Source: an archaeon (lineage in GTDB: Archaea > Aenigmatarchaeota > Aenigmatarchaeia > QMZP01 > JAFGSV01). Taken from it: a DNA stretch of 64,000 nucleotides. The notes below the pieces were generated by a model. It was not told where the DNA came from. It ran no database searches and saw nothing but the letters and a program-made list of their open reading frames with translations. Below are positions 1 to 64,000 of this stretch, in pieces (the stretch's first letter is position 1; each line of letters opens with the position of its first letter). Position numbers and translations under genes: made by a program. The stretch spans positions 236,257 to 300,256 of the forward strand of contig JANQNF010000024.1 of NCBI GenBank assembly GCA_028279705.1, in the 5' to 3' direction.

Positions 1-200
1 CGCCGAAGTTCGGCGTCATATACGCACATCCCCTCATACAGAATGCTGACAAGAAAATCAGAGGAAAAGTTGCAAGGATACTTGCATCGAAACTCACGAT
101 GGCTGCAAGGGCAGATTTCTATACAGGAAAAGACATGAGCGAGAAACTTCTGGCTGACATTGACGCCAAACTGAAGCCCGGAAAGGTCAAGGGCAGTTGA
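1..200 (+). CDS. C-terminal part of Nop5/Nop56-like box C/D RNP protein (5' truncated by window)
   Basis: Frame from nt 3 reads PKFGVIYAHPLIQNADKKIRGKVARILASKLTMAARADFYTGKDM...KGS*, Nop-domain-like; sits directly upstream of fibrillarin, the usual archaeal order. Confidence 0.85.
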   Translation, partial: PKFGVIYAHPLIQNADKKIRGKVARILASKLTMAARADFYTGKDMSEKLLADIDAKLKPGKVKGS

Positions 201-203
201 ACT

Positions 204-476
204 TCATTGCAAACAATCCTCACACAACCATCCCGAGCTGGTCAGTTTCACCGAACTGGATATTTCACCGCAGCTGTCGCATACCGCCATGCTACTCTTT
301 GCGTAGACTTCCGGCTTGTAGTCGCCACCGTCGCGTATCTTTGAGAAGCAGAACGAGCATATCTGCTTCTTCATTTCGTCTTCCGTTCCCTCTGGCCAGA
401 TTTCTTTCCAGATAGTCTCGCCGCATACGTGACACTTGTCCACATCATCGCCTCCCGTGGGAATGGTGGGATTCAT
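204..476 (-). CDS. small zinc-ribbon protein
   Basis: 90 aa ORF with CxxC pairs (CHVCGE, CSFC, CDSCGE, CEDC). Confidence 0.6.
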   Translation of the reverse strand: MNPTIPTGGDDVDKCHVCGETIWKEIWPEGTEDEMKKQICSFCFSKIRDGGDYKPEVYAKSSMAVCDSCGEISSSVKLTSSGWLCEDCLQ

Positions 477-616
477 GATTAAACGATATATTGGTGAATA
501 AAAAGGATTTCCATCCTACAATTCATATATCGTGAAAGAAGCATTGCACAGCATCATTGGTCTTGGAAAGCGCTTACATGATAACGTTTTTATGTAACTG
601 AATACCATAACATTTC

Positions 617-1270
617 ATGAAAGAGACGATCCCCGGCGTATTCAGGGACGGAAAGAAGATATTCACAATGAGCATGGTGAAGGGCTATAACGCGTACACG
701 AAGAGCATCGTGACCAAGGGAAAGGCCGAATACAGGCAGTGGGACCCAGACAAGAGCAAGCCTGCAGCAGCCATCATTAAAGGCCTGAAGACGTTTCCAA
801 TCACGTCCGGTTCAAAGGTCCTCTATCTCGGCGCCGCATCCGGGGCCACTTGCAGCTTCTTTTCAGACATCGTAGGCGAAAACGGTGTCATATACGCAGT
901 AGAGATATCGGAAAGGTCCGCAAGGGACCTTAACGTTACCTCGGAGAAGCGCGGAAACATCGTTCCAATACTTGCCGACGCCAGAAAGCCCGAGGATTAT
1001 GACTGGGTGGAACCCGTTGACCTGGTATTCGAGGACGTTGCAAGCGACGAACAGTCTGCAATAATGATACGGAACTCAGACAAGTTCCTGAAGCCGGGCG
1101 GCCATGCCATGATTGCGATAAAATCACGAAGCATAGACGTTGTCAGGGACCCCAAGCAGGTTTACAAAGAGCAAATTGCCATTCTTGGGAAACATCTAGA
1201 GATAGTTGAAAAAGTCGAGCTGGATCCGTACGAAAAGGACCACATGTTCGTCGTTCTTAGAAAAAAGTGA
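617..1270 (+). CDS. flpA: fibrillarin-like rRNA/tRNA 2'-O-methyltransferase
   Basis: YLGAASGATCSFFSDIVGENGVIYAVEIS and whole-length fibrillarin pattern; adjacent to Nop5. Confidence 0.95.
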   Translation: MKETIPGVFRDGKKIFTMSMVKGYNAYTKSIVTKGKAEYRQWDPDKSKPAAAIIKGLKTFPITSGSKVLYLGAASGATCSFFSDIVGENGVIYAVEISERSARDLNVTSEKRGNIVPILADARKPEDYDWVEPVDLVFEDVASDEQSAIMIRNSDKFLKPGGHAMIAIKSRSIDVVRDPKQVYKEQIAILGKHLEIVEKVELDPYEKDHMFVVLRKK

Positions 1271-1286
1271 ATAAGATTTCTTCCGT

Positions 1287-2357
1287 TCACAGGTTCTTCT
1301 GCGCCTCTATCTCTTCTACAAGCCTTCTTTCGAATTCCTTCCAGTCCTTCTTTGGAACGATCGCTCCCGCAGCCTTGATGTGACCACCACCGGAACCTAT
1401 GCCTTCCACGGCCTTCTTCATAAGGTCGTTTAGGCTTATGTCCCCTTTCTGGTTCCTTGCGGATATCTTCACCATCTGTTTACTATCCTTTGTGACGATT
1501 ATTATCTTGTCAGGGTACTTTTCCGAAAGCTTGGTCGATATGCATGCTGCTATGCTGAGGCGTGTATCTATCTTGTATATGAAAAGTCCAAGGTTTGGAA
1601 ACTCCTTTGCCTTCTTGTCAAATTCGGACGTGAGCCTCTTTTTCTCCTTGTCGACCCTTCTGTTACATTCTGCAAAATACTTGTTTTCAAGTATGTCCTT
1701 GTAGCTTTCTGCAGCGTTCATTATCTTAAGACTCTTCTCAACACCCTTTATGCCGTGTAGTATGGCAGTTGAAAGCAGTTCGTCAGAAAGCCTTGCCACA
1801 AGGGATTCCTGGGGATCTCCGCCAGCCGTCCCGGGATATATTGATTCGCATTCTTTCAGTATGTCTTTGCATTCCCTGAACGCATAATCCCCGATGACAC
1901 CCATTGCTGCTATCCATATGAGTTTTTCCACATCTTTTCCTGCCTTTTCGAGGAACCTGTATACGAGCACGCTTGCAGGGATGTAGACGCTGCTATTGAA
2001 CCTCGGGTTTACGTGAACGCATTTTTCCGAGTTCATGTCCTTTACAGAAAAATGATGGTCTATCATTAGAAGTTTCATTTCAGGAAGCTCTTTTTGGATC
2101 TTTTCCAGCTTCTTCCATTCCTGGTCAAGCGGTATGTCGAGTACTGCCATGACGTCTGGCTTCATCCTGGTGATCTTCTTGTAGAACTTGTCGCTTATCG
2201 ACGGCCCCTCCAGAGGCACCGGTTCAAAGCCTTCAAAGAACCTCATGAAAAGCGTGGCCGAACATATTCCGTCCACGTCAGTGTGGTACAGTAATACTTT
2301 CTTACCCGGGGTACTGGCAAACGATATAGCCTTCTCAAGGTCTTTGTAGATTTCCAT
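1287..2357 (-). CDS. DHH-family phosphoesterase (RecJ-like)
   Basis: HTDVDGICSA, DHH motif (LMIDHHFS), C-terminal GSGGGHIKAAGA DHHA1 motif. Confidence 0.85.
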   Translation of the reverse strand: MEIYKDLEKAISFASTPGKKVLLYHTDVDGICSATLFMRFFEGFEPVPLEGPSISDKFYKKITRMKPDVMAVLDIPLDQEWKKLEKIQKELPEMKLLMIDHHFSVKDMNSEKCVHVNPRFNSSVYIPASVLVYRFLEKAGKDVEKLIWIAAMGVIGDYAFRECKDILKECESIYPGTAGGDPQESLVARLSDELLSTAILHGIKGVEKSLKIMNAAESYKDILENKYFAECNRRVDKEKKRLTSEFDKKAKEFPNLGLFIYKIDTRLSIAACISTKLSEKYPDKIIIVTKDSKQMVKISARNQKGDISLNDLMKKAVEGIGSGGGHIKAAGAIVPKKDWKEFERRLVEEIEAQKNL

Positions 2358-2492
2358 TCGTTTCTTATTCAGGGTTTGTTATATAAAGCTATGTCCGATG
2401 TTTAAACATAAAACCTGTACTATTCAACTGCTAAAATTGGCATTTTTGTACATTATTTGCGGACTTTCTCACTGTTTCCTGTTTTTATGATC

Positions 2493-2741
2493 TTATAGAA
2501 AAAAATTTATCTTGAAACATTCCTGAATATCGACCATTTTTCCATCTACAGGTTTTATGAAATTAAATTCCCCGTCCTTTTCCAGAAGAGCAAAAATTTT
2601 GTATTCGTTGCTTCCAGCAGCATAGACATTAGAATTTCCGTCCACGTCCCTGTTACCTACTTTGTAACCTAATTCTTTTAGTATCTCCACGCCTGAATCA
2701 TAATCTTCGAAGCTGTGCGTCAATCCGTTTAATGTATTCAT
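2493..2741 (-). CDS. hypothetical protein
   Basis: 82 aa ORF in intergenic space, no recognised motif. Confidence 0.4.
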   Translation of the reverse strand: MNTLNGLTHSFEDYDSGVEILKELGYKVGNRDVDGNSNVYAAGSNEYKIFALLEKDGEFNFIKPVDGKMVDIQECFKINFFL

Positions 2742-2765
2742 GCCATTTAGTGCGTGTGAAGTTTT

Positions 2766-5618
2766 TTAAACTTTGGTGAAGTCGAACTTTATTTCGGACT
2801 TTTCAAACTTCAGCGAGCCTTTTCCTTCACCTTCAAGCCCGCCGAACTTGACGGATTTCCCGCCCACGCCCCCGAGCAGGCCCTTTTCCTGCTTTTTGAG
2901 AATATCAAGCGTCTTCCTGTCAGAATCTATCCAGATGTCTATTTTGTCCTTTACCATAAGATTTGCTTCCTTTCTTGCTATCTGCACTTTCCTGCAAAAC
3001 TCCCTTAAAAGCGCATCGTCCATCAATACCTCACCGAGTGCAAGCGTCCCGTTGAAGAAGTCCTTACCCTTTTGCGGCTTCTTTTTGACTGTCCTGACAT
3101 TCCTGACATTGGCCATCTCCTTTATGACTTGGGAGAAGTTCTTTACCGCCGTTTCGCCGTGCTTGTCGGTCTTTACGTTCAGCTCACTCACGGGCCATCT
3201 CAGTTTTATGGATTTTTCATGCCTTAGCGCATTTGCAGATTCGACAAGGTCCTTTACTATGTCCATTCCCTGCTCAAGTTCGGTAATCATCAGCTTCTTG
3301 TCTGCCCTTGGCCACAGCTGAAGGTGGACAGAATCCTTTCCGTACATTTCCCTGTAGATGTTATCCGCAACGTATGGTGTTACCGGCGCCATGAGCTTGA
3401 GAAGGTTTTCCAGTACATAGTTTAGCGTATATATAGCGGCGTCCTTGTCCTTTCCAGTATACCACGGGTTTACACGGTTCCTTATTATCTTTATGTAATT
3501 TCTTGAAAAGTCTTCCAGGATAAAGCCGGAAAGCGCCTGGACGAGCTTGTGGACCTCGTACTTCTCAACGTCCTCTTTCCTTTCCATGAGGCTGTTGATC
3601 CTGCTTATTATCCACTTGTCTTCTACATTCAGTGCAGGTTTCAATACTACCTTCTTGTTCGCATACATCTTGATGAACGAGTATGTGTTCCAGAAAACGG
3701 TAAACATCCTTGAGACTTCCTTTATGTCGTCCCAGTTGAAGTAGAAGTCGTTCCACAAGGGACTTCCAAGCAGGTAGAGACGGAAAACATCCCTTCCGTA
3801 CTTGTCTAGTATCTCGTTTGGGTCTATGAAGTTACCTTTCGACTTGGAAAGCTTTATGCCTTTTACATCCATGACGAAGCCGTGCATCATCACGTTCCTA
3901 AAGGGTGTCTTTCCGAAAGTGAGAACGCTTGTTATCATCTCGCTGTTCCACCATCCCCTGAACTGATCCGGCCCTTCAGTCTGGAAAGCTGACGGCCACA
4001 TCTCATCGAAGAGCTTTTTGTCTCTTGGGTATCCAAGCGACGCCCACGTAGCTACACCCGAATCGAACCATACGTCGAGAACGTCTGGTACCCTCTTCAC
4101 GTCTTTTCCACATTCCGGACATTTCAACTTGACATCGTCTATCTCCGGCTTGTGGAAGTCTATCTCTTTTTTCAACCCAGCCTTTTTCTTCAGCTCACTA
4201 AAAGAGCCTATCACTTCTATTTCACCGCATTCGCACTCCCATATTGGAAGCGGTATTCCCCAGTACCTCTGCCTTGATATCGGCCAGTCTGAAAGATTTT
4301 CCAGCCAGTCGTTGAACCTGTCGCCCGCCCACTTGGGCACCCAGTTGACTTTCCTGTTCTCACCAAGCAGCGTGTCCCTCACGGCCGTTACCCTGAAGAA
4401 CCACTGGGGCACGCCTATCTGCAGCAGCGGCGACTGGCACCTCCAGCATACTGGATAGTCGTGAGTGTAAGGATGGCTGTAGACGAGCATGTCGTCGTTT
4501 CTCAGGTCCTCTATTATTTCTTCGTCGACTACCCTTGCCTTCTTGCCTGCATACTTTCCCGTCTCCTTTCCAAGAGTTCCGTCAATGTCAACGGGGCAAA
4601 CTGCAGGAAGGCCGTTTCTGTTGCCCTCCTCGAAATCCTCCTTTCCGTGGCCCGGCGCAGTGTGCACGAGACCAGAACCGTCTTCAAGGTGCACGTACCT
4701 GTCCGAAAGTATGACCCTGTGTGCATCTTTCTGTTCAGGCATCTTCATGTGATCTCCAAGCGGAGCTTCGTAGCGAAGGCCTTCCAGTTCCTTTCCGGGA
4801 AACGTCCTCTTCAGGGTGTAACCCGCTTCTATCGCCTCCATTATCACCTGCACCCTTTCCTCGGCTATTATCCACGTCTCGCCGTTACTCATTTCCACTT
4901 CCGCGTACTTGAACTTCGGGTGGACCATGACCCCGGTGTTTCCAGGCAGCGTCCATGGCGTCGTCGTCCATATGACAAGGAACTTGTTCTTGTCGTCTTT
5001 CAGCCTCAGCTTCACGTATATCGAATTATCAGTCTGCTTTGTGTACTCCACTTCGTTATAGGCGACGACGGTTTCGCATCTTGGGCACGTCGTCACGGGA
5101 TATTTTCCCTTGTAAAGATATCCGCCCTCAAAGGACTTCTTGAACGTGTACCATGCACCTTCAATGTACTGGTTGTCAAGCGTCAGGTACGGCCTTTTCC
5201 AGTCCATCCATACGCCGAGATTCGAGAACTGGTCATTCATGACGTCAATGTACTTTGTGGCAAATTCCCTGCATTTCTTGACGAACTTTCCGACACCGTA
5301 ATTTTCTATGTCCTTTTTGGACGAGAATCCAAGATTCTTCTCCACCTTTGTCTCTATCGGGGTGCCGTGTGTGTCATAGCCTGGCTGGTCCCACACGTTT
5401 TCCCCAAGCATCCTGTGAAACCTCAGGTACACGTCCTTTATTATCTTGTTCCATGCAGTGCCCATGTGTATGGAACCAGTCGCATACGGAGGACCGTCCA
5501 GGAAGAAGAAGCGCTTTCCTTTTGAACGTGCCTTCTTCAGCTTCTCATAAGTGCCGTCCTTCTTCCAGAATGAAGTTACCTTGTTTTCCACTTTCGCGTA
5601 ATCGTATAGTGCCATCAC
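2766..5618 (-). CDS. ileS: isoleucyl-tRNA synthetase
   Basis: 950 aa; HMGTAWN (HIGH-like), KLSKSKGN (KMSKS), WFDSGVATWASLG, class Ia layout. Confidence 0.95.
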   Translation of the reverse strand: MMALYDYAKVENKVTSFWKKDGTYEKLKKARSKGKRFFFLDGPPYATGSIHMGTAWNKIIKDVYLRFHRMLGENVWDQPGYDTHGTPIETKVEKNLGFSSKKDIENYGVGKFVKKCREFATKYIDVMNDQFSNLGVWMDWKRPYLTLDNQYIEGAWYTFKKSFEGGYLYKGKYPVTTCPRCETVVAYNEVEYTKQTDNSIYVKLRLKDDKNKFLVIWTTTPWTLPGNTGVMVHPKFKYAEVEMSNGETWIIAEERVQVIMEAIEAGYTLKRTFPGKELEGLRYEAPLGDHMKMPEQKDAHRVILSDRYVHLEDGSGLVHTAPGHGKEDFEEGNRNGLPAVCPVDIDGTLGKETGKYAGKKARVVDEEIIEDLRNDDMLVYSHPYTHDYPVCWRCQSPLLQIGVPQWFFRVTAVRDTLLGENRKVNWVPKWAGDRFNDWLENLSDWPISRQRYWGIPLPIWECECGEIEVIGSFSELKKKAGLKKEIDFHKPEIDDVKLKCPECGKDVKRVPDVLDVWFDSGVATWASLGYPRDKKLFDEMWPSAFQTEGPDQFRGWWNSEMITSVLTFGKTPFRNVMMHGFVMDVKGIKLSKSKGNFIDPNEILDKYGRDVFRLYLLGSPLWNDFYFNWDDIKEVSRMFTVFWNTYSFIKMYANKKVVLKPALNVEDKWIISRINSLMERKEDVEKYEVHKLVQALSGFILEDFSRNYIKIIRNRVNPWYTGKDKDAAIYTLNYVLENLLKLMAPVTPYVADNIYREMYGKDSVHLQLWPRADKKLMITELEQGMDIVKDLVESANALRHEKSIKLRWPVSELNVKTDKHGETAVKNFSQVIKEMANVRNVRTVKKKPQKGKDFFNGTLALGEVLMDDALLREFCRKVQIARKEANLMVKDKIDIWIDSDRKTLDILKKQEKGLLGGVGGKSVKFGGLEGEGKGSLKFEKSEIKFDFTKV

Positions 5619-5621
5619 CAG

Positions 5622-7175
5622 TCACCGTTTTAGTAAATAGTACTTGTATCCTTTAATTAATGCCTCTTCGCTCGCCTTTATTATGTCATCGGACACGCCA
5701 GAAACGGACCACGCGTCGCCGTTCGCCCTGAACTCTATGAAAACCTCGACCTGTGCCGCTGTTGCCTTCTCCTGGTTGACTATCCTCACCCTGAAGTTGG
5801 AGAGTGCCACGGGTCCCATCTCGAACTTCTTTCCCAATGCCTTCCTCATCGCGAGATCCATTGCATGGACCGGTCCTACACCTTCGGATATCTCGTGGAC
5901 CGTTTCATCCCCTATCACTATCTTCACCTCGCTCTTGGCGTTTCCTGTAGATGAGACTTCAGTCTCGTATCCCAGCAGATTGAACGGTTCCTTCTTATTG
6001 TCGACCAGTTTGGTTATCATAAGGAACATCTCCGCGTCCGTGGCGCCCTGCCTCTCTTTCACCATCTCCGTGAGCTTCTTTACTTCATCACTTTCCTTGT
6101 CCAGAGCATAGCCGTGCCTTTTCGCAGCATCGACCACTCCGGACCTTCCTACTTGTTCGGACATGCTGTAAACGCGAGAGTTTCCAATCTCTTCGGGGTT
6201 CATGTGCTCGTACGTTCTCGGGTTCTTGAGCATTGCATCTATGTGAACGCCGCCCTTGTGACTGAATGCATTGAGACCGACGAATGGCTTGTTTCTGGGT
6301 ACGGAAAACCCTGTCATTCTTTCAATGTACCTTGAGAGTTTCTTCAGTCCCTTCATGTCAACGCCAGTCTCTATCCCAAGTTTCAGTCCCAGTGTCGGTA
6401 GCAGTTCCATCCAGTCAGCATTTCCACATCGTTCGCCAAGACCGTTCATTGTTCCCTGAACGTGGTTTGCACCGTTTGCAAGTGCTACAAGCGTGTTCAT
6501 GACTGCAAAGCCGCTGTCGTTGTGTGCATGTATGCCAAGATCGTTTTTCACAACTTCCTTTGCCTTTACAAAAGCGTCGTCAACTTCCCAAGGAAGTGCA
6601 CCACCGTTTGTATCTGCAATCACTATACAGTCTGCAGCCTTTGCAGCTTTCAGCGTTTCAAGCGCGTAATCCGGATTGTTCTTGTGACCGTCAAGATAGT
6701 GTTCTGCATCGAAAACCACTTCAAAACCATGAGATTTTAGGTAATCAATAGTGTCAGCTATCATCGAGAGGTTTTCATCGTTTGTTATCTTTAGTACGTC
6801 CCTTACATGAAGATCCCACGCTTTTCCAAAAACGGCTATTGTATCCGCTTCTGTTTTCACAAGGCCTGAAATAAGCTCATCATTTGGTGGATTCCTGCTC
6901 GTCATTCCGAATGCTGCAATCTTGCATTTCAGTCCAAGTGATTTTACTTCACGGAAATATTCCATGTCCCTCGGATTTGATGTCGGCCATCCCCCCTCTA
7001 TGTAATTCATACCAAAGTCAGAAAGCTTTTTGCTTATGGACAACTTGTCGTCGAGGCTTAGGTTGAGACCGCGTGTTTGAGCACCATCTCTAAGTGTCGT
7101 GTCAAACAAGGCAAGATTTTTGATGGCGTTTGGACTAAGTTTAGAAGAAAGTTCACTCCAGGATCCGACATTCAC
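5622..7175 (-). CDS. cimA: (R)-citramalate synthase family (isopropylmalate/homocitrate synthase superfamily)
   Basis: LFDTTLRDGAQTRGLNLSLDDK, YIEGGWPTSNPRD, HAHNDSGFAVMNTLVA, C-terminal regulatory domain; CimA-type rather than LeuA-type motifs. Confidence 0.85.
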   Translation of the reverse strand: MNVGSWSELSSKLSPNAIKNLALFDTTLRDGAQTRGLNLSLDDKLSISKKLSDFGMNYIEGGWPTSNPRDMEYFREVKSLGLKCKIAAFGMTSRNPPNDELISGLVKTEADTIAVFGKAWDLHVRDVLKITNDENLSMIADTIDYLKSHGFEVVFDAEHYLDGHKNNPDYALETLKAAKAADCIVIADTNGGALPWEVDDAFVKAKEVVKNDLGIHAHNDSGFAVMNTLVALANGANHVQGTMNGLGERCGNADWMELLPTLGLKLGIETGVDMKGLKKLSRYIERMTGFSVPRNKPFVGLNAFSHKGGVHIDAMLKNPRTYEHMNPEEIGNSRVYSMSEQVGRSGVVDAAKRHGYALDKESDEVKKLTEMVKERQGATDAEMFLMITKLVDNKKEPFNLLGYETEVSSTGNAKSEVKIVIGDETVHEISEGVGPVHAMDLAMRKALGKKFEMGPVALSNFRVRIVNQEKATAAQVEVFIEFRANGDAWSVSGVSDDIIKASEEALIKGYKYYLLKR

Positions 7176-7300
7176 CCTTCACATCAAACACCTTGTGTAT
7201 ACTTTATGTTGCGATTAATTTAAAAATGAATCTTTGAATGCGCTATTGCATAATCCAAATATGTGCAGAATTTATAAGCCTTGAAACAAAAGTGTATAAT

Positions 7301-9289
7301 ATGAATATTTCTGAACGTTCTATACCTCTCGCTTTTCTTGCAGTTCTCCTGATTTCTGGTTGCATATCAGTAAATCCGGATGCAATAATCGCATCAAGTG
7401 CCGTTGTCCGGGACTTTCTGAATGATTACCCAAACGCTGAAGTTACGACGACTTTCTACAGTAAAGATGATTCAGGTTCCATTATTGATAGCATAAAAAG
7501 TGACTGTAAAAAGGAAACAGTCGTTCCAAAAGATTTTTACAAGGTCGAGATAGTTGATCATGAAAGCGGACTTTCTGTTACTGCTTGGGTTGATTGGAAC
7601 ATGCAGATTGTTGAATGTGCGGTCAAGAAGGGGGCAACCGGAACAGAAGATGATTCTACTACAGATAACGAGTCCTGCTATGATGCTGACGGGGGCAAGA
7701 ATATTTACGAAAAATCTGTTCTGGAGAGAAAATGGTCTGAGAAATCTGGCGCTTCATTACCTGAAGAATGCATTGGCAACAGCCTGCGGGAATACTACTG
7801 TGACGGTGACTCCTTTGAAATGGAGATTATTGAGTGTGAGCATGGCTGTAGCGATGGTGCGTGCCTGAAAGTGGATGATGCTGAATGCTTTGATACAGAT
7901 GGTGGTGTTAACATACACGAAAAGGGTGTATGTGAAACGGCTGACGAAAGGCTCAGCGATCATTGTGATTCTAGTGGAAAGTTAAACGAGAAATATTGCG
8001 AAGACGGTACCATAAAATGGGAGGAAATTTCCTGCCCAGGCGATTATGTTTGTGAAGATGGTGAATGCACAATTGTGGAGATTGAAGAAATTGAAGAAAA
8101 ATGCAAAGAAACTGATAACGGACTTGACTTGTTCAATAAGGGCGTGACTGAGGCTGATATTAAACGGACGGATTCATGTGATCATGATTTTATCGTGCTT
8201 GAACATTACTGTGAGAATGATGAAGTGGAGTGGGTTAAAGTTTCATGCCCTGTCGGTTATGAGTGTGTTGATGGTGAGTGCGTTGTCACGGAGAATGAGT
8301 ACACTTGCGAAGAAACTGATGACGGGAGGAATTTCTATTCGGAATCGCATGTCAAGTTCTACAAAAACGGTGACCTTATCTATACGATGTATGACTCATG
8401 CAGGGGAGCTAGCGATGAATTGATTGAATATTTCTGTTCAGATGATGTGTATTATGAAAGGGAGACCGTGAATTGTGAACTTGGCTGCCTTCATGGCATC
8501 TGCCTTGATAGGGTCTATGAGGAATGCACTGCATATGAAGATGAAGCGCATTGCCTAAAGTATAACGATGAAGATCCTACCATTAATTCCGTAAATAACT
8601 GCTACTGGGATTATGAGACTTCAAAATGTTACGTTATGAATACAGATATGAAGGAGTGCACAGACGATGATGGCGGCATTGACTACAATGTGAAATCCAA
8701 TACTTACGGATTTCATAAATGCAGTGGTTGTGATGACATGGACCGAGAGAAGAGATATACAAATACGGATCGTTGCGATTCTAATGGTGTTCTTGTTGAA
8801 TACTACTGCATTGATGATTATCTTGTGGGTGAATCGATTAAATATGGTTGTGTTTGTGAGGACGGCGCTTGCGTTGCAGAGGGCATCATAACAGATCTTG
8901 AAATTACTGATTTTGTATTCAGTTATCTCGGTTTGGATCTTGTTTCACAAGGCACCGAAGTGTCTGGTTGCTCCGCTGGTAATATAATAGCCACAACACA
9001 AGCTTGCAGTTCGATCACAGACTGCGGTGCATATCTTAAGATATATGAGTACCTAGACAATTCGTGCGCTTCTGAAAACTACCCCGTGGTCATTGGCGAA
9101 TTCGAAAAGCCAGGCTGTGAATACATTGACGTATCTGGTGAAGATGTTTATAGCTGCACATACAGTGAATCCGGTAGTGAAATTTACACTTATGTGTGGA
9201 GGGAATACAAGTACGTATTTACTCTCGGCGGTTTTAACCAGACACTGCTTCAGGATTATGCAGAAGAACTTATAGTAGGATACATGTAA
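7301..9289 (+). CDS. predicted lipoprotein with tandem Cys-rich repeats
   Basis: Likely start at 7301: MNISERSIPLAFLAVLLISGC lipobox; repeated module C-x-DxDGGxN...KG...C...L.EYYC...C..G..C.DG.C. Confidence 0.75.
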   Translation: MNISERSIPLAFLAVLLISGCISVNPDAIIASSAVVRDFLNDYPNAEVTTTFYSKDDSGSIIDSIKSDCKKETVVPKDFYKVEIVDHESGLSVTAWVDWNMQIVECAVKKGATGTEDDSTTDNESCYDADGGKNIYEKSVLERKWSEKSGASLPEECIGNSLREYYCDGDSFEMEIIECEHGCSDGACLKVDDAECFDTDGGVNIHEKGVCETADERLSDHCDSSGKLNEKYCEDGTIKWEEISCPGDYVCEDGECTIVEIEEIEEKCKETDNGLDLFNKGVTEADIKRTDSCDHDFIVLEHYCENDEVEWVKVSCPVGYECVDGECVVTENEYTCEETDDGRNFYSESHVKFYKNGDLIYTMYDSCRGASDELIEYFCSDDVYYERETVNCELGCLHGICLDRVYEECTAYEDEAHCLKYNDEDPTINSVNNCYWDYETSKCYVMNTDMKECTDDDGGIDYNVKSNTYGFHKCSGCDDMDREKRYTNTDRCDSNGVLVEYYCIDDYLVGESIKYGCVCEDGACVAEGIITDLEITDFVFSYLGLDLVSQGTEVSGCSAGNIIATTQACSSITDCGAYLKIYEYLDNSCASENYPVVIGEFEKPGCEYIDVSGEDVYSCTYSESGSEIYTYVWREYKYVFTLGGFNQTLLQDYAEELIVGYM

Positions 9290-9406
9290 TTTCTACATTC
9301 ACCGTCCTCAATTTTTGACAGATCCCTTCTTTCGCATGGGATTTGAGTTCCTGAGGAGTGAATGATCGGTCTTTTGCGCGACAGAGCTGGATGAAAAAAG
9401 AAAGAG

Positions 9407-9602
9407 CGCCGAGGGCAGGATTTGAACCTGCACGTCCAAAAGGACACCAGATATCTTGCTCCTCATTCCCGCCGCCCTTTCCTGTAAACAGGAAGGTTTG
9501 GTCGGAGTCAAGCCATTAAGTCATCTCCAAAGTTCCACAAGGGAACCGGATCATAATATCTGATTCAAGTCTGGCGCATTAGCCAGATTCTGCCACCTCG
9601 GC
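9407..9602 (-). tRNA. tRNA-Ser(TGA) with 111-nt intron (intron 9453-9563)
   Basis: Acceptor GCCGAGG/CCTCGGC with G73, D arm, anticodon stem CCAGA/TCTGG, long variable arm GTCC-TTTT-GGAC, T arm GCAGGTTCAAATCCTGC; intron at 37/38 with CTTG:CAAG central helix and 3-nt bulges AA^T / AT^A; mature length 85 nt. Confidence 0.88.
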
Positions 9603-9664
9603 ACTGTTATTAATAGGGATTGCGTTTCTTTATAAAAATAGTGTACTGCGTATTTGTCGCATTT

Positions 9665-9937
9665 CTACCAATAATCGCTTCTTCTCCTGTCTACACCTTC
9701 GATTTTATGGAAATCCTCATCGATCTTTTCGGGTTTTTTCACTGTTATAAAGCCCATCTTCGTGAGTTCTGATACATCTTTTCCATCGTATGCTATTATC
9801 GTGGTTGAATCAAATCTATCTATGTTATATCTCTCGTTGAGATTATGGTATAGCCTTGAGCTTATCAATTGTGCGTGACCGGTTGGTGTATTATTTCGCT
9901 TCAAATATGTTTCCGCCATGAAAGAATACATGTGCAC
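9665..9937 (-). CDS. hypothetical protein
   Basis: 90 aa ORF, no recognised motif. Confidence 0.4.
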   Translation of the reverse strand: MHMYSFMAETYLKRNNTPTGHAQLISSRLYHNLNERYNIDRFDSTTIIAYDGKDVSELTKMGFITVKKPEKIDEDFHKIEGVDRRRSDYW

Positions 9938-9943
9938 TTAATT

Positions 9944-10126
9944 TTATAAGTCCATATTGTGCTTGAATGATGCTTTTTTTCTTCCCAAACTTCCCATTCC
10001 CCATCCATGGCCATGTTGGGAACTGTCTTGCCAATAACATGGTACGAAAGCTTGTTTATTGCAGTTGATGGACATACCCTTCCCCGAGACTGCCTCCTCG
10101 CATTTGGGGCATGTCGGTACCATCAT
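9944..10126 (-). CDS. small zinc-ribbon-like protein
   Basis: 60 aa with CPKCEE N-terminus; short. Confidence 0.35.
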   Translation of the reverse strand: MMVPTCPKCEEAVSGKGMSINCNKQAFVPCYWQDSSQHGHGWGMGSLGRKKASFKHNMDL

Positions 10127-10163
10127 AATCTCCTTTTACGCAGTCATAAAACATCTTTACTTC

Positions 10164-11000
10164 TTATCGATTTAAATCATTTAGAAATACCCTGTCCGTC
10201 CTTGCCACGGTATCACCCTTGCTCACGTATTTTGCAAGACAGACTATCCTCCCCGCTTCGTTGAAAACGACTATGTAATCGTCTTCTTCCACGTTACCGT
10301 CAGCTTCCTTTACGAATTCCTTCTTCACCGGAGCGCCGTTTCTGACGAGTTTTTCCTTGTCTTCCTTTATGACGAGCCTTGGCAGCTTTAGCGGTTCCAG
10401 GGCGTCCTCGATCGGCATCAGCAGCTGCCTTATCGTGTTTTCGGACATATCATTTAGTTGATCAATGGTAACGGAATTCTCGGCATTAAACGGTCCCACT
10501 TTCGTCCTGCGAAGCTCTGTCAGGTGTGCACCACATCCAAGCTTCTCCCCTGCGTCGTGTGCGATCTTTCGTATGTACGTGCCGGCTTCGCAGAGCACGC
10601 GGAACTTAACGTCGCGCTCATTCTTCTCCACGACCTCGATCTCATGGACCTTCCTTATCCTGGGCTTTCTTGCAACGGCAGACTTTACCGGGGGCGTCTG
10701 CGTTATTTCGCCTACAAACGTCGAAAGAACGTCTTCTACCCGCTTTCTGTCAACATCCCCGTGAACCTTCATGACACCAACGTATTCCTTGTCAAGGCCA
10801 GTGAGAACAGGCATGGCTTTCCTGGCCTCGCCAAGCGCTATCAGAAGGAGACCCGTGGCGTTAGGGTCAAGCGTTCCGGAGTGTCCCGCTTTCCTGACCC
10901 CGAGAATCTTTGACACATTCTCGACTACGTCAAATGATGTAGGTCCCTTGGGCTTGTCTATCAGTATGACAGAATTGTGAAGCAGGCTTTCAAGCGTCAT
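10164..11000 (-). CDS. cbf5: tRNA/rRNA pseudouridine synthase Cbf5/TruB family with PUA domain
   Basis: LIDKPKGPTSFDVV, GHSGTLDPNATGLL, C-terminal PUA-like region. Confidence 0.9.
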   Translation of the reverse strand: MTLESLLHNSVILIDKPKGPTSFDVVENVSKILGVRKAGHSGTLDPNATGLLLIALGEARKAMPVLTGLDKEYVGVMKVHGDVDRKRVEDVLSTFVGEITQTPPVKSAVARKPRIRKVHEIEVVEKNERDVKFRVLCEAGTYIRKIAHDAGEKLGCGAHLTELRRTKVGPFNAENSVTIDQLNDMSENTIRQLLMPIEDALEPLKLPRLVIKEDKEKLVRNGAPVKKEFVKEADGNVEEDDYIVVFNEAGRIVCLAKYVSKGDTVARTDRVFLNDLNR

Positions 11001-11041
11001 GGTTTAATTTACCCCAGAACTAGGTTAAATATACTGATCAA

Positions 11042-11248
11042 TCAGTACGATCTTAGAGGGTTAGGTATAGAATTCGTGTCACTTAAACTGAACGCCTGGA
11101 CTCCCAAATCATTCGAAAGTGCGTCCAGTATCTTCTTACTATTGTCTCCGCCGTATCTTTCCAGCGCAATTCGAATTTTGGTTCCAAGTGCTACATTTTC
11201 ATCTTCAAATCTTATCTCTTCTGTGTAATTATTCCCGTTAACTTTCAT
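11042..11248 (-). CDS. hypothetical protein
   Basis: 68 aa ORF without overlap with other coding sequence. Confidence 0.35.
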   Translation of the reverse strand: MKVNGNNYTEEIRFEDENVALGTKIRIALERYGGDNSKKILDALSNDLGVQAFSLSDTNSIPNPLRSY

Positions 11249-11303
11249 ATCTCCAATTCTTCAGGTTCCCTTATATTCCTATGCTAAATAAAGTATATAC
11301 CTC

Positions 11304-12386
11304 ATGCATATTGTATTTACAGTCGGTACGGAACTTTTCCCCCTTAAAAAGTTTTCTGTGATTAGTAAACTCATGAATTACGCCAGGCACGTCATGGGGG
11401 AAGATAATCTCACGAAGATGAGTGGCGATGAGTTCGTAACAAAGCTTCTTTCGGGTGAGAAGGACCTTCGGCACATATACGTAGAAGACTGGTTCGACCT
11501 TTCCGGCCATGACGGATTCGGCGAACTCAACGAATATTTCCGTTCAGAATATGCAGGCAGGAGGAGGCTTGCCGACGCTCAGTGTAAAAAGGAAGATACG
11601 GGCTACTGCATGGACGGCGGGGGTCTCCCCATGGTAGACCATGACGAAAGGGTCGACATCAGCGGCTCCCGCATCATGCACATGAATGCGAGAGGACTAT
11701 ATATGCCCTTTCTCATTGCCCAGGGTTCGCAGCTTTCCTATTCCGATTTCAGTTCAGGAATCCTGGACTTTTCTGATTTTTTCGGTTCTGCAATGGCTTC
11801 TGTTCTGATGCGCGATGCCCGTATAAGGAAATGCAACTTTAGCGGGTGCTACATGCCGATGTCTGATTTCATGCACGCCAGGGCAAGGGGAAGCGACTTT
11901 TCGCACTCGGACATAGAGGATTCAATCATGTTTTACATCAACGCTCCGTACAGCTTCTGGAACGGAGCTGAAATGAACAAAGGCACGAATTTCTACCGTG
12001 CTGTTATAACTTGTGCAGATTTCGATAAATCACGCATAGATTCATCGATTTTCCAGAAAGTCATGGGGGAGAATGCCAAATTCAACCATGTCTACGTCGC
12101 CGGCTTACCAGACTTTTCATATTCGTTCATCAAGAACGCCAAGTTCACCGGAACGGATACGAAATCTATAAAAACGACCGGGGCTTTCGTGGCAGGTACG
12201 CCCTTTGAACAGTCTTACGATGACCCACAAATCATTGAAAGGAAGCCTGAGTTGTTTCCGCGCCTGAACATAGAGACTGGAAAAACTGAATGGGACGAAG
12301 GTGACCCGCACGTCCAGTACAGGATAGAGGCAGCTATAAGAATGATTTCGTATATGAACGGCCTGCCGTGCACCTTCGACACGTGA
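11304..12386 (+). CDS. pentapeptide-repeat-like protein
   Basis: Central region with pentapeptide periodicity (CNFSGCYMPMSDFMHARARGSDFSHSDIEDS, NFYRAVITCADFDKSRID). Confidence 0.55.
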   Translation: MHIVFTVGTELFPLKKFSVISKLMNYARHVMGEDNLTKMSGDEFVTKLLSGEKDLRHIYVEDWFDLSGHDGFGELNEYFRSEYAGRRRLADAQCKKEDTGYCMDGGGLPMVDHDERVDISGSRIMHMNARGLYMPFLIAQGSQLSYSDFSSGILDFSDFFGSAMASVLMRDARIRKCNFSGCYMPMSDFMHARARGSDFSHSDIEDSIMFYINAPYSFWNGAEMNKGTNFYRAVITCADFDKSRIDSSIFQKVMGENAKFNHVYVAGLPDFSYSFIKNAKFTGTDTKSIKTTGAFVAGTPFEQSYDDPQIIERKPELFPRLNIETGKTEWDEGDPHVQYRIEAAIRMISYMNGLPCTFDT

Positions 12387-12418
12387 ACAAATTTACATTG
12401 CTGCATGCAATAATAATC

Positions 12419-13213
12419 ATGCGCGTCGAAAGCTACGAACTTCAGATAGCAAAAACCTGCAGGAAATGCTACACAATGTTCGATTATACGAGGAACTACT
12501 GCTGTGCAAAAGACAACGAGTCCTGCTTCGCTGACGAGCTTCTGGTGAAGAAGGGAGTGCAGCAGGACGGCAAGATGGCAGAGAAGCTTTTCATTACAGG
12601 CAGGATAGACCAGTCCAGAAATATCACCAGCATGAAAATGCATCGCGGGAGGTTCAGGAATGAGTGCATGGTGTTCAACTACAGGCCACCCGGGTGCAGG
12701 TCGCACTTCTGCTGGCGCTGGAACGAATACATAAAAGGGCATCCAAAGGACATGGTTTATGCAAACCTGAATGTCGTCTCAAGGAAAACCCTTTTCGACA
12801 CGCTTCGAAGAGAGTTCGAGTATGGGATCAAACTTGCCTATCCCGGAGGCTTCATAGTATACGTTTCTGATGAGAATGACTGTGAAAAGCTAAAAAATGA
12901 CATAGAGAAATTACTCGACGGGATGAAGATAGAGCACTTCGCCTCCAATGCGCATCTCATGAACCCAGAGAAGAACGAAAAGCCCGGGGTTGAGATAATA
13001 GTGGACACCGAGGGCATACTTCAAAAGCAGGGACTTTTCAACACGATAATAAACAACAACATGTTCATGCTCGTACGGATGAAGATGAGCATGGCGTCTG
13101 CCGGTCACGGGCATTCGAATATAATGATAACTACTGCGGACCCGGAAAAGATCGCTACTGAAACGCCCGCATCGCTTAAGTCGTTTCACGCGCTGATGGC
13201 GTTCCAGTTATAG
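12419..13213 (+). CDS. YkgJ-like Cys-cluster protein
   Basis: CRKCYTMFDYTRNYCC ... CMVFNYRPPGCRSHFCW resembles the YkgJ-type RPxxCRxxPC cluster; start chosen at MRVESYEL. Confidence 0.5.
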   Translation: MRVESYELQIAKTCRKCYTMFDYTRNYCCAKDNESCFADELLVKKGVQQDGKMAEKLFITGRIDQSRNITSMKMHRGRFRNECMVFNYRPPGCRSHFCWRWNEYIKGHPKDMVYANLNVVSRKTLFDTLRREFEYGIKLAYPGGFIVYVSDENDCEKLKNDIEKLLDGMKIEHFASNAHLMNPEKNEKPGVEIIVDTEGILQKQGLFNTIINNNMFMLVRMKMSMASAGHGHSNIMITTADPEKIATETPASLKSFHALMAFQL

Positions 13214-13260
13214 AAACATATTTAAAAGGTCGTCTCAATGTAAATTAAGAAGTGATGTAA

Positions 13261-13437
13261 ATGCCAAAACAGAGATTCCCTGAAGCTGAGGAAAGGCTTT
13301 TCCACAGGGTTTTCATATGCATGAAATGCGGAGCCAAGATACGTTCAGACCTCCTGAAGGTCAGGGACGGCAAGGCAAAATGCAGGCAGTGCAAGACAAA
13401 GCAGCTCAGACCGAAGCATAAAGAACATAAGGCTTGA
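13261..13437 (+). CDS. rpl40e: 50S ribosomal protein L40e (absent from ORF track because of length)
   Basis: Translated by hand: MPKQRFPEAEERLFHRVFICMKCGAKIRSDLLKVRDGKAKCRQCKTKQLRPKHKEHKA*. Confidence 0.92.
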   Translation: MPKQRFPEAEERLFHRVFICMKCGAKIRSDLLKVRDGKAKCRQCKTKQLRPKHKEHKA

Positions 13438-13447
13438 GGTTAGTCCC

Positions 13448-14323
13448 ATGTGGCCGTTACTTGAAATGATGAGACCACTTAATTGTGCGATGTCAACTTT
13501 CAGTGCAGTCATCGGTGCAGTTCTCGTGACCGTTGCCTTTTCCCCGCAGGTTTTCCTGGCATTGGCTGCAGTTTTTCTCATAACCGGTGCGGGTAATGTC
13601 ATCAATGATTACATAGACGTAGACTCTGACAGGATAAACCGGCCGCGAAGGCCCATACCATCAGGAAGGGTGAAAAAACGGACAGCTCTTCTTTACAGCA
13701 TACTCCTTTTTGCTGCGGGCATACTTATCACTGTTGCCATGAACAACGTTCTTTGTTTAATCATAGCCGCTGTAAACACACTCGTACTGATAGTCTATTC
13801 GTCCCACCTCCAGAACAAGGTCCTTTTCGGAAACTTCGCAGTGGCATACCTTGCCAGCTCCACGATCCTTTTCGGAGGCGCTGCGGCAGGCGACGTCACA
13901 GTCCCGCTTCTTCTGATGCTACTTGCAGGACTTGCGACGTTTTCAAGGGAGATAGTCAAGGATCTTGAGGATCTCCAGGGCGACAGGACGTCTTTTCTTA
14001 AGAAGATGACTTCCAGGATGAAGGAATCATTCGGTGACAGGTTCAGGGTGGGCACATCCGGCATAAAGCTCAAGTACAAGACCATATACGCCATACTTTT
14101 CGCTTCATTCAGCCTGTGGCTTGCTATAGTGATCTCGATAATACCATACGCGTGGGGGATCCTCGGCGATTTCTATCTTGCCGTCCTCGTTCCGACTGAC
14201 GCGGTATTCGTTCTCGCATCGCTTGTACTGATACACCGAAGGAACTATAAACTCGTAAGCAAGTTGATAAAGATAGGCATGGCTCTTGGACTCATTGCTT
14301 TCCTTGTCGGTGCAGCCTTCTGA
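13448..14323 (+). CDS. UbiA-family prenyltransferase (probable digeranylgeranylglyceryl phosphate synthase)
   Basis: NDYIDVDSDRINRPRRPIPSG and FSREIVKDLEDLQGD motifs, multiple TM segments. Confidence 0.88.
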   Translation: MWPLLEMMRPLNCAMSTFSAVIGAVLVTVAFSPQVFLALAAVFLITGAGNVINDYIDVDSDRINRPRRPIPSGRVKKRTALLYSILLFAAGILITVAMNNVLCLIIAAVNTLVLIVYSSHLQNKVLFGNFAVAYLASSTILFGGAAAGDVTVPLLLMLLAGLATFSREIVKDLEDLQGDRTSFLKKMTSRMKESFGDRFRVGTSGIKLKYKTIYAILFASFSLWLAIVISIIPYAWGILGDFYLAVLVPTDAVFVLASLVLIHRRNYKLVSKLIKIGMALGLIAFLVGAAF

Positions 14324-14372
14324 ATTCTAGCAGAAAAAACATTAATTATAGAAAACGCAAATATTATACTGT

Positions 14373-16448
14373 ATGACAAAACCGCGAAAAATGCTGAACC
14401 AATGTTTACTGTGCATTTTTTCAGTCCTGTTCATCTGCACTCATGCATCGGCCCAGATGACCCACCAGGCAGCCGAGATAGAAGCCGGGACGATAGGTGG
14501 TACACTTACCGTGGAAGAGCCGGTCGGCTACAGCGTTGGCAGGGTTGGGATAGGCGATAGCACGCCGTCCACCGCACTGGACGTAAACGGGGACGTCCAT
14601 GTGCCTTCGGGAAGGTCGTACAGGATAGGCTCGCTCAACGACAGGAGCTACCGCTTGAGGTTGCACCTGTCCAGTTCTACAAAGGATGCTTACATAGACT
14701 ACTACGACGACCTGCATTTCAGGTCAGGGTCGTCAAGCAGCAGCGACAGGGTTATATTCAAGTCCAACGGCAGGGTGGGGATAGGTGAATTCAACCCTTC
14801 TGCAAAGCTTGAGGTCAGTGGTGACATACTCGCTGATATCATCAGCATAACATCCACTGCCAACATCAACGAGATATGCGACGAGGCTGGCCAGAACTGC
14901 AAAGACGTTTCCGGCGGATGGTCTACTGGTGCTACCCAGACTTTAAGCGTTTCTGACGGCACGATAACGCTCTCTGACGGCGGAGGCAGCGTTGACTGTG
15001 AAGAGATAACTGGGGATGCCGGCCTTTGTGACAGCGTTGATGATGTCGGCGTGGGTTCCTGTACAGACGTTAACGACTGTGACATAACTGCAGAGGACGT
15101 CTCGTGCACGGGCTGCGTTGATGCAACAGACGTCAGTGCCAGCATAGGTACCTGCAGCAACATATGCACGGACGCCGACAGCAATGCAAAGACGCTGTGT
15201 GCTGATAATGAATTCCTCGCAGGAGACACGACTACTGACTGCTGGACAGCTACGGAGATAGTTACGGCAGGGGGCGGAAGCGGTGGCGGCAGCAGTTTCT
15301 GGGAGAGCAGCATCTACGGGATAAAGTACGCTTCCGGAAACGTCGGTGTTGAGAGGGACCCAAGAAACAACATCGAGTTTGACGTTTCAGGTGACATAAG
15401 GGCGACTGGTACAATATGTGACACGAACGGGTGCATAGGCAGTGGTTCGGGTGATGGCCATTCACTCGACGCTTCCGACGGAAGTCCTGCCAACGCGGTT
15501 TATGTCGACAGTGCAGGGGATGTTGGGATAGGTACAACATCAGCAACTGCTGCCCTTCACATAAGGGACACTTCCATTGACGGTACTCCGGGCGTCAGCG
15601 GTGTCCAGATAGCTGGCGGCGGAAGCTATGCTGCAATAGAGCTTACCGGAACCAGCGGAGGATACATCGACTTCAATAACGAACCTGACAGTTCGGACTA
15701 TGATGCAAGGATAATAGTCTGGGATGGATACGAAGACAGGCTTGACATCGACGGGGCAGGACTTGCCGCTTCGAGCTACTGTGACGAGAACGGCATGGGC
15801 TGTGTTGATGCAAGCACGCTCAGGAGAAGGGCGAAGTGCCCGCTTTATACTGCAGACAGGAATCTTCACAGGTACGGCCACTGGTCGTGGAGGTCAGGTA
15901 ATACCCTGATTCAGTTATATGACGGCTTTGTCAACACTTACGGAGTCAATGTCGAAGAAAACACTGCAAATAACGATGAGTGGCTTGTATGGGACTATTG
16001 CACGGAGAATTCAGACGGCACGGTTACATTCAACAACCCAAGGCTTGTCGACGGCAATGACAACAGATGCTTCCATCCAGGCAATCCTGGCAGCAGCAAC
16101 TACAGGAACGGCTTTTTCCTTGCGTCAAATAAAGCGGGCGAGTGTACCATCGGTTCTCATTCACGCTTCCGTCCTCTCAGCACCAACACAAGGAGCATGT
16201 TCTGCTACGAGCTGGGTTTCACCGGAGGTGCATCGTCATACACTTCAACATCACATAACACTTGGTACTATGCGACATATTCCACCACCAACGGGTACAC
16301 GGACGGCTACTGGGTGAGGAGCGGAAACGGGAACAAAGGTTCAAAGTCGGGCATGATACGTACCGTGACGTGCAAGGCACCTTCAGTTGACTGCTCACTT
16401 ACGCGTCCACCGACCTGTATAATTCCAGGCGACTTCTACCTATCCTGA
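14373..16448 (+). CDS. secreted tail-fibre-like/adhesin-like protein, paralogue of 26580-28190
   Basis: Signal peptide ending ASAQ; repeated VGIGxxxPSxxLxVxGDI modules; Gly-rich linkers; unique C-terminal domain. Confidence 0.7.
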   Translation: MTKPRKMLNQCLLCIFSVLFICTHASAQMTHQAAEIEAGTIGGTLTVEEPVGYSVGRVGIGDSTPSTALDVNGDVHVPSGRSYRIGSLNDRSYRLRLHLSSSTKDAYIDYYDDLHFRSGSSSSSDRVIFKSNGRVGIGEFNPSAKLEVSGDILADIISITSTANINEICDEAGQNCKDVSGGWSTGATQTLSVSDGTITLSDGGGSVDCEEITGDAGLCDSVDDVGVGSCTDVNDCDITAEDVSCTGCVDATDVSASIGTCSNICTDADSNAKTLCADNEFLAGDTTTDCWTATEIVTAGGGSGGGSSFWESSIYGIKYASGNVGVERDPRNNIEFDVSGDIRATGTICDTNGCIGSGSGDGHSLDASDGSPANAVYVDSAGDVGIGTTSATAALHIRDTSIDGTPGVSGVQIAGGGSYAAIELTGTSGGYIDFNNEPDSSDYDARIIVWDGYEDRLDIDGAGLAASSYCDENGMGCVDASTLRRRAKCPLYTADRNLHRYGHWSWRSGNTLIQLYDGFVNTYGVNVEENTANNDEWLVWDYCTENSDGTVTFNNPRLVDGNDNRCFHPGNPGSSNYRNGFFLASNKAGECTIGSHSRFRPLSTNTRSMFCYELGFTGGASSYTSTSHNTWYYATYSTTNGYTDGYWVRSGNGNKGSKSGMIRTVTCKAPSVDCSLTRPPTCIIPGDFYLS

Positions 16449-16494
16449 CTGAAAGATGCCACTTTATCGGTATCACATTTTTAAGAAAGCTATG

Positions 16495-16821
16495 TCAATT
16501 CACAATATGGGACTTTACAAGTACGTTACGAACAGGACCCTGCCAAACAAGGCGGGTGAAGAGAAAGGGAAGATAAAGGTACTGGTGCCAAACGACTCTG
16601 ATACAGCCCAGGTTGACTATGTTTGTCCCGAATGTGAGTTCTCTGAGCATAGAGAGCAGGAATGGGCGAGGCCTTTCGTGGTCACTTGCTCCAAATGCAA
16701 CGCCAATATCAAAATACCCAAGCTCAAGGAAGAGATGAAGAAAGAGAAGCAGAGGGAGAAGCAAAAACAGAAGCGCCTCGAAAAGAAGATGCTGGAAGAG
16801 CGAAGAGCGAACAGCAGCTAG
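16495..16821 (+). CDS. zinc-ribbon protein with charged C-terminal helix
   Basis: CPECEFSEHREQEWARPFVVTCSKCNANI; K/E/Q-rich tail; start at MSIHNMGLY. Confidence 0.6.
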   Translation, partial: SIHNMGLYKYVTNRTLPNKAGEEKGKIKVLVPNDSDTAQVDYVCPECEFSEHREQEWARPFVVTCSKCNANIKIPKLKEEMKKEKQREKQKQKRLEKKMLEERRANSS

Positions 16822-17188
16822 CGTCTTATTATATAAACATATAGCTTTTTCGGTGCATCTTTCAAGAACCCAGGTGCTCCGCCCCTCCCACAGGCTCGGT
16901 GGCGTTTGTTTGTTTTGAATCAAATTTTTACAAAAAAATAGTATAAACATATAATAATACACATACCAGTACAAACATATAATAAAACCACTGATAACGA
17001 TTACGCAACGAAAATGCCCAAAACATGAAACTTCCAGAAATTCGAAAATGCCGCCTTATTGTAGATACGTAATATGTACTGGAAAAAATTTTGCGAATTT
17101 TTCATAACTGTATGGGACCGCTTTCTGCAATTTTTCCGGATTATTACCCCCAGTTATGGCATTTTGGAAGTTATGGGCAGAAATAAGC

Positions 17189-18445
17189 TCATTTCTTTCC
17201 CTGTCGTATGGTAAGTGCCAGACCGGCACCGAGCAGGCAGGCTATCCCCGCCGGCATGAAGGCCATGAGGAATGATCCGGTCGTGTCCCTGACGAATCCG
17301 CCGAGCATCGGGCCAGCTATCCCGGCTATGCCGTATGCTGTGAATATGAACGGGTAGTTTGAACCCACGTTCTTCGTCCCGAACAGCCTGGACGTCATTA
17401 CAGGGAAAAGCGCGAAATTGCCGCCAAAATTAAAGCCTATGGCAGAGGCGTATATTGCAAGCATTACCGGAGTATTCGCGCCGTTGAACAGCGTGAGCAT
17501 GAGCAGTCCCTGCAGCAGACACATAAGGAATATGGCGAGCTTCGGACCTATGGTGTCGGATATTCTTCCCCAGGCTATCCTTCCGATTCCATTTAAGATA
17601 GCATACCATGCCATGGCCGTTCCCGCAGCAACACCTGCGGCTGCCACCTCCATGCCACCTGCCTGGAGTGCGTCAATTCCGAAAAGCTTGATGTTACCTA
17701 TGACCATGAGCCCTGCCATGCCGCTGAATATGAAGATTGCCCATGTGGTCCAGAATCCAATCTTCTTAAGCATCTGCTGCCAGATGATGTTCTCATTATC
17801 AGCACTCTTGCCATCTCCGGACTTCTCCTCTTTCATACCCTTTACCTTGTATCCCTTGGGAGGGTCAACCATCCAAATGGAGCCCACAATAACCATTGCA
17901 GCGAAAGCTATCCCGTAGTAGAGGAAGACTGTCTGGACGCCGAGGTTTTCGATGAGATTGAACCATTCTCCTGCGACCTTGACCCAGATTGTTGCACCGA
18001 ATCCGAATCCTGCCACGGCGAGTCCCGATATGAGACCCTTTCTGTCAGGGAACCATTTCATGCCAACCGAAATGGGAACAACATAAGCAAGACCTATTCC
18101 CGCACCGCCTACTATCCCTATCAGGACGAACTGCGCGATGAACGACGATCCGAAGAATGCGGCAAGTATGTACCCGGCCCCAAGCACCAATCCACCTGCC
18201 ATCGCCATCTTCCTGGGACCATATTTTTTCATCTTTATTCCAGAAAGAATCATGACGACCGCGAACGTGAAGAGTCCCGCTGAGAACACTGCCTGCGTTT
18301 CAGGTACAGAGAAACCATACGGAGCTTCGGTGAGCGCTTTTGTGAAAACTGACCATGCGTAGATCGCACCCAGTGCAAGTTGTATAAGCACTGCGCCAAT
18401 TACTACAAGCCACCTGTTGAAAGTCTTGTTTTCACCCATTCTCAA
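17189..18445 (-). CDS. MFS transporter, oxalate/formate antiporter (OFA) type
   Basis: GAIYAWSVFTKAL, 12 TM pattern, GMKWFPDRKGLISGLAVAGFGFGA. Confidence 0.88.
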   Translation of the reverse strand: MRMGENKTFNRWLVVIGAVLIQLALGAIYAWSVFTKALTEAPYGFSVPETQAVFSAGLFTFAVVMILSGIKMKKYGPRKMAMAGGLVLGAGYILAAFFGSSFIAQFVLIGIVGGAGIGLAYVVPISVGMKWFPDRKGLISGLAVAGFGFGATIWVKVAGEWFNLIENLGVQTVFLYYGIAFAAMVIVGSIWMVDPPKGYKVKGMKEEKSGDGKSADNENIIWQQMLKKIGFWTTWAIFIFSGMAGLMVIGNIKLFGIDALQAGGMEVAAAGVAAGTAMAWYAILNGIGRIAWGRISDTIGPKLAIFLMCLLQGLLMLTLFNGANTPVMLAIYASAIGFNFGGNFALFPVMTSRLFGTKNVGSNYPFIFTAYGIAGIAGPMLGGFVRDTTGSFLMAFMPAGIACLLGAGLALTIRQGKK

Positions 18446-18661
18446 AACAACTCTGTTTTTTTGTTAGTTTTTAGTCCGCGAGGCTTATAAAGTTTTCACG
18501 ATTGCAGGGCTTACTTTACTATACCCGGTCCCCATTATGGAACTTCTTCCATTCATATACAAGTGACCCTGAATAAATTTCTGCGAAGAAATCTGCGAAT
18601 TGTTTCGTTTCAGGCTTTTACATAGAGAGCCGCTGTTCTTACCTCACTTGTAGGTCGTTTA

Positions 18662-19033
18662 CTAGCCGCTTCCAGTCAGGAGAAGGTTTTCGGGGAGCAC
18701 ATTTTCAGAACCAGGGAACATCTGCCTGAAGTCTGACACCATGGTCACTGCCACGTAAATGAACAGTATGAACAATATGCAGAACACGACGAGCGCTATT
18801 ATAATCTTGGTACGACCGCCACTCTTCTTTTCTTCACCCTTTTCTGCGTTCACTGCAGGCGGTTGCCCCGCTACAGGTCCGGGCCTGACAGGCGCTCCCT
18901 GGGCAGCTTCGACACCTTCAGCTATCGCCTCTTCGGGCCAGCCGCTTTTCCTGAGGGTACTTTTTATGCCTTCTATTGCCACCCCTTTCTTCAGGTTGCT
19001 CTTTACGTATTCAACAACTTGCGGGTCTGCCAT
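18662..19033 (-). CDS. small single-TM protein
   Basis: 123 aa; VVEYVKSNLKKGVAIEGIKSTLRKSGWPEEAI N-terminal helix domain, TM IIIALVVFCILFILFIYVAV. Confidence 0.65.
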   Translation of the reverse strand: MADPQVVEYVKSNLKKGVAIEGIKSTLRKSGWPEEAIAEGVEAAQGAPVRPGPVAGQPPAVNAEKGEEKKSGGRTKIIIALVVFCILFILFIYVAVTMVSDFRQMFPGSENVLPENLLLTGSG

Positions 19034-19042
19034 TAAACATCC

Positions 19043-20611
19043 TCATGAATCTTCCTTGACCCTCTCCAACACGGACTTCGGGTCAGCGTAGTATTCTGAC
19101 ACCAGTTTACCGACTTCGTTTATGTCGTTTATGCCCTTCTCTGTCATCCATTCAAGTATCTTCTTCTTCTCTGCCAGATTCTTTGCAAGGTCCTCGTCAT
19201 CCATTCCCGTGAAAAGCTTGATGTCATTTAGCACGCGGTGGGACTTGCCCCACTGCATTATCTGGTCCTTACTCGGTATCCACCTGAACACGGTGTTAAG
19301 TTCTATCCTCATCTCTTCCATACCTCCTGATGAAATGAGCTCGCTTACCTCAAGAAGCCTCCTGACGTTCCTTCTCCTGTCCCTGTGCATGACAGCGATC
19401 AACTGAAGCGATGCAAGCATGGTCTGGGGTATGTTTATCGGCGGGTTTACAAGCCTCCTGAACGTCTCCTCTGCAGTGTTTGCGTGCAGCGTTGAATATA
19501 CGGAGTGTCCCGTGTGTATGGCCTCGAAAAGCACTTCAGCTTCCCTGCTTCTCCTTATTTCACCCACAAGCACCCTGTCAGGCCTCATCCTAAGCGAGTT
19601 TATCATAAGATCCAGCATGCTGACTTCTCCCTTGCCCTCGGGGTTTGGCGGCCTTGTCGTCAGCGGCACCCAGTGCATGAATTTTGGCAGCTGCAGTTCC
19701 CTTGTCTCCTCAATGGAAATTACCCTGTGGTTTGGCGGTATGAACGACGTGAGCACGTTTAGCAGGCTGGTCTTTCCGCTTGCCGTTCCTCCCGCTACGA
19801 CTATGTTGAGCTCGTACTGTATGGCAAGCCACAAGAATGCGGCAACGTCAGATGTCAGCGTTCCCTCCCTTATGAAGTCGGTTATTGCCCACGGCCTCCT
19901 TGCAAACTTCCTCACAGTAAGAGTGTTTCCGTTTGAAGATATCGGAAAGAGCGTCGCATTCGCCCTGTCACCCGAAGTCATGTAAGCGTCCATGAGCGGC
20001 TCGAGGTTCGTTATCTGCGTTCCTACTCTCCTTCCTATGAGCGCTGCGTAGTTGTAGGTCGTGGTCTCAGACGGCAGGTATATGTTCGTCTTAAGCCACC
20101 CAAGTTTCATGTGGTATGCCCACAGCGAATCCTTGGAAGAATTGATGACGACCTCCTCGACGTTCTTGTCCTGAAGCAGCATCTCTATTATGCCCAGCCC
20201 AAGTGAATTGTGCATGAGTATGCCGGCAAGCGTCCTCTGCTTCTTTATCGAGAGATGGGGCATGTCGTCTCTTACCATGCCAAACGCCTTTGAAAGGAAC
20301 TTCTCCCGAAGATCCTTCATCTCATCCGGGCCCAGCACTTCACCGAATGGTATCACGGTCTCCTCTATCATCCTCTCCCTTATGTTGTCAAGTACAGCGT
20401 TTGTAGCTGGCTCTATCTCCGGCACTTCAATCTTGTATATGGGCACGTATTCGTTTGGCTCCCATGATATCGTGACAACCGCGGGGACGCCGTCGTACTC
20501 GAAATCGTACTTTCCTATCACCTTGGTCTTGCTCACGTTTACTGCGGCCACTTCTCCTATATCCTCGTTTTTCTTGACATTGTCTTTCAAGACCTTACTT
20601 TTTCTTGTCAT
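19043..20611 (-). CDS. type II/IV secretion-system (GspE/ArlI-like) ATPase
   Basis: Walker A VAGGTASGKTSLLN, ISIEETRELQLP, VLVGEIRRSREAEVLFEAIHTGHSVYSTLHA. Confidence 0.93.
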   Translation of the reverse strand: MTRKSKVLKDNVKKNEDIGEVAAVNVSKTKVIGKYDFEYDGVPAVVTISWEPNEYVPIYKIEVPEIEPATNAVLDNIRERMIEETVIPFGEVLGPDEMKDLREKFLSKAFGMVRDDMPHLSIKKQRTLAGILMHNSLGLGIIEMLLQDKNVEEVVINSSKDSLWAYHMKLGWLKTNIYLPSETTTYNYAALIGRRVGTQITNLEPLMDAYMTSGDRANATLFPISSNGNTLTVRKFARRPWAITDFIREGTLTSDVAAFLWLAIQYELNIVVAGGTASGKTSLLNVLTSFIPPNHRVISIEETRELQLPKFMHWVPLTTRPPNPEGKGEVSMLDLMINSLRMRPDRVLVGEIRRSREAEVLFEAIHTGHSVYSTLHANTAEETFRRLVNPPINIPQTMLASLQLIAVMHRDRRRNVRRLLEVSELISSGGMEEMRIELNTVFRWIPSKDQIMQWGKSHRVLNDIKLFTGMDDEDLAKNLAEKKKILEWMTEKGINDINEVGKLVSEYYADPKSVLERVKEDS

Positions 20612-21272
20612 GCTTGTCCCCCTTGATTATCGATATCTTCGGATCGCCTATCGGCGGGTAATGCATTTTCACAAGCTTGTAATCTTCCAGTATCCTTCCC
20701 CATTTCTCTATCCTTTCCGTATCCACACCGAATTCCTTTGCCGCTTCCTTCATCCTCACCGAGCCCTTCTCCTTGACGTGCGAAAGCAGAAGGTCTATGT
20801 TGGTCTTGAGCGTCTTCTCGTCCGTCTCAAGCTCCATCTTCCTCATTGCAGGATGCTCTGTCAGGTACTCCGAGACCACACTCACTACGTCTGCTCTGGT
20901 TATTATCCCTACAAGCTTTCCTTTGTCTATTACGGGTAACCTGTTTATGTCCTTCTCGTCCAGGAGTTTTATGACTTTTGCAAGGCTGTCACCTGAGCTT
21001 ACTGAGATGACCTTCTTTGTCATGAACTGGTTGGCCTTCATCGAAGCCTTGTTCTTCATAGCCTTGTCCTCATTTTCTATCATGGTGACCATGTGCTTCT
21101 CTGATACGAATTCCATGATATCTGATTCGCTTATCAGGCCGACTACCTTGTCGCCTTCGGCTACCGGGGCACCACTTATCTCCTTCTCGGCCAGAAGCCC
21201 GACTATGTCGTAAAAAGTATCGTTAGGATTGATGGTCACCACGTCCTTGACCATTATGTCTTTTACTTTCAT
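20595..21272 (-). CDS. tandem CBS-domain protein with C-terminal helical/winged-helix-like region
   Basis: Two CBS repeats (VKDIMVKDVVTINPNDT..., ANQFMTKKVISVSSGDS...). Confidence 0.88.
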   Translation of the reverse strand: MKVKDIMVKDVVTINPNDTFYDIVGLLAEKEISGAPVAEGDKVVGLISESDIMEFVSEKHMVTMIENEDKAMKNKASMKANQFMTKKVISVSSGDSLAKVIKLLDEKDINRLPVIDKGKLVGIITRADVVSVVSEYLTEHPAMRKMELETDEKTLKTNIDLLLSHVKEKGSVRMKEAAKEFGVDTERIEKWGRILEDYKLVKMHYPPIGDPKISIIKGDKHDKKK

Positions 21273-21369
21273 GTATAACAGTTAATAATTGTTTTCACTC
21301 TCCTTTAAATTAGACGCTTCCTGCTCATTGGGACATTACAAATTTAACAACAGGATGGCATTACTAGTT

Positions 21370-21927
21370 ATGATAATCGGACTTACCGGAAAGAGGGGAA
21401 CCGGCAAGGATACGGTCGCTGAACACCTCTCAGAAAAGCATGGTTTTCACATGCTCGACTTCACAAGGGACGTGCTGAAGCCCATACTGGAAGAGCAGGG
21501 AAAGGAAGTCACCCGCGACAACCTCATAGATCTTGCCATGGATGGCAGGAAGAATGCGCACAACGGCATATGGGCAGAGAAGCTCTGTGATCTCATAAAG
21601 CGCGAGGGTGAAGGAAAGTACACGATTTCCGGTATACGCTTCGTCGAGGAAGTCGAAGTGTTCAGGAAATTTATGGGAGAAGGTTTCGTGCTCGTTTCTG
21701 TCATCTGCGACGACAATATCCGCTACGAGCGTTGCAGGGAGCGCGGGACAAAGGGCGAAGGTGCAATGAGCTTTGACGAGTTCATGGAAAGGGAGGAAAG
21801 ACCAACCGAACAGGCCATACTGAAGACAATGGAGATGTCAAACTTTGCCGTGGACAACAGTGGGAGCCAGGAAGAACTGTTCTTGGAAGTTGACAAAATC
21901 GTGGCTAAGCTTTTAAAAGAAAATTGA
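21370..21927 (+). CDS. P-loop nucleotide kinase-like protein (archaeal dephospho-CoA kinase-like/UPF0200 type)
   Basis: MIIGLTGKRGTGKDTVAEHL P-loop; start chosen at internal Met. Confidence 0.75.
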   Translation: MIIGLTGKRGTGKDTVAEHLSEKHGFHMLDFTRDVLKPILEEQGKEVTRDNLIDLAMDGRKNAHNGIWAEKLCDLIKREGEGKYTISGIRFVEEVEVFRKFMGEGFVLVSVICDDNIRYERCRERGTKGEGAMSFDEFMEREERPTEQAILKTMEMSNFAVDNSGSQEELFLEVDKIVAKLLKEN

Positions 21928-21946
21928 TGATATTATTACTCACCGC

Positions 21947-22069
21947 GCCTCGGTGGCTCAATGGCAGAGCGGCGGTCTTGTACCGGTTTTCCGGAAGTTT
22001 GTCAGAAAAAGCGTCAACGGAAAGTCGCAAGAGAACCGCAGGTTGAGGGTTCAACTCCCTCCCGAGGCT
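21947..22069 (+). tRNA. tRNA-Thr(TGT) with 51-nt intron (intron 21983-22033)
   Basis: Acceptor GCCTCGG/CCGAGGC, anticodon stem GCGGT/ACCGC, loop CT-TGT-A^A; T arm GAGGGTTCAACTCCCTC; canonical BHB: CTTG:CAAG, bulges TA^C and AG^A, ~10-bp intron helix CGGTTTTCCG/CGGAAAGTCG. Confidence 0.93.
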
Positions 22070-22159
22070 TAATTGCTCGCTTGATATCGGTTTTGATGAT
22101 TTTTGGGTGAGGAGTTGAACCTAAACACCGTTTAAAAAACTTTCATTTAAACCTATCTA

Positions 22160-22801
22160 ATGCCAAATAATGAACTGAGAGACAGATGGAATTACCTGAC
22201 AACAAATGCTGTAAATTTTGGTGGTTGGGTGCCAGAATACGTGTCGGATCAATTAAATAATTATTTTGATAAGAACATCGACGGAAAAAATATAGATTTA
22301 TGCTGCGGTTTTTATCCACATGTTAAAGGTTCTATCGGTGTTGATATCAGCCCATTAGCACTGAAAGGTGTAGAAATAATAGGAGAAAGAGAGGGAAGGG
22401 AATATCTAGAGACAATTGAATATAATTTTAACGATATAGAAAACGGATCAAAACTGCCATTTGCAGATTCTGAATTTGATTGTGCTACTATGATAGCTGG
22501 GTGGAACTACATAAAATCTATTGAAAGTCTTATAGAAGAAGTTGACAGAATAGTAGTTCCTAGCGGACATTTTTATGTAGCTCAGCATCTAAATGGGGCA
22601 GCCTGGAAAGAAGACTCGTTTAGAGAAGACAGTGCAGCTAAAATTGTAAATCAGTTCAGAAGGCTAGGTTATTCCATGAAAGTAGAGAGAGCCAGTGATG
22701 TAACAAATGTTGTCGTTGTTAATTTAGAAAAAAATCAAAACGATTTAGAACCTTCAGTTGTTTGGGTTGGTAAAAATAAAAACATCCTCAAACAACTATA
22801 A
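22160..22801 (+). CDS. SAM-dependent methyltransferase-like protein, AT-rich
   Basis: NIDLCCGFYPHVKGSIGVDISPLALKG, LPFADSEFDCATMIAGWNYI class-I MTase pattern. Confidence 0.65.
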   Translation: MPNNELRDRWNYLTTNAVNFGGWVPEYVSDQLNNYFDKNIDGKNIDLCCGFYPHVKGSIGVDISPLALKGVEIIGEREGREYLETIEYNFNDIENGSKLPFADSEFDCATMIAGWNYIKSIESLIEEVDRIVVPSGHFYVAQHLNGAAWKEDSFREDSAAKIVNQFRRLGYSMKVERASDVTNVVVVNLEKNQNDLEPSVVWVGKNKNILKQL

Positions 22802-22806
22802 ACCAA

Positions 22807-22856
22807 CCCGAGGAGTTGCAATTCAGTTCCTGTGCCTTCTGCTTAAATTCTTCCGT
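22807..22856 (+). repeat. interspersed repeat copy A
   Basis: CCCGAGGAGTTGCAATTCAGTTCCTGTGCCTTCTGCTTAAATTCTTCCGT. Confidence 0.75.
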
Positions 22857-23121
22857 ATTTTCGATGTGCCTGTTCTGCGGTCAGGAATTCAGTCACCTTC
22901 ACTAGCTTATTTTCAATATCGATGACGTAGAAAAATCTATAACTTGCAGCTCTCAACCTGTAAACGGACTTTGCAGTCCCCTTTATTTCCTTTTTGTCCT
23001 TTCCGTCCGGGAACGGATCAGTTTTCAGACTCTTCAGTTTTCTTTTGAGATTTTCAGCTTCCTTTTTTGGATAATTGTGTATTCTTTCAGATATGCCAAT
23101 CTCCACGAGAAGCTTGAACAT
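22843..23121 (-). CDS. RelE/ParE-family toxin
   Basis: 92 aa; LKTDPFPDGKDKKEIKGTAKSVYRLRAASYRFFYVIDIENKLVKVTEF. Confidence 0.82.
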   Translation of the reverse strand: MFKLLVEIGISERIHNYPKKEAENLKRKLKSLKTDPFPDGKDKKEIKGTAKSVYRLRAASYRFFYVIDIENKLVKVTEFLTAEQAHRKYGRI

Positions 23122-23319
23122 TCAATCGAACTCCACAAACTTCCCTTCTTCTGCTATTTTGTGATGGGCATCTACAATTGTGTCTATTTTTTTCATCCTC
23201 ACGTGCTCCTCGATAAGTCTGCGGATTAACGTATCGTACGTGTCTGCCATAGTCCCCACACTCTTCAGCTTTTCCTGCGTTGATTTGGTCAACTGGATAG
23301 TAGTCGTTTCCATGAACAT
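23122..23319 (-). CDS. antitoxin partner of RelE-like toxin
   Basis: 65 aa ORF immediately upstream of and abutting the toxin; TIQLTKSTQEKLKSVGTMADTYDTLIRRLIEEH resembles archaeal antitoxins. Confidence 0.78.
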   Translation of the reverse strand: MFMETTTIQLTKSTQEKLKSVGTMADTYDTLIRRLIEEHVRMKKIDTIVDAHHKIAEEGKFVEFD

Positions 23320-23484
23320 ATAATGACTATAGTTATTTATAAATATTATATATGGTGTATAGACTTGTAAGAGTTGAAATTTCCCTGAAAAAGTTATGTA
23401 CTACATTTGTGCAAAGATAACATTTATGTACTACACTGAATTGAAGCTATTAAACTTTCGAAACCAATTATTGACAAGAAATAT

Positions 23485-23526
23485 CCCACGGAGTTTCAAT
23501 TCAGTTCCTTTGCCCTCCCGAGGCTT
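23485..23526 (+). repeat. interspersed repeat copy B, fused to duplicated tRNA-Thr 3' end
   Basis: CCCACGGAGTTTCAATTCAGTTCCTTTGCCCTCCCGAGGCTT; last 14 nt identical to 22057-22070. Confidence 0.8.
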
Positions 23527-23659
23527 TGACATTTTCTAAAAGTCCGTTTGATATCGTTTTGATTAAAATGTTCAACTCCTCACGTGAGGCTCGTTACAAA
23601 AATCCTGAGGGGTTGACCCAATTATTTCAATCATTCAGAATGCAATTTATATTATTTCA

Positions 23660-23881
23660 ATGCCATATCGACTTATGACAAATGGATGTGGTTCTTGTGA
23701 TTGCGGTGGAGACTGTAACAATATCCCATCGAATAGGATGTGCCAATTAACTAAAGATGCTCATAAATTCGATATAGAAAAAGTTAAGAAATTAACATCT
23801 AAACCTAAATTCATCTGTAAGTGTTGTGGAAGAACGGCAAATGATAAAGAAAATTTGTGCAGCCCCGTTTCATTAATATAG
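23660..23881 (+). CDS. small Cys-rich protein
   Basis: 73 aa; CGSCDCGGDC ... CKCCGR. Confidence 0.5.
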   Translation: MPYRLMTNGCGSCDCGGDCNNIPSNRMCQLTKDAHKFDIEKVKKLTSKPKFICKCCGRTANDKENLCSPVSLI

Positions 23882-24010
23882 CATCATTCGATCGCTACCT
23901 TTTGTCCCGCTCCTCAACGTTTTCATGACGGGCCCTCCAGAGGCTCTCTTGATTTATAGCTCATTCAGACTATTTTCATTTATGATGCGTTTGTCAGCTT
24001 TGATTCTTAA

Positions 24011-24289
24011 GTGGCACTGTACAATTATAACGTGGATAACATGTGCTTCAACTTTGAGAAATTGTTCAAGAGCTGCATGAAAGAGAAGTTTAAGAAGAAG
24101 GAATCTAACAAATGCGAATCCCATGGCCATGGCTGTGGCGGAGTTTTCTACGGCCTTGGTTTCCTTGCTGCCCTGATATACTACTGGAGCACTTCTGCGA
24201 CCTTCCTTGAAGGAGTCATAGGGTTCTTCAAAGCACTTCTTTGGCCAGCCTTCCTTGTATACCAGCTTCTGGTATTCATCGGGGCTTAG
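24011..24289 (+). CDS. small membrane protein
   Basis: 92 aa; ATG at 24011 (MALYNYNVDN); hydrophobic C-terminal half. Confidence 0.5.
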   Translation: MALYNYNVDNMCFNFEKLFKSCMKEKFKKKESNKCESHGHGCGGVFYGLGFLAALIYYWSTSATFLEGVIGFFKALLWPAFLVYQLLVFIGA

Positions 24290-24392
24290 AAGAAGTGCCT
24301 TAAAATGTGCTCCTCTTACCGGCTTTCCTCGTCTACGAACTTCTTAAGGTCCTTGGCGTGTAAGAAAAGTAATAACAGTCGTTGACTTCTTT

Positions 24393-25016
24393 TTATTTCC
24401 AGGTATCTTCCCTGTAGCCTGCCCTCCCGGAACCCTGCTCGTACAGGTAGTACCTGGCTACATTCTTTTTGTAGTAGTCCTGATGGTATTCCTCTGCCTT
24501 GTAGAAGTTCTTGAAAGGCATTATCATCGTCACTACAGGCCCGTCGAACTTGCCTGAAGCGTCGAGATCAGCTTTTGATTTTTCAGCTATCTCCTTTTCT
24601 TCCTGATTACTGTAGAATATGGCGGTTCTGTACTGCTCCCCCCTGTCGGCGAACTGTCCGCCGTCATCTGTCGGGTTTATCTGCCTCCAGAAAATAAAAA
24701 CAAGCTCTTCGTAAGTAACTATATCGGGGTCATAGTATACCCGGACCGCTTCCAGGTGCCCCGTATTTCCCCCAGCGACTTCCTGATATGAAGGATTTTC
24801 TTCTTCGCCTCCAGCGTACCCGGATATGACCTCCTTTACACCATCGACTGCCTCGAAGGCTGCTTCCATGCACCAGAAGCAGCCACCTGCAAAAGTGGCC
24901 ACAGTCGCATTATCCAGATCCGGCGCTTCTTCCTGCACCCTGCTTGCTTTATCGACCATTCCGACACACCCGCTTGAAATCAAAATCAAAACGAACAGAA
25001 TCAGCAAGTATTTCAT
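24393..25016 (-). CDS. msrA: peptide methionine sulfoxide reductase MsrA with N-terminal lipobox
   Basis: GGCFWCMEAAFEAVDGVKEVISGYAGG, MKYLLILFVLILISSGC lipoprotein signal. Confidence 0.93.
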   Translation of the reverse strand: MKYLLILFVLILISSGCVGMVDKASRVQEEAPDLDNATVATFAGGCFWCMEAAFEAVDGVKEVISGYAGGEEENPSYQEVAGGNTGHLEAVRVYYDPDIVTYEELVFIFWRQINPTDDGGQFADRGEQYRTAIFYSNQEEKEIAEKSKADLDASGKFDGPVVTMIMPFKNFYKAEEYHQDYYKKNVARYYLYEQGSGRAGYREDTWK

Positions 25017-25175
25017 GTGTAAATAGATTGTATTTTCGGTTAATAAAAAGCAACTTTCTTTTTGGATACCGTGCCCCTTCAGCCGTTATTAATGAACATA
25101 TGCTTCGGAGAAATAATTACATCTTTTCTAAATGTCTGGAAACATTGAAAAGTGTCTAAGCCAAATATGAAACAG

Positions 25176-25234
25176 CCCGATGAGTTGCAATTCAGTTCCT
25201 TTGCATTTTCAAGGCTTTATGGAATCGCTTGATA
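25176..25234 (+). repeat. interspersed repeat copy C
   Basis: CCCGATGAGTTGCAATTCAGTTCCTTTGCATTTTCAAGGCTTTATGGAATCGCTTGATA. Confidence 0.75.
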
Positions 25235-25236
25235 TG

Positions 25237-25821
25237 TTACATGGTTCTAATACTTCGTGCTTTAGTACGTTTTTTATTATCTCCATGTTTTATGATTTCT
25301 CTGTAAGCATCGTAAGCTAGCCTTCCGAGTGCTCCTAATCCCGCACCGCCGAAGAACGCGCCGACAAATGCGCCGTACCCTACAGAGATTTGATCACTGT
25401 TGCTTCCAGATATACCGCCTGAAAGTCCTCCGATAATTGTACCCAAAGCTGACGAATATTTACCAATATTCCTCCTGATACCGTCTTCTCTTTCTGCACG
25501 CTTTTCAGCTTCCTTGTACTCCTTCCACCTTTTGTCGTGATTTCCGTCCAAATTCATACCAGTTTCTACTTCGGGATCGTATATGAAGTTTCTTTGCGTA
25601 TCGTACACTCTCCTTTTAAATGGGTCACTAAGAACGCTTTCGGCTTCTCTTGCATCTGAGAATAATTCAGAAAACTCATTGGAACCGCTATTCTTGTCAG
25701 GATGGTATTGCATTGCGGCTTTCCTATACGCTTTTTTGATATCACTATAAGTAGCATCGCTTCCAATTCCGAGCACACCGTAGTAATCTTTATTCGGATT
25801 TATGCCTTGCATAATAATCAC
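25237..25821 (-). CDS. J-domain protein with glycine-zipper membrane segment
   Basis: DYYGVLGIGSDATYSDIKKAYRKAAMQYHPDKN (HPD present); GTIIGGLSGGISG...GAFVGAFFGGAGLGALG. Confidence 0.82.
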   Translation of the reverse strand: MIIMQGINPNKDYYGVLGIGSDATYSDIKKAYRKAAMQYHPDKNSGSNEFSELFSDAREAESVLSDPFKRRVYDTQRNFIYDPEVETGMNLDGNHDKRWKEYKEAEKRAEREDGIRRNIGKYSSALGTIIGGLSGGISGSNSDQISVGYGAFVGAFFGGAGLGALGRLAYDAYREIIKHGDNKKRTKARSIRTM

Positions 25822-25908
25822 CTTTTCTAATATATTTACTATTATTTAGTCACAACAACTTTAATAAATATGTGACAAAATCTTTTTAAATATATGTGAA
25901 AGAATCAG

Positions 25909-25957
25909 CCCAATGTGTTGCAAACCAGTTCCTTTGCCGTCAGCTTAAATTCTACCG
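25909..25957 (+). repeat. interspersed repeat copy D
   Basis: CCCAATGTGTTGCAAACCAGTTCCTTTGCCGTCAGCTTAAATTCTACCGT. Confidence 0.7.
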
Positions 25958-25961
25958 TCTT

Positions 25962-26495
25962 TCACTTCTCCCCTCTGTCCTTCTTCATGAAGTAGTCCAT
26001 CGCAGGGCAGCATTTCATTCCCTGCTTGCAATTCGGGCATGCGAGCCTTCCGTACATTATAGGATTGCCTATGAAAGTGGATATCCACGGTACTACCATC
26101 AGTGCGAGTATAATCCAGCTGAAGCTCATGTAAAGCAGTATGGCGCCCCCAATGGTCGGTATTATGGTGACAAGCATCTCCGGCAGGAAGTCCTTTGTTT
26201 TTATCTCCTTTTCGCAAAACTTCTTCGGATCACCCTTCTTCACGAATATCGGTGCCAGTACCCCCCTTCCCTTGGAGCACATCTTTCCGTAGTAATAACA
26301 GTACCTGCAGCCTTCCCTGAAGACCCTGGATTCCACAAAAAGAATGTACAGAACGTAAAATACACCAAGCGGTACCAGAAGGAGTGTCATTATGTATATG
26401 CCTATTATGTAATTGATCAAAAAGACTGTGTTCATCGTAAGTACGGTAGAAATAGGGTAACGTTCATAACCCTTGGCCTTTTCTTTGGAAGCCAT
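25962..26495 (-). CDS. membrane protein with Cys clusters
   Basis: 177 aa, hydrophobic segments, CRYCYYYGKMC and CPNCKQGMKCCP. Confidence 0.55.
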   Translation of the reverse strand: MASKEKAKGYERYPISTVLTMNTVFLINYIIGIYIMTLLLVPLGVFYVLYILFVESRVFREGCRYCYYYGKMCSKGRGVLAPIFVKKGDPKKFCEKEIKTKDFLPEMLVTIIPTIGGAILLYMSFSWIILALMVVPWISTFIGNPIMYGRLACPNCKQGMKCCPAMDYFMKKDRGEK

Positions 26496-26579
26496 GATAA
26501 TATTTGTTCATTGTCATTGAAATTATTAACCCGTCCATAGAATAATATATAAGTAATCGTCAAACCAAAATACTATAAT

Positions 26580-28190
26580 ATGAAATTGCAAATAATTTCG
26601 CTGTTACTATTCTGCATATTACTAGCCAATGGTCAAGTATCAGCCCAGATGACCCATCAGGCAACCGAGATAGATCCCGGAACGATCGCAGGAACTCTCA
26701 CTATAGTGCCGCCAACGCCGCACTTCCCAGGAAGGATAGGCATAGGATTCGAGAACCCGTCATTCGCTATCGAGGCTGACGGAAGCATACGCCTCACTGA
26801 GGGAGGCTCCGTGAGGATAGGTTCCACAGGAGATTCTGGCGGCAGGATGAGGATACATCATACTGCACGCGATAATGATGCGTACATAGACTACTACGAG
26901 GATCTCCACTTCAGGTCAGGGTCGTCTTCCAGTGCAGACAGGGTGATAATCACGTCCGGTGGCAGTGTGGGCATAGGCGAATTCGACCCGTCTGCAAAGC
27001 TTGAAGTCAAAGGCGACATACTGACAGAGATAATCAGAGTGACTTCCACTGCAAACGTCAACGAGATATGCGACGAGGCTGGTCAGAACTGCAAAGACGT
27101 TTCCGGCGGATGGTCTACTGGTACTCTCCAGACTTTAAGTGCTGCAAGTGGTACCATAACGCTCTCGGATAGTGGAGGCAGCGTGACCTGCGAAGAGATA
27201 ACCGGGGACGCTGGTCTTTGTGACGGCGTTGATGACGTCGGACTGACTTCTTATACTGACACAGATACGGACACCAACGCCACATCGATATGCCCAAACA
27301 ACCAGTTTCTAGATGGTGACGGCCAGTGCAGGACAGCTGCACAGATAGTAACGGATGGAGGCGGCATAACGTCCTTTACAGACACGAACGCAAAGACATT
27401 GTGTAACTCTGGTGAATTTCTTGCAGGCGATGACACTACAAACTGCATGGATGCTGCAGAAATAGTGAGTGCAGGCGGAGGTAGCGGCTCAGGTGGCATC
27501 ACGAGAGTAACCGGTAGCGCTCCGCTGACATTCAGCGGCTGCACGTCTGGAACTTGCACTATTGGCATCATGGGTCTACGCAGGGGACATATGGGAACCT
27601 GGCCCAACACATACTTCAACACAATCTACGGTAGCGGCTACTCAAGCAGTCCTAATGATCTATTAATAAACGGGCTGACAAAAAACGACCACAACTTCGA
27701 CCTTGAAGTGCACGGGCAGGGCAAGGTGCTTTTTTCCAGCGGCGAGACCAGTTCAGGAGGCACAGGCATCCTGTATTTCCCTAGCGGCGGCACTTTCCGG
27801 CTGTGGGAAGCGGGAACCCCTACTGAATCAGAGGAGTCATGGAAAGGTGACAACAGTGCAAGCCGTGCATGCGCGATCATGACCGTGGATGGCGGAAGCG
27901 ATAGTGATTGGTGCGACGGGACTGAAACTGTTAGCATACATTCTATTCTTGATCCTGATATCTTCCTCACGCCAACTTATGACGGGCGTGGAAAACCTGA
28001 CGATTCTACATGCCTCAGGACCGGAGAAATGCTGTACTGCAGGGATTGTACAGCCACTACCGTGGATGGCGGATCAACCAGGCGTGGATCAGTTTTGTGG
28101 ATATGTGACAGAACTGAGCAAAGATGGCACGGTGTTCCATTATATGACACGACTGAAGGTGATAGCGGAGGCGGTGGAAGGCGACGTTAA
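26580..28190 (+). CDS. secreted tail-fibre-like/adhesin-like protein, paralogue of 14373-16448
   Basis: Signal peptide ending VSAQ, MTHQATEIDPGTIAGTLT and VGIGEFDPSAKLEVKGDIL shared with 14373 ORF; divergent C-terminus. Confidence 0.7.
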   Translation: MKLQIISLLLFCILLANGQVSAQMTHQATEIDPGTIAGTLTIVPPTPHFPGRIGIGFENPSFAIEADGSIRLTEGGSVRIGSTGDSGGRMRIHHTARDNDAYIDYYEDLHFRSGSSSSADRVIITSGGSVGIGEFDPSAKLEVKGDILTEIIRVTSTANVNEICDEAGQNCKDVSGGWSTGTLQTLSAASGTITLSDSGGSVTCEEITGDAGLCDGVDDVGLTSYTDTDTDTNATSICPNNQFLDGDGQCRTAAQIVTDGGGITSFTDTNAKTLCNSGEFLAGDDTTNCMDAAEIVSAGGGSGSGGITRVTGSAPLTFSGCTSGTCTIGIMGLRRGHMGTWPNTYFNTIYGSGYSSSPNDLLINGLTKNDHNFDLEVHGQGKVLFSSGETSSGGTGILYFPSGGTFRLWEAGTPTESEESWKGDNSASRACAIMTVDGGSDSDWCDGTETVSIHSILDPDIFLTPTYDGRGKPDDSTCLRTGEMLYCRDCTATTVDGGSTRRGSVLWICDRTEQRWHGVPLYDTTEGDSGGGGRRR

Positions 28191-28213
28191 CAGCGGTGCC
28201 CACTCTACACTCA

Positions 28214-29590
28214 CTACTCTGTCTGCTGCTTTCTTTTAGCTTCCAGTTCATTGAGCCAGAAACCGCTCTTCAGAAACAGGAAGAACGCCACGAAACCCAC
28301 GAAATGTCCAAGCGGGAATCCGATCCATATACCGTTTATGCCCATTGGATCAACGAGCACGTATGCCATTACGATTATGGCAATCCACCTGAAGAGGTTT
28401 ATGACCATCTGAAGCGTTGTCCTTCCAGCTGCCTGGAATGCAGCGCCTATTATGATGCCAAGACCCAGGAACGGATACCCTGATGCCACCAGCATGAAGA
28501 AGTCAACACCTATCGACATCACTGTCGGGTCAGAAGTGAAGGGTGCGTAAAGAACGTCTGGCACAAAGTACCAGAACGCAGTTATCAGTAGCATCAGTGC
28601 CAGCACGACGTACGACGCCAGCGTGACGCCCCTTCCCGCCCTCTCCATCTTGCCTGCACCAATATTTTGGCCGACGAACGGTATGAGCGCACTAGCGATA
28701 CCCAGTATGGGCATTATGGCAAGCGATTCCAGCCGTATGCCCACGCCGAATGCCGCAAGCGCGGACGTCCCGAATCCACCAACAAGGCTCATGAGCAGTA
28801 CGAATCCCACGCTGTTGATGGAATGACTCACCGAGGACGGCCAGCCTATCATGAATATCTTGGAAAGTATGGAGGGGTCGAAACAGAAACAATTGAGGCG
28901 TATCTTCACACTCGCGCGTCCGGCAAGCAGGTGGAAGATGTTTAGGAATGCACCAATGGACCTTCCAAGCACTGTCGCAAAGCCCGCCCCGACGAGTCCC
29001 ATTGCCGGTATCGGACCCAGACCGAAGATGAGTATGGGGTCAAGTATTATGTTTGCGACTACCGAGATGGCGAGGTTCTTCGTCGGAGTTATCGTATCCC
29101 CACCTGCCTGAATTATACCCTGCGAAAGGAACCCGATGAAAAGGAATATGAAGCCTATGAATATTAGGTTGGCATAAGCAACCGTCATTTCCAGCACTTC
29201 CCCGTGTACGCCCATGAACTCAAACAGCGGCGAAGAGAATGTTATACCGAGAGCCACCACAACTATGCCCACGATCACCGACGCCAGCAGGGAATGCTCA
29301 GCAACGTTTGTGGCTTCCTCGTCCTTTCTTGCACCGAGCGCCTGCGAAACTAGCGCAGTGGTGCCAACGGAAAGGCCTACTGCTATTGCAATGAATATGA
29401 GCACAACAGGAAACGTCACGCTTATTGCCGCAAGCTCCTCTGAGCCCAGCATGCCGACAAAGAAAGTGTCTATGATGTTGAATCCTGTCTGAAGCGCCAT
29501 TCCGAAAACTATCGGAAGCGCCAGCGTGAAAAGCGTCCTTCCTATCGGGCCCCTCGTAAGATCCTTTCCGGACTTCATCTTCCCGTTCAT
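28214..29590 (-). CDS. MATE-family efflux transporter
   Basis: GPIGRTLFTLALPIVFGMALQTGFNIIDTFFVGMLG; start likely at MNGKMKSG (29590) rather than ORF edge. Confidence 0.92.
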   Translation of the reverse strand: MNGKMKSGKDLTRGPIGRTLFTLALPIVFGMALQTGFNIIDTFFVGMLGSEELAAISVTFPVVLIFIAIAVGLSVGTTALVSQALGARKDEEATNVAEHSLLASVIVGIVVVALGITFSSPLFEFMGVHGEVLEMTVAYANLIFIGFIFLFIGFLSQGIIQAGGDTITPTKNLAISVVANIILDPILIFGLGPIPAMGLVGAGFATVLGRSIGAFLNIFHLLAGRASVKIRLNCFCFDPSILSKIFMIGWPSSVSHSINSVGFVLLMSLVGGFGTSALAAFGVGIRLESLAIMPILGIASALIPFVGQNIGAGKMERAGRGVTLASYVVLALMLLITAFWYFVPDVLYAPFTSDPTVMSIGVDFFMLVASGYPFLGLGIIIGAAFQAAGRTTLQMVINLFRWIAIIVMAYVLVDPMGINGIWIGFPLGHFVGFVAFFLFLKSGFWLNELEAKRKQQTE

Positions 29591-29624
29591 AGAATAAAGA
29601 ATTAGCACGTTTCGTACTAATAAG

Positions 29625-30206
29625 TCAGTATTTTTTCCTGATAATGTGATAGATGCACAATGCGACGACCACGCCAAAAAGGACGATTGCTGCCATGTGG
29701 ACGTAGGGTACCTGGGCAGCCTGCGGCGCTGTTGCTGCCAGAGCCTCGGTCGTCTCGGCCGCCATCATTGGAGCTGCTTCATCCATCACGCTCGTTCCCT
29801 TGATTCCCCTGACCATGTCGTTTGCACCCGTCGGCACGCCCTTTGTCGTAGTCCACACTTTCCCTGAAATGCCGCTTAACATGTCGGCTGCAGCAATGAA
29901 CATGCCAAGTAAAGAAAGCGACAGAATTATCCATATCTTGCTGTCGTGGGGGTTAAGCACATTCTCGCCCTTCCTCGTGAGCTCATAGTACTTCCACTTG
30001 TGTCCGTCGTCTATCTGCACCACGAGTCCTGCATCCGAAAGGCTGTCCATGTGCTCCTTAACAGTCGAAGGCGACATTCCCAGCTGCTTTGAAAGCTCTG
30101 TCAGCATCTTCCTTCTCCTGCCAAGGCTCTTTAATATCGACACCCTCGTGTCAGACGCAAGCGCCTTGAAGGCCTGCTTATCCAGCGTTATCTTCTCCTC
30201 TTCCAT
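29625..30206 (-). CDS. membrane-anchored winged-helix (ArsR-like) regulator
   Basis: ALASDTRVSILKSLGRRRKMLTELSKQLGMSPSTVKEHMDSLSDAGLV; C-terminal hydrophobic segments. Confidence 0.82.
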   Translation of the reverse strand: MEEEKITLDKQAFKALASDTRVSILKSLGRRRKMLTELSKQLGMSPSTVKEHMDSLSDAGLVVQIDDGHKWKYYELTRKGENVLNPHDSKIWIILSLSLLGMFIAAADMLSGISGKVWTTTKGVPTGANDMVRGIKGTSVMDEAAPMMAAETTEALAATAPQAAQVPYVHMAAIVLFGVVVALCIYHIIRKKY

Positions 30207-30292
30207 CAGAACGCACCATAGCTTCCTTTTCCTACAATGTAAATCAAGAGCGCCACGATTAAAATGTATGACGATATCATAATGTATCTCAT
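30206..30292 (-). CDS. 28-aa single-TM micropeptide overlapping the regulator start (TGATG)
   Basis: Hand translation MRYIMISSYILIVALLIYIVGKGSYGAF*; stop TGA 30208-30206 overlaps ATG 30206-30204 of next gene. Confidence 0.5.
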   Translation of the reverse strand: MRYIMISSYILIVALLIYIVGKGSYGAF

Positions 30293-30418
30293 CTTACTCA
30301 CAATTCAGTATTGGTATCCACTATTAATGACACTTTCGTTTTTGTTCGGGAAACGCCTAAACATGCACTTATAAGCACATATGTCCATAATTAAGCAATT
30401 AATAAGGAGTTAATAAGC

Positions 30419-30580
30419 ATGTCAGAAGAAAAGAAGGACAACTTCGGAAGGGAACTTCACAAGGCAACTTGTTCCGACTGTGGATGTGAATGTGATGTAC
30501 CATTCAAGCCCAGTGGCGACAGGCCTGTCTACTGCAGGGACTGCTTCCAGAAGCACCGAAAGCCCAGAAGGGATTTCTAA
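30419..30580 (+). CDS. small CxxC zinc-binding protein (absent from ORF track)
   Basis: MSEEKKDNFGRELHKATCSDCGCECDVPFKPSGDRPVYCRDCFQKHRKPRRDF*; good upstream A+G-rich leader. Confidence 0.8.
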   Translation: MSEEKKDNFGRELHKATCSDCGCECDVPFKPSGDRPVYCRDCFQKHRKPRRDF

Positions 30581-30721
30581 GTTTAATGTTGTTCAAAGTT
30601 TTAGTAAATCAATCAGTTTAGAGTTTATTTCTTGTTTTTGAGTCCTAGATGCGTCTTTATACGATTCTGGTAAAAACCACGAGCCAAATAAAAATAGTCG
30701 ACTACAATATTATTTGCTATA

Positions 30722-32770
30722 GTGGTTAAAATGATGCTTGGCAAGATTCACGGAAGGGTCACTACTACTGGTTTCAGCTTCGAGGCAGAGGCCAAGGTCA
30801 AGAAGCTTGATTACGTCGCCATCAAGACCCCGGAAGGGGAATGGGTGACGGCCTACATAGACAAAATCACGCGCTACGCAGACAGGACCATAGCCAACTG
30901 CCACGTCATAGGCTACAGGAACCCGAGGGGATTTCTCGTCGTGCCAAACGTTCCTTTTGCGCCAGAAACGCCCGTATTCTCGGCATCAGAAGAGCAGATA
31001 AGGAACACGCTAGGAATACCGGAAGACGGCCTCTACATAGGCATAATGGACGGCTACGACATCAAGGTCAACCTGCCGGTAAAGCAGCTTGTGACAAAGC
31101 ACCTCTCCATACTCGCAAAGACCGGTGCGGGCAAGAGCTACATGGCGGGGGTTCTGATGGAGGAATTCGCTGAAAAGAAGATACCGGTCGTCATAATGGA
31201 CCCCCACGGTGAATATACGTCACTTGGGGTCGCAAACGACGAGGAGAAGGAGCTGAAGTTTGCCGAGAAGTTCGGCATAGAGCCCAAGTCGTACATTGAC
31301 CAGATAAAGCGCTTCACAGTCGAGGACGGCAATCTCAAACTCAACACAAAGCTCAGCGCAGAGGAACTCTTCCAGTGCCTCCCGATAAAGATATCCGGGA
31401 CCCAGAAGGGCCTGATCTATTCGGCCATGAGGAACCTGGGCGGAAAGGATTATTCTCTCACAGACATGATAAACGAGATAAGCACGCTTCCGTCGCAGTC
31501 CAAGTGGAACCTGATATCAGCCCTTGAGTTCCTGGAAAAGACGAGACTGTTCTCTAAGAACCCGACGAGTCCTACCGAGCTGGTAAAACCCGGCCAGATA
31601 TCCATAATCGACGTCAAGTATGCAAGGCCCGAGATCCAGCAGACAATAGTGTTCAAGCTCGCACAGGAGCTTTTCGCTGCCAGAAAAAAGAACGAGGTTC
31701 CGGGATTCTTCCTAGTGCTTGAGGAAGCGCACACGTTTTGTCCCGAGAGGGGCTTTGGCGAGGTTTCTTCTTCCAAGATAATAAGGACAATAGCATCCGA
31801 AGGTCGTAAATTCGGACTAAGCATGTGCGTCATAACCCAGAGGCCGGCAAGAGTCGACAAGAACGTACTGTCCCAGTGCAACACCCAGGTGATAATGAAG
31901 GTGACGAACCCAAACGACCTCAAGGCCATCACCGATTCTGCAGAAGGCATAACTTCTGGGATGCGCGAAGAGATAAGGGACCTTCCGGTCGGTAGCGCTC
32001 TTGTAGTCGGGGCGACAGAACAGCCCATATTGTCAGAGATAAGGGTAAGGAGGAGCAAGCACGGCGGCGAGGCGGTGCTGCCTACAGTGAAATCAGGTCC
32101 AATGAAAGTGAGAAACACCGCACTACCTCCAAGATACAGCAAGGAGAAAATCACAGAAGAATTCAAGGATGCCGAATCGGTCTTCCAGGTAAATTATCCC
32201 GTATGGCTTCTCAAGGGAACGGTCAACGGAAACAACGCAGAAGTCTACATTGACGGCCTGATGGGCGAGGTCATTTACGAGAGTCATGGAAGCCTCAAGA
32301 GGACAAACGGCCTGCAGAGCCTTGCTACACTTTCTTCAACCGAGAGAAAGATCATATCTTCCCTGCTTTCGATGAAGTACGGCACGCTTGAGAAGGTGGC
32401 GACGTCGACGAGGCTTATGTCAAACGACTGCCACAGGCTTCTCAAGAATCTCATGGGAAAAGGACTCGTCACAAGCGACGGCTACAACTTCAGGCCCGTT
32501 CGCGTCAAGATACCAGGCGACCTACTCAAGCTCGGCTTCAAGGAGAGTCCGGAAGAATTGGACCTTGAAGGAAAGATAGTCAATTTCAGCGTTCCAAGGG
32601 ACACTGCCCAAAAGATTGCGGGACTCTTCGGTGTCCAGGTAGAATCCGCGCAGATGGTCTATTATCCTTACTGGCTGCTCGTCTACAGCAACAAGAAGGC
32701 GCTTGTGGACGGCCTCACGAAGAAAGTGGACGTGGAAGCTACAAAAGAAGTCATCGGGATGATACGCTAG
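30722..32770 (+). CDS. HerA-like (DUF87) ATPase/helicase
   Basis: ILAKTGAGKSYMAGVLMEE Walker A, VVIMDPHGEY, VLEEAHTFCPERG Walker B; GTG start or ATG at 30731. Confidence 0.87.
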   Translation: MVKMMLGKIHGRVTTTGFSFEAEAKVKKLDYVAIKTPEGEWVTAYIDKITRYADRTIANCHVIGYRNPRGFLVVPNVPFAPETPVFSASEEQIRNTLGIPEDGLYIGIMDGYDIKVNLPVKQLVTKHLSILAKTGAGKSYMAGVLMEEFAEKKIPVVIMDPHGEYTSLGVANDEEKELKFAEKFGIEPKSYIDQIKRFTVEDGNLKLNTKLSAEELFQCLPIKISGTQKGLIYSAMRNLGGKDYSLTDMINEISTLPSQSKWNLISALEFLEKTRLFSKNPTSPTELVKPGQISIIDVKYARPEIQQTIVFKLAQELFAARKKNEVPGFFLVLEEAHTFCPERGFGEVSSSKIIRTIASEGRKFGLSMCVITQRPARVDKNVLSQCNTQVIMKVTNPNDLKAITDSAEGITSGMREEIRDLPVGSALVVGATEQPILSEIRVRRSKHGGEAVLPTVKSGPMKVRNTALPPRYSKEKITEEFKDAESVFQVNYPVWLLKGTVNGNNAEVYIDGLMGEVIYESHGSLKRTNGLQSLATLSSTERKIISSLLSMKYGTLEKVATSTRLMSNDCHRLLKNLMGKGLVTSDGYNFRPVRVKIPGDLLKLGFKESPEELDLEGKIVNFSVPRDTAQKIAGLFGVQVESAQMVYYPYWLLVYSNKKALVDGLTKKVDVEATKEVIGMIR

Positions 32771-32788
32771 TTCTACCGGAATAGCGGA

Positions 32789-33214
32789 ATGGTGACTATA
32801 TTGTCAGACTTCATAACAGATTGTCTGCGAGGAATTTTCGACACCGATGGATCATTCACATTTAAGAAAAATCACAAAAAAGTGAACTATTACCCGGTTG
32901 TCAAGCTTTACATGAAGAGCAAACCTCTGATAAAGCAGGTTGCAGAACTACTGCTTATTTATGGAATAGAGAGCAACGTCCAATATGATGTAAAGGCTTT
33001 CGACAAAAGGGGCTTCATTTCTATTACACACCAACTTCATATAAACGGTAAGCGCATGATTGGAAAATTCATGGAGGTAATAGGAACGTCGAATCCTAAG
33101 CATGAAACAAAATATCTTTTATGGCGAAAGAAAGGCTTTGTGAAACCAGGTTCTAAATTACACGAAAGAATGAGCGAATTAGGTCTGAATTACACAAAAT
33201 TTATTAAAGATTGA
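32789..33214 (+). CDS. free-standing single-motif LAGLIDADG-type homing endonuclease-like protein
   Basis: CLRGIFDTDGSFTFKKN and LINQVAELL/GIESNV-type architecture; 141 aa. Confidence 0.78.
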   Translation: MVTILSDFITDCLRGIFDTDGSFTFKKNHKKVNYYPVVKLYMKSKPLIKQVAELLLIYGIESNVQYDVKAFDKRGFISITHQLHINGKRMIGKFMEVIGTSNPKHETKYLLWRKKGFVKPGSKLHERMSELGLNYTKFIKD

Positions 33215-33236
33215 CAGTAATTGGTTATAACATGAT

Positions 33237-33388
33237 GCCTCGGTGGCTCAGCGGTTAGAGCGCCACAAGTCCCTAATAAGGATTAGGTGAAGCTCATAAG
33301 CGTGTCTTTATGAGCGCTGAGAAAACAGCAGTTTTCGATGATTTGCTGAGATACGTGGAGGTCACGAGTTCAAATCTCGTCCGAGGCA
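33237..33388 (+). tRNA. tRNA-Met(CAT, elongator type) with two introns: 33267-33291 and 33299-33352
   Basis: Mature GCCTCGGTGGCTCAGCGGTTAGAGCGCCAC|GCTCATA|ACGTGGAGGTCACGAGTTCAAATCTCGTCCGAGGCA restores anticodon stem CCACG/CGTGG and loop CTCATAA; BHB cores CGCC:GGTG (AC^A / AA^G) and CTCA:TGAG (TA^A / AT^A). Confidence 0.85.
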
Positions 33389-33395
33389 TTTCCTC

Positions 33396-33433
33396 CGGGT
33401 TGGGAATTCGTTTCCCGCCCGAGGCACTTTTTC
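33396..33433 (+). terminator. terminator-like hairpin with TTCG loop followed by T tract
   Basis: CGGGTTGGGAA-TTCG-TTTCCCGCCCG (one mismatch, G-T pairs) then CACTTTTTC. Confidence 0.45.
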
Positions 33434-33470
33434 TATATGTATTTAAAAAACTTCCTACCGATTCAATGGT

Positions 33471-33704
33471 ATGAATAACGCCAATGGTAAAATTGAATAC
33501 CTTACTACGGATTTACATAAGGATTGTGACGGCAATATCTACAAATTTATGGGTGAGAATAATGCCCCAATTGCTGTTTCGTTCTCTGATGTCTCAAGAA
33601 AGCTTGGTATACCTAAAAGTGAAGTGAGGGCATTTCCGGATGGGGAGATAGTACTGACCACACTTCCGAGCGGGGAGCTCAAGTATACAGTTCGTCGTTC
33701 TTAG
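33471..33704 (+). CDS. hypothetical protein
   Basis: 77 aa ORF; no recognised family. Confidence 0.45.
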   Translation: MNNANGKIEYLTTDLHKDCDGNIYKFMGENNAPIAVSFSDVSRKLGIPKSEVRAFPDGEIVLTTLPSGELKYTVRRS

Positions 33705-33812
33705 TGCACGAATCGTATGATGTAATGTGCATTCATTCAGTGTTCTTATACTCGTTCTCGCACTTTTTGAAATTGGGAAAATTTTTATGGCAGCTTCGTC
33801 ATACTAAATACC

Positions 33813-34301
33813 ATGACCTCAAAAGAGACCATAAAAGTTGTGGTAGAGATACCTAAAGGCAGCAGGAACAAATACGAATATGACACCAAAACAGGGTACA
33901 TAAAGTTCGACAGGATGCTTTTTTCTTCTGTCCATTATCCATGCGACTACGGCTTTATACCTGAGACCCTTGCAAGGGACGGTGACACACTTGATGCCCT
34001 CATAATAGTCGAGGAGCCGACATTTCCCGGCTGCATGATAGAGGCAGTGCCTGTCGGTGTCTTCAAGATGAGTGACGAAAAGGGTCCTGATGAAAAGATA
34101 CTCTGCGTACCCGTGTCTGATCCAATGTGGAATCACATAAAGGACCTTTCAAAGGTCCCGCCCCATCTCCTAAAGGAGATTGAGCAGTTCTTCAGAACAT
34201 ATAAAGAGCTTGAAGGAAAGAAGACGAAGATCCAGGGATGGGAAGGTAAGAGGCCAGCCCTTGGCGTGATAAACGAGTGCAAGAAGATGTACAAGAAGTG
34301 A
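33813..34301 (+). CDS. ppa: inorganic pyrophosphatase
   Basis: VVVEIPKGSRNKYEYDTKTGYIKFDRMLFSSVHYPCDYGFIPETLARDGDTLDALI. Confidence 0.97.
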   Translation: MTSKETIKVVVEIPKGSRNKYEYDTKTGYIKFDRMLFSSVHYPCDYGFIPETLARDGDTLDALIIVEEPTFPGCMIEAVPVGVFKMSDEKGPDEKILCVPVSDPMWNHIKDLSKVPPHLLKEIEQFFRTYKELEGKKTKIQGWEGKRPALGVINECKKMYKK

Positions 34302-34306
34302 CTACT

Positions 34307-35026
34307 TCATTTTATCCTGAAATAAAGCCTTCTGTTGTTCTTTCCCTTGTTTTCACACTTTATGAGTTCAAGGTCCCCTATTTCGCTAGTGTTTTTTATG
34401 TGGGTGCCGCCGTCGGCCTGCCTGTCGATGCCCTTTATGTCGACTATGCGTATCTCCTTTATCCCGGGTGGCAGACCCTTTGCGAGTCTTGATAGTCCTT
34501 CTTCCTTTTCCGCATCTTCCCTCGATATGAACGACACCTCGACTTCTGCGCCTTCTGCAGCTCTTTTGCTTGCTTCCTTTACGAACCCGTCCATGAGCGA
34601 CGGGTCGTAGTCATCGAGCGAGAAGTCTATCCTGGACTTTTCCTCACCGAGCTGGTTTCCAGTAATCATCGCGCCGGTCTTCTGGTTTATGATACCGCTT
34701 ATTATGTGAGACGCTGTGTGGTACCTCATGTGGGTGTGGCGCCTTTCCCAGTCTATAGCACCTTTGACAGTGTCCCCCGCTTCCAGCGTCTTGCCTTCAG
34801 GACTTTCGACCTCGTGGCTTATCTCACCACCGAACTTGCCGACGAAGACCACCTTGAAGACAGTGCCGTCGGAAGACCGTGTGACAGTCCCGGTGTCGTA
34901 TGGTTGCCCACCGGCGTTTGGGTAGAATGCTGTTTCTTCAAGGACGACGAACTTGCCGTCCTTGACATTCTTTACAGTGGTATTAAACTCCTTGATGTAC
35001 GAGTCTTTCATGTAAAGCGCTTGCAT
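34307..35026 (-). CDS. alaX: AlaX-type alanyl-tRNA editing protein
   Basis: ETAFYPNAGGQPYDTG, RYHTASHIISG (HxxxH), ADGGTHIKNTSEIG. Confidence 0.92.
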   Translation of the reverse strand: MQALYMKDSYIKEFNTTVKNVKDGKFVVLEETAFYPNAGGQPYDTGTVTRSSDGTVFKVVFVGKFGGEISHEVESPEGKTLEAGDTVKGAIDWERRHTHMRYHTASHIISGIINQKTGAMITGNQLGEEKSRIDFSLDDYDPSLMDGFVKEASKRAAEGAEVEVSFISREDAEKEEGLSRLAKGLPPGIKEIRIVDIKGIDRQADGGTHIKNTSEIGDLELIKCENKGKNNRRLYFRIK

Positions 35027-35067
35027 AGAAGATAATTCTGCGTAGATGATTAAAAAACTTTAGAATG

Positions 35068-36324
35068 TCACAGGTTCGGATTGACAACTCTTCCCATGAA
35101 AAGTATGTTACCAGTATCCTTTTCCTGGATTATGAAGACAAAGGGATGATCAGCCCTGAATACATTACGTGGCATACCTTTTGATAGCATGACCAACGCA
35201 GTAGCAGCGGCAGCTTCCGTACCTTCCTCGTCAACTTTAATGTAAGCCTGGTGTATCACATCGCTGATAAAGAGGTTTTCTGTCCCATCCATTCCCGAAA
35301 AGTCTGCTCCCGGTAAATTAAATGGTGCTTGCATGCCCATTGAGGTCAGCGTATCTACCATGAAGTATTTTGTTTCGAATTCGAATCTTGGCATGTATAT
35401 GGCATCCAATTTAGTCATTTCCATCTCACTTTTCCACTCTTCCAGACTTTCCGCATTTAGCAATGGCTCGACATCGCCAAGAGTCTCATTTGGCAATATT
35501 ATCAGCATAGAGATATCATCTCCCCTGTATGGAAGTTCCAAAATCTGTAAATGCCCAAGGTCAGCATAGCTGAAATCCGTTTTATCGTTATCCAAAATCA
35601 TCATAGGTGCTTTCACAGTGCTTGTCGGAGTAACCTTAAATCTACTTTCTGTTGTCTTGGATTTATCGAATTGCCATACCCACGAACCTTTGAAATAAAT
35701 GGCATTCGTAAGCACCATTGCCGTTTCCTGATCCAATGTTCCAGGCGGAATTAAGTCCCGGATCTTATGATTCGTCTGCTCTTCGATGAAACTGTTTATC
35801 GTCTGCCTGGACTTTTCTGCCTCTTTGAAGAAATCCAGATTTGCCGCTTTCCCGCCGTAATATTTTTCAACAGTCTCCATGTAATCTTTGAGAAACGGAT
35901 AATCTTCCTGTACCCACAGCGCGTTTCCTGTTCTCAGTTCATAGTCACTGACTTCCCTGTTTATGTCATTGTAAATTGCTGCGTAATTCGGCCTTATGAT
36001 GTCATATTCGGGAAAATGGAATACAGTATTTATTTCATCTGCTGTTTGCCCCTTTGCACCTTCAAGCGTCATGGCAAAAGCTGAAGATATACTGTATGGG
36101 GAAAAGAACAGGTTACCACTCTCCTCATTGACAAATTCTGAATAAAGATCGAATGCAAACTGATTGTTTGCATTTACCACTTTCTGAATCCCATCCTTCG
36201 TTGAGCCAGCATCATCTGCCGTTGGAGGTTGAAGGGGAGCGTATGGGAAAAGAAACAATACCGTAGCGCTGGCTGTACCGACAAGTAAAATTGCCAGCAG
36301 TGGAGTCAAAATTGCCTTATTCAT
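35068..36324 (-). CDS. secreted/membrane-anchored serpin
   Basis: N-terminal hydrophobic segment; SPYSISSAFAMTLEGAKGQTADEI; hinge VDEEGTEAAAATALVM; ADHPFVFIIQEKDTGNILFMGRVVNP. Confidence 0.95.
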   Translation of the reverse strand: MNKAILTPLLAILLVGTASATVLFLFPYAPLQPPTADDAGSTKDGIQKVVNANNQFAFDLYSEFVNEESGNLFFSPYSISSAFAMTLEGAKGQTADEINTVFHFPEYDIIRPNYAAIYNDINREVSDYELRTGNALWVQEDYPFLKDYMETVEKYYGGKAANLDFFKEAEKSRQTINSFIEEQTNHKIRDLIPPGTLDQETAMVLTNAIYFKGSWVWQFDKSKTTESRFKVTPTSTVKAPMMILDNDKTDFSYADLGHLQILELPYRGDDISMLIILPNETLGDVEPLLNAESLEEWKSEMEMTKLDAIYMPRFEFETKYFMVDTLTSMGMQAPFNLPGADFSGMDGTENLFISDVIHQAYIKVDEEGTEAAAATALVMLSKGMPRNVFRADHPFVFIIQEKDTGNILFMGRVVNPNL

Positions 36325-36432
36325 GTTTCTTCATTGAACGATGATATTAAAAAGACACGCTTTTTGTTTAGTTTAAAACCGTAGCAAAAACTTGCAGGTT
36401 TTCTAAATAATGGTCCAAGGGGATACGTGGGA

Positions 36433-36840
36433 TCAATCCACTATTTCCTGTTCCAGTCTCCATAGCTGGAGAACCACGAAAACGAGTATGGCCGCGATGA
36501 CCGCCGGTATGTAAACGTCTACTCCAACGGCAAGGCCGACCCCTGCCGTAACCCAGAGCGTCGCCGCCGTCGTTATTCCCTGTATGCGGGCCCTCGATGC
36601 CATTATGGTACCTGCACCTATGAAACCTATACCGGTCACGATGCCCGCGGCCACCCTTGCGGGGTCCATTCCGAATTCACTCACGGAAACGACCGTGAAA
36701 AGACACGATCCCATGGAGACGAGCATGTGGGTCCGCAGTCCTGCGGGCTTTCTGTGAATTTCCCTTTCGAGCCCTACCAGCCCGCCGAGTCCCATTGCTA
36801 TGACAAGCTTGAGCGTCATTAGGGCGGCATCTTCCCACAT
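36433..36840 (-). CDS. MgtC/SapB-family membrane protein
   Basis: MGLGGLVGLEREIHRKPAGLRTHMLVSMGSCLFTV, GIGFIGAGTIM. Confidence 0.93.
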   Translation of the reverse strand: MWEDAALMTLKLVIAMGLGGLVGLEREIHRKPAGLRTHMLVSMGSCLFTVVSVSEFGMDPARVAAGIVTGIGFIGAGTIMASRARIQGITTAATLWVTAGVGLAVGVDVYIPAVIAAILVFVVLQLWRLEQEIVD

Positions 36841-36912
36841 GAATAATAATTTGTGCGAACCCGTTAAAAAATGCGTGGTAAAAATCTAATTTAAACCTGT
36901 CAGGGAAATTAA

Positions 36913-37506
36913 ATGACAGGTGCCATCATGGTGTTCAGGCGAAACGACATAGACAACGAGAGGAGATCGCCACGCGTTTTTGTCAAAATGAAGAGCAGGG
37001 TGACCCATAACAGGCTGAGGGTCAGTGGTGCCATGAAAGAACTGAAGTCTTTTGGTCTTGACGAGGGAATGACTGTCGTGGACTTTGGGTGCGGCAGCGG
37101 CATCTACACGATAGCTGCTGCAAAGGTCGTTGGAAATAGCGGGACCGTCCATGCAGTGGACCTTCACCCGACGCTCCTTGAGATGGCAGAGAAGCGTGCG
37201 CTTGGAATGGGACTCACAAACATAGACACGATTTATTCGGACCTGGAGACCGGTGTGGACGAAGACAGCGTGGACATTGTCATTTTCTACAACGTGCTTA
37301 CGAGTACAAGGAGCGTTCGCGAACTTCTTTTCGAGGCCAACAGGATAATCAAAGAGGACGGAACGCTTCTTATAAGACAATCCGGTATGACTCAGGACAA
37401 GATTAAAGTCATGGTCCTTAAGGACGGTTTCTTCAGCTATCTCGGAAAGAGGGGAAAGACAATGAAGTTCAAAAAGATAATAGGCGCTTTCCACGAAATC
37501 TCGTGA
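36913..37506 (+). CDS. class I SAM-dependent methyltransferase
   Basis: TVVDFGCGSGIYTIAAAKVVGNSGTVHAVDLHP. Confidence 0.85.
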   Translation: MTGAIMVFRRNDIDNERRSPRVFVKMKSRVTHNRLRVSGAMKELKSFGLDEGMTVVDFGCGSGIYTIAAAKVVGNSGTVHAVDLHPTLLEMAEKRALGMGLTNIDTIYSDLETGVDEDSVDIVIFYNVLTSTRSVRELLFEANRIIKEDGTLLIRQSGMTQDKIKVMVLKDGFFSYLGKRGKTMKFKKIIGAFHEIS

Positions 37507-37550
37507 GAAGCTTAATAAACTAAACGACCATATAGACACAACGTGATTTT

Positions 37551-37913
37551 ATGGACACCAGCATAATCACCGGAGACAGGGCACTCTCCCTTGAAAAGTG
37601 GGCAAAGGCTAACACCATAAGCTCAACGATGGCAAAGTCGCTTTCCGATGCCATAGACGACCCCGATGAGACTCCATACCTGCTGAAAAACATAACTGAT
37701 AGTTTCTCCAAGATGAAGAAGGCATCCAAGAAGGCCGTGAGAGAGTCGCTGATAAGGGTGCAGATATACTGCTCCATACACGGCAATTCCGACCCGATAA
37801 AACTGAGCAAGCAGCTCTATATAGCCCAGACCATGGAGAAGCTAATGTTCGGTTTCAACATACTCATCGACGGGATGGAAGAAGAGGAAGAAGAAAAAGA
37901 GAAAAAGAAGTAG
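37551..37913 (+). CDS. hypothetical helical protein
   Basis: 120 aa ORF with ATG start; charged C-terminus. Confidence 0.5.
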   Translation: MDTSIITGDRALSLEKWAKANTISSTMAKSLSDAIDDPDETPYLLKNITDSFSKMKKASKKAVRESLIRVQIYCSIHGNSDPIKLSKQLYIAQTMEKLMFGFNILIDGMEEEEEEKEKKK

Positions 37914-37953
37914 CTAACTTTAATATAAAAAACCAATAATATACTGTGAAAAA

Positions 37954-38688
37954 ATGGACTTGCTGTCGGTTCTGGTCTTAGGTTTCGCTGCGGGCGCATC
38001 CACGCTTCTTGGCGGGCTCATCTACAACTTCTTCAAGGTCGGCAAGCGGTACCTCCAGTGGGCACTTTCGGGTTCAACCGGCGTTCTCCTTTCCGTGATA
38101 ATGCTTGGACTCCTTCCAGAAGCTGTCAATCTTGGCGGTCTCATGTACACCGCGCTGGGCTTCATACTCGGCGGAGTTATTTTCATGGTCGCAGGATTCC
38201 TTTTCCCTCACACTTACCTTTACGAGAAGTACGAGGACAGGCTTTACTCGATACTAAAGACGGGGTCCCTCGTTCTTGCCGGCATATTCCTTTACAACCT
38301 ACCAGCAGGACTCCTTGCCGGTGCTGGGTATGCAGTTTCAGCGTCGCTTGGAACAGCGATGTTCATTGCAGTCGTCCTGCAGAACATCCCGAGGGGAGTA
38401 TCTGTCAGCATCCCGATGTCTCAGACAGCCACTGAGAAAAACAAGATACTCGTGATGCTTCTTGTTTCCGGGATTCCTGCAATGATCGGTGCAGTGATTG
38501 CATTCGGCGCCCTCAGCGGCGCTACCGGCGTCATCCTGTCAACGGGCATATCGCTTTCTGCAGGCGCCATGGTGTTTGTATTCATAGACCAGATGATGCC
38601 CGTAGTCAAAGCTGACAGAAGGATGCACGAAACCGCGATCACTCTTTTCATAGGCCTTTTCATAGGCGTACTTCTCCTGGGGATCTAG
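37954..38688 (+). CDS. ZIP-family metal transporter
   Basis: Multi-TM; LQNIPRGVSVSIPM and AGAMVFVFIDQMMP resemble ZIP TM4/TM5 motifs. Confidence 0.75.
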   Translation: MDLLSVLVLGFAAGASTLLGGLIYNFFKVGKRYLQWALSGSTGVLLSVIMLGLLPEAVNLGGLMYTALGFILGGVIFMVAGFLFPHTYLYEKYEDRLYSILKTGSLVLAGIFLYNLPAGLLAGAGYAVSASLGTAMFIAVVLQNIPRGVSVSIPMSQTATEKNKILVMLLVSGIPAMIGAVIAFGALSGATGVILSTGISLSAGAMVFVFIDQMMPVVKADRRMHETAITLFIGLFIGVLLLGI

Positions 38689-39198
38689 ATGATAACCGTT
38701 CTCAGAATCGGCCATCGCGCAGGCAGGGACCCCCGCATAGCCACGCACTGCGCGCTTACGTCCAGGGCACTCGGTGCTGAACGCATAGTCTATACGGGCG
38801 AAAAAGACAGTGACATGGAGAAATCTGTCAGAAAGATCGTCGATAACTGGGGCGGACCTTTTGAAATAACGTACGAGAAGAGCTGGCGAAAAGTCTTGAA
38901 AGATTCTGGTGCAAAGAGCGTGCACCTAACCATGTACGGACTTCCTTTACAGAATGAGATATCGAAGATACGGAAGGCTAGAGACGTCATTATAATAATA
39001 GGTGGTGAGAAGGTGCCTATGGAAGTGTACAATACGGTTGACCACAACGTAGCCGTTACGAGCCAGCCCCATTCGGAAGTAGCTTCACTTGCGGTTTTCC
39101 TCCACGAATATCAGCAGGGAAAGGGACTCGATAAGAAGTTCAAAAACGCCAAGATGAGCCTGGTCCCGCAGAAGTGCGGGAAGAAAATAATTAATTAG
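38689..39198 (+). CDS. trm56: tRNA (cytidine-56) 2'-O-methyltransferase aTrm56
   Basis: VLRIGHRAGRDPRIATHCALTSRALGAERIVYTG; IIIIGGEKVPMEVYNTVDHNVAVTSQPHSEVASLAVFLHEY. Confidence 0.93.
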   Translation: MITVLRIGHRAGRDPRIATHCALTSRALGAERIVYTGEKDSDMEKSVRKIVDNWGGPFEITYEKSWRKVLKDSGAKSVHLTMYGLPLQNEISKIRKARDVIIIIGGEKVPMEVYNTVDHNVAVTSQPHSEVASLAVFLHEYQQGKGLDKKFKNAKMSLVPQKCGKKIIN

Positions 39199-39234
39199 TT
39201 GTCACTCTTAAGTTATAACTTTATAAATGTATAA

Positions 39235-39789
39235 GTGATAATGTTTGTTATGGGTGGAATTCTAACTGACGCTAAATATATTGTAGATGCTATAGACCAA
39301 GCTATATACGGTGTAATGGAAAATCCTGATTATGGCGGTCAGGTAGGATGTGTAATAGTGGGACCTAACGGTGATGTACTGTGTAGATCATACAACAAGA
39401 AAGTCAATGGAAAACGACTTCATGCGGAAGAAATAGCCCTTAATGAAGTTGGAGATATGGATATCAGCGGTTCTACAATGTATCTTACTATAGAACCATG
39501 TAACGGCAATGTCCATCATGACAGGAAGCATTGCTGCGAGCAGATAGTCAATGCTGGTGTAGGCAGAGTAGTGATGGCTAACCGCAAGTTCAGATACGAA
39601 GGCGGTGCGGATTACATAAGAAAAAGCGACATACCTGTCGACACTATCGAGAATGACAAAATAAATCAGCTCTGTGGCCTGCTTGCAAAGAGTGTTAAAG
39701 ACGGTTCTTTCAGCAAGAAAACATTGAACAAGATAGCGAGTGCCAGGAGTAATATTACCCTATTTAGCGAGCAACACTACCCTGCTTGA
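39235..39789 (+). CDS. zinc-dependent nucleoside/nucleotide deaminase-like protein
   Basis: HAEEIALNEV and TIEPCNG...CCEQIVNAGVGRVVMA (deaminase HAE / PC...C). Confidence 0.75.
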   Translation: MIMFVMGGILTDAKYIVDAIDQAIYGVMENPDYGGQVGCVIVGPNGDVLCRSYNKKVNGKRLHAEEIALNEVGDMDISGSTMYLTIEPCNGNVHHDRKHCCEQIVNAGVGRVVMANRKFRYEGGADYIRKSDIPVDTIENDKINQLCGLLAKSVKDGSFSKKTLNKIASARSNITLFSEQHYPA

Positions 39790-40671
39790 CTTCTGCTCGT
39801 TCTTGTATTTGTAACCTGTGAGCTTGGACAGCTTTTCTGCAAATGCCCTGACATCCTTGTGGTAGAGCATGTTCTCCTTTTTCAGCCGCTTCCTGCTGAA
39901 TCCTACCCACATGTAGCTCTTGGCCTCGATGAAATCGGGACTCGCCTTTTTTATGAGCTCTGCGTAGCCTTCAAGATTATTGTCATTCAGACCCTTCACC
40001 AGTGTCAGTCTCAGTACCTTTGTACACGAGAACGAGTCCATTAATTCCAGACTCCGATTGAAGCGTTCCCAGTAGTCCTTTAGCAGCGGACTGTCCACCT
40101 TTTTGTAAGTCTCACTATCGGGAGCATCCAGTGATATGTACAGGTTCGTCGGTTCCGTTATACCTTCCAGCCTTTCTGGGTACTGTCCATTAGTGACGAG
40201 GAATGTGGTAAATCCCCTCTTGTGGAATTCTTCGATGAGCTCCGAGATTCTGTTATATGCAGTCGGCTCTCCTGAGAGCGATATGGCAGCCTGGTTAGGT
40301 TCCTGCGCTTCCTCCCACTTCCTCTTGTCCGCCCTGTCAAGGCCTTTGAAGCCCGTCAGGAGCAGCCTCTGCTGCTCTATGCACCGGTCTATAACTTCCG
40401 ATGGTTCATTCACATTTCCCCCGCTTTCCGGACTTTTCATGGTCTTCTCCACTGCGCGCCAGCAGTATACGCACCTGTTAGGGCACCAAGCGACGCTTGG
40501 TGTCATCTGAAGGCACCGGTGGCTCTCTATGCCGTAGAACTTCTGTTTGTAGCAAACGCCTTCGCCGCGAAGGGACTTTTTAGTCCATTCGCATATCTTC
40601 ACAGCGGAATGCCTGCCTGCCATCCTGTACTGCTGCCTTCGAAAAAGCTTCTCAAGGTCCTGATTAACCAT
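39760..40671 (-). CDS. taw1: 4-demethylwyosine synthase (TYW1/Taw1, radical SAM)
   Basis: CLQMTPSVAWCPNRCVYCWR (CxxxCxxC radical SAM cluster), ISLSGEPTAY. Confidence 0.95.
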   Translation of the reverse strand: MVNQDLEKLFRRQQYRMAGRHSAVKICEWTKKSLRGEGVCYKQKFYGIESHRCLQMTPSVAWCPNRCVYCWRAVEKTMKSPESGGNVNEPSEVIDRCIEQQRLLLTGFKGLDRADKRKWEEAQEPNQAAISLSGEPTAYNRISELIEEFHKRGFTTFLVTNGQYPERLEGITEPTNLYISLDAPDSETYKKVDSPLLKDYWERFNRSLELMDSFSCTKVLRLTLVKGLNDNNLEGYAELIKKASPDFIEAKSYMWVGFSRKRLKKENMLYHKDVRAFAEKLSKLTGYKYKNEQKSSRVVLLAK

Positions 40672-40766
40672 AACAAGAATAGCGTGAAAGCTCTTTAAAA
40701 ACTGACGATGTCGCCAAGCAAAGGTTTAAAAATGTTTGTACCAATCTATGGAATCTGGGTGATGAT

Positions 40767-41579
40767 ATGCACAGTAAAATGATTTTATCTGGTAATGGAA
40801 TGTATGGTAACGGAAAATCCAAAAATGAAATATATAATGCTGGTACGGAGGCTCTTAAGTGCATAACACAAAACGGTTACAATACCATAGTCCTCGGTCC
40901 ATGGACTAATCCGGTCTTCAAGGCTTTTATCAGGAACGAGAAAGAGTTTAATAAAAAATTAAAAGTATGCTTTGCGTCGAATTCGGTTGAAAAATATGCA
41001 GATGGCTTTTGTGGAAAAATATCCGATGATGAAATTTACGAAAAAGTCAGCTTGGACGACCTCGGCGATTCTCACATCTACATAACAACAGCGGATCTTA
41101 TGGAATTTCCGATAAATGCCATGATAAGGGGTCTAAAACGCAATCCCGGGGGCACTGACGAACTTTCACTGAAAGATGATAATGAATATACCGAGCAATT
41201 CAAGACAATTGTCGTTGCACGCGGTGGGCAGTTTGGTATGAGAAATTATCTTCATGGTAAAGACTCGACAATAGCGGTAGAAATCGGCAAGGATCGTGCA
41301 AACAAGATCAATAAAGAAATCAAAAAACGCTTCAGACTGAAAACAGAGCCAAATCTCAGAGTCCACAATGGCGACATTTTCATCAACAGCGAAGGGAACT
41401 ACATTTCCGACGTTCCTGTAAGTCACATGAATTACCATACTTCTGAAATCATGAAATTCAATGACATTGCTCTTGGGATTGATGGAGTCGTTGCCACAGG
41501 AATTGTCCCTGGTGAACACGTAGACGCCTTTTATACCGGAATAGGCAACCACGTACAACTCATGAAGGAACTCGTGTGA
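40767..41579 (+). CDS. hypothetical protein
   Basis: 270 aa ORF, no recognised domain. Confidence 0.55.
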   Translation: MHSKMILSGNGMYGNGKSKNEIYNAGTEALKCITQNGYNTIVLGPWTNPVFKAFIRNEKEFNKKLKVCFASNSVEKYADGFCGKISDDEIYEKVSLDDLGDSHIYITTADLMEFPINAMIRGLKRNPGGTDELSLKDDNEYTEQFKTIVVARGGQFGMRNYLHGKDSTIAVEIGKDRANKINKEIKKRFRLKTEPNLRVHNGDIFINSEGNYISDVPVSHMNYHTSEIMKFNDIALGIDGVVATGIVPGEHVDAFYTGIGNHVQLMKELV

Positions 41580-41620
41580 CATGGTGTCTCTTTAAAAGCC
41601 GCCTGTTCATCTAATCTAAC

Positions 41621-42436
41621 ATGAATGTAAACAACAGTGTATGTCTCGTAGGTTGCGGCTCCATAGGAACGATCATAGCCGAATATCTGGACAGCGACAG
41701 CGCTTTTGATCTTTCTTATCTTCTCGACAGCGACGCTTCCGCTGCCAAGAAACTTTCTGGAAAGCTGAAGTCCGGGCCAATAATCATACGTGAATTAGCT
41801 GAGATGGACGACGTGGACCTCGTCATAGAGGCAGCTTCACAGGACTTTGTAAGGCAGAACGGTAAGGCTGTTCTCGGGAAATCGGACATCATGGTACTGA
41901 GTGTCGGTGCACTAGCTGATGAGAAGCTTCTTGGGGACATGAAAAAGACCGCAGAAGAAAATGGAAAGAGTATCTACATACCATCAGGCGCCATACCGGG
42001 ACTGGACGGCATAAAGGCGGCGTCCATTGAAGGGCTAGAAAATGTGCTTCTCACTACCAGGAAGCCTCCGGAAAGCTTTGAGGATTCTTCATATGTTAAA
42101 AAGAAAGGCATTGAAATAAAGTCCATAAAAGAACCCATGACCATTTTCGAGGGCAGCGCAGAGGAGGCTGCTTTGATGTTTCCAAGGAACGTCAACGTCT
42201 CAATAGCACTCTCGCTTGCCGGCATTGGTGCTGAGAAGACAAGAGTCAGGGTAATAGCTGACCCTTCTGTTGAGAGGAACGTCCATGAAATAGAGGCGAA
42301 TGGAGATTTCGGCAAAATGGAGCTGCGTACAGAAAATCTGCCTTCTCCGAAAAACCCAAGAACTTCTTACCTTGCTGCCCTTTCGGCAATAGCGATGCTG
42401 AAGGGAATGACCGGCAGCATCCAGGTAGGAACTTAA
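41621..42436 (+). CDS. nadX: L-aspartate dehydrogenase
   Basis: Rossmann VGCGSIGTIIAEYL; YIPSGAIPGLDGIKAA; FPRNVNVSIALSLAGIG. Confidence 0.9.
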   Translation: MNVNNSVCLVGCGSIGTIIAEYLDSDSAFDLSYLLDSDASAAKKLSGKLKSGPIIIRELAEMDDVDLVIEAASQDFVRQNGKAVLGKSDIMVLSVGALADEKLLGDMKKTAEENGKSIYIPSGAIPGLDGIKAASIEGLENVLLTTRKPPESFEDSSYVKKKGIEIKSIKEPMTIFEGSAEEAALMFPRNVNVSIALSLAGIGAEKTRVRVIADPSVERNVHEIEANGDFGKMELRTENLPSPKNPRTSYLAALSAIAMLKGMTGSIQVGT

Positions 42437-42458
42437 ATCACGGACTGCTTTTTGTTAC

Positions 42459-43076
42459 ATGGACATAGAATTCATAGTCAGTGAGATGCGCAAGAAAGTC
42501 GGTGGCAAGGCAATAGTGTGGAACGAAGACCCTTTCTGCGTACTCATTTCCACGGTTCTTTCCCAGCGGACCAAGGACGAGAACACAAAGAAGGCGTCTG
42601 ACAGACTGTTCTCGGTTTACAAGACACCGTGGGAAATAGCAAATGCTCCCAATGAAAAGCTTGAGGAACTGGTAAGGCCAAGCGGTTTCTACAAGGTCAA
42701 GGCCGAGAGGATAAAGACGATATCAAAGCAGCTCATCGATAAGTTCAGTGGGAAGGTTCCAAGGAAGCGCGAGGACATGATGCAGCTGGAAGGTGTCGGG
42801 CCCAAGACTGCAGGCTGCGTCCAGGTGTACGGGTTCGACGACGACGCGCTGCCTGTTGACACTCACGTTCACCGTATTTCCAACAGACTGGGACTTGTGA
42901 ACACGAAGACTCCGGAAGAAACCGAACCCGTCCTAAAGGAATCCATTCCGAGAAAGCACTGGAAGGAAATAAACCTTCTCATGGTAAGGTACGGGCAGAA
43001 TGTCTGCCTGCCGAGGAATCCCAGATGCACTATTTGCGGGCTGAAGAAAGTATGCGGATACTATAACTCAGGATGA
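42459..43076 (+). CDS. nth: endonuclease III (HhH-GPD)
   Basis: VLSQRTKDENT, LEGVGPKTAGCV, PVDTHVHRISNRLGLV, C-terminal Cys cluster. Confidence 0.96.
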   Translation: MDIEFIVSEMRKKVGGKAIVWNEDPFCVLISTVLSQRTKDENTKKASDRLFSVYKTPWEIANAPNEKLEELVRPSGFYKVKAERIKTISKQLIDKFSGKVPRKREDMMQLEGVGPKTAGCVQVYGFDDDALPVDTHVHRISNRLGLVNTKTPEETEPVLKESIPRKHWKEINLLMVRYGQNVCLPRNPRCTICGLKKVCGYYNSG

Positions 43077-43626
43077 ATATCGACATGGATGTTGATGACA
43101 CCATTTCTATTACCGCGTTCATTCCAAACGGCCTCGGTGCGAAGAAGAACGGGAAACTTATTGCAGAAATCACACCGAGGACGAAAACCGCTAGGCCGAG
43201 TTTTCTTTCTTCTGTTTTCCGCATGACGTTTCCAATGAGGACTAGTGTAATAGTGGAGAATACGAAGAAAAGGAATGACGCAAGCGTATGCGGCATGCCG
43301 GCATCCACTGGGAATATTCCCACAAAGCACAGGAAGAACGTTGTCAGGAACAATGTAGCAAGGCCGTACTCGCTTTCCTCTCCACTGAATATTCCTGATT
43401 TTCTTATTCCAAGCGAAAACACGACTCCCAGTGCTCCCCCCATTATCAGTCCGTTGTTGAAGATTGGTGCGGACGGCAGCGTGGTCCTTCCAAGATCGGA
43501 AAGCCAGCTTCCCGTCCACGTGAACCACGGTGACAGTGATATCGCGATGAATATGGACGACAATGACACGACGGCTGCAATAATGCCGCATATTGCAGCG
43601 ATATTCAGTGGTATTGGGTTTTTCAT
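43030..43626 (-). CDS. DUF998-like membrane protein
   Basis: Multi-TM; SPWFTWTGSWLSDLGRT, PVDAGMPHTLASFLFF. Confidence 0.75.
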   Translation of the reverse strand: MKNPIPLNIAAICGIIAAVVSLSSIFIAISLSPWFTWTGSWLSDLGRTTLPSAPIFNNGLIMGGALGVVFSLGIRKSGIFSGEESEYGLATLFLTTFFLCFVGIFPVDAGMPHTLASFLFFVFSTITLVLIGNVMRKTEERKLGLAVFVLGVISAISFPFFFAPRPFGMNAVIEMVSSTSMSIFILSYSIRILSSARK

Positions 43627-43865
43627 TTAGAACCCTTCTTCTGCGCTTTTATGCGCTTCTTTTCGAGCTTCAACCGCTTCTTCTCGAGATCATAGTCTAT
43701 TTCATCTTTGGATTTCTGAGGCTTCTCTTCCACAGGCTTTTCGGCAGGCTTCTTCTTATGCAGCCTTGCGATGACGAGCTTGCTTAAGTATTTACCAAAA
43801 TATCCAATGAAGCCTGCGATGAAAATGACCAATATCCATTTTGCCGCTTCCACTGGTTCTATCAT
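43623..43865 (-). CDS. small membrane-anchored charged protein
   Basis: 80 aa; N-terminal TM then K/E-rich helix. Confidence 0.55.
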   Translation of the reverse strand: MIEPVEAAKWILVIFIAGFIGYFGKYLSKLVIARLHKKKPAEKPVEEKPQKSKDEIDYDLEKKRLKLEKKRIKAQKKGSK

Positions 43866-43904
43866 AGAAATAATATGGAAAAGATAAAATAAAAGAATGA
43901 AGGC

Positions 43905-44351
43905 TCACGCCTTCACCACAAGGGTCTTTGCCGCCATGTCACCAACTCTCTGCTTCTTCTCGCTTGCAAGCACCACGATGAGCCCGACGATGTACATCCC
44001 GATGCCATCGATCATTCTCAGTATGGTTCTTACGAGGGCGTCCATGTATGTCACCTGCTTGCCGTTCTCCTTGACGACTTTTATGTTCACCATTCTTTTA
44101 CCTATCGTCTGTCCTGTCGTGCCCTCGAAGTATGTGAAATATCCAAGTCCTATCAGTAGAGACAGTACTGTGAAGAGCATCGAAGAGCCAGCGAGGCCGG
44201 CAGCAGCCGCGGGGTTCGTGTAGTTTGTCATGTTCATCATCATAGCCTGCATACCAAGCGGTAGTGACAATACGACCATGACGATTGCAAGTATTATGGT
44301 GTCAACTATGATGGCAACGACCCTGTTTATTACGTCAGCATTTTCGGCCAT
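43905..44351 (-). CDS. RDD-family membrane protein
   Basis: VINRVVAIIVDTIILAIVM ... GQTIGKRMVNIKVVKENG; start at MAENADV. Confidence 0.85.
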   Translation of the reverse strand: MAENADVINRVVAIIVDTIILAIVMVVLSLPLGMQAMMMNMTNYTNPAAAAGLAGSSMLFTVLSLLIGLGYFTYFEGTTGQTIGKRMVNIKVVKENGKQVTYMDALVRTILRMIDGIGMYIVGLIVVLASEKKQRVGDMAAKTLVVKA

Positions 44352-44417
44352 AGAATACCTCCACTTTTTAATTGGAGTCCTTCTAATAAATAACAAGTCA
44401 TAAAGAGAGGTGTACAT

Positions 44418-45044
44418 ATGGTCAGAAGCGTACATGGTTATGCAAAAGCCACGGTCGTACTGCTCGTGGCAAATTTCATAATGTTCATACTACAAATAGT
44501 CGTGGCTCCGTTCACGGAACTGGTAGCACTCACGCCCACGATGGCGTTCTCGGGCTACTACTGGCAGTTCTTCACCTACATGTTCGCCCACGGTGGAATA
44601 ACCCATCTAGGACTCAACATGCTTGCACTCTTCATGTTCGGCGGCGTGATGGAGAGGACTCTTGGGACCGGCAGGTTCCTGGCACTCTATTTCATCTCCG
44701 GCATTTTCTCAGGGATGTTCCACCTGGCGCTGACTGGAATTTCAGACATCCCGCTTCTTGGCGCAAGTGGTGCAGTGTTTGCCGTTCTTGCAGCATATGC
44801 GTTCAAGTTCCCAAGAAACATCATATTCGTCTTCCCGGGCATCCCTGTACCGTCAGCGCTTCTTGTAGCATTCTTTGTCATTTTCGAGCTGTTTTCAGGC
44901 ATTTTCGGCCTCCAGGAAGGAATTGCAAACTTCGGGCATCTCGGCGGTATAATATCGGGACTTGCGCTCATGTATTACTGGAAGAGGACGGAAAAGGCAG
45001 GGCCGGAGCCGGAGACTGTCGAATGGGTATGGGAGAGCTGGTGA
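44418..45044 (+). CDS. rhomboid-family intramembrane protease
   Basis: HLGLNMLALFMFG, GASGAVFAVLAAYA (catalytic Ser), GHLGGIISGL (His). Confidence 0.95.
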   Translation: MVRSVHGYAKATVVLLVANFIMFILQIVVAPFTELVALTPTMAFSGYYWQFFTYMFAHGGITHLGLNMLALFMFGGVMERTLGTGRFLALYFISGIFSGMFHLALTGISDIPLLGASGAVFAVLAAYAFKFPRNIIFVFPGIPVPSALLVAFFVIFELFSGIFGLQEGIANFGHLGGIISGLALMYYWKRTEKAGPEPETVEWVWESW

Positions 45045-45048
45045 TTGC

Positions 45049-45597
45049 ATGAGAGTCTATTTCGTGACAGGCAACTCGATGAAGTTCAACGAGGCAAAGT
45101 CCATACTTTCCGGACATGGTGTGGAAGTCGTTCAGAAGAAGCTTGATATAGACGAGGTTCAGGACAAAGATCCGGCAAAGGTGTCCAGGCTGAAGGCAAA
45201 GCTCGCATACAATGTCCTGAAAGAGCCGCTTTTAGTGGAAGACACCGGACTTTGTATAGAGTCCATGAACGGCTATCCCGGGACCTTGGTGAAGCACTTT
45301 TTCAGCGCAATGGGCCCGCAGGGACTCGTTCGATACCTTGACGGCAAGGACAGGACTGCAGATGCCGTCACCGTTGTTTCATACTGCGACTCCGAAGGCA
45401 ATGTCACGAGCTTTGAAGGAAGGACGAGCGGCAGGATAAGCGAGACCGTCAAGGCAGGCTATGACTTCGCATGGGACGTCATCTTCGTCCCAAACGGCTA
45501 CGAAAAGACGTACTCTGAGCTTGGGATGAAAGAAAAAAACGAGATATCGCAGCGAAGCAAGGCTGTCAGGAAGTTCGCCGAATGGATTAAACAGTAA
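45049..45597 (+). CDS. XTP/dITP diphosphatase (HAM1/RdgB)
   Basis: VYFVTGNSMKFNEAKSIL, LLVEDTGLCIESMNGYPG; start corrected to 45049. Confidence 0.95.
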   Translation: MRVYFVTGNSMKFNEAKSILSGHGVEVVQKKLDIDEVQDKDPAKVSRLKAKLAYNVLKEPLLVEDTGLCIESMNGYPGTLVKHFFSAMGPQGLVRYLDGKDRTADAVTVVSYCDSEGNVTSFEGRTSGRISETVKAGYDFAWDVIFVPNGYEKTYSELGMKEKNEISQRSKAVRKFAEWIKQ

Positions 45598-45634
45598 GAA
45601 AAGAATAACAAGAACCTAAACTGGAACTTGCTGG

Positions 45635-46102
45635 CTAACAGAATCGCTCTTCTAAAACAGTGTCATAATCCTTGTGTCCGATTCCTATACTGCGTGCACC
45701 CGGAATAGAGGAAGTCATGAAAGGGTCCAGCCTTTTCGCAAACCATTCGGACCTTTTCTTCAGTCTCACGATTTCTCTCTTTGTCATGTTTTTGGGGAGA
45801 TCTCTACGACCTAAATATGAATTTCCATCTATCATTTCGAAGATTTCCGATGCTATGGGATCACTCTTGTCATTTTTCATTTCTTTCTCCATGTATCTTA
45901 GTGCACTCCTCCTTGTCCAGAATCTTTTCGTCTTTTCATTAACGGATGGTAGAATTTCAGGATTTTCAGGATTTGAATAGTAAGATAACACGTGATACAA
46001 CGGGTATTTCAATGATTCATACTTTACACACCTTCCCAGACTGGTTTTCTCTGACCCTATATACAAGTCCACGTGCTTTTTCTCGTCCATAACAATCGAC
46101 AT
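45635..46102 (-). CDS. hypothetical protein
   Basis: 155 aa ORF. Confidence 0.5.
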   Translation of the reverse strand: MSIVMDEKKHVDLYIGSEKTSLGRCVKYESLKYPLYHVLSYYSNPENPEILPSVNEKTKRFWTRRSALRYMEKEMKNDKSDPIASEIFEMIDGNSYLGRRDLPKNMTKREIVRLKKRSEWFAKRLDPFMTSSIPGARSIGIGHKDYDTVLEERFC

Positions 46103-46211
46103 CGCAGCTAGTTTTAAAAACCCGTTTCATTACTGCAAGATCACACTTTAAAATTTTTCAGTGACAGCTCAATCATTTGCCGTTTTTATTCCTTTCCCCT
46201 AAAAGTAATTA

Positions 46212-46775
46212 ATGGGCAGTGATACAGAATCTCTCGTAAATGATTTTGTCTACGGCGGCAAGAAAGCCAAGGATTTGTCACTATTGGGACTTTCACTGAT
46301 GGGTGACAGGGGAGCCGATGCCCTCATAGGGATAATCAAAGATGACAGGGTTTGCAAGAAGCGATGGTTTTTAGGTGCATTGGTCAATGGCAAGTACAAG
46401 GAAACCCCACTAGGAAAGCTTCACGCTGAGAAGATAATCACGAACCTTGCTTCTACAGAAAGTCTCACTGCGCTTGAGTACCTTCAAAATTCCATCAGTA
46501 CACTTGAGGCCGGGGAACCCCGCATATGGGAGGGCGATTACACCGGACCCAGCTATTCCGAGATCCCGCTTCGCACTGTGGAGACCACACCTTACGTTTT
46601 CACTTCAGCTGACAGTGCCCTTTCCAGGTTCCTGGACTATGAATGTGAAGCTGATTCAAAGCTTGAAAGTAACGAAAAGGACTCCGAATACGTCAAGCAT
46701 TCCAATACTTATGATGAAGATTTCCATGGACTAATCTTCGATTCGATATCCAGGCTCAGGGATTCACTCGAATAA
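46212..46775 (+). CDS. hypothetical protein
   Basis: 187 aa ORF. Confidence 0.5.
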   Translation: MGSDTESLVNDFVYGGKKAKDLSLLGLSLMGDRGADALIGIIKDDRVCKKRWFLGALVNGKYKETPLGKLHAEKIITNLASTESLTALEYLQNSISTLEAGEPRIWEGDYTGPSYSEIPLRTVETTPYVFTSADSALSRFLDYECEADSKLESNEKDSEYVKHSNTYDEDFHGLIFDSISRLRDSLE

Positions 46776-46799
46776 AAGTGGATTATAATATCAACGCTT

Positions 46800-47372
46800 T
46801 CATTCTTTCTTCTCTTCAGACCCTTCAGGAGGCTTTTCCTCGGCGGGAGCTTCCTCTTTCTGTTCTTCAGCAGACTCCTCTTCTTGCTTTTTCTTTTCCT
46901 GTTCTATTTCATAGTTCTTGTCCTTTTTTGCCTCGGATTTCTCAAGCTGCTGCAGTTCGTCAGTTATGCTTTTTCCGTCCTCGCCTTCTTTCTTCTCTTC
47001 CTTTGCGCCTGCAAAGACCTTCTCAAGCTTTTCCTTACCTTCCTTGACGACTTTGGCGTTCACCTGTGCAAGTTCGTCTGAGACGGTGTTTCCCCTGATG
47101 GACTTTCTCTTCCTCTGGCCTTCAAGCCTTGGGTGGAATCCCGGCGTGCCTGAGAGGAGGACCTTCTTTCTCCCACTTCCGTTTACGTCCTTTCTCATGG
47201 GAAAGCCGTCCTTGTCGGAACCTCCGGTCACTTCAAGCTCGTATCCTTCAAGACCTGCAACGCTTCCTGAGAACTTCTCGCCTATCTTCTTTCCGTTTAT
47301 GCCCTCTCCAGAGACTTCCTTCTGGTAGGACTTCCTAGTCTTTGGGTCTGATATAACCAATTTGTATGCCAT
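46800..47372 (-). CDS. rps6e: 30S ribosomal protein S6e with charged C-terminal extension
   Basis: YQKEVSGEGINGKKIGEKFSG, GGSDKDGFPMRKDVNGSGRKKVLLS; start at MAYKLVISDPKT; E/K-rich tail. Confidence 0.92.
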   Translation of the reverse strand: MAYKLVISDPKTRKSYQKEVSGEGINGKKIGEKFSGSVAGLEGYELEVTGGSDKDGFPMRKDVNGSGRKKVLLSGTPGFHPRLEGQRKRKSIRGNTVSDELAQVNAKVVKEGKEKLEKVFAGAKEEKKEGEDGKSITDELQQLEKSEAKKDKNYEIEQEKKKQEEESAEEQKEEAPAEEKPPEGSEEKKE

Positions 47373-47469
47373 ATTTTCACCTCTTCCCAGATTGCGGAGC
47401 GGCTTTTTCGTCCGACTCATCTCCGGGTTGATAAGAAACTTATAGTCGGGCAACGTTTAAATAGTTACC

Positions 47470-48297
47470 CTATATGTACGAAATCTCAAGCCACTTGTGC
47501 ACAATCTTCTGCGGCTCGCTGAAGTAGAACTTGAAAAGGCACGTCAGGTCGTCTCTCTGCTGCGGGTTCTTCTTTTCTATGTTGAAGTGGAAGGATGCCA
47601 TCTCGTCGTAGGCGAGCGCACTTATGTCCCTTCCGAAGACACCTGTCTTCTTTTCGTAGAAGTTGGTGTATATCAGATAGTGCGAATCCTCGAGCTTGTT
47701 TATCTTCTCGTCCACGTCGTCACTCACGTTGTACAGTTCGGAGTCTATGCTGTCCAGGTTTGAATGCTGGGTCGAGTTACACTTGAACGTGTATTTTATG
47801 TTCTCCATCCCGTGGAGGCCGGCAGTTATGTTCAGGTAGAAGAATCTTTCCTCAGTCTCTGACGAGCCTGTGTGTATGAAGACGAACTTTTCACCGTCCA
47901 TGTAATCAGGAGTCTCGGAGTACTTGAACTTGGTTAACTTCAGTACAGTGCAGTCCTCAGAGCACACGTTTTCAACATCCTCGCTTGGATCGCATACCCC
48001 GTTGCCGCAGCACGGATACGTCAAGTTGTTGACACATTTGAAGTCCGTTGCGCCCGAACACATGTCGTCTGTGCACGGGTTTCCATCATCGCACGTATCA
48101 GGACATCCCGCATCGTCCATGTCGCAGACACCGTTGTCGTTAGCGTCGTAGCAGCATATACCTCCTATGATTATCTTTGGCTGGAGACATTGCCCGCCTG
48201 TCGGCTCTGTCGCTTCAGGGACTGTTTCGCCGATGCAGCCGCTCACAATGACCACTGCCAGAAAAATCCCGATAAGGTACACTGATTTCGCTTCCAT
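47470..48297 (-). CDS. predicted lipoprotein with Cys-rich N-terminal region
   Basis: LAVVIVSGC lipobox; CCYDANDNGVCDMDDAGCPDTCDDGNPCTDDMC. Confidence 0.7.
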   Translation of the reverse strand: MEAKSVYLIGIFLAVVIVSGCIGETVPEATEPTGGQCLQPKIIIGGICCYDANDNGVCDMDDAGCPDTCDDGNPCTDDMCSGATDFKCVNNLTYPCCGNGVCDPSEDVENVCSEDCTVLKLTKFKYSETPDYMDGEKFVFIHTGSSETEERFFYLNITAGLHGMENIKYTFKCNSTQHSNLDSIDSELYNVSDDVDEKINKLEDSHYLIYTNFYEKKTGVFGRDISALAYDEMASFHFNIEKKNPQQRDDLTCLFKFYFSEPQKIVHKWLEISYI

Positions 48298-48368
48298 TAG
48301 TTAAGAATTGTCAGAACTAGAATAAAAATATATTACTCTTTATAATACTTTCTGCCAAAGCAAAGTGT

Positions 48369-48584
48369 ATGAAAGGCATGATTCTTGCCACGGTAGTCAT
48401 ACTCGTAGGCCTGACTTTACTTATGTCAGGAACCCAGACGATGACTGGATACTACGCAGAGCCGTCAGGGTACGGATTTTACCATATATGGACTGCAAAC
48501 CTCTACATAGCGGTCTCGCTTACACTAATGGGACTCGTTTCGATGTTTTTCGTAGTCAAGAAACTCGACAGGTTCTTTTTCTGA
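48369..48584 (+). CDS. small two-TM membrane protein
   Basis: 71 aa, two hydrophobic segments. Confidence 0.5.
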   Translation: MKGMILATVVILVGLTLLMSGTQTMTGYYAEPSGYGFYHIWTANLYIAVSLTLMGLVSMFFVVKKLDRFFF

Positions 48585-48585
48585 G

Positions 48586-49842
48586 TTACCTGTACTTCTT
48601 CTTCCTCGCGTAAGAACTCAGCCCGTCTTCCTCGATTTCATCCACGCCGTACCTGCTCTTGCTGTCACCGTACCTGTCGGGTTCATGATCTTCTTTCTGA
48701 ACTTCGGGTTTCACGGATGCTTGTTCCATTATGTCGAATTTCTTGGAATCCTCTCTAGATGTCGCGCTTTCAACGATCTTCACGTTCCCTTGCGACATGG
48801 AACTTGTAAGGAACTTCCAAATAACTTTTCCTTCTGGTGAGAGGCAGTAGAGGTTGCAGTCCAGTGAACCGAATATCACCGCCCCGCCAGCTTCGACAAC
48901 GGACGATATTATGGCACCACGGGTCCTGAACTTCCAGTTGAGCTTTCCGGTTTTCATGTCGACTGAATAGAAGTTCTCATCACACGAGCCGAAGTAAACT
49001 GACCCGTCCTTTACAAGCGGCGTGCAATGTACCATTCCCTGCGTGCGAAACTTCCAGATAAGCTCGCCGTTCTCACTGACCGCATAAAGGTTCTTGTCCC
49101 TGGAACCGAAGTAAAGAACACCATCTGAAATGGTTATCCATTTCCATGTCTTGGCACCATGCATCTTAAACTTCCAGATAAGTTTTCCCGTTTCCCTGTC
49201 CACTTTGTAGACGTTGTGATCAAATGAGCCGAAATAGATGTATTTACCTGACACCGTCCCGGAATATGCAAGTCCCTTCGTATTGAATTTCCATGCAAGG
49301 CTTCCGTCGTGGTTTACCGCATAGAAGATGAAATCCCATGAACCTATGTAGACCCTTTTTTCATCGACTGTCGCGTCCAGGTCTATGCAGTCGTTAGTCT
49401 TGAACTTCCACACGAGTTTTCCAGACATATCAACAGCATAGATGTGGTGGTCCATTGAACCGAAGTAAACCACGCCGTTGATGGCTGCCGGCCTCGAGCG
49501 CACGACACCGTCTGTCCGAAACTTCCAGATAAGCTTCCCATCCAGCGAAAGGCAGTAGAGGTGCTTGTCAGTCGAACCAACGAATATACGGTTTTCATAG
49601 ATTATGGGTGAATATATTATGTCTTCTGCGCGAAACTTCCATAGCTCCTGCCCGGTTCTAGTGTCAACAGCATAAATGTAATGGTCATTGCAGCCGAAAT
49701 AAACGATGTCGTTTCTGATGAATGGACAAGCTATTATACTTCCCCCTTCCCCCACCTCGAATATATCGTCTTCCTCATTCCCAGATTCCAATAATGCCAT
49801 ATTCCTGGCATCACCAAAAGATGCGTTTTCCACGCTTGTCAC
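48586..49842 (-). CDS. PQQ-like beta-propeller repeat protein
   Basis: ~9 tandem repeats of VYFGSxDxxxYAVDxxGKLxWKFxT. Confidence 0.88.
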   Translation of the reverse strand: MTSVENASFGDARNMALLESGNEEDDIFEVGEGGSIIACPFIRNDIVYFGCNDHYIYAVDTRTGQELWKFRAEDIIYSPIIYENRIFVGSTDKHLYCLSLDGKLIWKFRTDGVVRSRPAAINGVVYFGSMDHHIYAVDMSGKLVWKFKTNDCIDLDATVDEKRVYIGSWDFIFYAVNHDGSLAWKFNTKGLAYSGTVSGKYIYFGSFDHNVYKVDRETGKLIWKFKMHGAKTWKWITISDGVLYFGSRDKNLYAVSENGELIWKFRTQGMVHCTPLVKDGSVYFGSCDENFYSVDMKTGKLNWKFRTRGAIISSVVEAGGAVIFGSLDCNLYCLSPEGKVIWKFLTSSMSQGNVKIVESATSREDSKKFDIMEQASVKPEVQKEDHEPDRYGDSKSRYGVDEIEEDGLSSYARKKKYR

Positions 49843-49851
49843 AAAAATCCC

Positions 49852-51525
49852 TCACATCTTCTCAGGAGCTTCTATTCCAAGCAGGTTCAGCGTGTTCCTA
49901 AGCGTTATCCTAACGGCGCCCACAAGTGCGAGCCTGGCTTTCATCTCCTTCTCAGAAGCCTTTAACACTGGAACCGCCTGGTAGAACTCGTTGAATGCGT
50001 CGCAGAGCTCGTACGTGTAAGTTGCAACGTAATGCGGCCTCATCTCGCGTCCGGCCTTCTCCACGAGCTCTGGGAACTCCGAGACCTTCTTTAGGAGTGC
50101 TATTTCTTTTTCCTCCCTGAGGACTGAAGCATCGTACTTCCAAGCCTTTTTCCCGGCTTTCCTCTGTATGGAGCAACACCTTGCGTGCGTGTACTGCAGG
50201 TAAGGCGCGTTGTTTCCTTCAAAGCTCAGAGCCCTTTCCCAGTCGAAGACGATGGTCTTTTCGGGCGACACCTTGACCATGTCGTACTTGAGCGCACCGA
50301 GCGCAACTATTCTTGCAGTCTCCGCAAGTTCGGACTTTGTGAGACCGGGATTCTTCTTTTTCGTGACACTGAGTGCCGTTTCCATCATCTTCTCTTTTAG
50401 GTCTTCGTACAGTATGACCCTGCCTTCCCTGGACTTCATCTTGCCTGACTCAAGGTTCACAAGGCCATAAGAAAGGTGGTACTCCTTTTTTGCCACAGGC
50501 GACTTCATTATCTCAAGGCTCTTGAAAAGCTGCCTGAAGTGGAGGTCCTGCTCTGAACCAACCACGTGGATTATACTCGCCGGATTGTACTCCTTGTCCT
50601 GCATCCGCGCCAGTATGAAGTCCTTTATCGAATAAAGCGGCGTTTCGTCCTGGGTGAGCAGCACGTAGATTCCCAGTTTGTCCTTCTCAAGGTCCATCAC
50701 TATCGCCCCGTCGCTCATCTTTGCGGTACCTTTCTTTTCCAGCTCTTTTGCAAGCAATATTGCCGGCCCCTCTACCTCACTCTCAAAGTAGAAACGGTCG
50801 AATTTCGCCCCAAAATCGGCGTATATTGTATCAAAATAGTCAAGGCTCCACTGCCTTGTCTTTTTCCACAGTTTGACAAGATCAGGCTTTCCTGCATAGA
50901 GGTCCTTGTTTATCTCCTTTATCTGCAGTTCCACCTCGTGGTTTGTGGCTTTCATGCTGGCTTTGGCATATATCTCTCCGAGCCACTTTCCCCTGTCTTT
51001 TGCAGGTTCTTTCTCCTTCAGGTTCAAAAGTCCCCACATGCACCTGGCAACGTGCGGACCTATGTCACCTTGGTAATTAACCCTTTTCACGTCACTGCCG
51101 GCAAATGACATGGTCCTTGAAAGCGCTTCCCCGAGCGTAAGATTCCTTGCGTGTCCTATGTGCACTGCCTTGTGTGTGTTCGGATGCGCAAACTCTATCA
51201 TGACCCTTTCCTTCTTAGCGCCGGAGCCGTAGCGCTTGCCTTCTGCAAGAACCTTTCCAAGAACCTTTCCCCCGAGCTTTTCCCAGTCAGCATAGAAGTT
51301 GACGTAAGGCCCGATCGCCTTTATCTCTTTCACCGACCCTGCGGGTTTGAGCTTTCTCGCCAGTTCTGAAGCTATCGCGGGAGGCGCCTTCTTCATCTTG
51401 GCGGCAAGTGAAAAACAAGGGAAAGCGACATCGCCCATCTCAGGTTTAGGCGGACTTTCCAGGAGGGAGACGTCGAGCTTCTCCTGCCCCAGTGCCTTTT
51501 CCACGTCATTCCTTAGGAGCTGCAT
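49852..51525 (-). CDS. argS: arginyl-tRNA synthetase
   Basis: FAHPNTHKAVHIGHARNLTLGEAL (HIGH), LSYGLVNLESGKMKSREGRVI, C-terminal DALR domain. Confidence 0.96.
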   Translation of the reverse strand: MQLLRNDVEKALGQEKLDVSLLESPPKPEMGDVAFPCFSLAAKMKKAPPAIASELARKLKPAGSVKEIKAIGPYVNFYADWEKLGGKVLGKVLAEGKRYGSGAKKERVMIEFAHPNTHKAVHIGHARNLTLGEALSRTMSFAGSDVKRVNYQGDIGPHVARCMWGLLNLKEKEPAKDRGKWLGEIYAKASMKATNHEVELQIKEINKDLYAGKPDLVKLWKKTRQWSLDYFDTIYADFGAKFDRFYFESEVEGPAILLAKELEKKGTAKMSDGAIVMDLEKDKLGIYVLLTQDETPLYSIKDFILARMQDKEYNPASIIHVVGSEQDLHFRQLFKSLEIMKSPVAKKEYHLSYGLVNLESGKMKSREGRVILYEDLKEKMMETALSVTKKKNPGLTKSELAETARIVALGALKYDMVKVSPEKTIVFDWERALSFEGNNAPYLQYTHARCCSIQRKAGKKAWKYDASVLREEKEIALLKKVSEFPELVEKAGREMRPHYVATYTYELCDAFNEFYQAVPVLKASEKEMKARLALVGAVRITLRNTLNLLGIEAPEKM

Positions 51526-51561
51526 GGTATCACTATAAGTTTATTCCGGTCCGGAATTTAA

Positions 51562-52221
51562 ATGTTGAGAAATGCACGATTCGTCCAGTGCACGGTTCTT
51601 GGTCATAGGTTTATAAAACTTTTTGTCATCATTATGCAGCAAAAGAATTCAGGAGAAATCGATATGAAAATTCGCAATACATCAAAAATCATTGTTTATA
51701 GCGGAGTCGGCAACATTTGTGCACGTTACAATGAAGCAAAAGACACTATTGAATACACAAGCGAAGCGAAAGATCCGTTTTCTAATTACGTTGAAGTGAG
51801 AGCACCTTTTTTATCCCTTGGACCAACTTTTGCGAAAAAGACATTCTCAGGCAACAGTGATGAAGTCACAAAGGATGTATTGAAAGACCTTTGTTATTCA
51901 ATCGAAGATTATTCAAAAGACGCGGGTATCAACGAAAGTCTTATAGGGTACGGGAGCTGGGCGGTGAAGGCTGCAGGAGAATTCGTACTGCAAGGTGTAA
52001 GAAGCCGTGGCGGCATGGTAGTTTTTGCCATCTCCAATGACCCCATAAATAAACGCGGTTCAGGCGCACCCCTGGTAATGGAAGCCGCTCTTGACCAGTT
52101 CGGGAAGAAAAAGAAAGGGGTATTGATTGCCGCGCCTGTAGGAGATATCGTCTACCCCTTATCAGAAATCGACAGTCTTACCATGAAATATCCAGAGCTA
52201 TTTGACCCGAATGCTTGTTAG
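51562..52221 (+). CDS. hypothetical protein (true start probably internal)
   Basis: 219 aa ORF; Met at MKIRNTSK is a likelier start. Confidence 0.5.
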   Translation: MLRNARFVQCTVLGHRFIKLFVIIMQQKNSGEIDMKIRNTSKIIVYSGVGNICARYNEAKDTIEYTSEAKDPFSNYVEVRAPFLSLGPTFAKKTFSGNSDEVTKDVLKDLCYSIEDYSKDAGINESLIGYGSWAVKAAGEFVLQGVRSRGGMVVFAISNDPINKRGSGAPLVMEAALDQFGKKKKGVLIAAPVGDIVYPLSEIDSLTMKYPELFDPNAC

Positions 52222-52375
52222 GATCAAATCATTTCTTTACCACATTTAGCTGCGATAAAGCATCTACATACGAATCGTCGAGCTCATCCTGGTCGATGTT
52301 CGGCATTTTTTGCATCCTTTCTGACCATGTACATAGCGCACCAACTGCCACTTAATGGTTTTTCATAGCTAAAAG

Positions 52376-52894
52376 TCAGATTCTCTTACTGAAAGATTGT
52401 GAATTGCGTATCTCCCAGAAATCCTGGACAACATCGAAAATTTCAGAGTCATTCACGAGACCTTCTGGAATTTCGCTTAAATAATCTACAACACTTTTAT
52501 CCAACTTGACCATTTTTTCGGTGTTTTGATGTTCATTTAGTGCCGTTCTCGCATAGTCTTTCAGATCCGAAAGCACTTTTTCTTTTTCGGTTTGGTGAAG
52601 ACCATCTGCATTTACATCATTAGAATTGTTGGTGCTTGTTATTTCATTGAATTTTTTACAGATAGCAGAATACATTTCTCCCGATTGTTCAAAACATTCT
52701 CCTGAAACCTTACCATGACCGTGCCGTCTTTCTACTGCTTTGTATGCAACTTCTGCAAGATCGCGAAGCTTCCCAATCTCGTCTAGACTGTTTGCCTTCA
52801 GTGCACTTTCAAAGTAATTTTTCAGTAATTCGAACATAGTAGATACTGACGAGACGAAACTATATGACCACAAGTAACAAGGCCAAGGAATCAA
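52376..52894 (-). CDS. hypothetical protein
   Basis: 172 aa AT-rich ORF; likely start at MFELLKNYF. Confidence 0.45.
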   Translation of the reverse strand: MIPWPCYLWSYSFVSSVSTMFELLKNYFESALKANSLDEIGKLRDLAEVAYKAVERRHGHGKVSGECFEQSGEMYSAICKKFNEITSTNNSNDVNADGLHQTEKEKVLSDLKDYARTALNEHQNTEKMVKLDKSVVDYLSEIPEGLVNDSEIFDVVQDFWEIRNSQSFSKRI

Positions 52895-52909
52895 TTAACC
52901 GTGGACTTT

Positions 52910-53125
52910 TCACTTCTGACCATTCTTCATCATTAAATATATTTTTGTTGGATCAGCCGCTGGCTCAATTAACTGTCCCTGACTGTCTGTCAGGCAATCT
53001 CCTATTTCGTCATCTGGAAGTTTGGTAGCGGTAACTAGATTACTCCGGTCGCTGTAAGCCTTTGTACCAACAGGATTTACATTTCCAATAAAGTCAAATC
53101 CGCATGTGCCTAGCGATTTATTCAC
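52910..53125 (-). CDS. hypothetical protein
   Basis: 71 aa ORF. Confidence 0.35.
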   Translation of the reverse strand: MNKSLGTCGFDFIGNVNPVGTKAYSDRSNLVTATKLPDDEIGDCLTDSQGQLIEPAADPTKIYLMMKNGQK

Positions 53126-53393
53126 TCTTTGACTCAGATATACTACTAGAATAACTCATCGCCTCCTTAATGTCTTATTATTGAAATTAAGGTGCCGATA
53201 GAAATATAAATCTTACTAAAAAAATTCGTTTTTAGTGATACTTTATTGCACCATAAAGGACTTTTTAAGATGAAAATTCGGTAATAGTTTTTTACACCGG
53301 ATTAGACTTTTATTCGATTCTATTGCAGAAACTTCGGCTAAATTTAAACATGTTGGTAAAGAATGCTAGAATCACCGGCTAATTGAAATGGAA

Positions 53394-53466
53394 TGGGCCC
53401 GGCCGGATTTGAACCGGCGATCCCCGCCACGTCAAGGCGGTGTCATAGCCACTAGACCACGGGCCC
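53394..53466 (-). tRNA. tRNA-Val(GAC), no intron
   Basis: GGGCCCGTGGTCTAGTGGCTATGACACCGCCTTGACGTGGCGGGGATCGCCGGTTCAAATCCGGCCGGGCCCA on minus strand; full cloverleaf. Confidence 0.95.
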
Positions 53467-53520
53467 TCGTAGGTATTAATTGTTTGGCGTGTTTTTATTT
53501 CTACGCCTCATAATCTTCGT

Positions 53521-53721
53521 ATGAAAGGTATAGTAATACCTGTGGATCTGGACAATGCAATTGATGTGTACTTTAGTGAAATTCTAAATTGCGGTAACAC
53601 CTTTGCAGAAGACGCCTACTTTAGAGCGTTGTATGATACGTTCGATAAAGATGCTGTCGATAGTGCACTCAGGGAATACGGCGGAAAACGTGAAAGGCGT
53701 GGCATTGAACCGCTATCCTAA
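53521..53721 (+). CDS. hypothetical protein
   Basis: 66 aa ORF. Confidence 0.4.
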   Translation: MKGIVIPVDLDNAIDVYFSEILNCGNTFAEDAYFRALYDTFDKDAVDSALREYGGKRERRGIEPLS

Positions 53722-55007
53722 TCTTCCTTTGATAAATAATGTACTTTTCCTTTGATTATTGTCGCCCTGCAGCGCCCGGGGAAGTTCATGCCTTCGTATG
53801 GGCTCCAGCCGCTCTTGGTGCCGAGGTCAGTGATCTTCACGGTTTCAGTTTTCATATCGATTAACGTGAGCGTTGCTTCCTTTCCTGCCTTTATCTCCCT
53901 TTGCGGCAGCTTGAACGTCTTCGAAGCGTTTCCTGAGGTCATCTTCAGGAGGTCGTCGAAAGGTACCTTGAAGTGTGCACTCAGTGTGGATATGAAATTT
54001 GCGTAGCTGTCAAGACCCGGCATGCCTGAACAGAAGGGTGCGTACAGCTTGTCGTTGATCCTGTGCGGTGCGTGGTCTGTTTCTATCCAGTCTATCTTGC
54101 CGCGGAACAGTTCCTTTACGAGTCCCTGCACAGAATCGTCCCTTCTTAGCGGCGGGTTCACCTTGTAGAACAGCCCTCTGGACTTCTTCTTCATGGACTC
54201 GTATGTAAGCAGCAGATGATGGGGAGTCACGCCGCATGTAACTTTCAGCGTCTTCATGTCCCTTGCCAACCTTACCGTTTCTGGCAGGCTCGCATGGCAT
54301 ATGTGAAGAGTTCCCTTGAATCCGGACACTGACGCGAAATTGACCTGGTCCCTTGCCGATTCTATCTCAGCCCCCGGCGGCCTTATGTCGCACCACGTCT
54401 CCGGGCTGTTGACGCTCCACACCTCTTCACGGAACTCTGATTCCTTCTCGCAGTGGACAGCAAGCACCCCCCTGTAGCTGAGCTCTGACAATGCTTTGTA
54501 TACCATCCTCTGGTCCTTTCTTTCCGGGACTGCGAGCTCGCCTGTCGATTCCCCTGCGTATAGTTTCAGGCCGACTACCTCATCGTACTTCTTCACGGCC
54601 TCGACGGCTTCCCTTATCTGTGACTTGTTTGCGGTCACCCCGCAATAGAGACCGTACTCGACCGGGGTCTCGCTGCTTTTCATGGTTTCTATCCTCTTCT
54701 CCACGTCAGTATGGGTAAGAATCGGCGGGCTCGTGTTCGGCATGTCGTGTACCCGCGTCACCCCGCCGTGGAGCGCAGCGTGCCCAGCAGTACTTATCGT
54801 CTCCTTCTCCTTCTGGTTCCAGTCCCTACAGTGGACGTGTGGGTCTATGAAACCCGGCATTATCACGTCAGCCGTTATGTCAGGCTTCCTGTTGGACAGG
54901 TTCGTCATCCTGCGTATCTTGCCCTCATGTATCTCGATGAACAGGTTCGTGTGTATCTTCCCAGGACCGCACACCACGGTCTTTCCATAAAGCAGTAATG
55001 AGCTCAT
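53718..55007 (-). CDS. pyrC: dihydroorotase
   Basis: MPGFIDPHVHCRDW, GLKLYAGESTGE, IETDHAPH. Confidence 0.94.
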   Translation of the reverse strand: MSSLLLYGKTVVCGPGKIHTNLFIEIHEGKIRRMTNLSNRKPDITADVIMPGFIDPHVHCRDWNQKEKETISTAGHAALHGGVTRVHDMPNTSPPILTHTDVEKRIETMKSSETPVEYGLYCGVTANKSQIREAVEAVKKYDEVVGLKLYAGESTGELAVPERKDQRMVYKALSELSYRGVLAVHCEKESEFREEVWSVNSPETWCDIRPPGAEIESARDQVNFASVSGFKGTLHICHASLPETVRLARDMKTLKVTCGVTPHHLLLTYESMKKKSRGLFYKVNPPLRRDDSVQGLVKELFRGKIDWIETDHAPHRINDKLYAPFCSGMPGLDSYANFISTLSAHFKVPFDDLLKMTSGNASKTFKLPQREIKAGKEATLTLIDMKTETVKITDLGTKSGWSPYEGMNFPGRCRATIIKGKVHYLSKED

Positions 55008-55816
55008 AGCTTCCCCTTCTTTCCGCTACCGTCCCTTTTGTACTTTCCGAATTCATCAACCTTCTTTAACTGCTCGAGCGTGAATACCGGACCGTCCTTG
55101 CACACTCTCCATCCTGTCGGGTCGAGCGTGCATGACCCGCACACTCCGAAACCGCACTTCATGTATCTTTCTAGCGAGAATTCGCCTGGTATTTCCTTTT
55201 TGTTGCAGATTTCAAAAACCTTGACCATCATCTTCTCCGGACCGCAGCAGTATACGTAATCTATGTTACCACTCTTTACTGAATCTACCAGACATTCTGT
55301 GCAGAACCCCTTGTGACCGAATGACCCGTCGTCCGTTGCGTACGTGGTCTTTACCTTGCTCTTCTCAAACCTCTTCTGGTAGAGCAGGAACTCCTTTCCG
55401 GCAGCTCCCGTTATCATATGAACGTTTTTCCCCTTCCTTGCCATCTCGTCTGCAAGTAACGCAAGCGGGGCCGTCCCATAGCCCCCACCTATGAGAACGA
55501 CGTTGTCACCTTTCATTGAAAACGGCTTTCCGTAGGGTCCCTGTATCCCGACGCGGTCGCCTGTACCGAGCTTGAACAACTCTTTCGTGAAGCCGCCCAC
55601 CCTTCTTATGGTGAGCGCGAACGATCCCCTTTCCTGGTAAGATATCCCAAAAGGCTTCTGTCCACTTCCCGGAAGCCAGAGCATCACGAACTGGCCAGGC
55701 TTTGCACCGACCCTTCCTGAAAACCAGAATGTCTTCGTGTCCTTTGCTTCGTCTACCGCCTTCTCTATCTTCATCATCACTGGTCTCTCATTCATGCGCA
55801 AGACCCACCATTTCAT
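55004..55816 (-). CDS. pyrK: dihydroorotate dehydrogenase electron-transfer subunit
   Basis: FAD/NAD domains; RYMKCGFGVCGSCTLDPTGWRVCKDGPVF [2Fe-2S] motif; overlaps pyrD. Confidence 0.93.
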   Translation of the reverse strand: MKWWVLRMNERPVMMKIEKAVDEAKDTKTFWFSGRVGAKPGQFVMLWLPGSGQKPFGISYQERGSFALTIRRVGGFTKELFKLGTGDRVGIQGPYGKPFSMKGDNVVLIGGGYGTAPLALLADEMARKGKNVHMITGAAGKEFLLYQKRFEKSKVKTTYATDDGSFGHKGFCTECLVDSVKSGNIDYVYCCGPEKMMVKVFEICNKKEIPGEFSLERYMKCGFGVCGSCTLDPTGWRVCKDGPVFTLEQLKKVDEFGKYKRDGSGKKGKL

Positions 55817-56711
55817 TCACGGACGGATAGCCTTCACTCTTCATAAATACGGACATCTCGTCTGCAATCTTTCTGAAAACGTCCATGTCCCTGTAGTGCA
55901 CTGCAGAACCTACACCGACTGCAGAAGCCCCGGCCATGATCATCTCTATCGCATCGATGCCGGTCGTTACCCCGCCAGTGCCGATTACTGGTATCCTCAC
56001 CGCTTTGTAGACATCGTATACGCAGCGCACAGATATTGCCTTTATTGCAGGGCCAGACAGACCGCCGAACTTGAAATCCAGGACAGGCTTTTTAGCCCTG
56101 GCGTCTATGAACATCCCGGGACCTACGGTGTTTCCCATGTTTATTGCGTCCGCACCTGCCTTTTCTGCAGCCTTTGCGACTTCACCGAGTGCCTGGATGC
56201 TCGGTGAAAGCTTCACTATCACCGGCAGCTTCGTGCTCTTCTTTACAGCAGCCGTTATTTCGTACGTGGCTTCAGGCGTTCCCTGCCCCGCCAGCATGCC
56301 GTATCCGGGCGTGTGTGGGCACGAAAGCGGCAGCTCCACTGCAGAAAAGTCTCCTGGAAGGAAGTTTCCGGCCATGTATGCGAACTCTTCTGCATCAGTT
56401 CCGAGTATGCTCGCTATTACGGGTACACCGACTTCACCGAGTCCCGTGAATTCCTTCCTGGACTCAGAAAGCCCCGGATTCGAGTAACCCACGGCATTGA
56501 TCATGACGTCCCCGTCAACTTGTATTATGGGCGTTTTGTGACCCTTTCTCGGCTCCCTGCTTACTGATTTTATGGTGACCGCACCGGCCCCGTTTTGGGC
56601 AACGTTTTTCAGCGATGACTTGGTGACTCCAAGTATACCTGATGCAAGAATGAGCGGATTTTTCAATTTCAGCCCGCAGAGATCCACTTTCAGTCCAGAC
56701 ATATTATTTTC
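55788..56711 (-). CDS. pyrD: dihydroorotate dehydrogenase catalytic subunit
   Basis: LASGILGVTKSSLKNVAQNGAGAVTIKSVS, GYSNPGL, GTGGVTTGIDAIEMIMAGASAVGVGSA; start near MNNMSGLK/MSGLKVDL. Confidence 0.94.
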   Translation of the reverse strand, partial: ENNMSGLKVDLCGLKLKNPLILASGILGVTKSSLKNVAQNGAGAVTIKSVSREPRKGHKTPIIQVDGDVMINAVGYSNPGLSESRKEFTGLGEVGVPVIASILGTDAEEFAYMAGNFLPGDFSAVELPLSCPHTPGYGMLAGQGTPEATYEITAAVKKSTKLPVIVKLSPSIQALGEVAKAAEKAGADAINMGNTVGPGMFIDARAKKPVLDFKFGGLSGPAIKAISVRCVYDVYKAVRIPVIGTGGVTTGIDAIEMIMAGASAVGVGSAVHYRDMDVFRKIADEMSVFMKSEGYPSVNEMVGLAHE

Positions 56712-56788
56712 TTGTTTCAATAATATAAAATGTAAAGCCACGATTCCAGACAAATTTTTTAAACTTCATAATCATAATTCTATTCCCT

Positions 56789-59700
56789 ATGTCCAGAACC
56801 AACGTATCTGACAGTGACGTGAAGCCGGAGGCAGTCGAAAAGTTCAGGTTCTTCCTAAGTGACGAGTACGGAAAGGAACTGTACAAGGCAGCCGAAGAGG
56901 AAAAGTCTCTTCTCGTCAATTTCGACAAGCTGGACAAGCGCTTTGACGACCTTTCACAGATGCTTCTTGAAAATCCTGCAAATTTCATGAAGGTCGCTGA
57001 CACGGCCGTAAGCGGAATAGACCTGCCGGGCCCGGTCAGGGTAAGGTTTTCCGGACTTCCGGAAACCAGTACCGTAAGCGTCCGCGACCTGAGATCCAAG
57101 CACATAGGAAAGTTCATCTGCGTCGAGGGTATAGTCAGGAGGGCTTCTGAGATAAGGCCCGAAATAGTTGCAGTTGACTGGAAATGCCATGAATGCGACA
57201 GTGTGACGAGGCATCCTGTCAACGGAACGTTCATATCCAAGCCGTTTAAGTGCGGAAACGTCACTGACGGGAGGGCATGTGACGGCAAGGCGTTCCTTGA
57301 GAACAACAAGGTGATGATCGATGCCAGGTGGATAACCGTGGACGAGCCTTTCGAGCTCACGGACGGCGACAAGCCTTCCCAGGTCAACATATGGTTAAGT
57401 GAAGACCTGGTTTCCCCGGACGGCAGGAGGATGTCAGACCCTGGTAACAGGCTCAAGATAACGGGTGTCTTAAGGGAAGTTCCCAAGGGAAAGATAGGCT
57501 CGGTAAAGCTTGACTTCTATCTTGACGCAAACCACGTTGAACCGACAGACACCACGTGGGAAAAACTCCAGATATCAAAGGAAGAGGAAGAGCAGATAAA
57601 GGAGTTTTCAAAGGACCCGCTAATTTATGATAAGCTCGTCGCTTCCATGGCACCGTCGCTTTACGGGCTGACCCACATAAAGGAATCGGTCATACTCCAA
57701 CTCTTTGGTGGTGTACCAAGGAAGCTTCCTGACGGTAGCAATTTCAGGGGTGACATCCATATCCTGATAATAGGTGACCCCTCTGCGGGTAAGTCTCAGC
57801 TATTAAAGCTCGTCCCGGAGATAGTGCCGCGCGGCAGGTACGTGAGCGGAAAGGGTGTATCTACTGCAGGTCTTACCGCAACTGTCACAAAGGACGAACA
57901 GTTCATGGGTGGCTGGGTACTTGAAGCAGGTGCACTTGTCCTTGCAAACAAGGGGCTTCTTTGTATGCACCCGGAAACGAGAATAGTTGCAGATGACGCG
58001 ATAATGCCTTTCAGGTCCGCTCTTAACGGGAATGTTCAGAGGGCCATGTGCAACGGCAGGCCGGTCGAGATAGGGAAGAGTGGCAGCATAGTCTATTCGT
58101 ATGACGGTTCCGGTGTAAGTTCCGCGGTTTCCGATATCGTGGGAAGACGCAGGTATCGCGGCAAGATGATATCCATGCTTCTGGATTCTGGATTCTCGAT
58201 AGACCTGACGCCAAATCATCCGCTCATCGACGGTAATTCCCTTGGATGGAAGAGTGCAGGAGATTTCATCGAGGGTGACTATGTGCTCGCTCCTCTGAAG
58301 ATACCCGGGAACCAAAAAGATGCCCTTCTGATAGACCTCCTTCCCCAGGATTGGAATGTCTGTCTTTCCAATGAAGACAAGGCCGAACTGAAGATCCGAA
58401 TTTCCGGCAAATATGCAACCATGAGCGAATTCAACAGTAAATACGGGTTCGACAGAAGCGTGCTTTCCGGTGGCGGGCAACCTGACATAAAGTCGTTCAA
58501 GAAGGCACTGTCAGGCCTTGGCATACATGACGAATGGTCAAGGAGAGTTTTCAAATTCGGCAAGAAGATGGCTTTCATAGGACCGAAAACCTCAAAGCTC
58601 ACGCCTGAGCTCGGCTATCTGCTGGGTTTTATCCTCGGTGACGGCCATGTCACGCGCAGGGGAATACGGGTCATACAGTCTCTGAAGCATGCTGACTACA
58701 TTAAGAGGTTCACTTATTGCTGGGACAGGACCTTCGACAAGAAGCTGCGTACGTACGAGTACAAAACCAAGGCCAATATAAGGGGAAGGAAAGTTGAATC
58801 CGACTGCGTCGTCATGTTTTCGGGAAACAGGACGCTCGTCCAGCTTTATGAATGCCTTGTCGGCAGCGACATGAGCAACGTGCTGAAAATGCCCGACGAC
58901 GTCCTCAGGGGATTCGTCGCAGGCTGTTTTGATGCGGACGGTTGCCTTTCGTCAAAGGTTTCCAGAAAGAATGGGAGGGAGTATGAGGTCGTCCATTCCG
59001 AGATACTGCTTTCAAGCGACAGGCAAGCCAGCCTGAATTTCATGATGACACTGAGGCGTCTCGGCGTCTATTCCAGGCTCGTCCGGGCAAAAGGAGTCTA
59101 TAACGTAAGGATAACGGGAAGAGCCGACGTGGAGAGGTTCAGGAACTGCATAAAAGAACATTCTGCAAAGATGCGTAAATGCATGCCCGAGAGGAAGATC
59201 AAGGTATCTTCCGCCGGCAGCAAGGTGCCCGCGGGTTTAGTCAGGGATTTCTGTCAGGAACTCATAGAAAACGTGAATACGTCAGAGCTGAATGCCGCAG
59301 GACTTTCAAGCACCGCGTACTGCTACAAGAACGAAAAATACATGCCTTCCAGAGAACAAGTTCAGAAGCTGATGAAAATGTTCGGCAGCCGTGTCAGCGG
59401 TGGTATGAAGAAAAAAATGACAGCGCTGCTGCAAGGAAACGCATTCCCCGATCGGGTAAAAAAGATAAGGCGTTATGATTATGACGGCTATGTATACGAC
59501 ATGACGGTTCCGCGGACTGCAAACTTCATTGCAGACGGTGTATTCTGCCACAACTCGATAGACGAGTTTGAAAAAATGAGCCAGGAAGACCAGGTTGCAA
59601 TGCACGAGGGCATGGAACAGGGCAGCATAAGCATAGCAAAGGCAAGCATCGTTGCCACGCTTCCGGCAAAGACTTCCATACTCGCAGGCGGCAATCCTAA

Positions 59701-60415
59701 GTTCTCGCGTTTCGACCCGATGAGGAGCATAAGCGAGCAGATTGACATACCACCGACGCTCCTTTCAAGGTTCGACCTCAAGTTCACGCTAAGGGACGTT
59801 CCCGAAAGCAAGGCTGACAAAAAGATCGTCGAGCACGTACTCAAGAGCAGGCATGAAGCTGACATCATAAAGCCTGCGATAGTGCCTTCAATGGTGAGGA
59901 AGTACATAGCATATGCAAAGGAAAACTGCTTCCCCCAGATGACGCCTGACGTAAGCAAGCTCCTGAAGAACTTCTATGTGAAGACTAGGTCAAGGGCAGA
60001 GGGCGGCGGGCCCGTCCCCATAACACTCAGGCAGTTTGAGGCACTCATGAGGCTTGCGGAGGCTTCCGCAAGGGTAAGACTTTCAAATGACATAACAAAG
60101 GATGACGCAAACAGGGCGATAAGGCTCATGAAAGACTCACTCCGGGATCTTGGCTACGATACCGAGACAGGTGAGATTGACATAGATAAAAGCGAAGGTG
60201 CTACATCCTTTAGCGAAAGGTCCAAGATAACGAGGATACTCAACATGATAGATGAGCTTTCCGGCGACAGCAAGGAGATCGTCCCTGTAGCAAAGCTCAA
60301 GGACAACGCTGCAAAGGACGGCATAGAGTCCGGCGAAGTCGATGACATAATCGAAAGGCTCAAGAGGGACGGTGTATTGTTCGAGCCAAACCCTGGGTAC
60401 ATCCAGAGGCCATGA
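56789..60415 (+). CDS. mcm: replicative MCM helicase with in-frame intein
   Basis: GDPSAGKSQLLK Walker A, GLL/SIDEFEKM Walker B split by intein, ILAGGNPKFSRFD sensor, LLSRFDLKF arginine finger. Confidence 0.95.
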   Translation: MSRTNVSDSDVKPEAVEKFRFFLSDEYGKELYKAAEEEKSLLVNFDKLDKRFDDLSQMLLENPANFMKVADTAVSGIDLPGPVRVRFSGLPETSTVSVRDLRSKHIGKFICVEGIVRRASEIRPEIVAVDWKCHECDSVTRHPVNGTFISKPFKCGNVTDGRACDGKAFLENNKVMIDARWITVDEPFELTDGDKPSQVNIWLSEDLVSPDGRRMSDPGNRLKITGVLREVPKGKIGSVKLDFYLDANHVEPTDTTWEKLQISKEEEEQIKEFSKDPLIYDKLVASMAPSLYGLTHIKESVILQLFGGVPRKLPDGSNFRGDIHILIIGDPSAGKSQLLKLVPEIVPRGRYVSGKGVSTAGLTATVTKDEQFMGGWVLEAGALVLANKGLLCMHPETRIVADDAIMPFRSALNGNVQRAMCNGRPVEIGKSGSIVYSYDGSGVSSAVSDIVGRRRYRGKMISMLLDSGFSIDLTPNHPLIDGNSLGWKSAGDFIEGDYVLAPLKIPGNQKDALLIDLLPQDWNVCLSNEDKAELKIRISGKYATMSEFNSKYGFDRSVLSGGGQPDIKSFKKALSGLGIHDEWSRRVFKFGKKMAFIGPKTSKLTPELGYLLGFILGDGHVTRRGIRVIQSLKHADYIKRFTYCWDRTFDKKLRTYEYKTKANIRGRKVESDCVVMFSGNRTLVQLYECLVGSDMSNVLKMPDDVLRGFVAGCFDADGCLSSKVSRKNGREYEVVHSEILLSSDRQASLNFMMTLRRLGVYSRLVRAKGVYNVRITGRADVERFRNCIKEHSAKMRKCMPERKIKVSSAGSKVPAGLVRDFCQELIENVNTSELNAAGLSSTAYCYKNEKYMPSREQVQKLMKMFGSRVSGGMKKKMTALLQGNAFPDRVKKIRRYDYDGYVYDMTVPRTANFIADGVFCHNSIDEFEKMSQEDQVAMHEGMEQGSISIAKASIVATLPAKTSILAGGNPKFSRFDPMRSISEQIDIPPTLLSRFDLKFTLRDVPESKADKKIVEHVLKSRHEADIIKPAIVPSMVRKYIAYAKENCFPQMTPDVSKLLKNFYVKTRSRAEGGGPVPITLRQFEALMRLAEASARVRLSNDITKDDANRAIRLMKDSLRDLGYDTETGEIDIDKSEGATSFSERSKITRILNMIDELSGDSKEIVPVAKLKDNAAKDGIESGEVDDIIERLKRDGVLFEPNPGYIQRP
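57962..59554 (+). mobile_element. MCM intein (531 aa) with LAGLIDADG endonuclease domain
   Basis: Starts CMHPETRIVADD, ends IADGVFCHN followed by extein SIDEFEKM; LGYLLGFILGDGH and LRGFVAGCFDADG motifs. Confidence 0.95.
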
Positions 60416-60451
60416 CGAGCTTTTTTAAACGACTTCTGACAATATATTCTC

Positions 60452-60739
60452 ATGAACTGCCCGAAGTGCCAGGGAGGCACGTACCTTGCCGACGAGGACC
60501 TTGTCAAGGTGCTTGAAAATTCCACTCCAATGAAGCTTCTCATAAAGCAGACGTTCGTCTGCCGCGCCTGCGCGGAAAGGACAAGCAGGATAATAAGCGA
60601 CGACATGGATGCGAGGAAGAAGGAGATTCAGGACGTCACTTCAGGCGTCCAGACGGTTTCCCTTGCGGGCAACGCAGTTACTCCTGCCCCACCGACCGAC
60701 CAGGCAGGTGCTGGCATACAGTTCCTCGACAGTGTCTAG
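60452..60739 (+). CDS. small zinc-finger protein
   Basis: MNCPKCQGG ... CRACAER. Confidence 0.6.
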   Translation: MNCPKCQGGTYLADEDLVKVLENSTPMKLLIKQTFVCRACAERTSRIISDDMDARKKEIQDVTSGVQTVSLAGNAVTPAPPTDQAGAGIQFLDSV

Positions 60740-60821
60740 ATTCTTAAAAAACTGAATGTTTAAACTGGTGTTTAAACCGGGTTTAATAAGCAACTTCTGA
60801 CAATCATAAAATACGGTAAAA

Positions 60822-61052
60822 ATGGATAACGAAGAGATAAAGAAAACACTGGAACAGAGTCTTGAATGGGAAGACCAGTTCGTCCTGTCTTATGACAAGG
60901 ATTTCATCTGGGAGCTGCTGCGATCGCTTGGTGACAACAAGTTCAAGCGGATAGAGCCGCTTCTTAGGGAAAACATTGCAGATACCCAGAAGCACCGAGA
61001 CATGCTAAAGGAAATCCTTGAAAAGATAAAAAATGGTGAATATGCACTCTGA
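60822..61052 (+). CDS. two-helix (half-ferritin-like) protein
   Basis: 76 aa, SLEWEDQFV...ENIADTQKHRDML helical pattern. Confidence 0.55.
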   Translation: MDNEEIKKTLEQSLEWEDQFVLSYDKDFIWELLRSLGDNKFKRIEPLLRENIADTQKHRDMLKEILEKIKNGEYAL

Positions 61053-61230
61053 CACCAGGGAGATCCTAAGGGACCTCCTTGAACAGGAAGTGGCCGTAAG
61101 GGACCTCTACCTGAAGATCTTGAAGTACATAAATAACAAAGAGATATCTGACCAGATAAAGCTCATTATGAACGACGAGAACAAGCACATAGACAACGCA
61201 AAGAAGATGATTGCCATTCACGACGAGTGA
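61033..61230 (+). CDS. two-helix (half-ferritin-like) protein, overlaps previous gene
   Basis: 65 aa, LLEQEVAVRDLYLKI...IMNDENKHIDNAKKM (E...ExxH); alternative start 61042. Confidence 0.55.
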   Translation: MVNMHSDTREILRDLLEQEVAVRDLYLKILKYINNKEISDQIKLIMNDENKHIDNAKKMIAIHDE

Positions 61231-61258
61231 GCATCCAACGAAACGTTTATATACTACT

Positions 61259-61276
61259 TATGAAATATAATTCATA
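61259..61276. promoter_or_regulatory. putative operator TATGAA-N6-TTCATA just upstream of regulator start, downstream of TATA-like TTTATATA (61246-61253)
   Basis: 6-bp perfect inverted repeat read directly from sequence. Confidence 0.45.
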
Positions 61277-61581
61277 TGAAAAGAAAATCATACGATAACT
61301 TCTTCATTAATTTCGCCACGCGCTCGAAGTTCGACATAATAATGGCACTGAGGGACGGGCCGCTCAGCGTGGGCGAGATCGCGGAGAAGGTCGGCGACGA
61401 GCAGAGTGCAGTGTCCCACAATCTCACTAAGATGGCCAGGTGCCACATACTGGACGTGAAACGCGAGGGAAAGCAGCGGATATATTCCCTAAACAAGGAC
61501 ACGGTCATTCCCATGCTAAGAATCGTTGAAAAGCATGTGAAGCACTGCTGCGTCGGGAGGTGCGACAATGAGTGCAGATAA
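61276..61581 (+). CDS. ArsR-type winged-helix regulator with Cys-rich C-terminus
   Basis: MALRDGPLSVGEIAEKVGDEQSAVSHNLTKMARCHILDVKREGKQRIYSL; C-terminal HVKHCCVGRCDNEC. Confidence 0.85.
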   Translation: MKRKSYDNFFINFATRSKFDIIMALRDGPLSVGEIAEKVGDEQSAVSHNLTKMARCHILDVKREGKQRIYSLNKDTVIPMLRIVEKHVKHCCVGRCDNECR

Positions 61582-62716
61582 GATTTACATGGACAGTGCG
61601 GCCACCACGAGGGTCGATCATGAAGTGATGAAAGCAATGCAGCCATACTTTTCCGAAGACTTCGGCAACATGGCAAGCCTTCATTCGCGCGGCAGGGAAG
61701 CCGAACACGCTGTCGAGAAGGCAAGGCGCGACATAACAAAGAAGGTCAACGGAAAGGACCACAGGCTCATATTCACAAGCGGCGGGACGGAATCGAACAA
61801 CTTCGTCCTGAAGGGACTTGCTTTCGCAAAAAAGGACAAAGGACACATAATCACGACCAAGATAGAGCACGACTGCATACTGAGCACTGCGAAATGGCTG
61901 GAGAAGAGGGGATTTGATGTCACTTACCTTCCTGTAGACAGGGAAGGGTTCGTCGATCCGGCAGAGCTTGAGGGCGCTATAAGAAAGGACACGATAGTTG
62001 CTTCAGTGATCCATGCAAACAACGAGATAGGTACTATAGAGCCTGTCAGGGAGCTTGGAAAGGTCGCACATGAGCACGACGTACTCTTCCACACGGACGC
62101 CTGCCAGAGCTTTACAAAGGTTCCAATAGACCTGAAGAAGGACAACATTGACCTCATGACCATAAACTCTCATAAGATATACGGGCCAAAGGGCGTTGGC
62201 GGTCTTTTCGTTCGCCAGGGTGTGAAGCTTGAGCCACTCCTTCACGGCGGTGGACAGGAGTACGGCTTTCGGAGCGGCACGGTGAACGTCTCAGGCATAG
62301 CGGGTTTTGCCAAGGCTGTCGACATAATGAAGGACAAGCACGTCAGCCATATGGAGAAGCTGAGAGACATGCTCATCGACGGTGCCCTGAAAATAGATGC
62401 ATCATGGCTCAACGGCTCGAGGAAGCAGCGCCTGTGCAACAACGCGCACTTCTCGTTCAGTCACATAGAGGGGGAATCGCTCATAATCCACCTTGACCTC
62501 AAGGGGATTGCGGCTTCCACGGGCTCAGCATGCTCTTCGAAGTCGCTGGAACCAAGCCACGTTCTTACGGCCATAGGGCTTAAGCCAGAGGAAGCGCACG
62601 GGTCCATAAGGTTCAGCCTGGGAAAGGAGAGCACGAAGGAAGAGATTGAACGTACGCTTGAATCGCTCAGTGACGCAGTGGAAACCCTGAGGAAGATAAG
62701 CCCGTTTAAGAGGTAG
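61568..62716 (+). CDS. iscS: cysteine desulfurase
   Basis: MDSAATTRVDHEVMKAM, GGTESNNFVLKG, NSHKIYGPKGVGGLFVR (PLP Lys), GSACSSKSLEPSHVL. Confidence 0.96.
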   Translation: MSADKIYMDSAATTRVDHEVMKAMQPYFSEDFGNMASLHSRGREAEHAVEKARRDITKKVNGKDHRLIFTSGGTESNNFVLKGLAFAKKDKGHIITTKIEHDCILSTAKWLEKRGFDVTYLPVDREGFVDPAELEGAIRKDTIVASVIHANNEIGTIEPVRELGKVAHEHDVLFHTDACQSFTKVPIDLKKDNIDLMTINSHKIYGPKGVGGLFVRQGVKLEPLLHGGGQEYGFRSGTVNVSGIAGFAKAVDIMKDKHVSHMEKLRDMLIDGALKIDASWLNGSRKQRLCNNAHFSFSHIEGESLIIHLDLKGIAASTGSACSSKSLEPSHVLTAIGLKPEEAHGSIRFSLGKESTKEEIERTLESLSDAVETLRKISPFKR

Positions 62717-62724
62717 GTGTCATT

Positions 62725-63126
62725 ATGTCAATGAATTATAGCAAAAAGGTGATGGAGCATTTCAAGAACCCGAAGAACATGGGTGAAATGAAGGATGCTG
62801 ACGGCGTTGGGAAGGTCGGAAATCCTGTCTGCGGCGACGTCATGCACATCTACATAAAGGTAGGGAAGAAAGACGGCAAGGAAATAATAGAAGACATAAA
62901 GTTCCAGACGTTTGGCTGCGTTTCTGCCATAGCTGTTACCTCGATGACCACGCTGCTTGCGAAGGGAAAAACGCTTGAGGAGTCCCTGAAGATAAAAAGG
63001 GACGACGTTGCCAGTGCGCTTGACGGGCTGCCTCCCATAAAGATGCACTGTTCAAACCTCGCCTCTGAAGCACTTGAGGCTGCAATAAATGATTACATGA
63101 AGAAAACCAAGAAAAAGGGAAATTAA
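62725..63126 (+). CDS. iscU: Fe-S cluster scaffold protein IscU
   Basis: VMEHFKNPKNMGEM, GNPVCGDVMHIYIKV, FQTFGCVSAIAVTSM, KMHCSNLA. Confidence 0.96.
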   Translation: MSMNYSKKVMEHFKNPKNMGEMKDADGVGKVGNPVCGDVMHIYIKVGKKDGKEIIEDIKFQTFGCVSAIAVTSMTTLLAKGKTLEESLKIKRDDVASALDGLPPIKMHCSNLASEALEAAINDYMKKTKKKGN

Positions 63127-63170
63127 TAAAAGTCAGGAGGAGAAAGATATAGGATTTAATGGTGATTTGT

Positions 63171-63386
63171 ATGGCAAAGATAACAAAGGACACGACGCTT
63201 GGGAAGGCACTTGAAGTCCCGGGCGCCGAGAAGATATTGGATCATTTCAACACGCCGTGCGTCCACTGCCCGATGGCTGCGATGGAGATGAACAAGCTTA
63301 AGCTTGGCGAGATCGCTTCCATGTACGGACTGGACCTTGAAGGCATGCTGAAAGAGCTGAACAAGAAAGCCGGGGCGAAGAAATGA
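63171..63386 (+). CDS. DUF1858-domain protein
   Basis: ITKDTTLGKALEVPGAEKILDHFNTPCVHCPMA. Confidence 0.8.
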   Translation: MAKITKDTTLGKALEVPGAEKILDHFNTPCVHCPMAAMEMNKLKLGEIASMYGLDLEGMLKELNKKAGAKK

Positions 63387-63916
63387 GGGTATTCTGTCTT
63401 ACTGCAGGTTTCGTGGTTTTGGCATTACTCATGGCGTCTGGCTGCATAAGCTCCGCCGTACCTGCAGCCAAGGCTCCAGGCGTAACAATGAAGGATGCAG
63501 GGGCAGCAGAAACTCTCCCGGAAGCGGTAGATTATGTGCCTGAAGAAATCACGGTCGAGGAACCGGTGAAAGAAATGGCAAAAGAGCTCCCTGAAGGTGC
63601 ACTGGTGTCTGTCACTGGAATAGAAACGGACAAGGACGTTTACCATTCCAGGGAACTCTTGAGCTTCAATGTCACGATAGATTCCAGCGTCGCCCTCGAT
63701 GACGTAACCGTGAGGGCCAGCGGAATAAGCGGCAAGATGGACATCGCTGAAATGGCAAGTCTTGCAGAAGGAGAAAACGTCGTGGAGTTTGAGTACACGC
63801 TTCCAAGCTGCAACAGGTGCAGTGGTATAAGTCCAGGTGACCACGAAGTGAGCGTGCATCTGGTTTATGGCGATGTGATAGCGGAGGATTCAATTGCGAT
63901 TGAAATTCAACAGTGA
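63383..63916 (+). CDS. predicted lipoprotein with Ig-like region
   Basis: LALLMASGC lipobox; VTGIETDKDVYHSRELLSFNVTIDSS. Confidence 0.65.
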   Translation: MRVFCLTAGFVVLALLMASGCISSAVPAAKAPGVTMKDAGAAETLPEAVDYVPEEITVEEPVKEMAKELPEGALVSVTGIETDKDVYHSRELLSFNVTIDSSVALDDVTVRASGISGKMDIAEMASLAEGENVVEFEYTLPSCNRCSGISPGDHEVSVHLVYGDVIAEDSIAIEIQQ

Positions 63917-63921
63917 TTAAT

Positions 63922-64000
63922 ATGGTACTATTTTGCATTCCGTGCCTGGCGCTTTTGGTCTATTTTCTAATCATGGGTATATTCTTCCCAAAATACCGGG
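63922..64000 (+). CDS. membrane protein N-terminus (truncated by window end)
   Basis: MVLFCIPCLALLVYFLIMGIFFPKYR... in frame to window edge. Confidence 0.55.
   Translation, partial: MVLFCIPCLALLVYFLIMGIFFPKYR

What the first reader, a model, noticed from the sequence alone, without database searches (positions are those of the whole stretch)
33237..33388. tRNA-Met(CAT) split by two introns with a 7-nt micro-exon
The body of a tRNA is obvious (GCCTCGGTGGCTCAGCGGTTAGAGCG ... AGGTCACGAGTTCAAATCTCGTCCGAGGCA), but no single intron gives a legal anticodon arm. Removing 25 nt (33267-33291) and 54 nt (33299-33352) leaves exon 2 = GCTCATA and restores stem CCACG/CGTGG with loop CTCATAA. Both junctions fit BHB geometry: CGCC:GGTG with bulges AC^A and AA^G, plus GAG:CTC outer helix before refolding; then CTCA:TGAG with bulges TA^A and AT^A. 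The outer CCACG/CGTGG helix for intron 2 exists only after intron 1 is removed, which implies an ordered two-step splicing pathway. Multiple tRNA introns at non-canonical positions are established mainly in Thermoproteota and some other archaea, so this is worth documenting.
Basis: partly seen in the sequence, partly recalled or inferred. Interest (0 to 1): 0.75.

Follow-up and report, generated by a model that had tools for sequence, protein, structure and literature searches.

The report
Twice-interrupted archaeal methionine tRNA gene
A DPANN archaeon carries an elongator methionine tRNA gene cut by two introns (a known kind of gene), but the second intron looks like a built-in RNA guide for modifying the tRNA's own anticodon, and a selfish endonuclease gene sits beside it, part of a widespread link between such genes and tRNA genes that I found in no paper I searched.

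Summary
Window 33237-33388 is an elongator tRNA-Met(CAT) gene with a 25-nt intron at 30/31, the 7-nt exon GCTCATA and a 54-nt intron at 37/38. Four relatives give the same junctions, with a compensatory A29-U41 to G29-C41 change. The organism is a Candidatus Aenigmatarchaeota MAG whose EndA is closest to the three-unit epsilon enzyme of ARMAN-2. Multi-intron archaeal tRNAs are long known, so the gene alone is ordinary; intron order is plausible but unproven. Two further findings matter more. (1) In 11 of 11 eMet genes, the 37/38 intron carries a segment complementary to the anticodon loop. In 10 of 11, NUGA follows with C34 opposite exactly the fifth base upstream. This looks like an intron-encoded Cm34 methylation guide; a published archaeal survey calls that guide "always exonic" for tRNA-Met. 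(2) A probably truncated LAGLIDADG gene lies 22 nt upstream. Seven of this genome's eight examined stand-alone LAGLIDADG genes abut tRNA genes, as do 14 of 17 assessable homologues chosen by protein similarity alone, which suggests homing endonucleases that parasitise tRNA genes.

The parts
33237..33388 (+). elongator tRNA-Met(CAT) gene with two introns
   Evidence: RF00005 49.4 bits; splice enumeration; separate initiator gene on C80
33237..33266 (+). exon 1 (positions 1-30, ends CCAC)
33267..33291 (+). intron 1, 25 nt, position 30/31; H helix CGCC(33261-33264):GGTG(33286-33289)
   Evidence: homologous introns of 25, 16, 15 and 13 nt in G003, G004, G005, G022; a 12-nt one read by eye in G039
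33292..33298 (+). exon 2, 7-nt micro-exon GCTCATA (positions 31-37)
   Evidence: identical in all five homologues
33299..33352 (+). intron 2, 54 nt, position 37/38; H helix CTCA(33293-33296):TGAG(33347-33350)
   Evidence: 80-86% identical in G003, G004, G005, G022
33353..33388 (+). exon 3 (positions 38-73)
33308..33315 (+). TTATGAGC, complementary to GCTCATAA (33292-33299); G33312 faces C34 (33295): putative methylation guide
   Evidence: complementarity in 11 of 11 eMet introns
33317..33320 (+). CTGA, D'-box-like, placed so C34 faces the fifth base upstream
   Evidence: NTGA at the same spacing in 10 of 11 homologues; 0.3-1.6% in shuffled introns
33321..33342 (+). hairpin GAAAAC/GTTTTC followed by GATGAT, C'-box-like
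   Evidence: sequence; equivalents in the homologues, GTGATGA in G013
32789..33214 (+). LAGLIDADG_3 gene, 141 aa, probably an N-terminally truncated homing endonuclease
   Evidence: PF14528 E=4.1e-13; aligns with the C-terminal half of a 261-aa homologue, 44% identity; absent at this locus in G003, G004, G005
32774..32791 (+). TACCGGAATAGCGGAATG, element resembling sequence upstream of several other LAGLIDADG genes
   Evidence: not tested further
30722..32770 (+). HerA-like ATPase gene, conserved upstream neighbour of the tRNA in G003, G004, G005
647..1264 (+). fibrillarin gene, the methyltransferase a C/D guide would need
   Evidence: G000:C35:236903-237520, E=1.2e-75; Nop5 adjacent at C35:235794-236432

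Best explanation
This is the elongator tRNA-Met gene of a Candidatus Aenigmatarchaeota archaeon, interrupted by two EndA-type introns. Most likely the epsilon-type EndA first cuts intron 1 at 30/31, in a fold where the D-arm 3' strand pairs with the micro-exon and intron; the ends are then ligated (by RtcB from general knowledge, not searched here). The anticodon stem CCACG/CGTGG then completes, and the standard 37/38 BHB forms and is cut. Shown: junctions, conservation, covariation, and presence of EndA, fibrillarin and Nop5 genes. Inferred: cleavage order, ligation, and a role for intron 2 as guide for 2'-O-methylation of C34 before its removal.
For: Rfam hit. Unique best splice solution in five homologues whose introns differ in length and sequence. 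Compensatory A29-U41/G29-C41 change. The order intron 1 then 2 gives a complete outer helix for both cuts in all five, the reverse only 1-2 of 3 pairs. EndA matches ARMAN-2 4fz2 (E=1.4e-92) and keeps the Tyr-Lys that align with ARMAN-2 Y160/K161, the loop residues tied to broad specificity. Guide arrangement in eMet introns; fibrillarin and Nop5 in the genome.
Against: No RNA data. The inner helix of BHB1 is weak or absent in the short introns, so it needs a relaxed-motif enzyme. ViennaRNA MFE folds of the precursors recover neither BHB nor the cloverleaf cleanly. Only D'/C'-like boxes are found, not a full C/D pair. The order of cuts is a geometric argument.
Confidence: 0.9

Rival explanations
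1. A single-intron tRNA with a different, better anticodon arm; the micro-exon is an accident of sequence.
For: Infernal reports the whole 88-nt gap as one local end.
Against: Enumeration finds no passing single-intron solution here, and the same two-intron solution is best in five homologues, far ahead of the best single.
Confidence: 0.03
2. The gene is a decayed pseudogene and another tRNA-Met does the work.
For: The LAGLIDADG neighbour is probably truncated, so the locus has been a target of selfish DNA.
Against: All stems are intact and evolve with compensatory change; the only other CAT gene recognised in this genome is the initiator. About half of the assembly was not read base by base.
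Confidence: 0.03
3. The anticodon-complementary segment of intron 2 is only a structural anticodon-intron helix for splicing or folding; the NUGA at +5 and the AUGA bind no methylation machinery, or bind only L7Ae.
For: No full box C/D pair is present, and intron complementarity to the exon is common in pre-tRNAs (general knowledge).
Against: NUGA at exactly the N+5 spacing in 10 of 11 introns that are otherwise mostly unalignable, versus 0.3-1.6% in dinucleotide shuffles; C34 of eMet is a known guided Cm site in archaea; fibrillarin and Nop5 present.
Confidence: 0.4
4. The LAGLIDADG-tRNA adjacency reflects tRNA genes as safe insertion harbours, with no link to tRNA introns.
For: His in this genome and Thr genes in G006 and G021 carry an abutting LAGLIDADG gene but no intron seen; G003, G004 and G005 carry both Met introns without the gene.
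Against: 6 of 7 adjacent tRNAs in this genome have introns away from 37/38 versus 6 of 30 others (p=0.002; small sample, positions partly read by eye); some LAGLIDADG genes appear to lie inside a tRNA gene (L174, L175, L189).
Confidence: 0.5

Closest known systems
Multiple-intron archaeal pre-tRNAs (Thermoproteales, ARMAN, Nanoarchaeum, Methanopyrus, Asgard; PMC4033280, PMC11291895; Tocchini-Valentini 2009 as cited in PMC6379350)
   Same: Two BHB introns at 30/31 and 37/38 with a very short exon between them; probable sequential removal
   Different: Here in Aenigmatarchaeota, for which the library held no report of tRNA introns; very short 30/31 introns (12-25 nt) without a conserved inner helix
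ARMAN-2 epsilon-type EndA (4fz2, 9w2k; PMC12397907)
   Same: Three-unit architecture, whole-length match, loop Tyr-Lys conserved
   Different: A second, alpha-like EndA (C3:64598-65311) also occurs, with no Lys at the position of the conserved R-K-K of M. jannaschii EndA
Archaeal tRNA-Trp intron, box C/D guide for Cm34 and Um39 (sR50; described in PMC7994747 and PMC2584109)
   Same: Intron-borne antisense to the anticodon loop, D'-like box at N+5, C'-like box after a hairpin
   Different: In tRNA-Met, where PMC2584109 says the guide is always exonic (a separate sRNA); only one guide and no clear C/D pair
Archaeal rRNA-intron and group I intron LAGLIDADG endonucleases (PMC6125680, PMC4496867)
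   Same: Same Pfam family; rRNA-gene examples also seen here
   Different: Most stand-alone homologues here abut, overlap or interrupt tRNA genes instead

Membership tests
Multiple-intron archaeal tRNA | legal cloverleaf after removal of two or more introns | tested here: met
Multiple-intron archaeal tRNA | BHB or relaxed BHB at each junction | tested here: met
   4-bp H helices at both junctions in five homologues
Multiple-intron archaeal tRNA | spliced product observed | not testable with these tools
   no RNA data
epsilon-type EndA | three-unit chain aligned over its length with ARMAN-2 and with the specificity loop | tested here: met
   4fz2, E=1.4e-92 over residues 16-396; Tyr-Lys conserved by alignment
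Box C/D guide RNA | antisense with target opposite the fifth base upstream of box D or D' | tested here: met
   10 of 11 eMet introns
Box C/D guide RNA | box C' after the D' box | tested here: inconclusive
   AUGA core in all or nearly all; full RUGAUGA only in G013 (read by eye)
Box C/D guide RNA | complete second box C / box D pair | tested here: not met
   no conserved C box before the guide or D box near the 3' end, read by eye
LAGLIDADG homing endonuclease | LAGLIDADG domain | tested here: met
   PF14528 49.8 bits
LAGLIDADG homing endonuclease | two motifs or functional dimer, DNA cleavage, homing | not testable with these tools
   141 aa with one motif aligned to the C-terminal half of homologues; structure model too poor to use

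The most novel reading that the evidence does not exclude
In Aenigmatarchaeota the 37/38 intron of elongator tRNA-Met is itself a minimal box C/D-type guide that methylates C34 before splicing, and tRNA genes are the home of a family of LAGLIDADG endonucleases that spread between tRNA loci and may move or maintain their non-canonical introns.
Probability: 0.45. Interest if true: 0.78.

Novelty: new variant of a known kind. Interest (0 to 1): 0.6.

Why it matters
The two-intron tRNA adds an uncultured DPANN phylum to a known class. An intronic guide for Cm34 of tRNA-Met would break a published rule and give a reason why this intron persists. LAGLIDADG genes fixed on tRNA genes would offer a testable answer to how archaeal tRNA introns are gained and moved; the only specific mechanisms I met in the papers read were integrase-type mobile elements and unexplained intron transposition.

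Tried and rejected
Group I intron reading for the roughly 700-nt endonuclease-bearing insertions in G024 and G016 (L189, L175): too little non-coding sequence for a ribozyme core; their exact splice sites stayed unresolved because long introns give chance BHB solutions. MFE folding as a test of splicing order was uninformative. The single-sequence AlphaFold model of the LAGLIDADG protein had pLDDT 46, so no fold search was made. My first automated tRNA scan missed tRNAs with D- or T-loop introns, so several adjacencies rest on reading flanks by eye. A strict automatic proxy gives 18 of 34 versus 20 of 1194 controls; its controls come from this genome only. The search for a separate Cm34 sRNA found none convincing in the 1.03 Mb read.

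Full report
Observation. RF00005 matches 33237-33388 at 49.4 bits while ARAGORN misses the gene. No single-intron solution passes for this sequence.

Relatives. The locus is in a Candidatus Aenigmatarchaeota MAG, judged by named relatives of the neighbouring HerA-like protein. G003, G004, G005 (same genus or family) and G022 (another family) carry both introns. The same junctions are best in each. Intron 1 is 25, 16, 15 and 13 nt in these; G039 shows a 12-nt version by eye. A29-U41 becomes G29-C41 in three of them. G013, G020, G021 and G026 have the 37/38 intron but no 30/31 intron. So the 37/38 intron looks older and the 30/31 intron patchy. The intron-2 sequence itself is detectable in the order only in family f1 and G022.

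Splicing. The genome encodes an EndA aligned along its length with ARMAN-2 epsilon EndA (4fz2, E=1.4e-92), with the loop Tyr-Lys conserved. That enzyme class cuts relaxed motifs at unusual positions. In every homologue the order intron 1 then 2 gives complete outer helices; the reverse does not. This supports, but does not prove, ordered splicing. Contrary to the finding, four outer pairs of intron 2 could form with intron 1 bulged out.

Intron 2 as a guide. TTATGAGC (33308-33315) is complementary to GCTCATAA (33292-33299), so G33312 faces C34 (33295). CTGA at 33317-33320 puts C34 opposite the fifth base upstream, the box D/D' rule (stated in PMC7994747). All 11 eMet genes I found were examined, none left out: all have the complementarity, and 10 have NTGA at that spacing (G039 has TAGA). 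Dinucleotide shuffles give complementarity plus TGA at that spacing in 0.3-1.6%. Several of these introns are otherwise unalignable. The outermost pair changes G-C to A-T in G039 and G013, but is lost in G021, G022 and G026. A hairpin or short spacer and an AUGA-containing C'-like box follow. PMC2584109 states that the Cm34 guide is always intronic for tRNA-Trp and always exonic for tRNA-Met. Fibrillarin lies in this window and Nop5 next to it. No separate sRNA candidate was convincing in the 1.03 Mb read. Against: no complete C/D pair, and no RNA data.

LAGLIDADG neighbours. 32789-33214 encodes a LAGLIDADG_3 protein, inserted between herA and the tRNA; G003, G004 and G005 have herA but no such gene there. 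It matches the C-terminal half of its closest homologue, 261 aa, so it is probably truncated. Of eight stand-alone LAGLIDADG_3 genes examined in this genome, seven abut tRNAs (Met, Thr-CGT, Asp, Asn, His, initiator Met, Val-CAC) and one lies in the LSU rRNA gene. Some of these adjacencies, including the initiator-Met one, were read from flanks by eye. Eighteen homologues from other families were taken by protein similarity only: 14 lie at tRNA genes, two in LSU rRNA, one elsewhere, one at a contig end (partly by eye). The best of them (L216, 44% identity) also sits at a tRNA-Met(CAT) gene. By a strict T-arm proxy, 18 of 34 LAGLIDADG ORF ends have a T-arm within 300 nt, versus 20 of 1194 control ORF ends (p=1e-20). 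Several ORFs end inside the tRNA gene.

Link to introns. In this genome 6 of 7 LAGLIDADG-adjacent tRNAs have introns away from 37/38 versus 6 of 30 others (p=0.002; small, partly by eye). In G024 and G016 a LAGLIDADG gene lies within the span of a tRNA gene (L174, L175, L189). Whether these enzymes move introns or merely use tRNA genes as safe targets is open.

Literature. Multi-intron tRNAs and ordered processing are established. Searches for LAGLIDADG with archaeal tRNA introns found nothing linking them. The library holds only open-licence papers, so absence there is weak evidence.

Noticed in passing
G000:C74:144597-148045: Array of about 35 tightly packed, mostly intronless bacterial-style tRNA genes on a 176-kb contig of the same bin; looks like a large phage or other contaminant rather than the archaeon.
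   Followed up: partly
L189 (G024:C34) 1190-2045; L175 (G016:C32) 1170-1995: tRNA gene with C1-G72 split by about 700 nt containing a LAGLIDADG ORF; a conserved 8-bp helix near the 3' end shows compensatory change, but splice sites and anticodon (GTA or GTT) are unresolved.
   Followed up: partly
L174 (G024:C35, reverse strand) about 1205-1935: Initiator tRNA-Met apparently interrupted in the D-arm by a long insertion with a LAGLIDADG ORF, with the T-arm region also unusual.
   Followed up: partly
G000:C3:64598-65311: Second EndA-like protein (alpha type) whose sequence lacks Lys where M. jannaschii EndA has R-K-K; possibly inactive or structural paralogue.
   Followed up: partly
G000:C35:162039-162192: 37/38 intron of a tRNA-Glu-like gene (loop CTTTCGA) also has an anticodon-complementary segment with TTGA at the N+5 spacing; may be a second intronic guide.
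   Followed up: no
G000:C4:47501-47584; also L072, L185: tRNA-Leu genes whose loop CTAAGGA reads as anticodon AAG; A34 is unusual for archaea.
   Followed up: no
L033, L034, L066, L246, L179; G000:C35:46292 region; G000:C3:64626: Introns in the T-loop (relatives and Val-CAC here) and D-loop (Asp, Phe here), several next to LAGLIDADG genes.
   Followed up: partly
window 32774-32791 and upstream of LAGLIDADG genes in L057, L060, L064, L068, L167, L187: Shared CCGGAATAGCGGAATG-like element just before the endonuclease start; could be promoter or element end.
   Followed up: partly
window 33392-33430: Hairpin-forming stretch right after the tRNA, repeating its last CCGAGGCA and ending in TTTTT; terminator or remnant of a tRNA 3' end.
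   Followed up: no
L066 (G001:C19): LAGLIDADG gene inserted between tRNA-Ile and a Glu-like tRNA gene that are directly adjacent in this genome (C70:42087-42285).
   Followed up: partly
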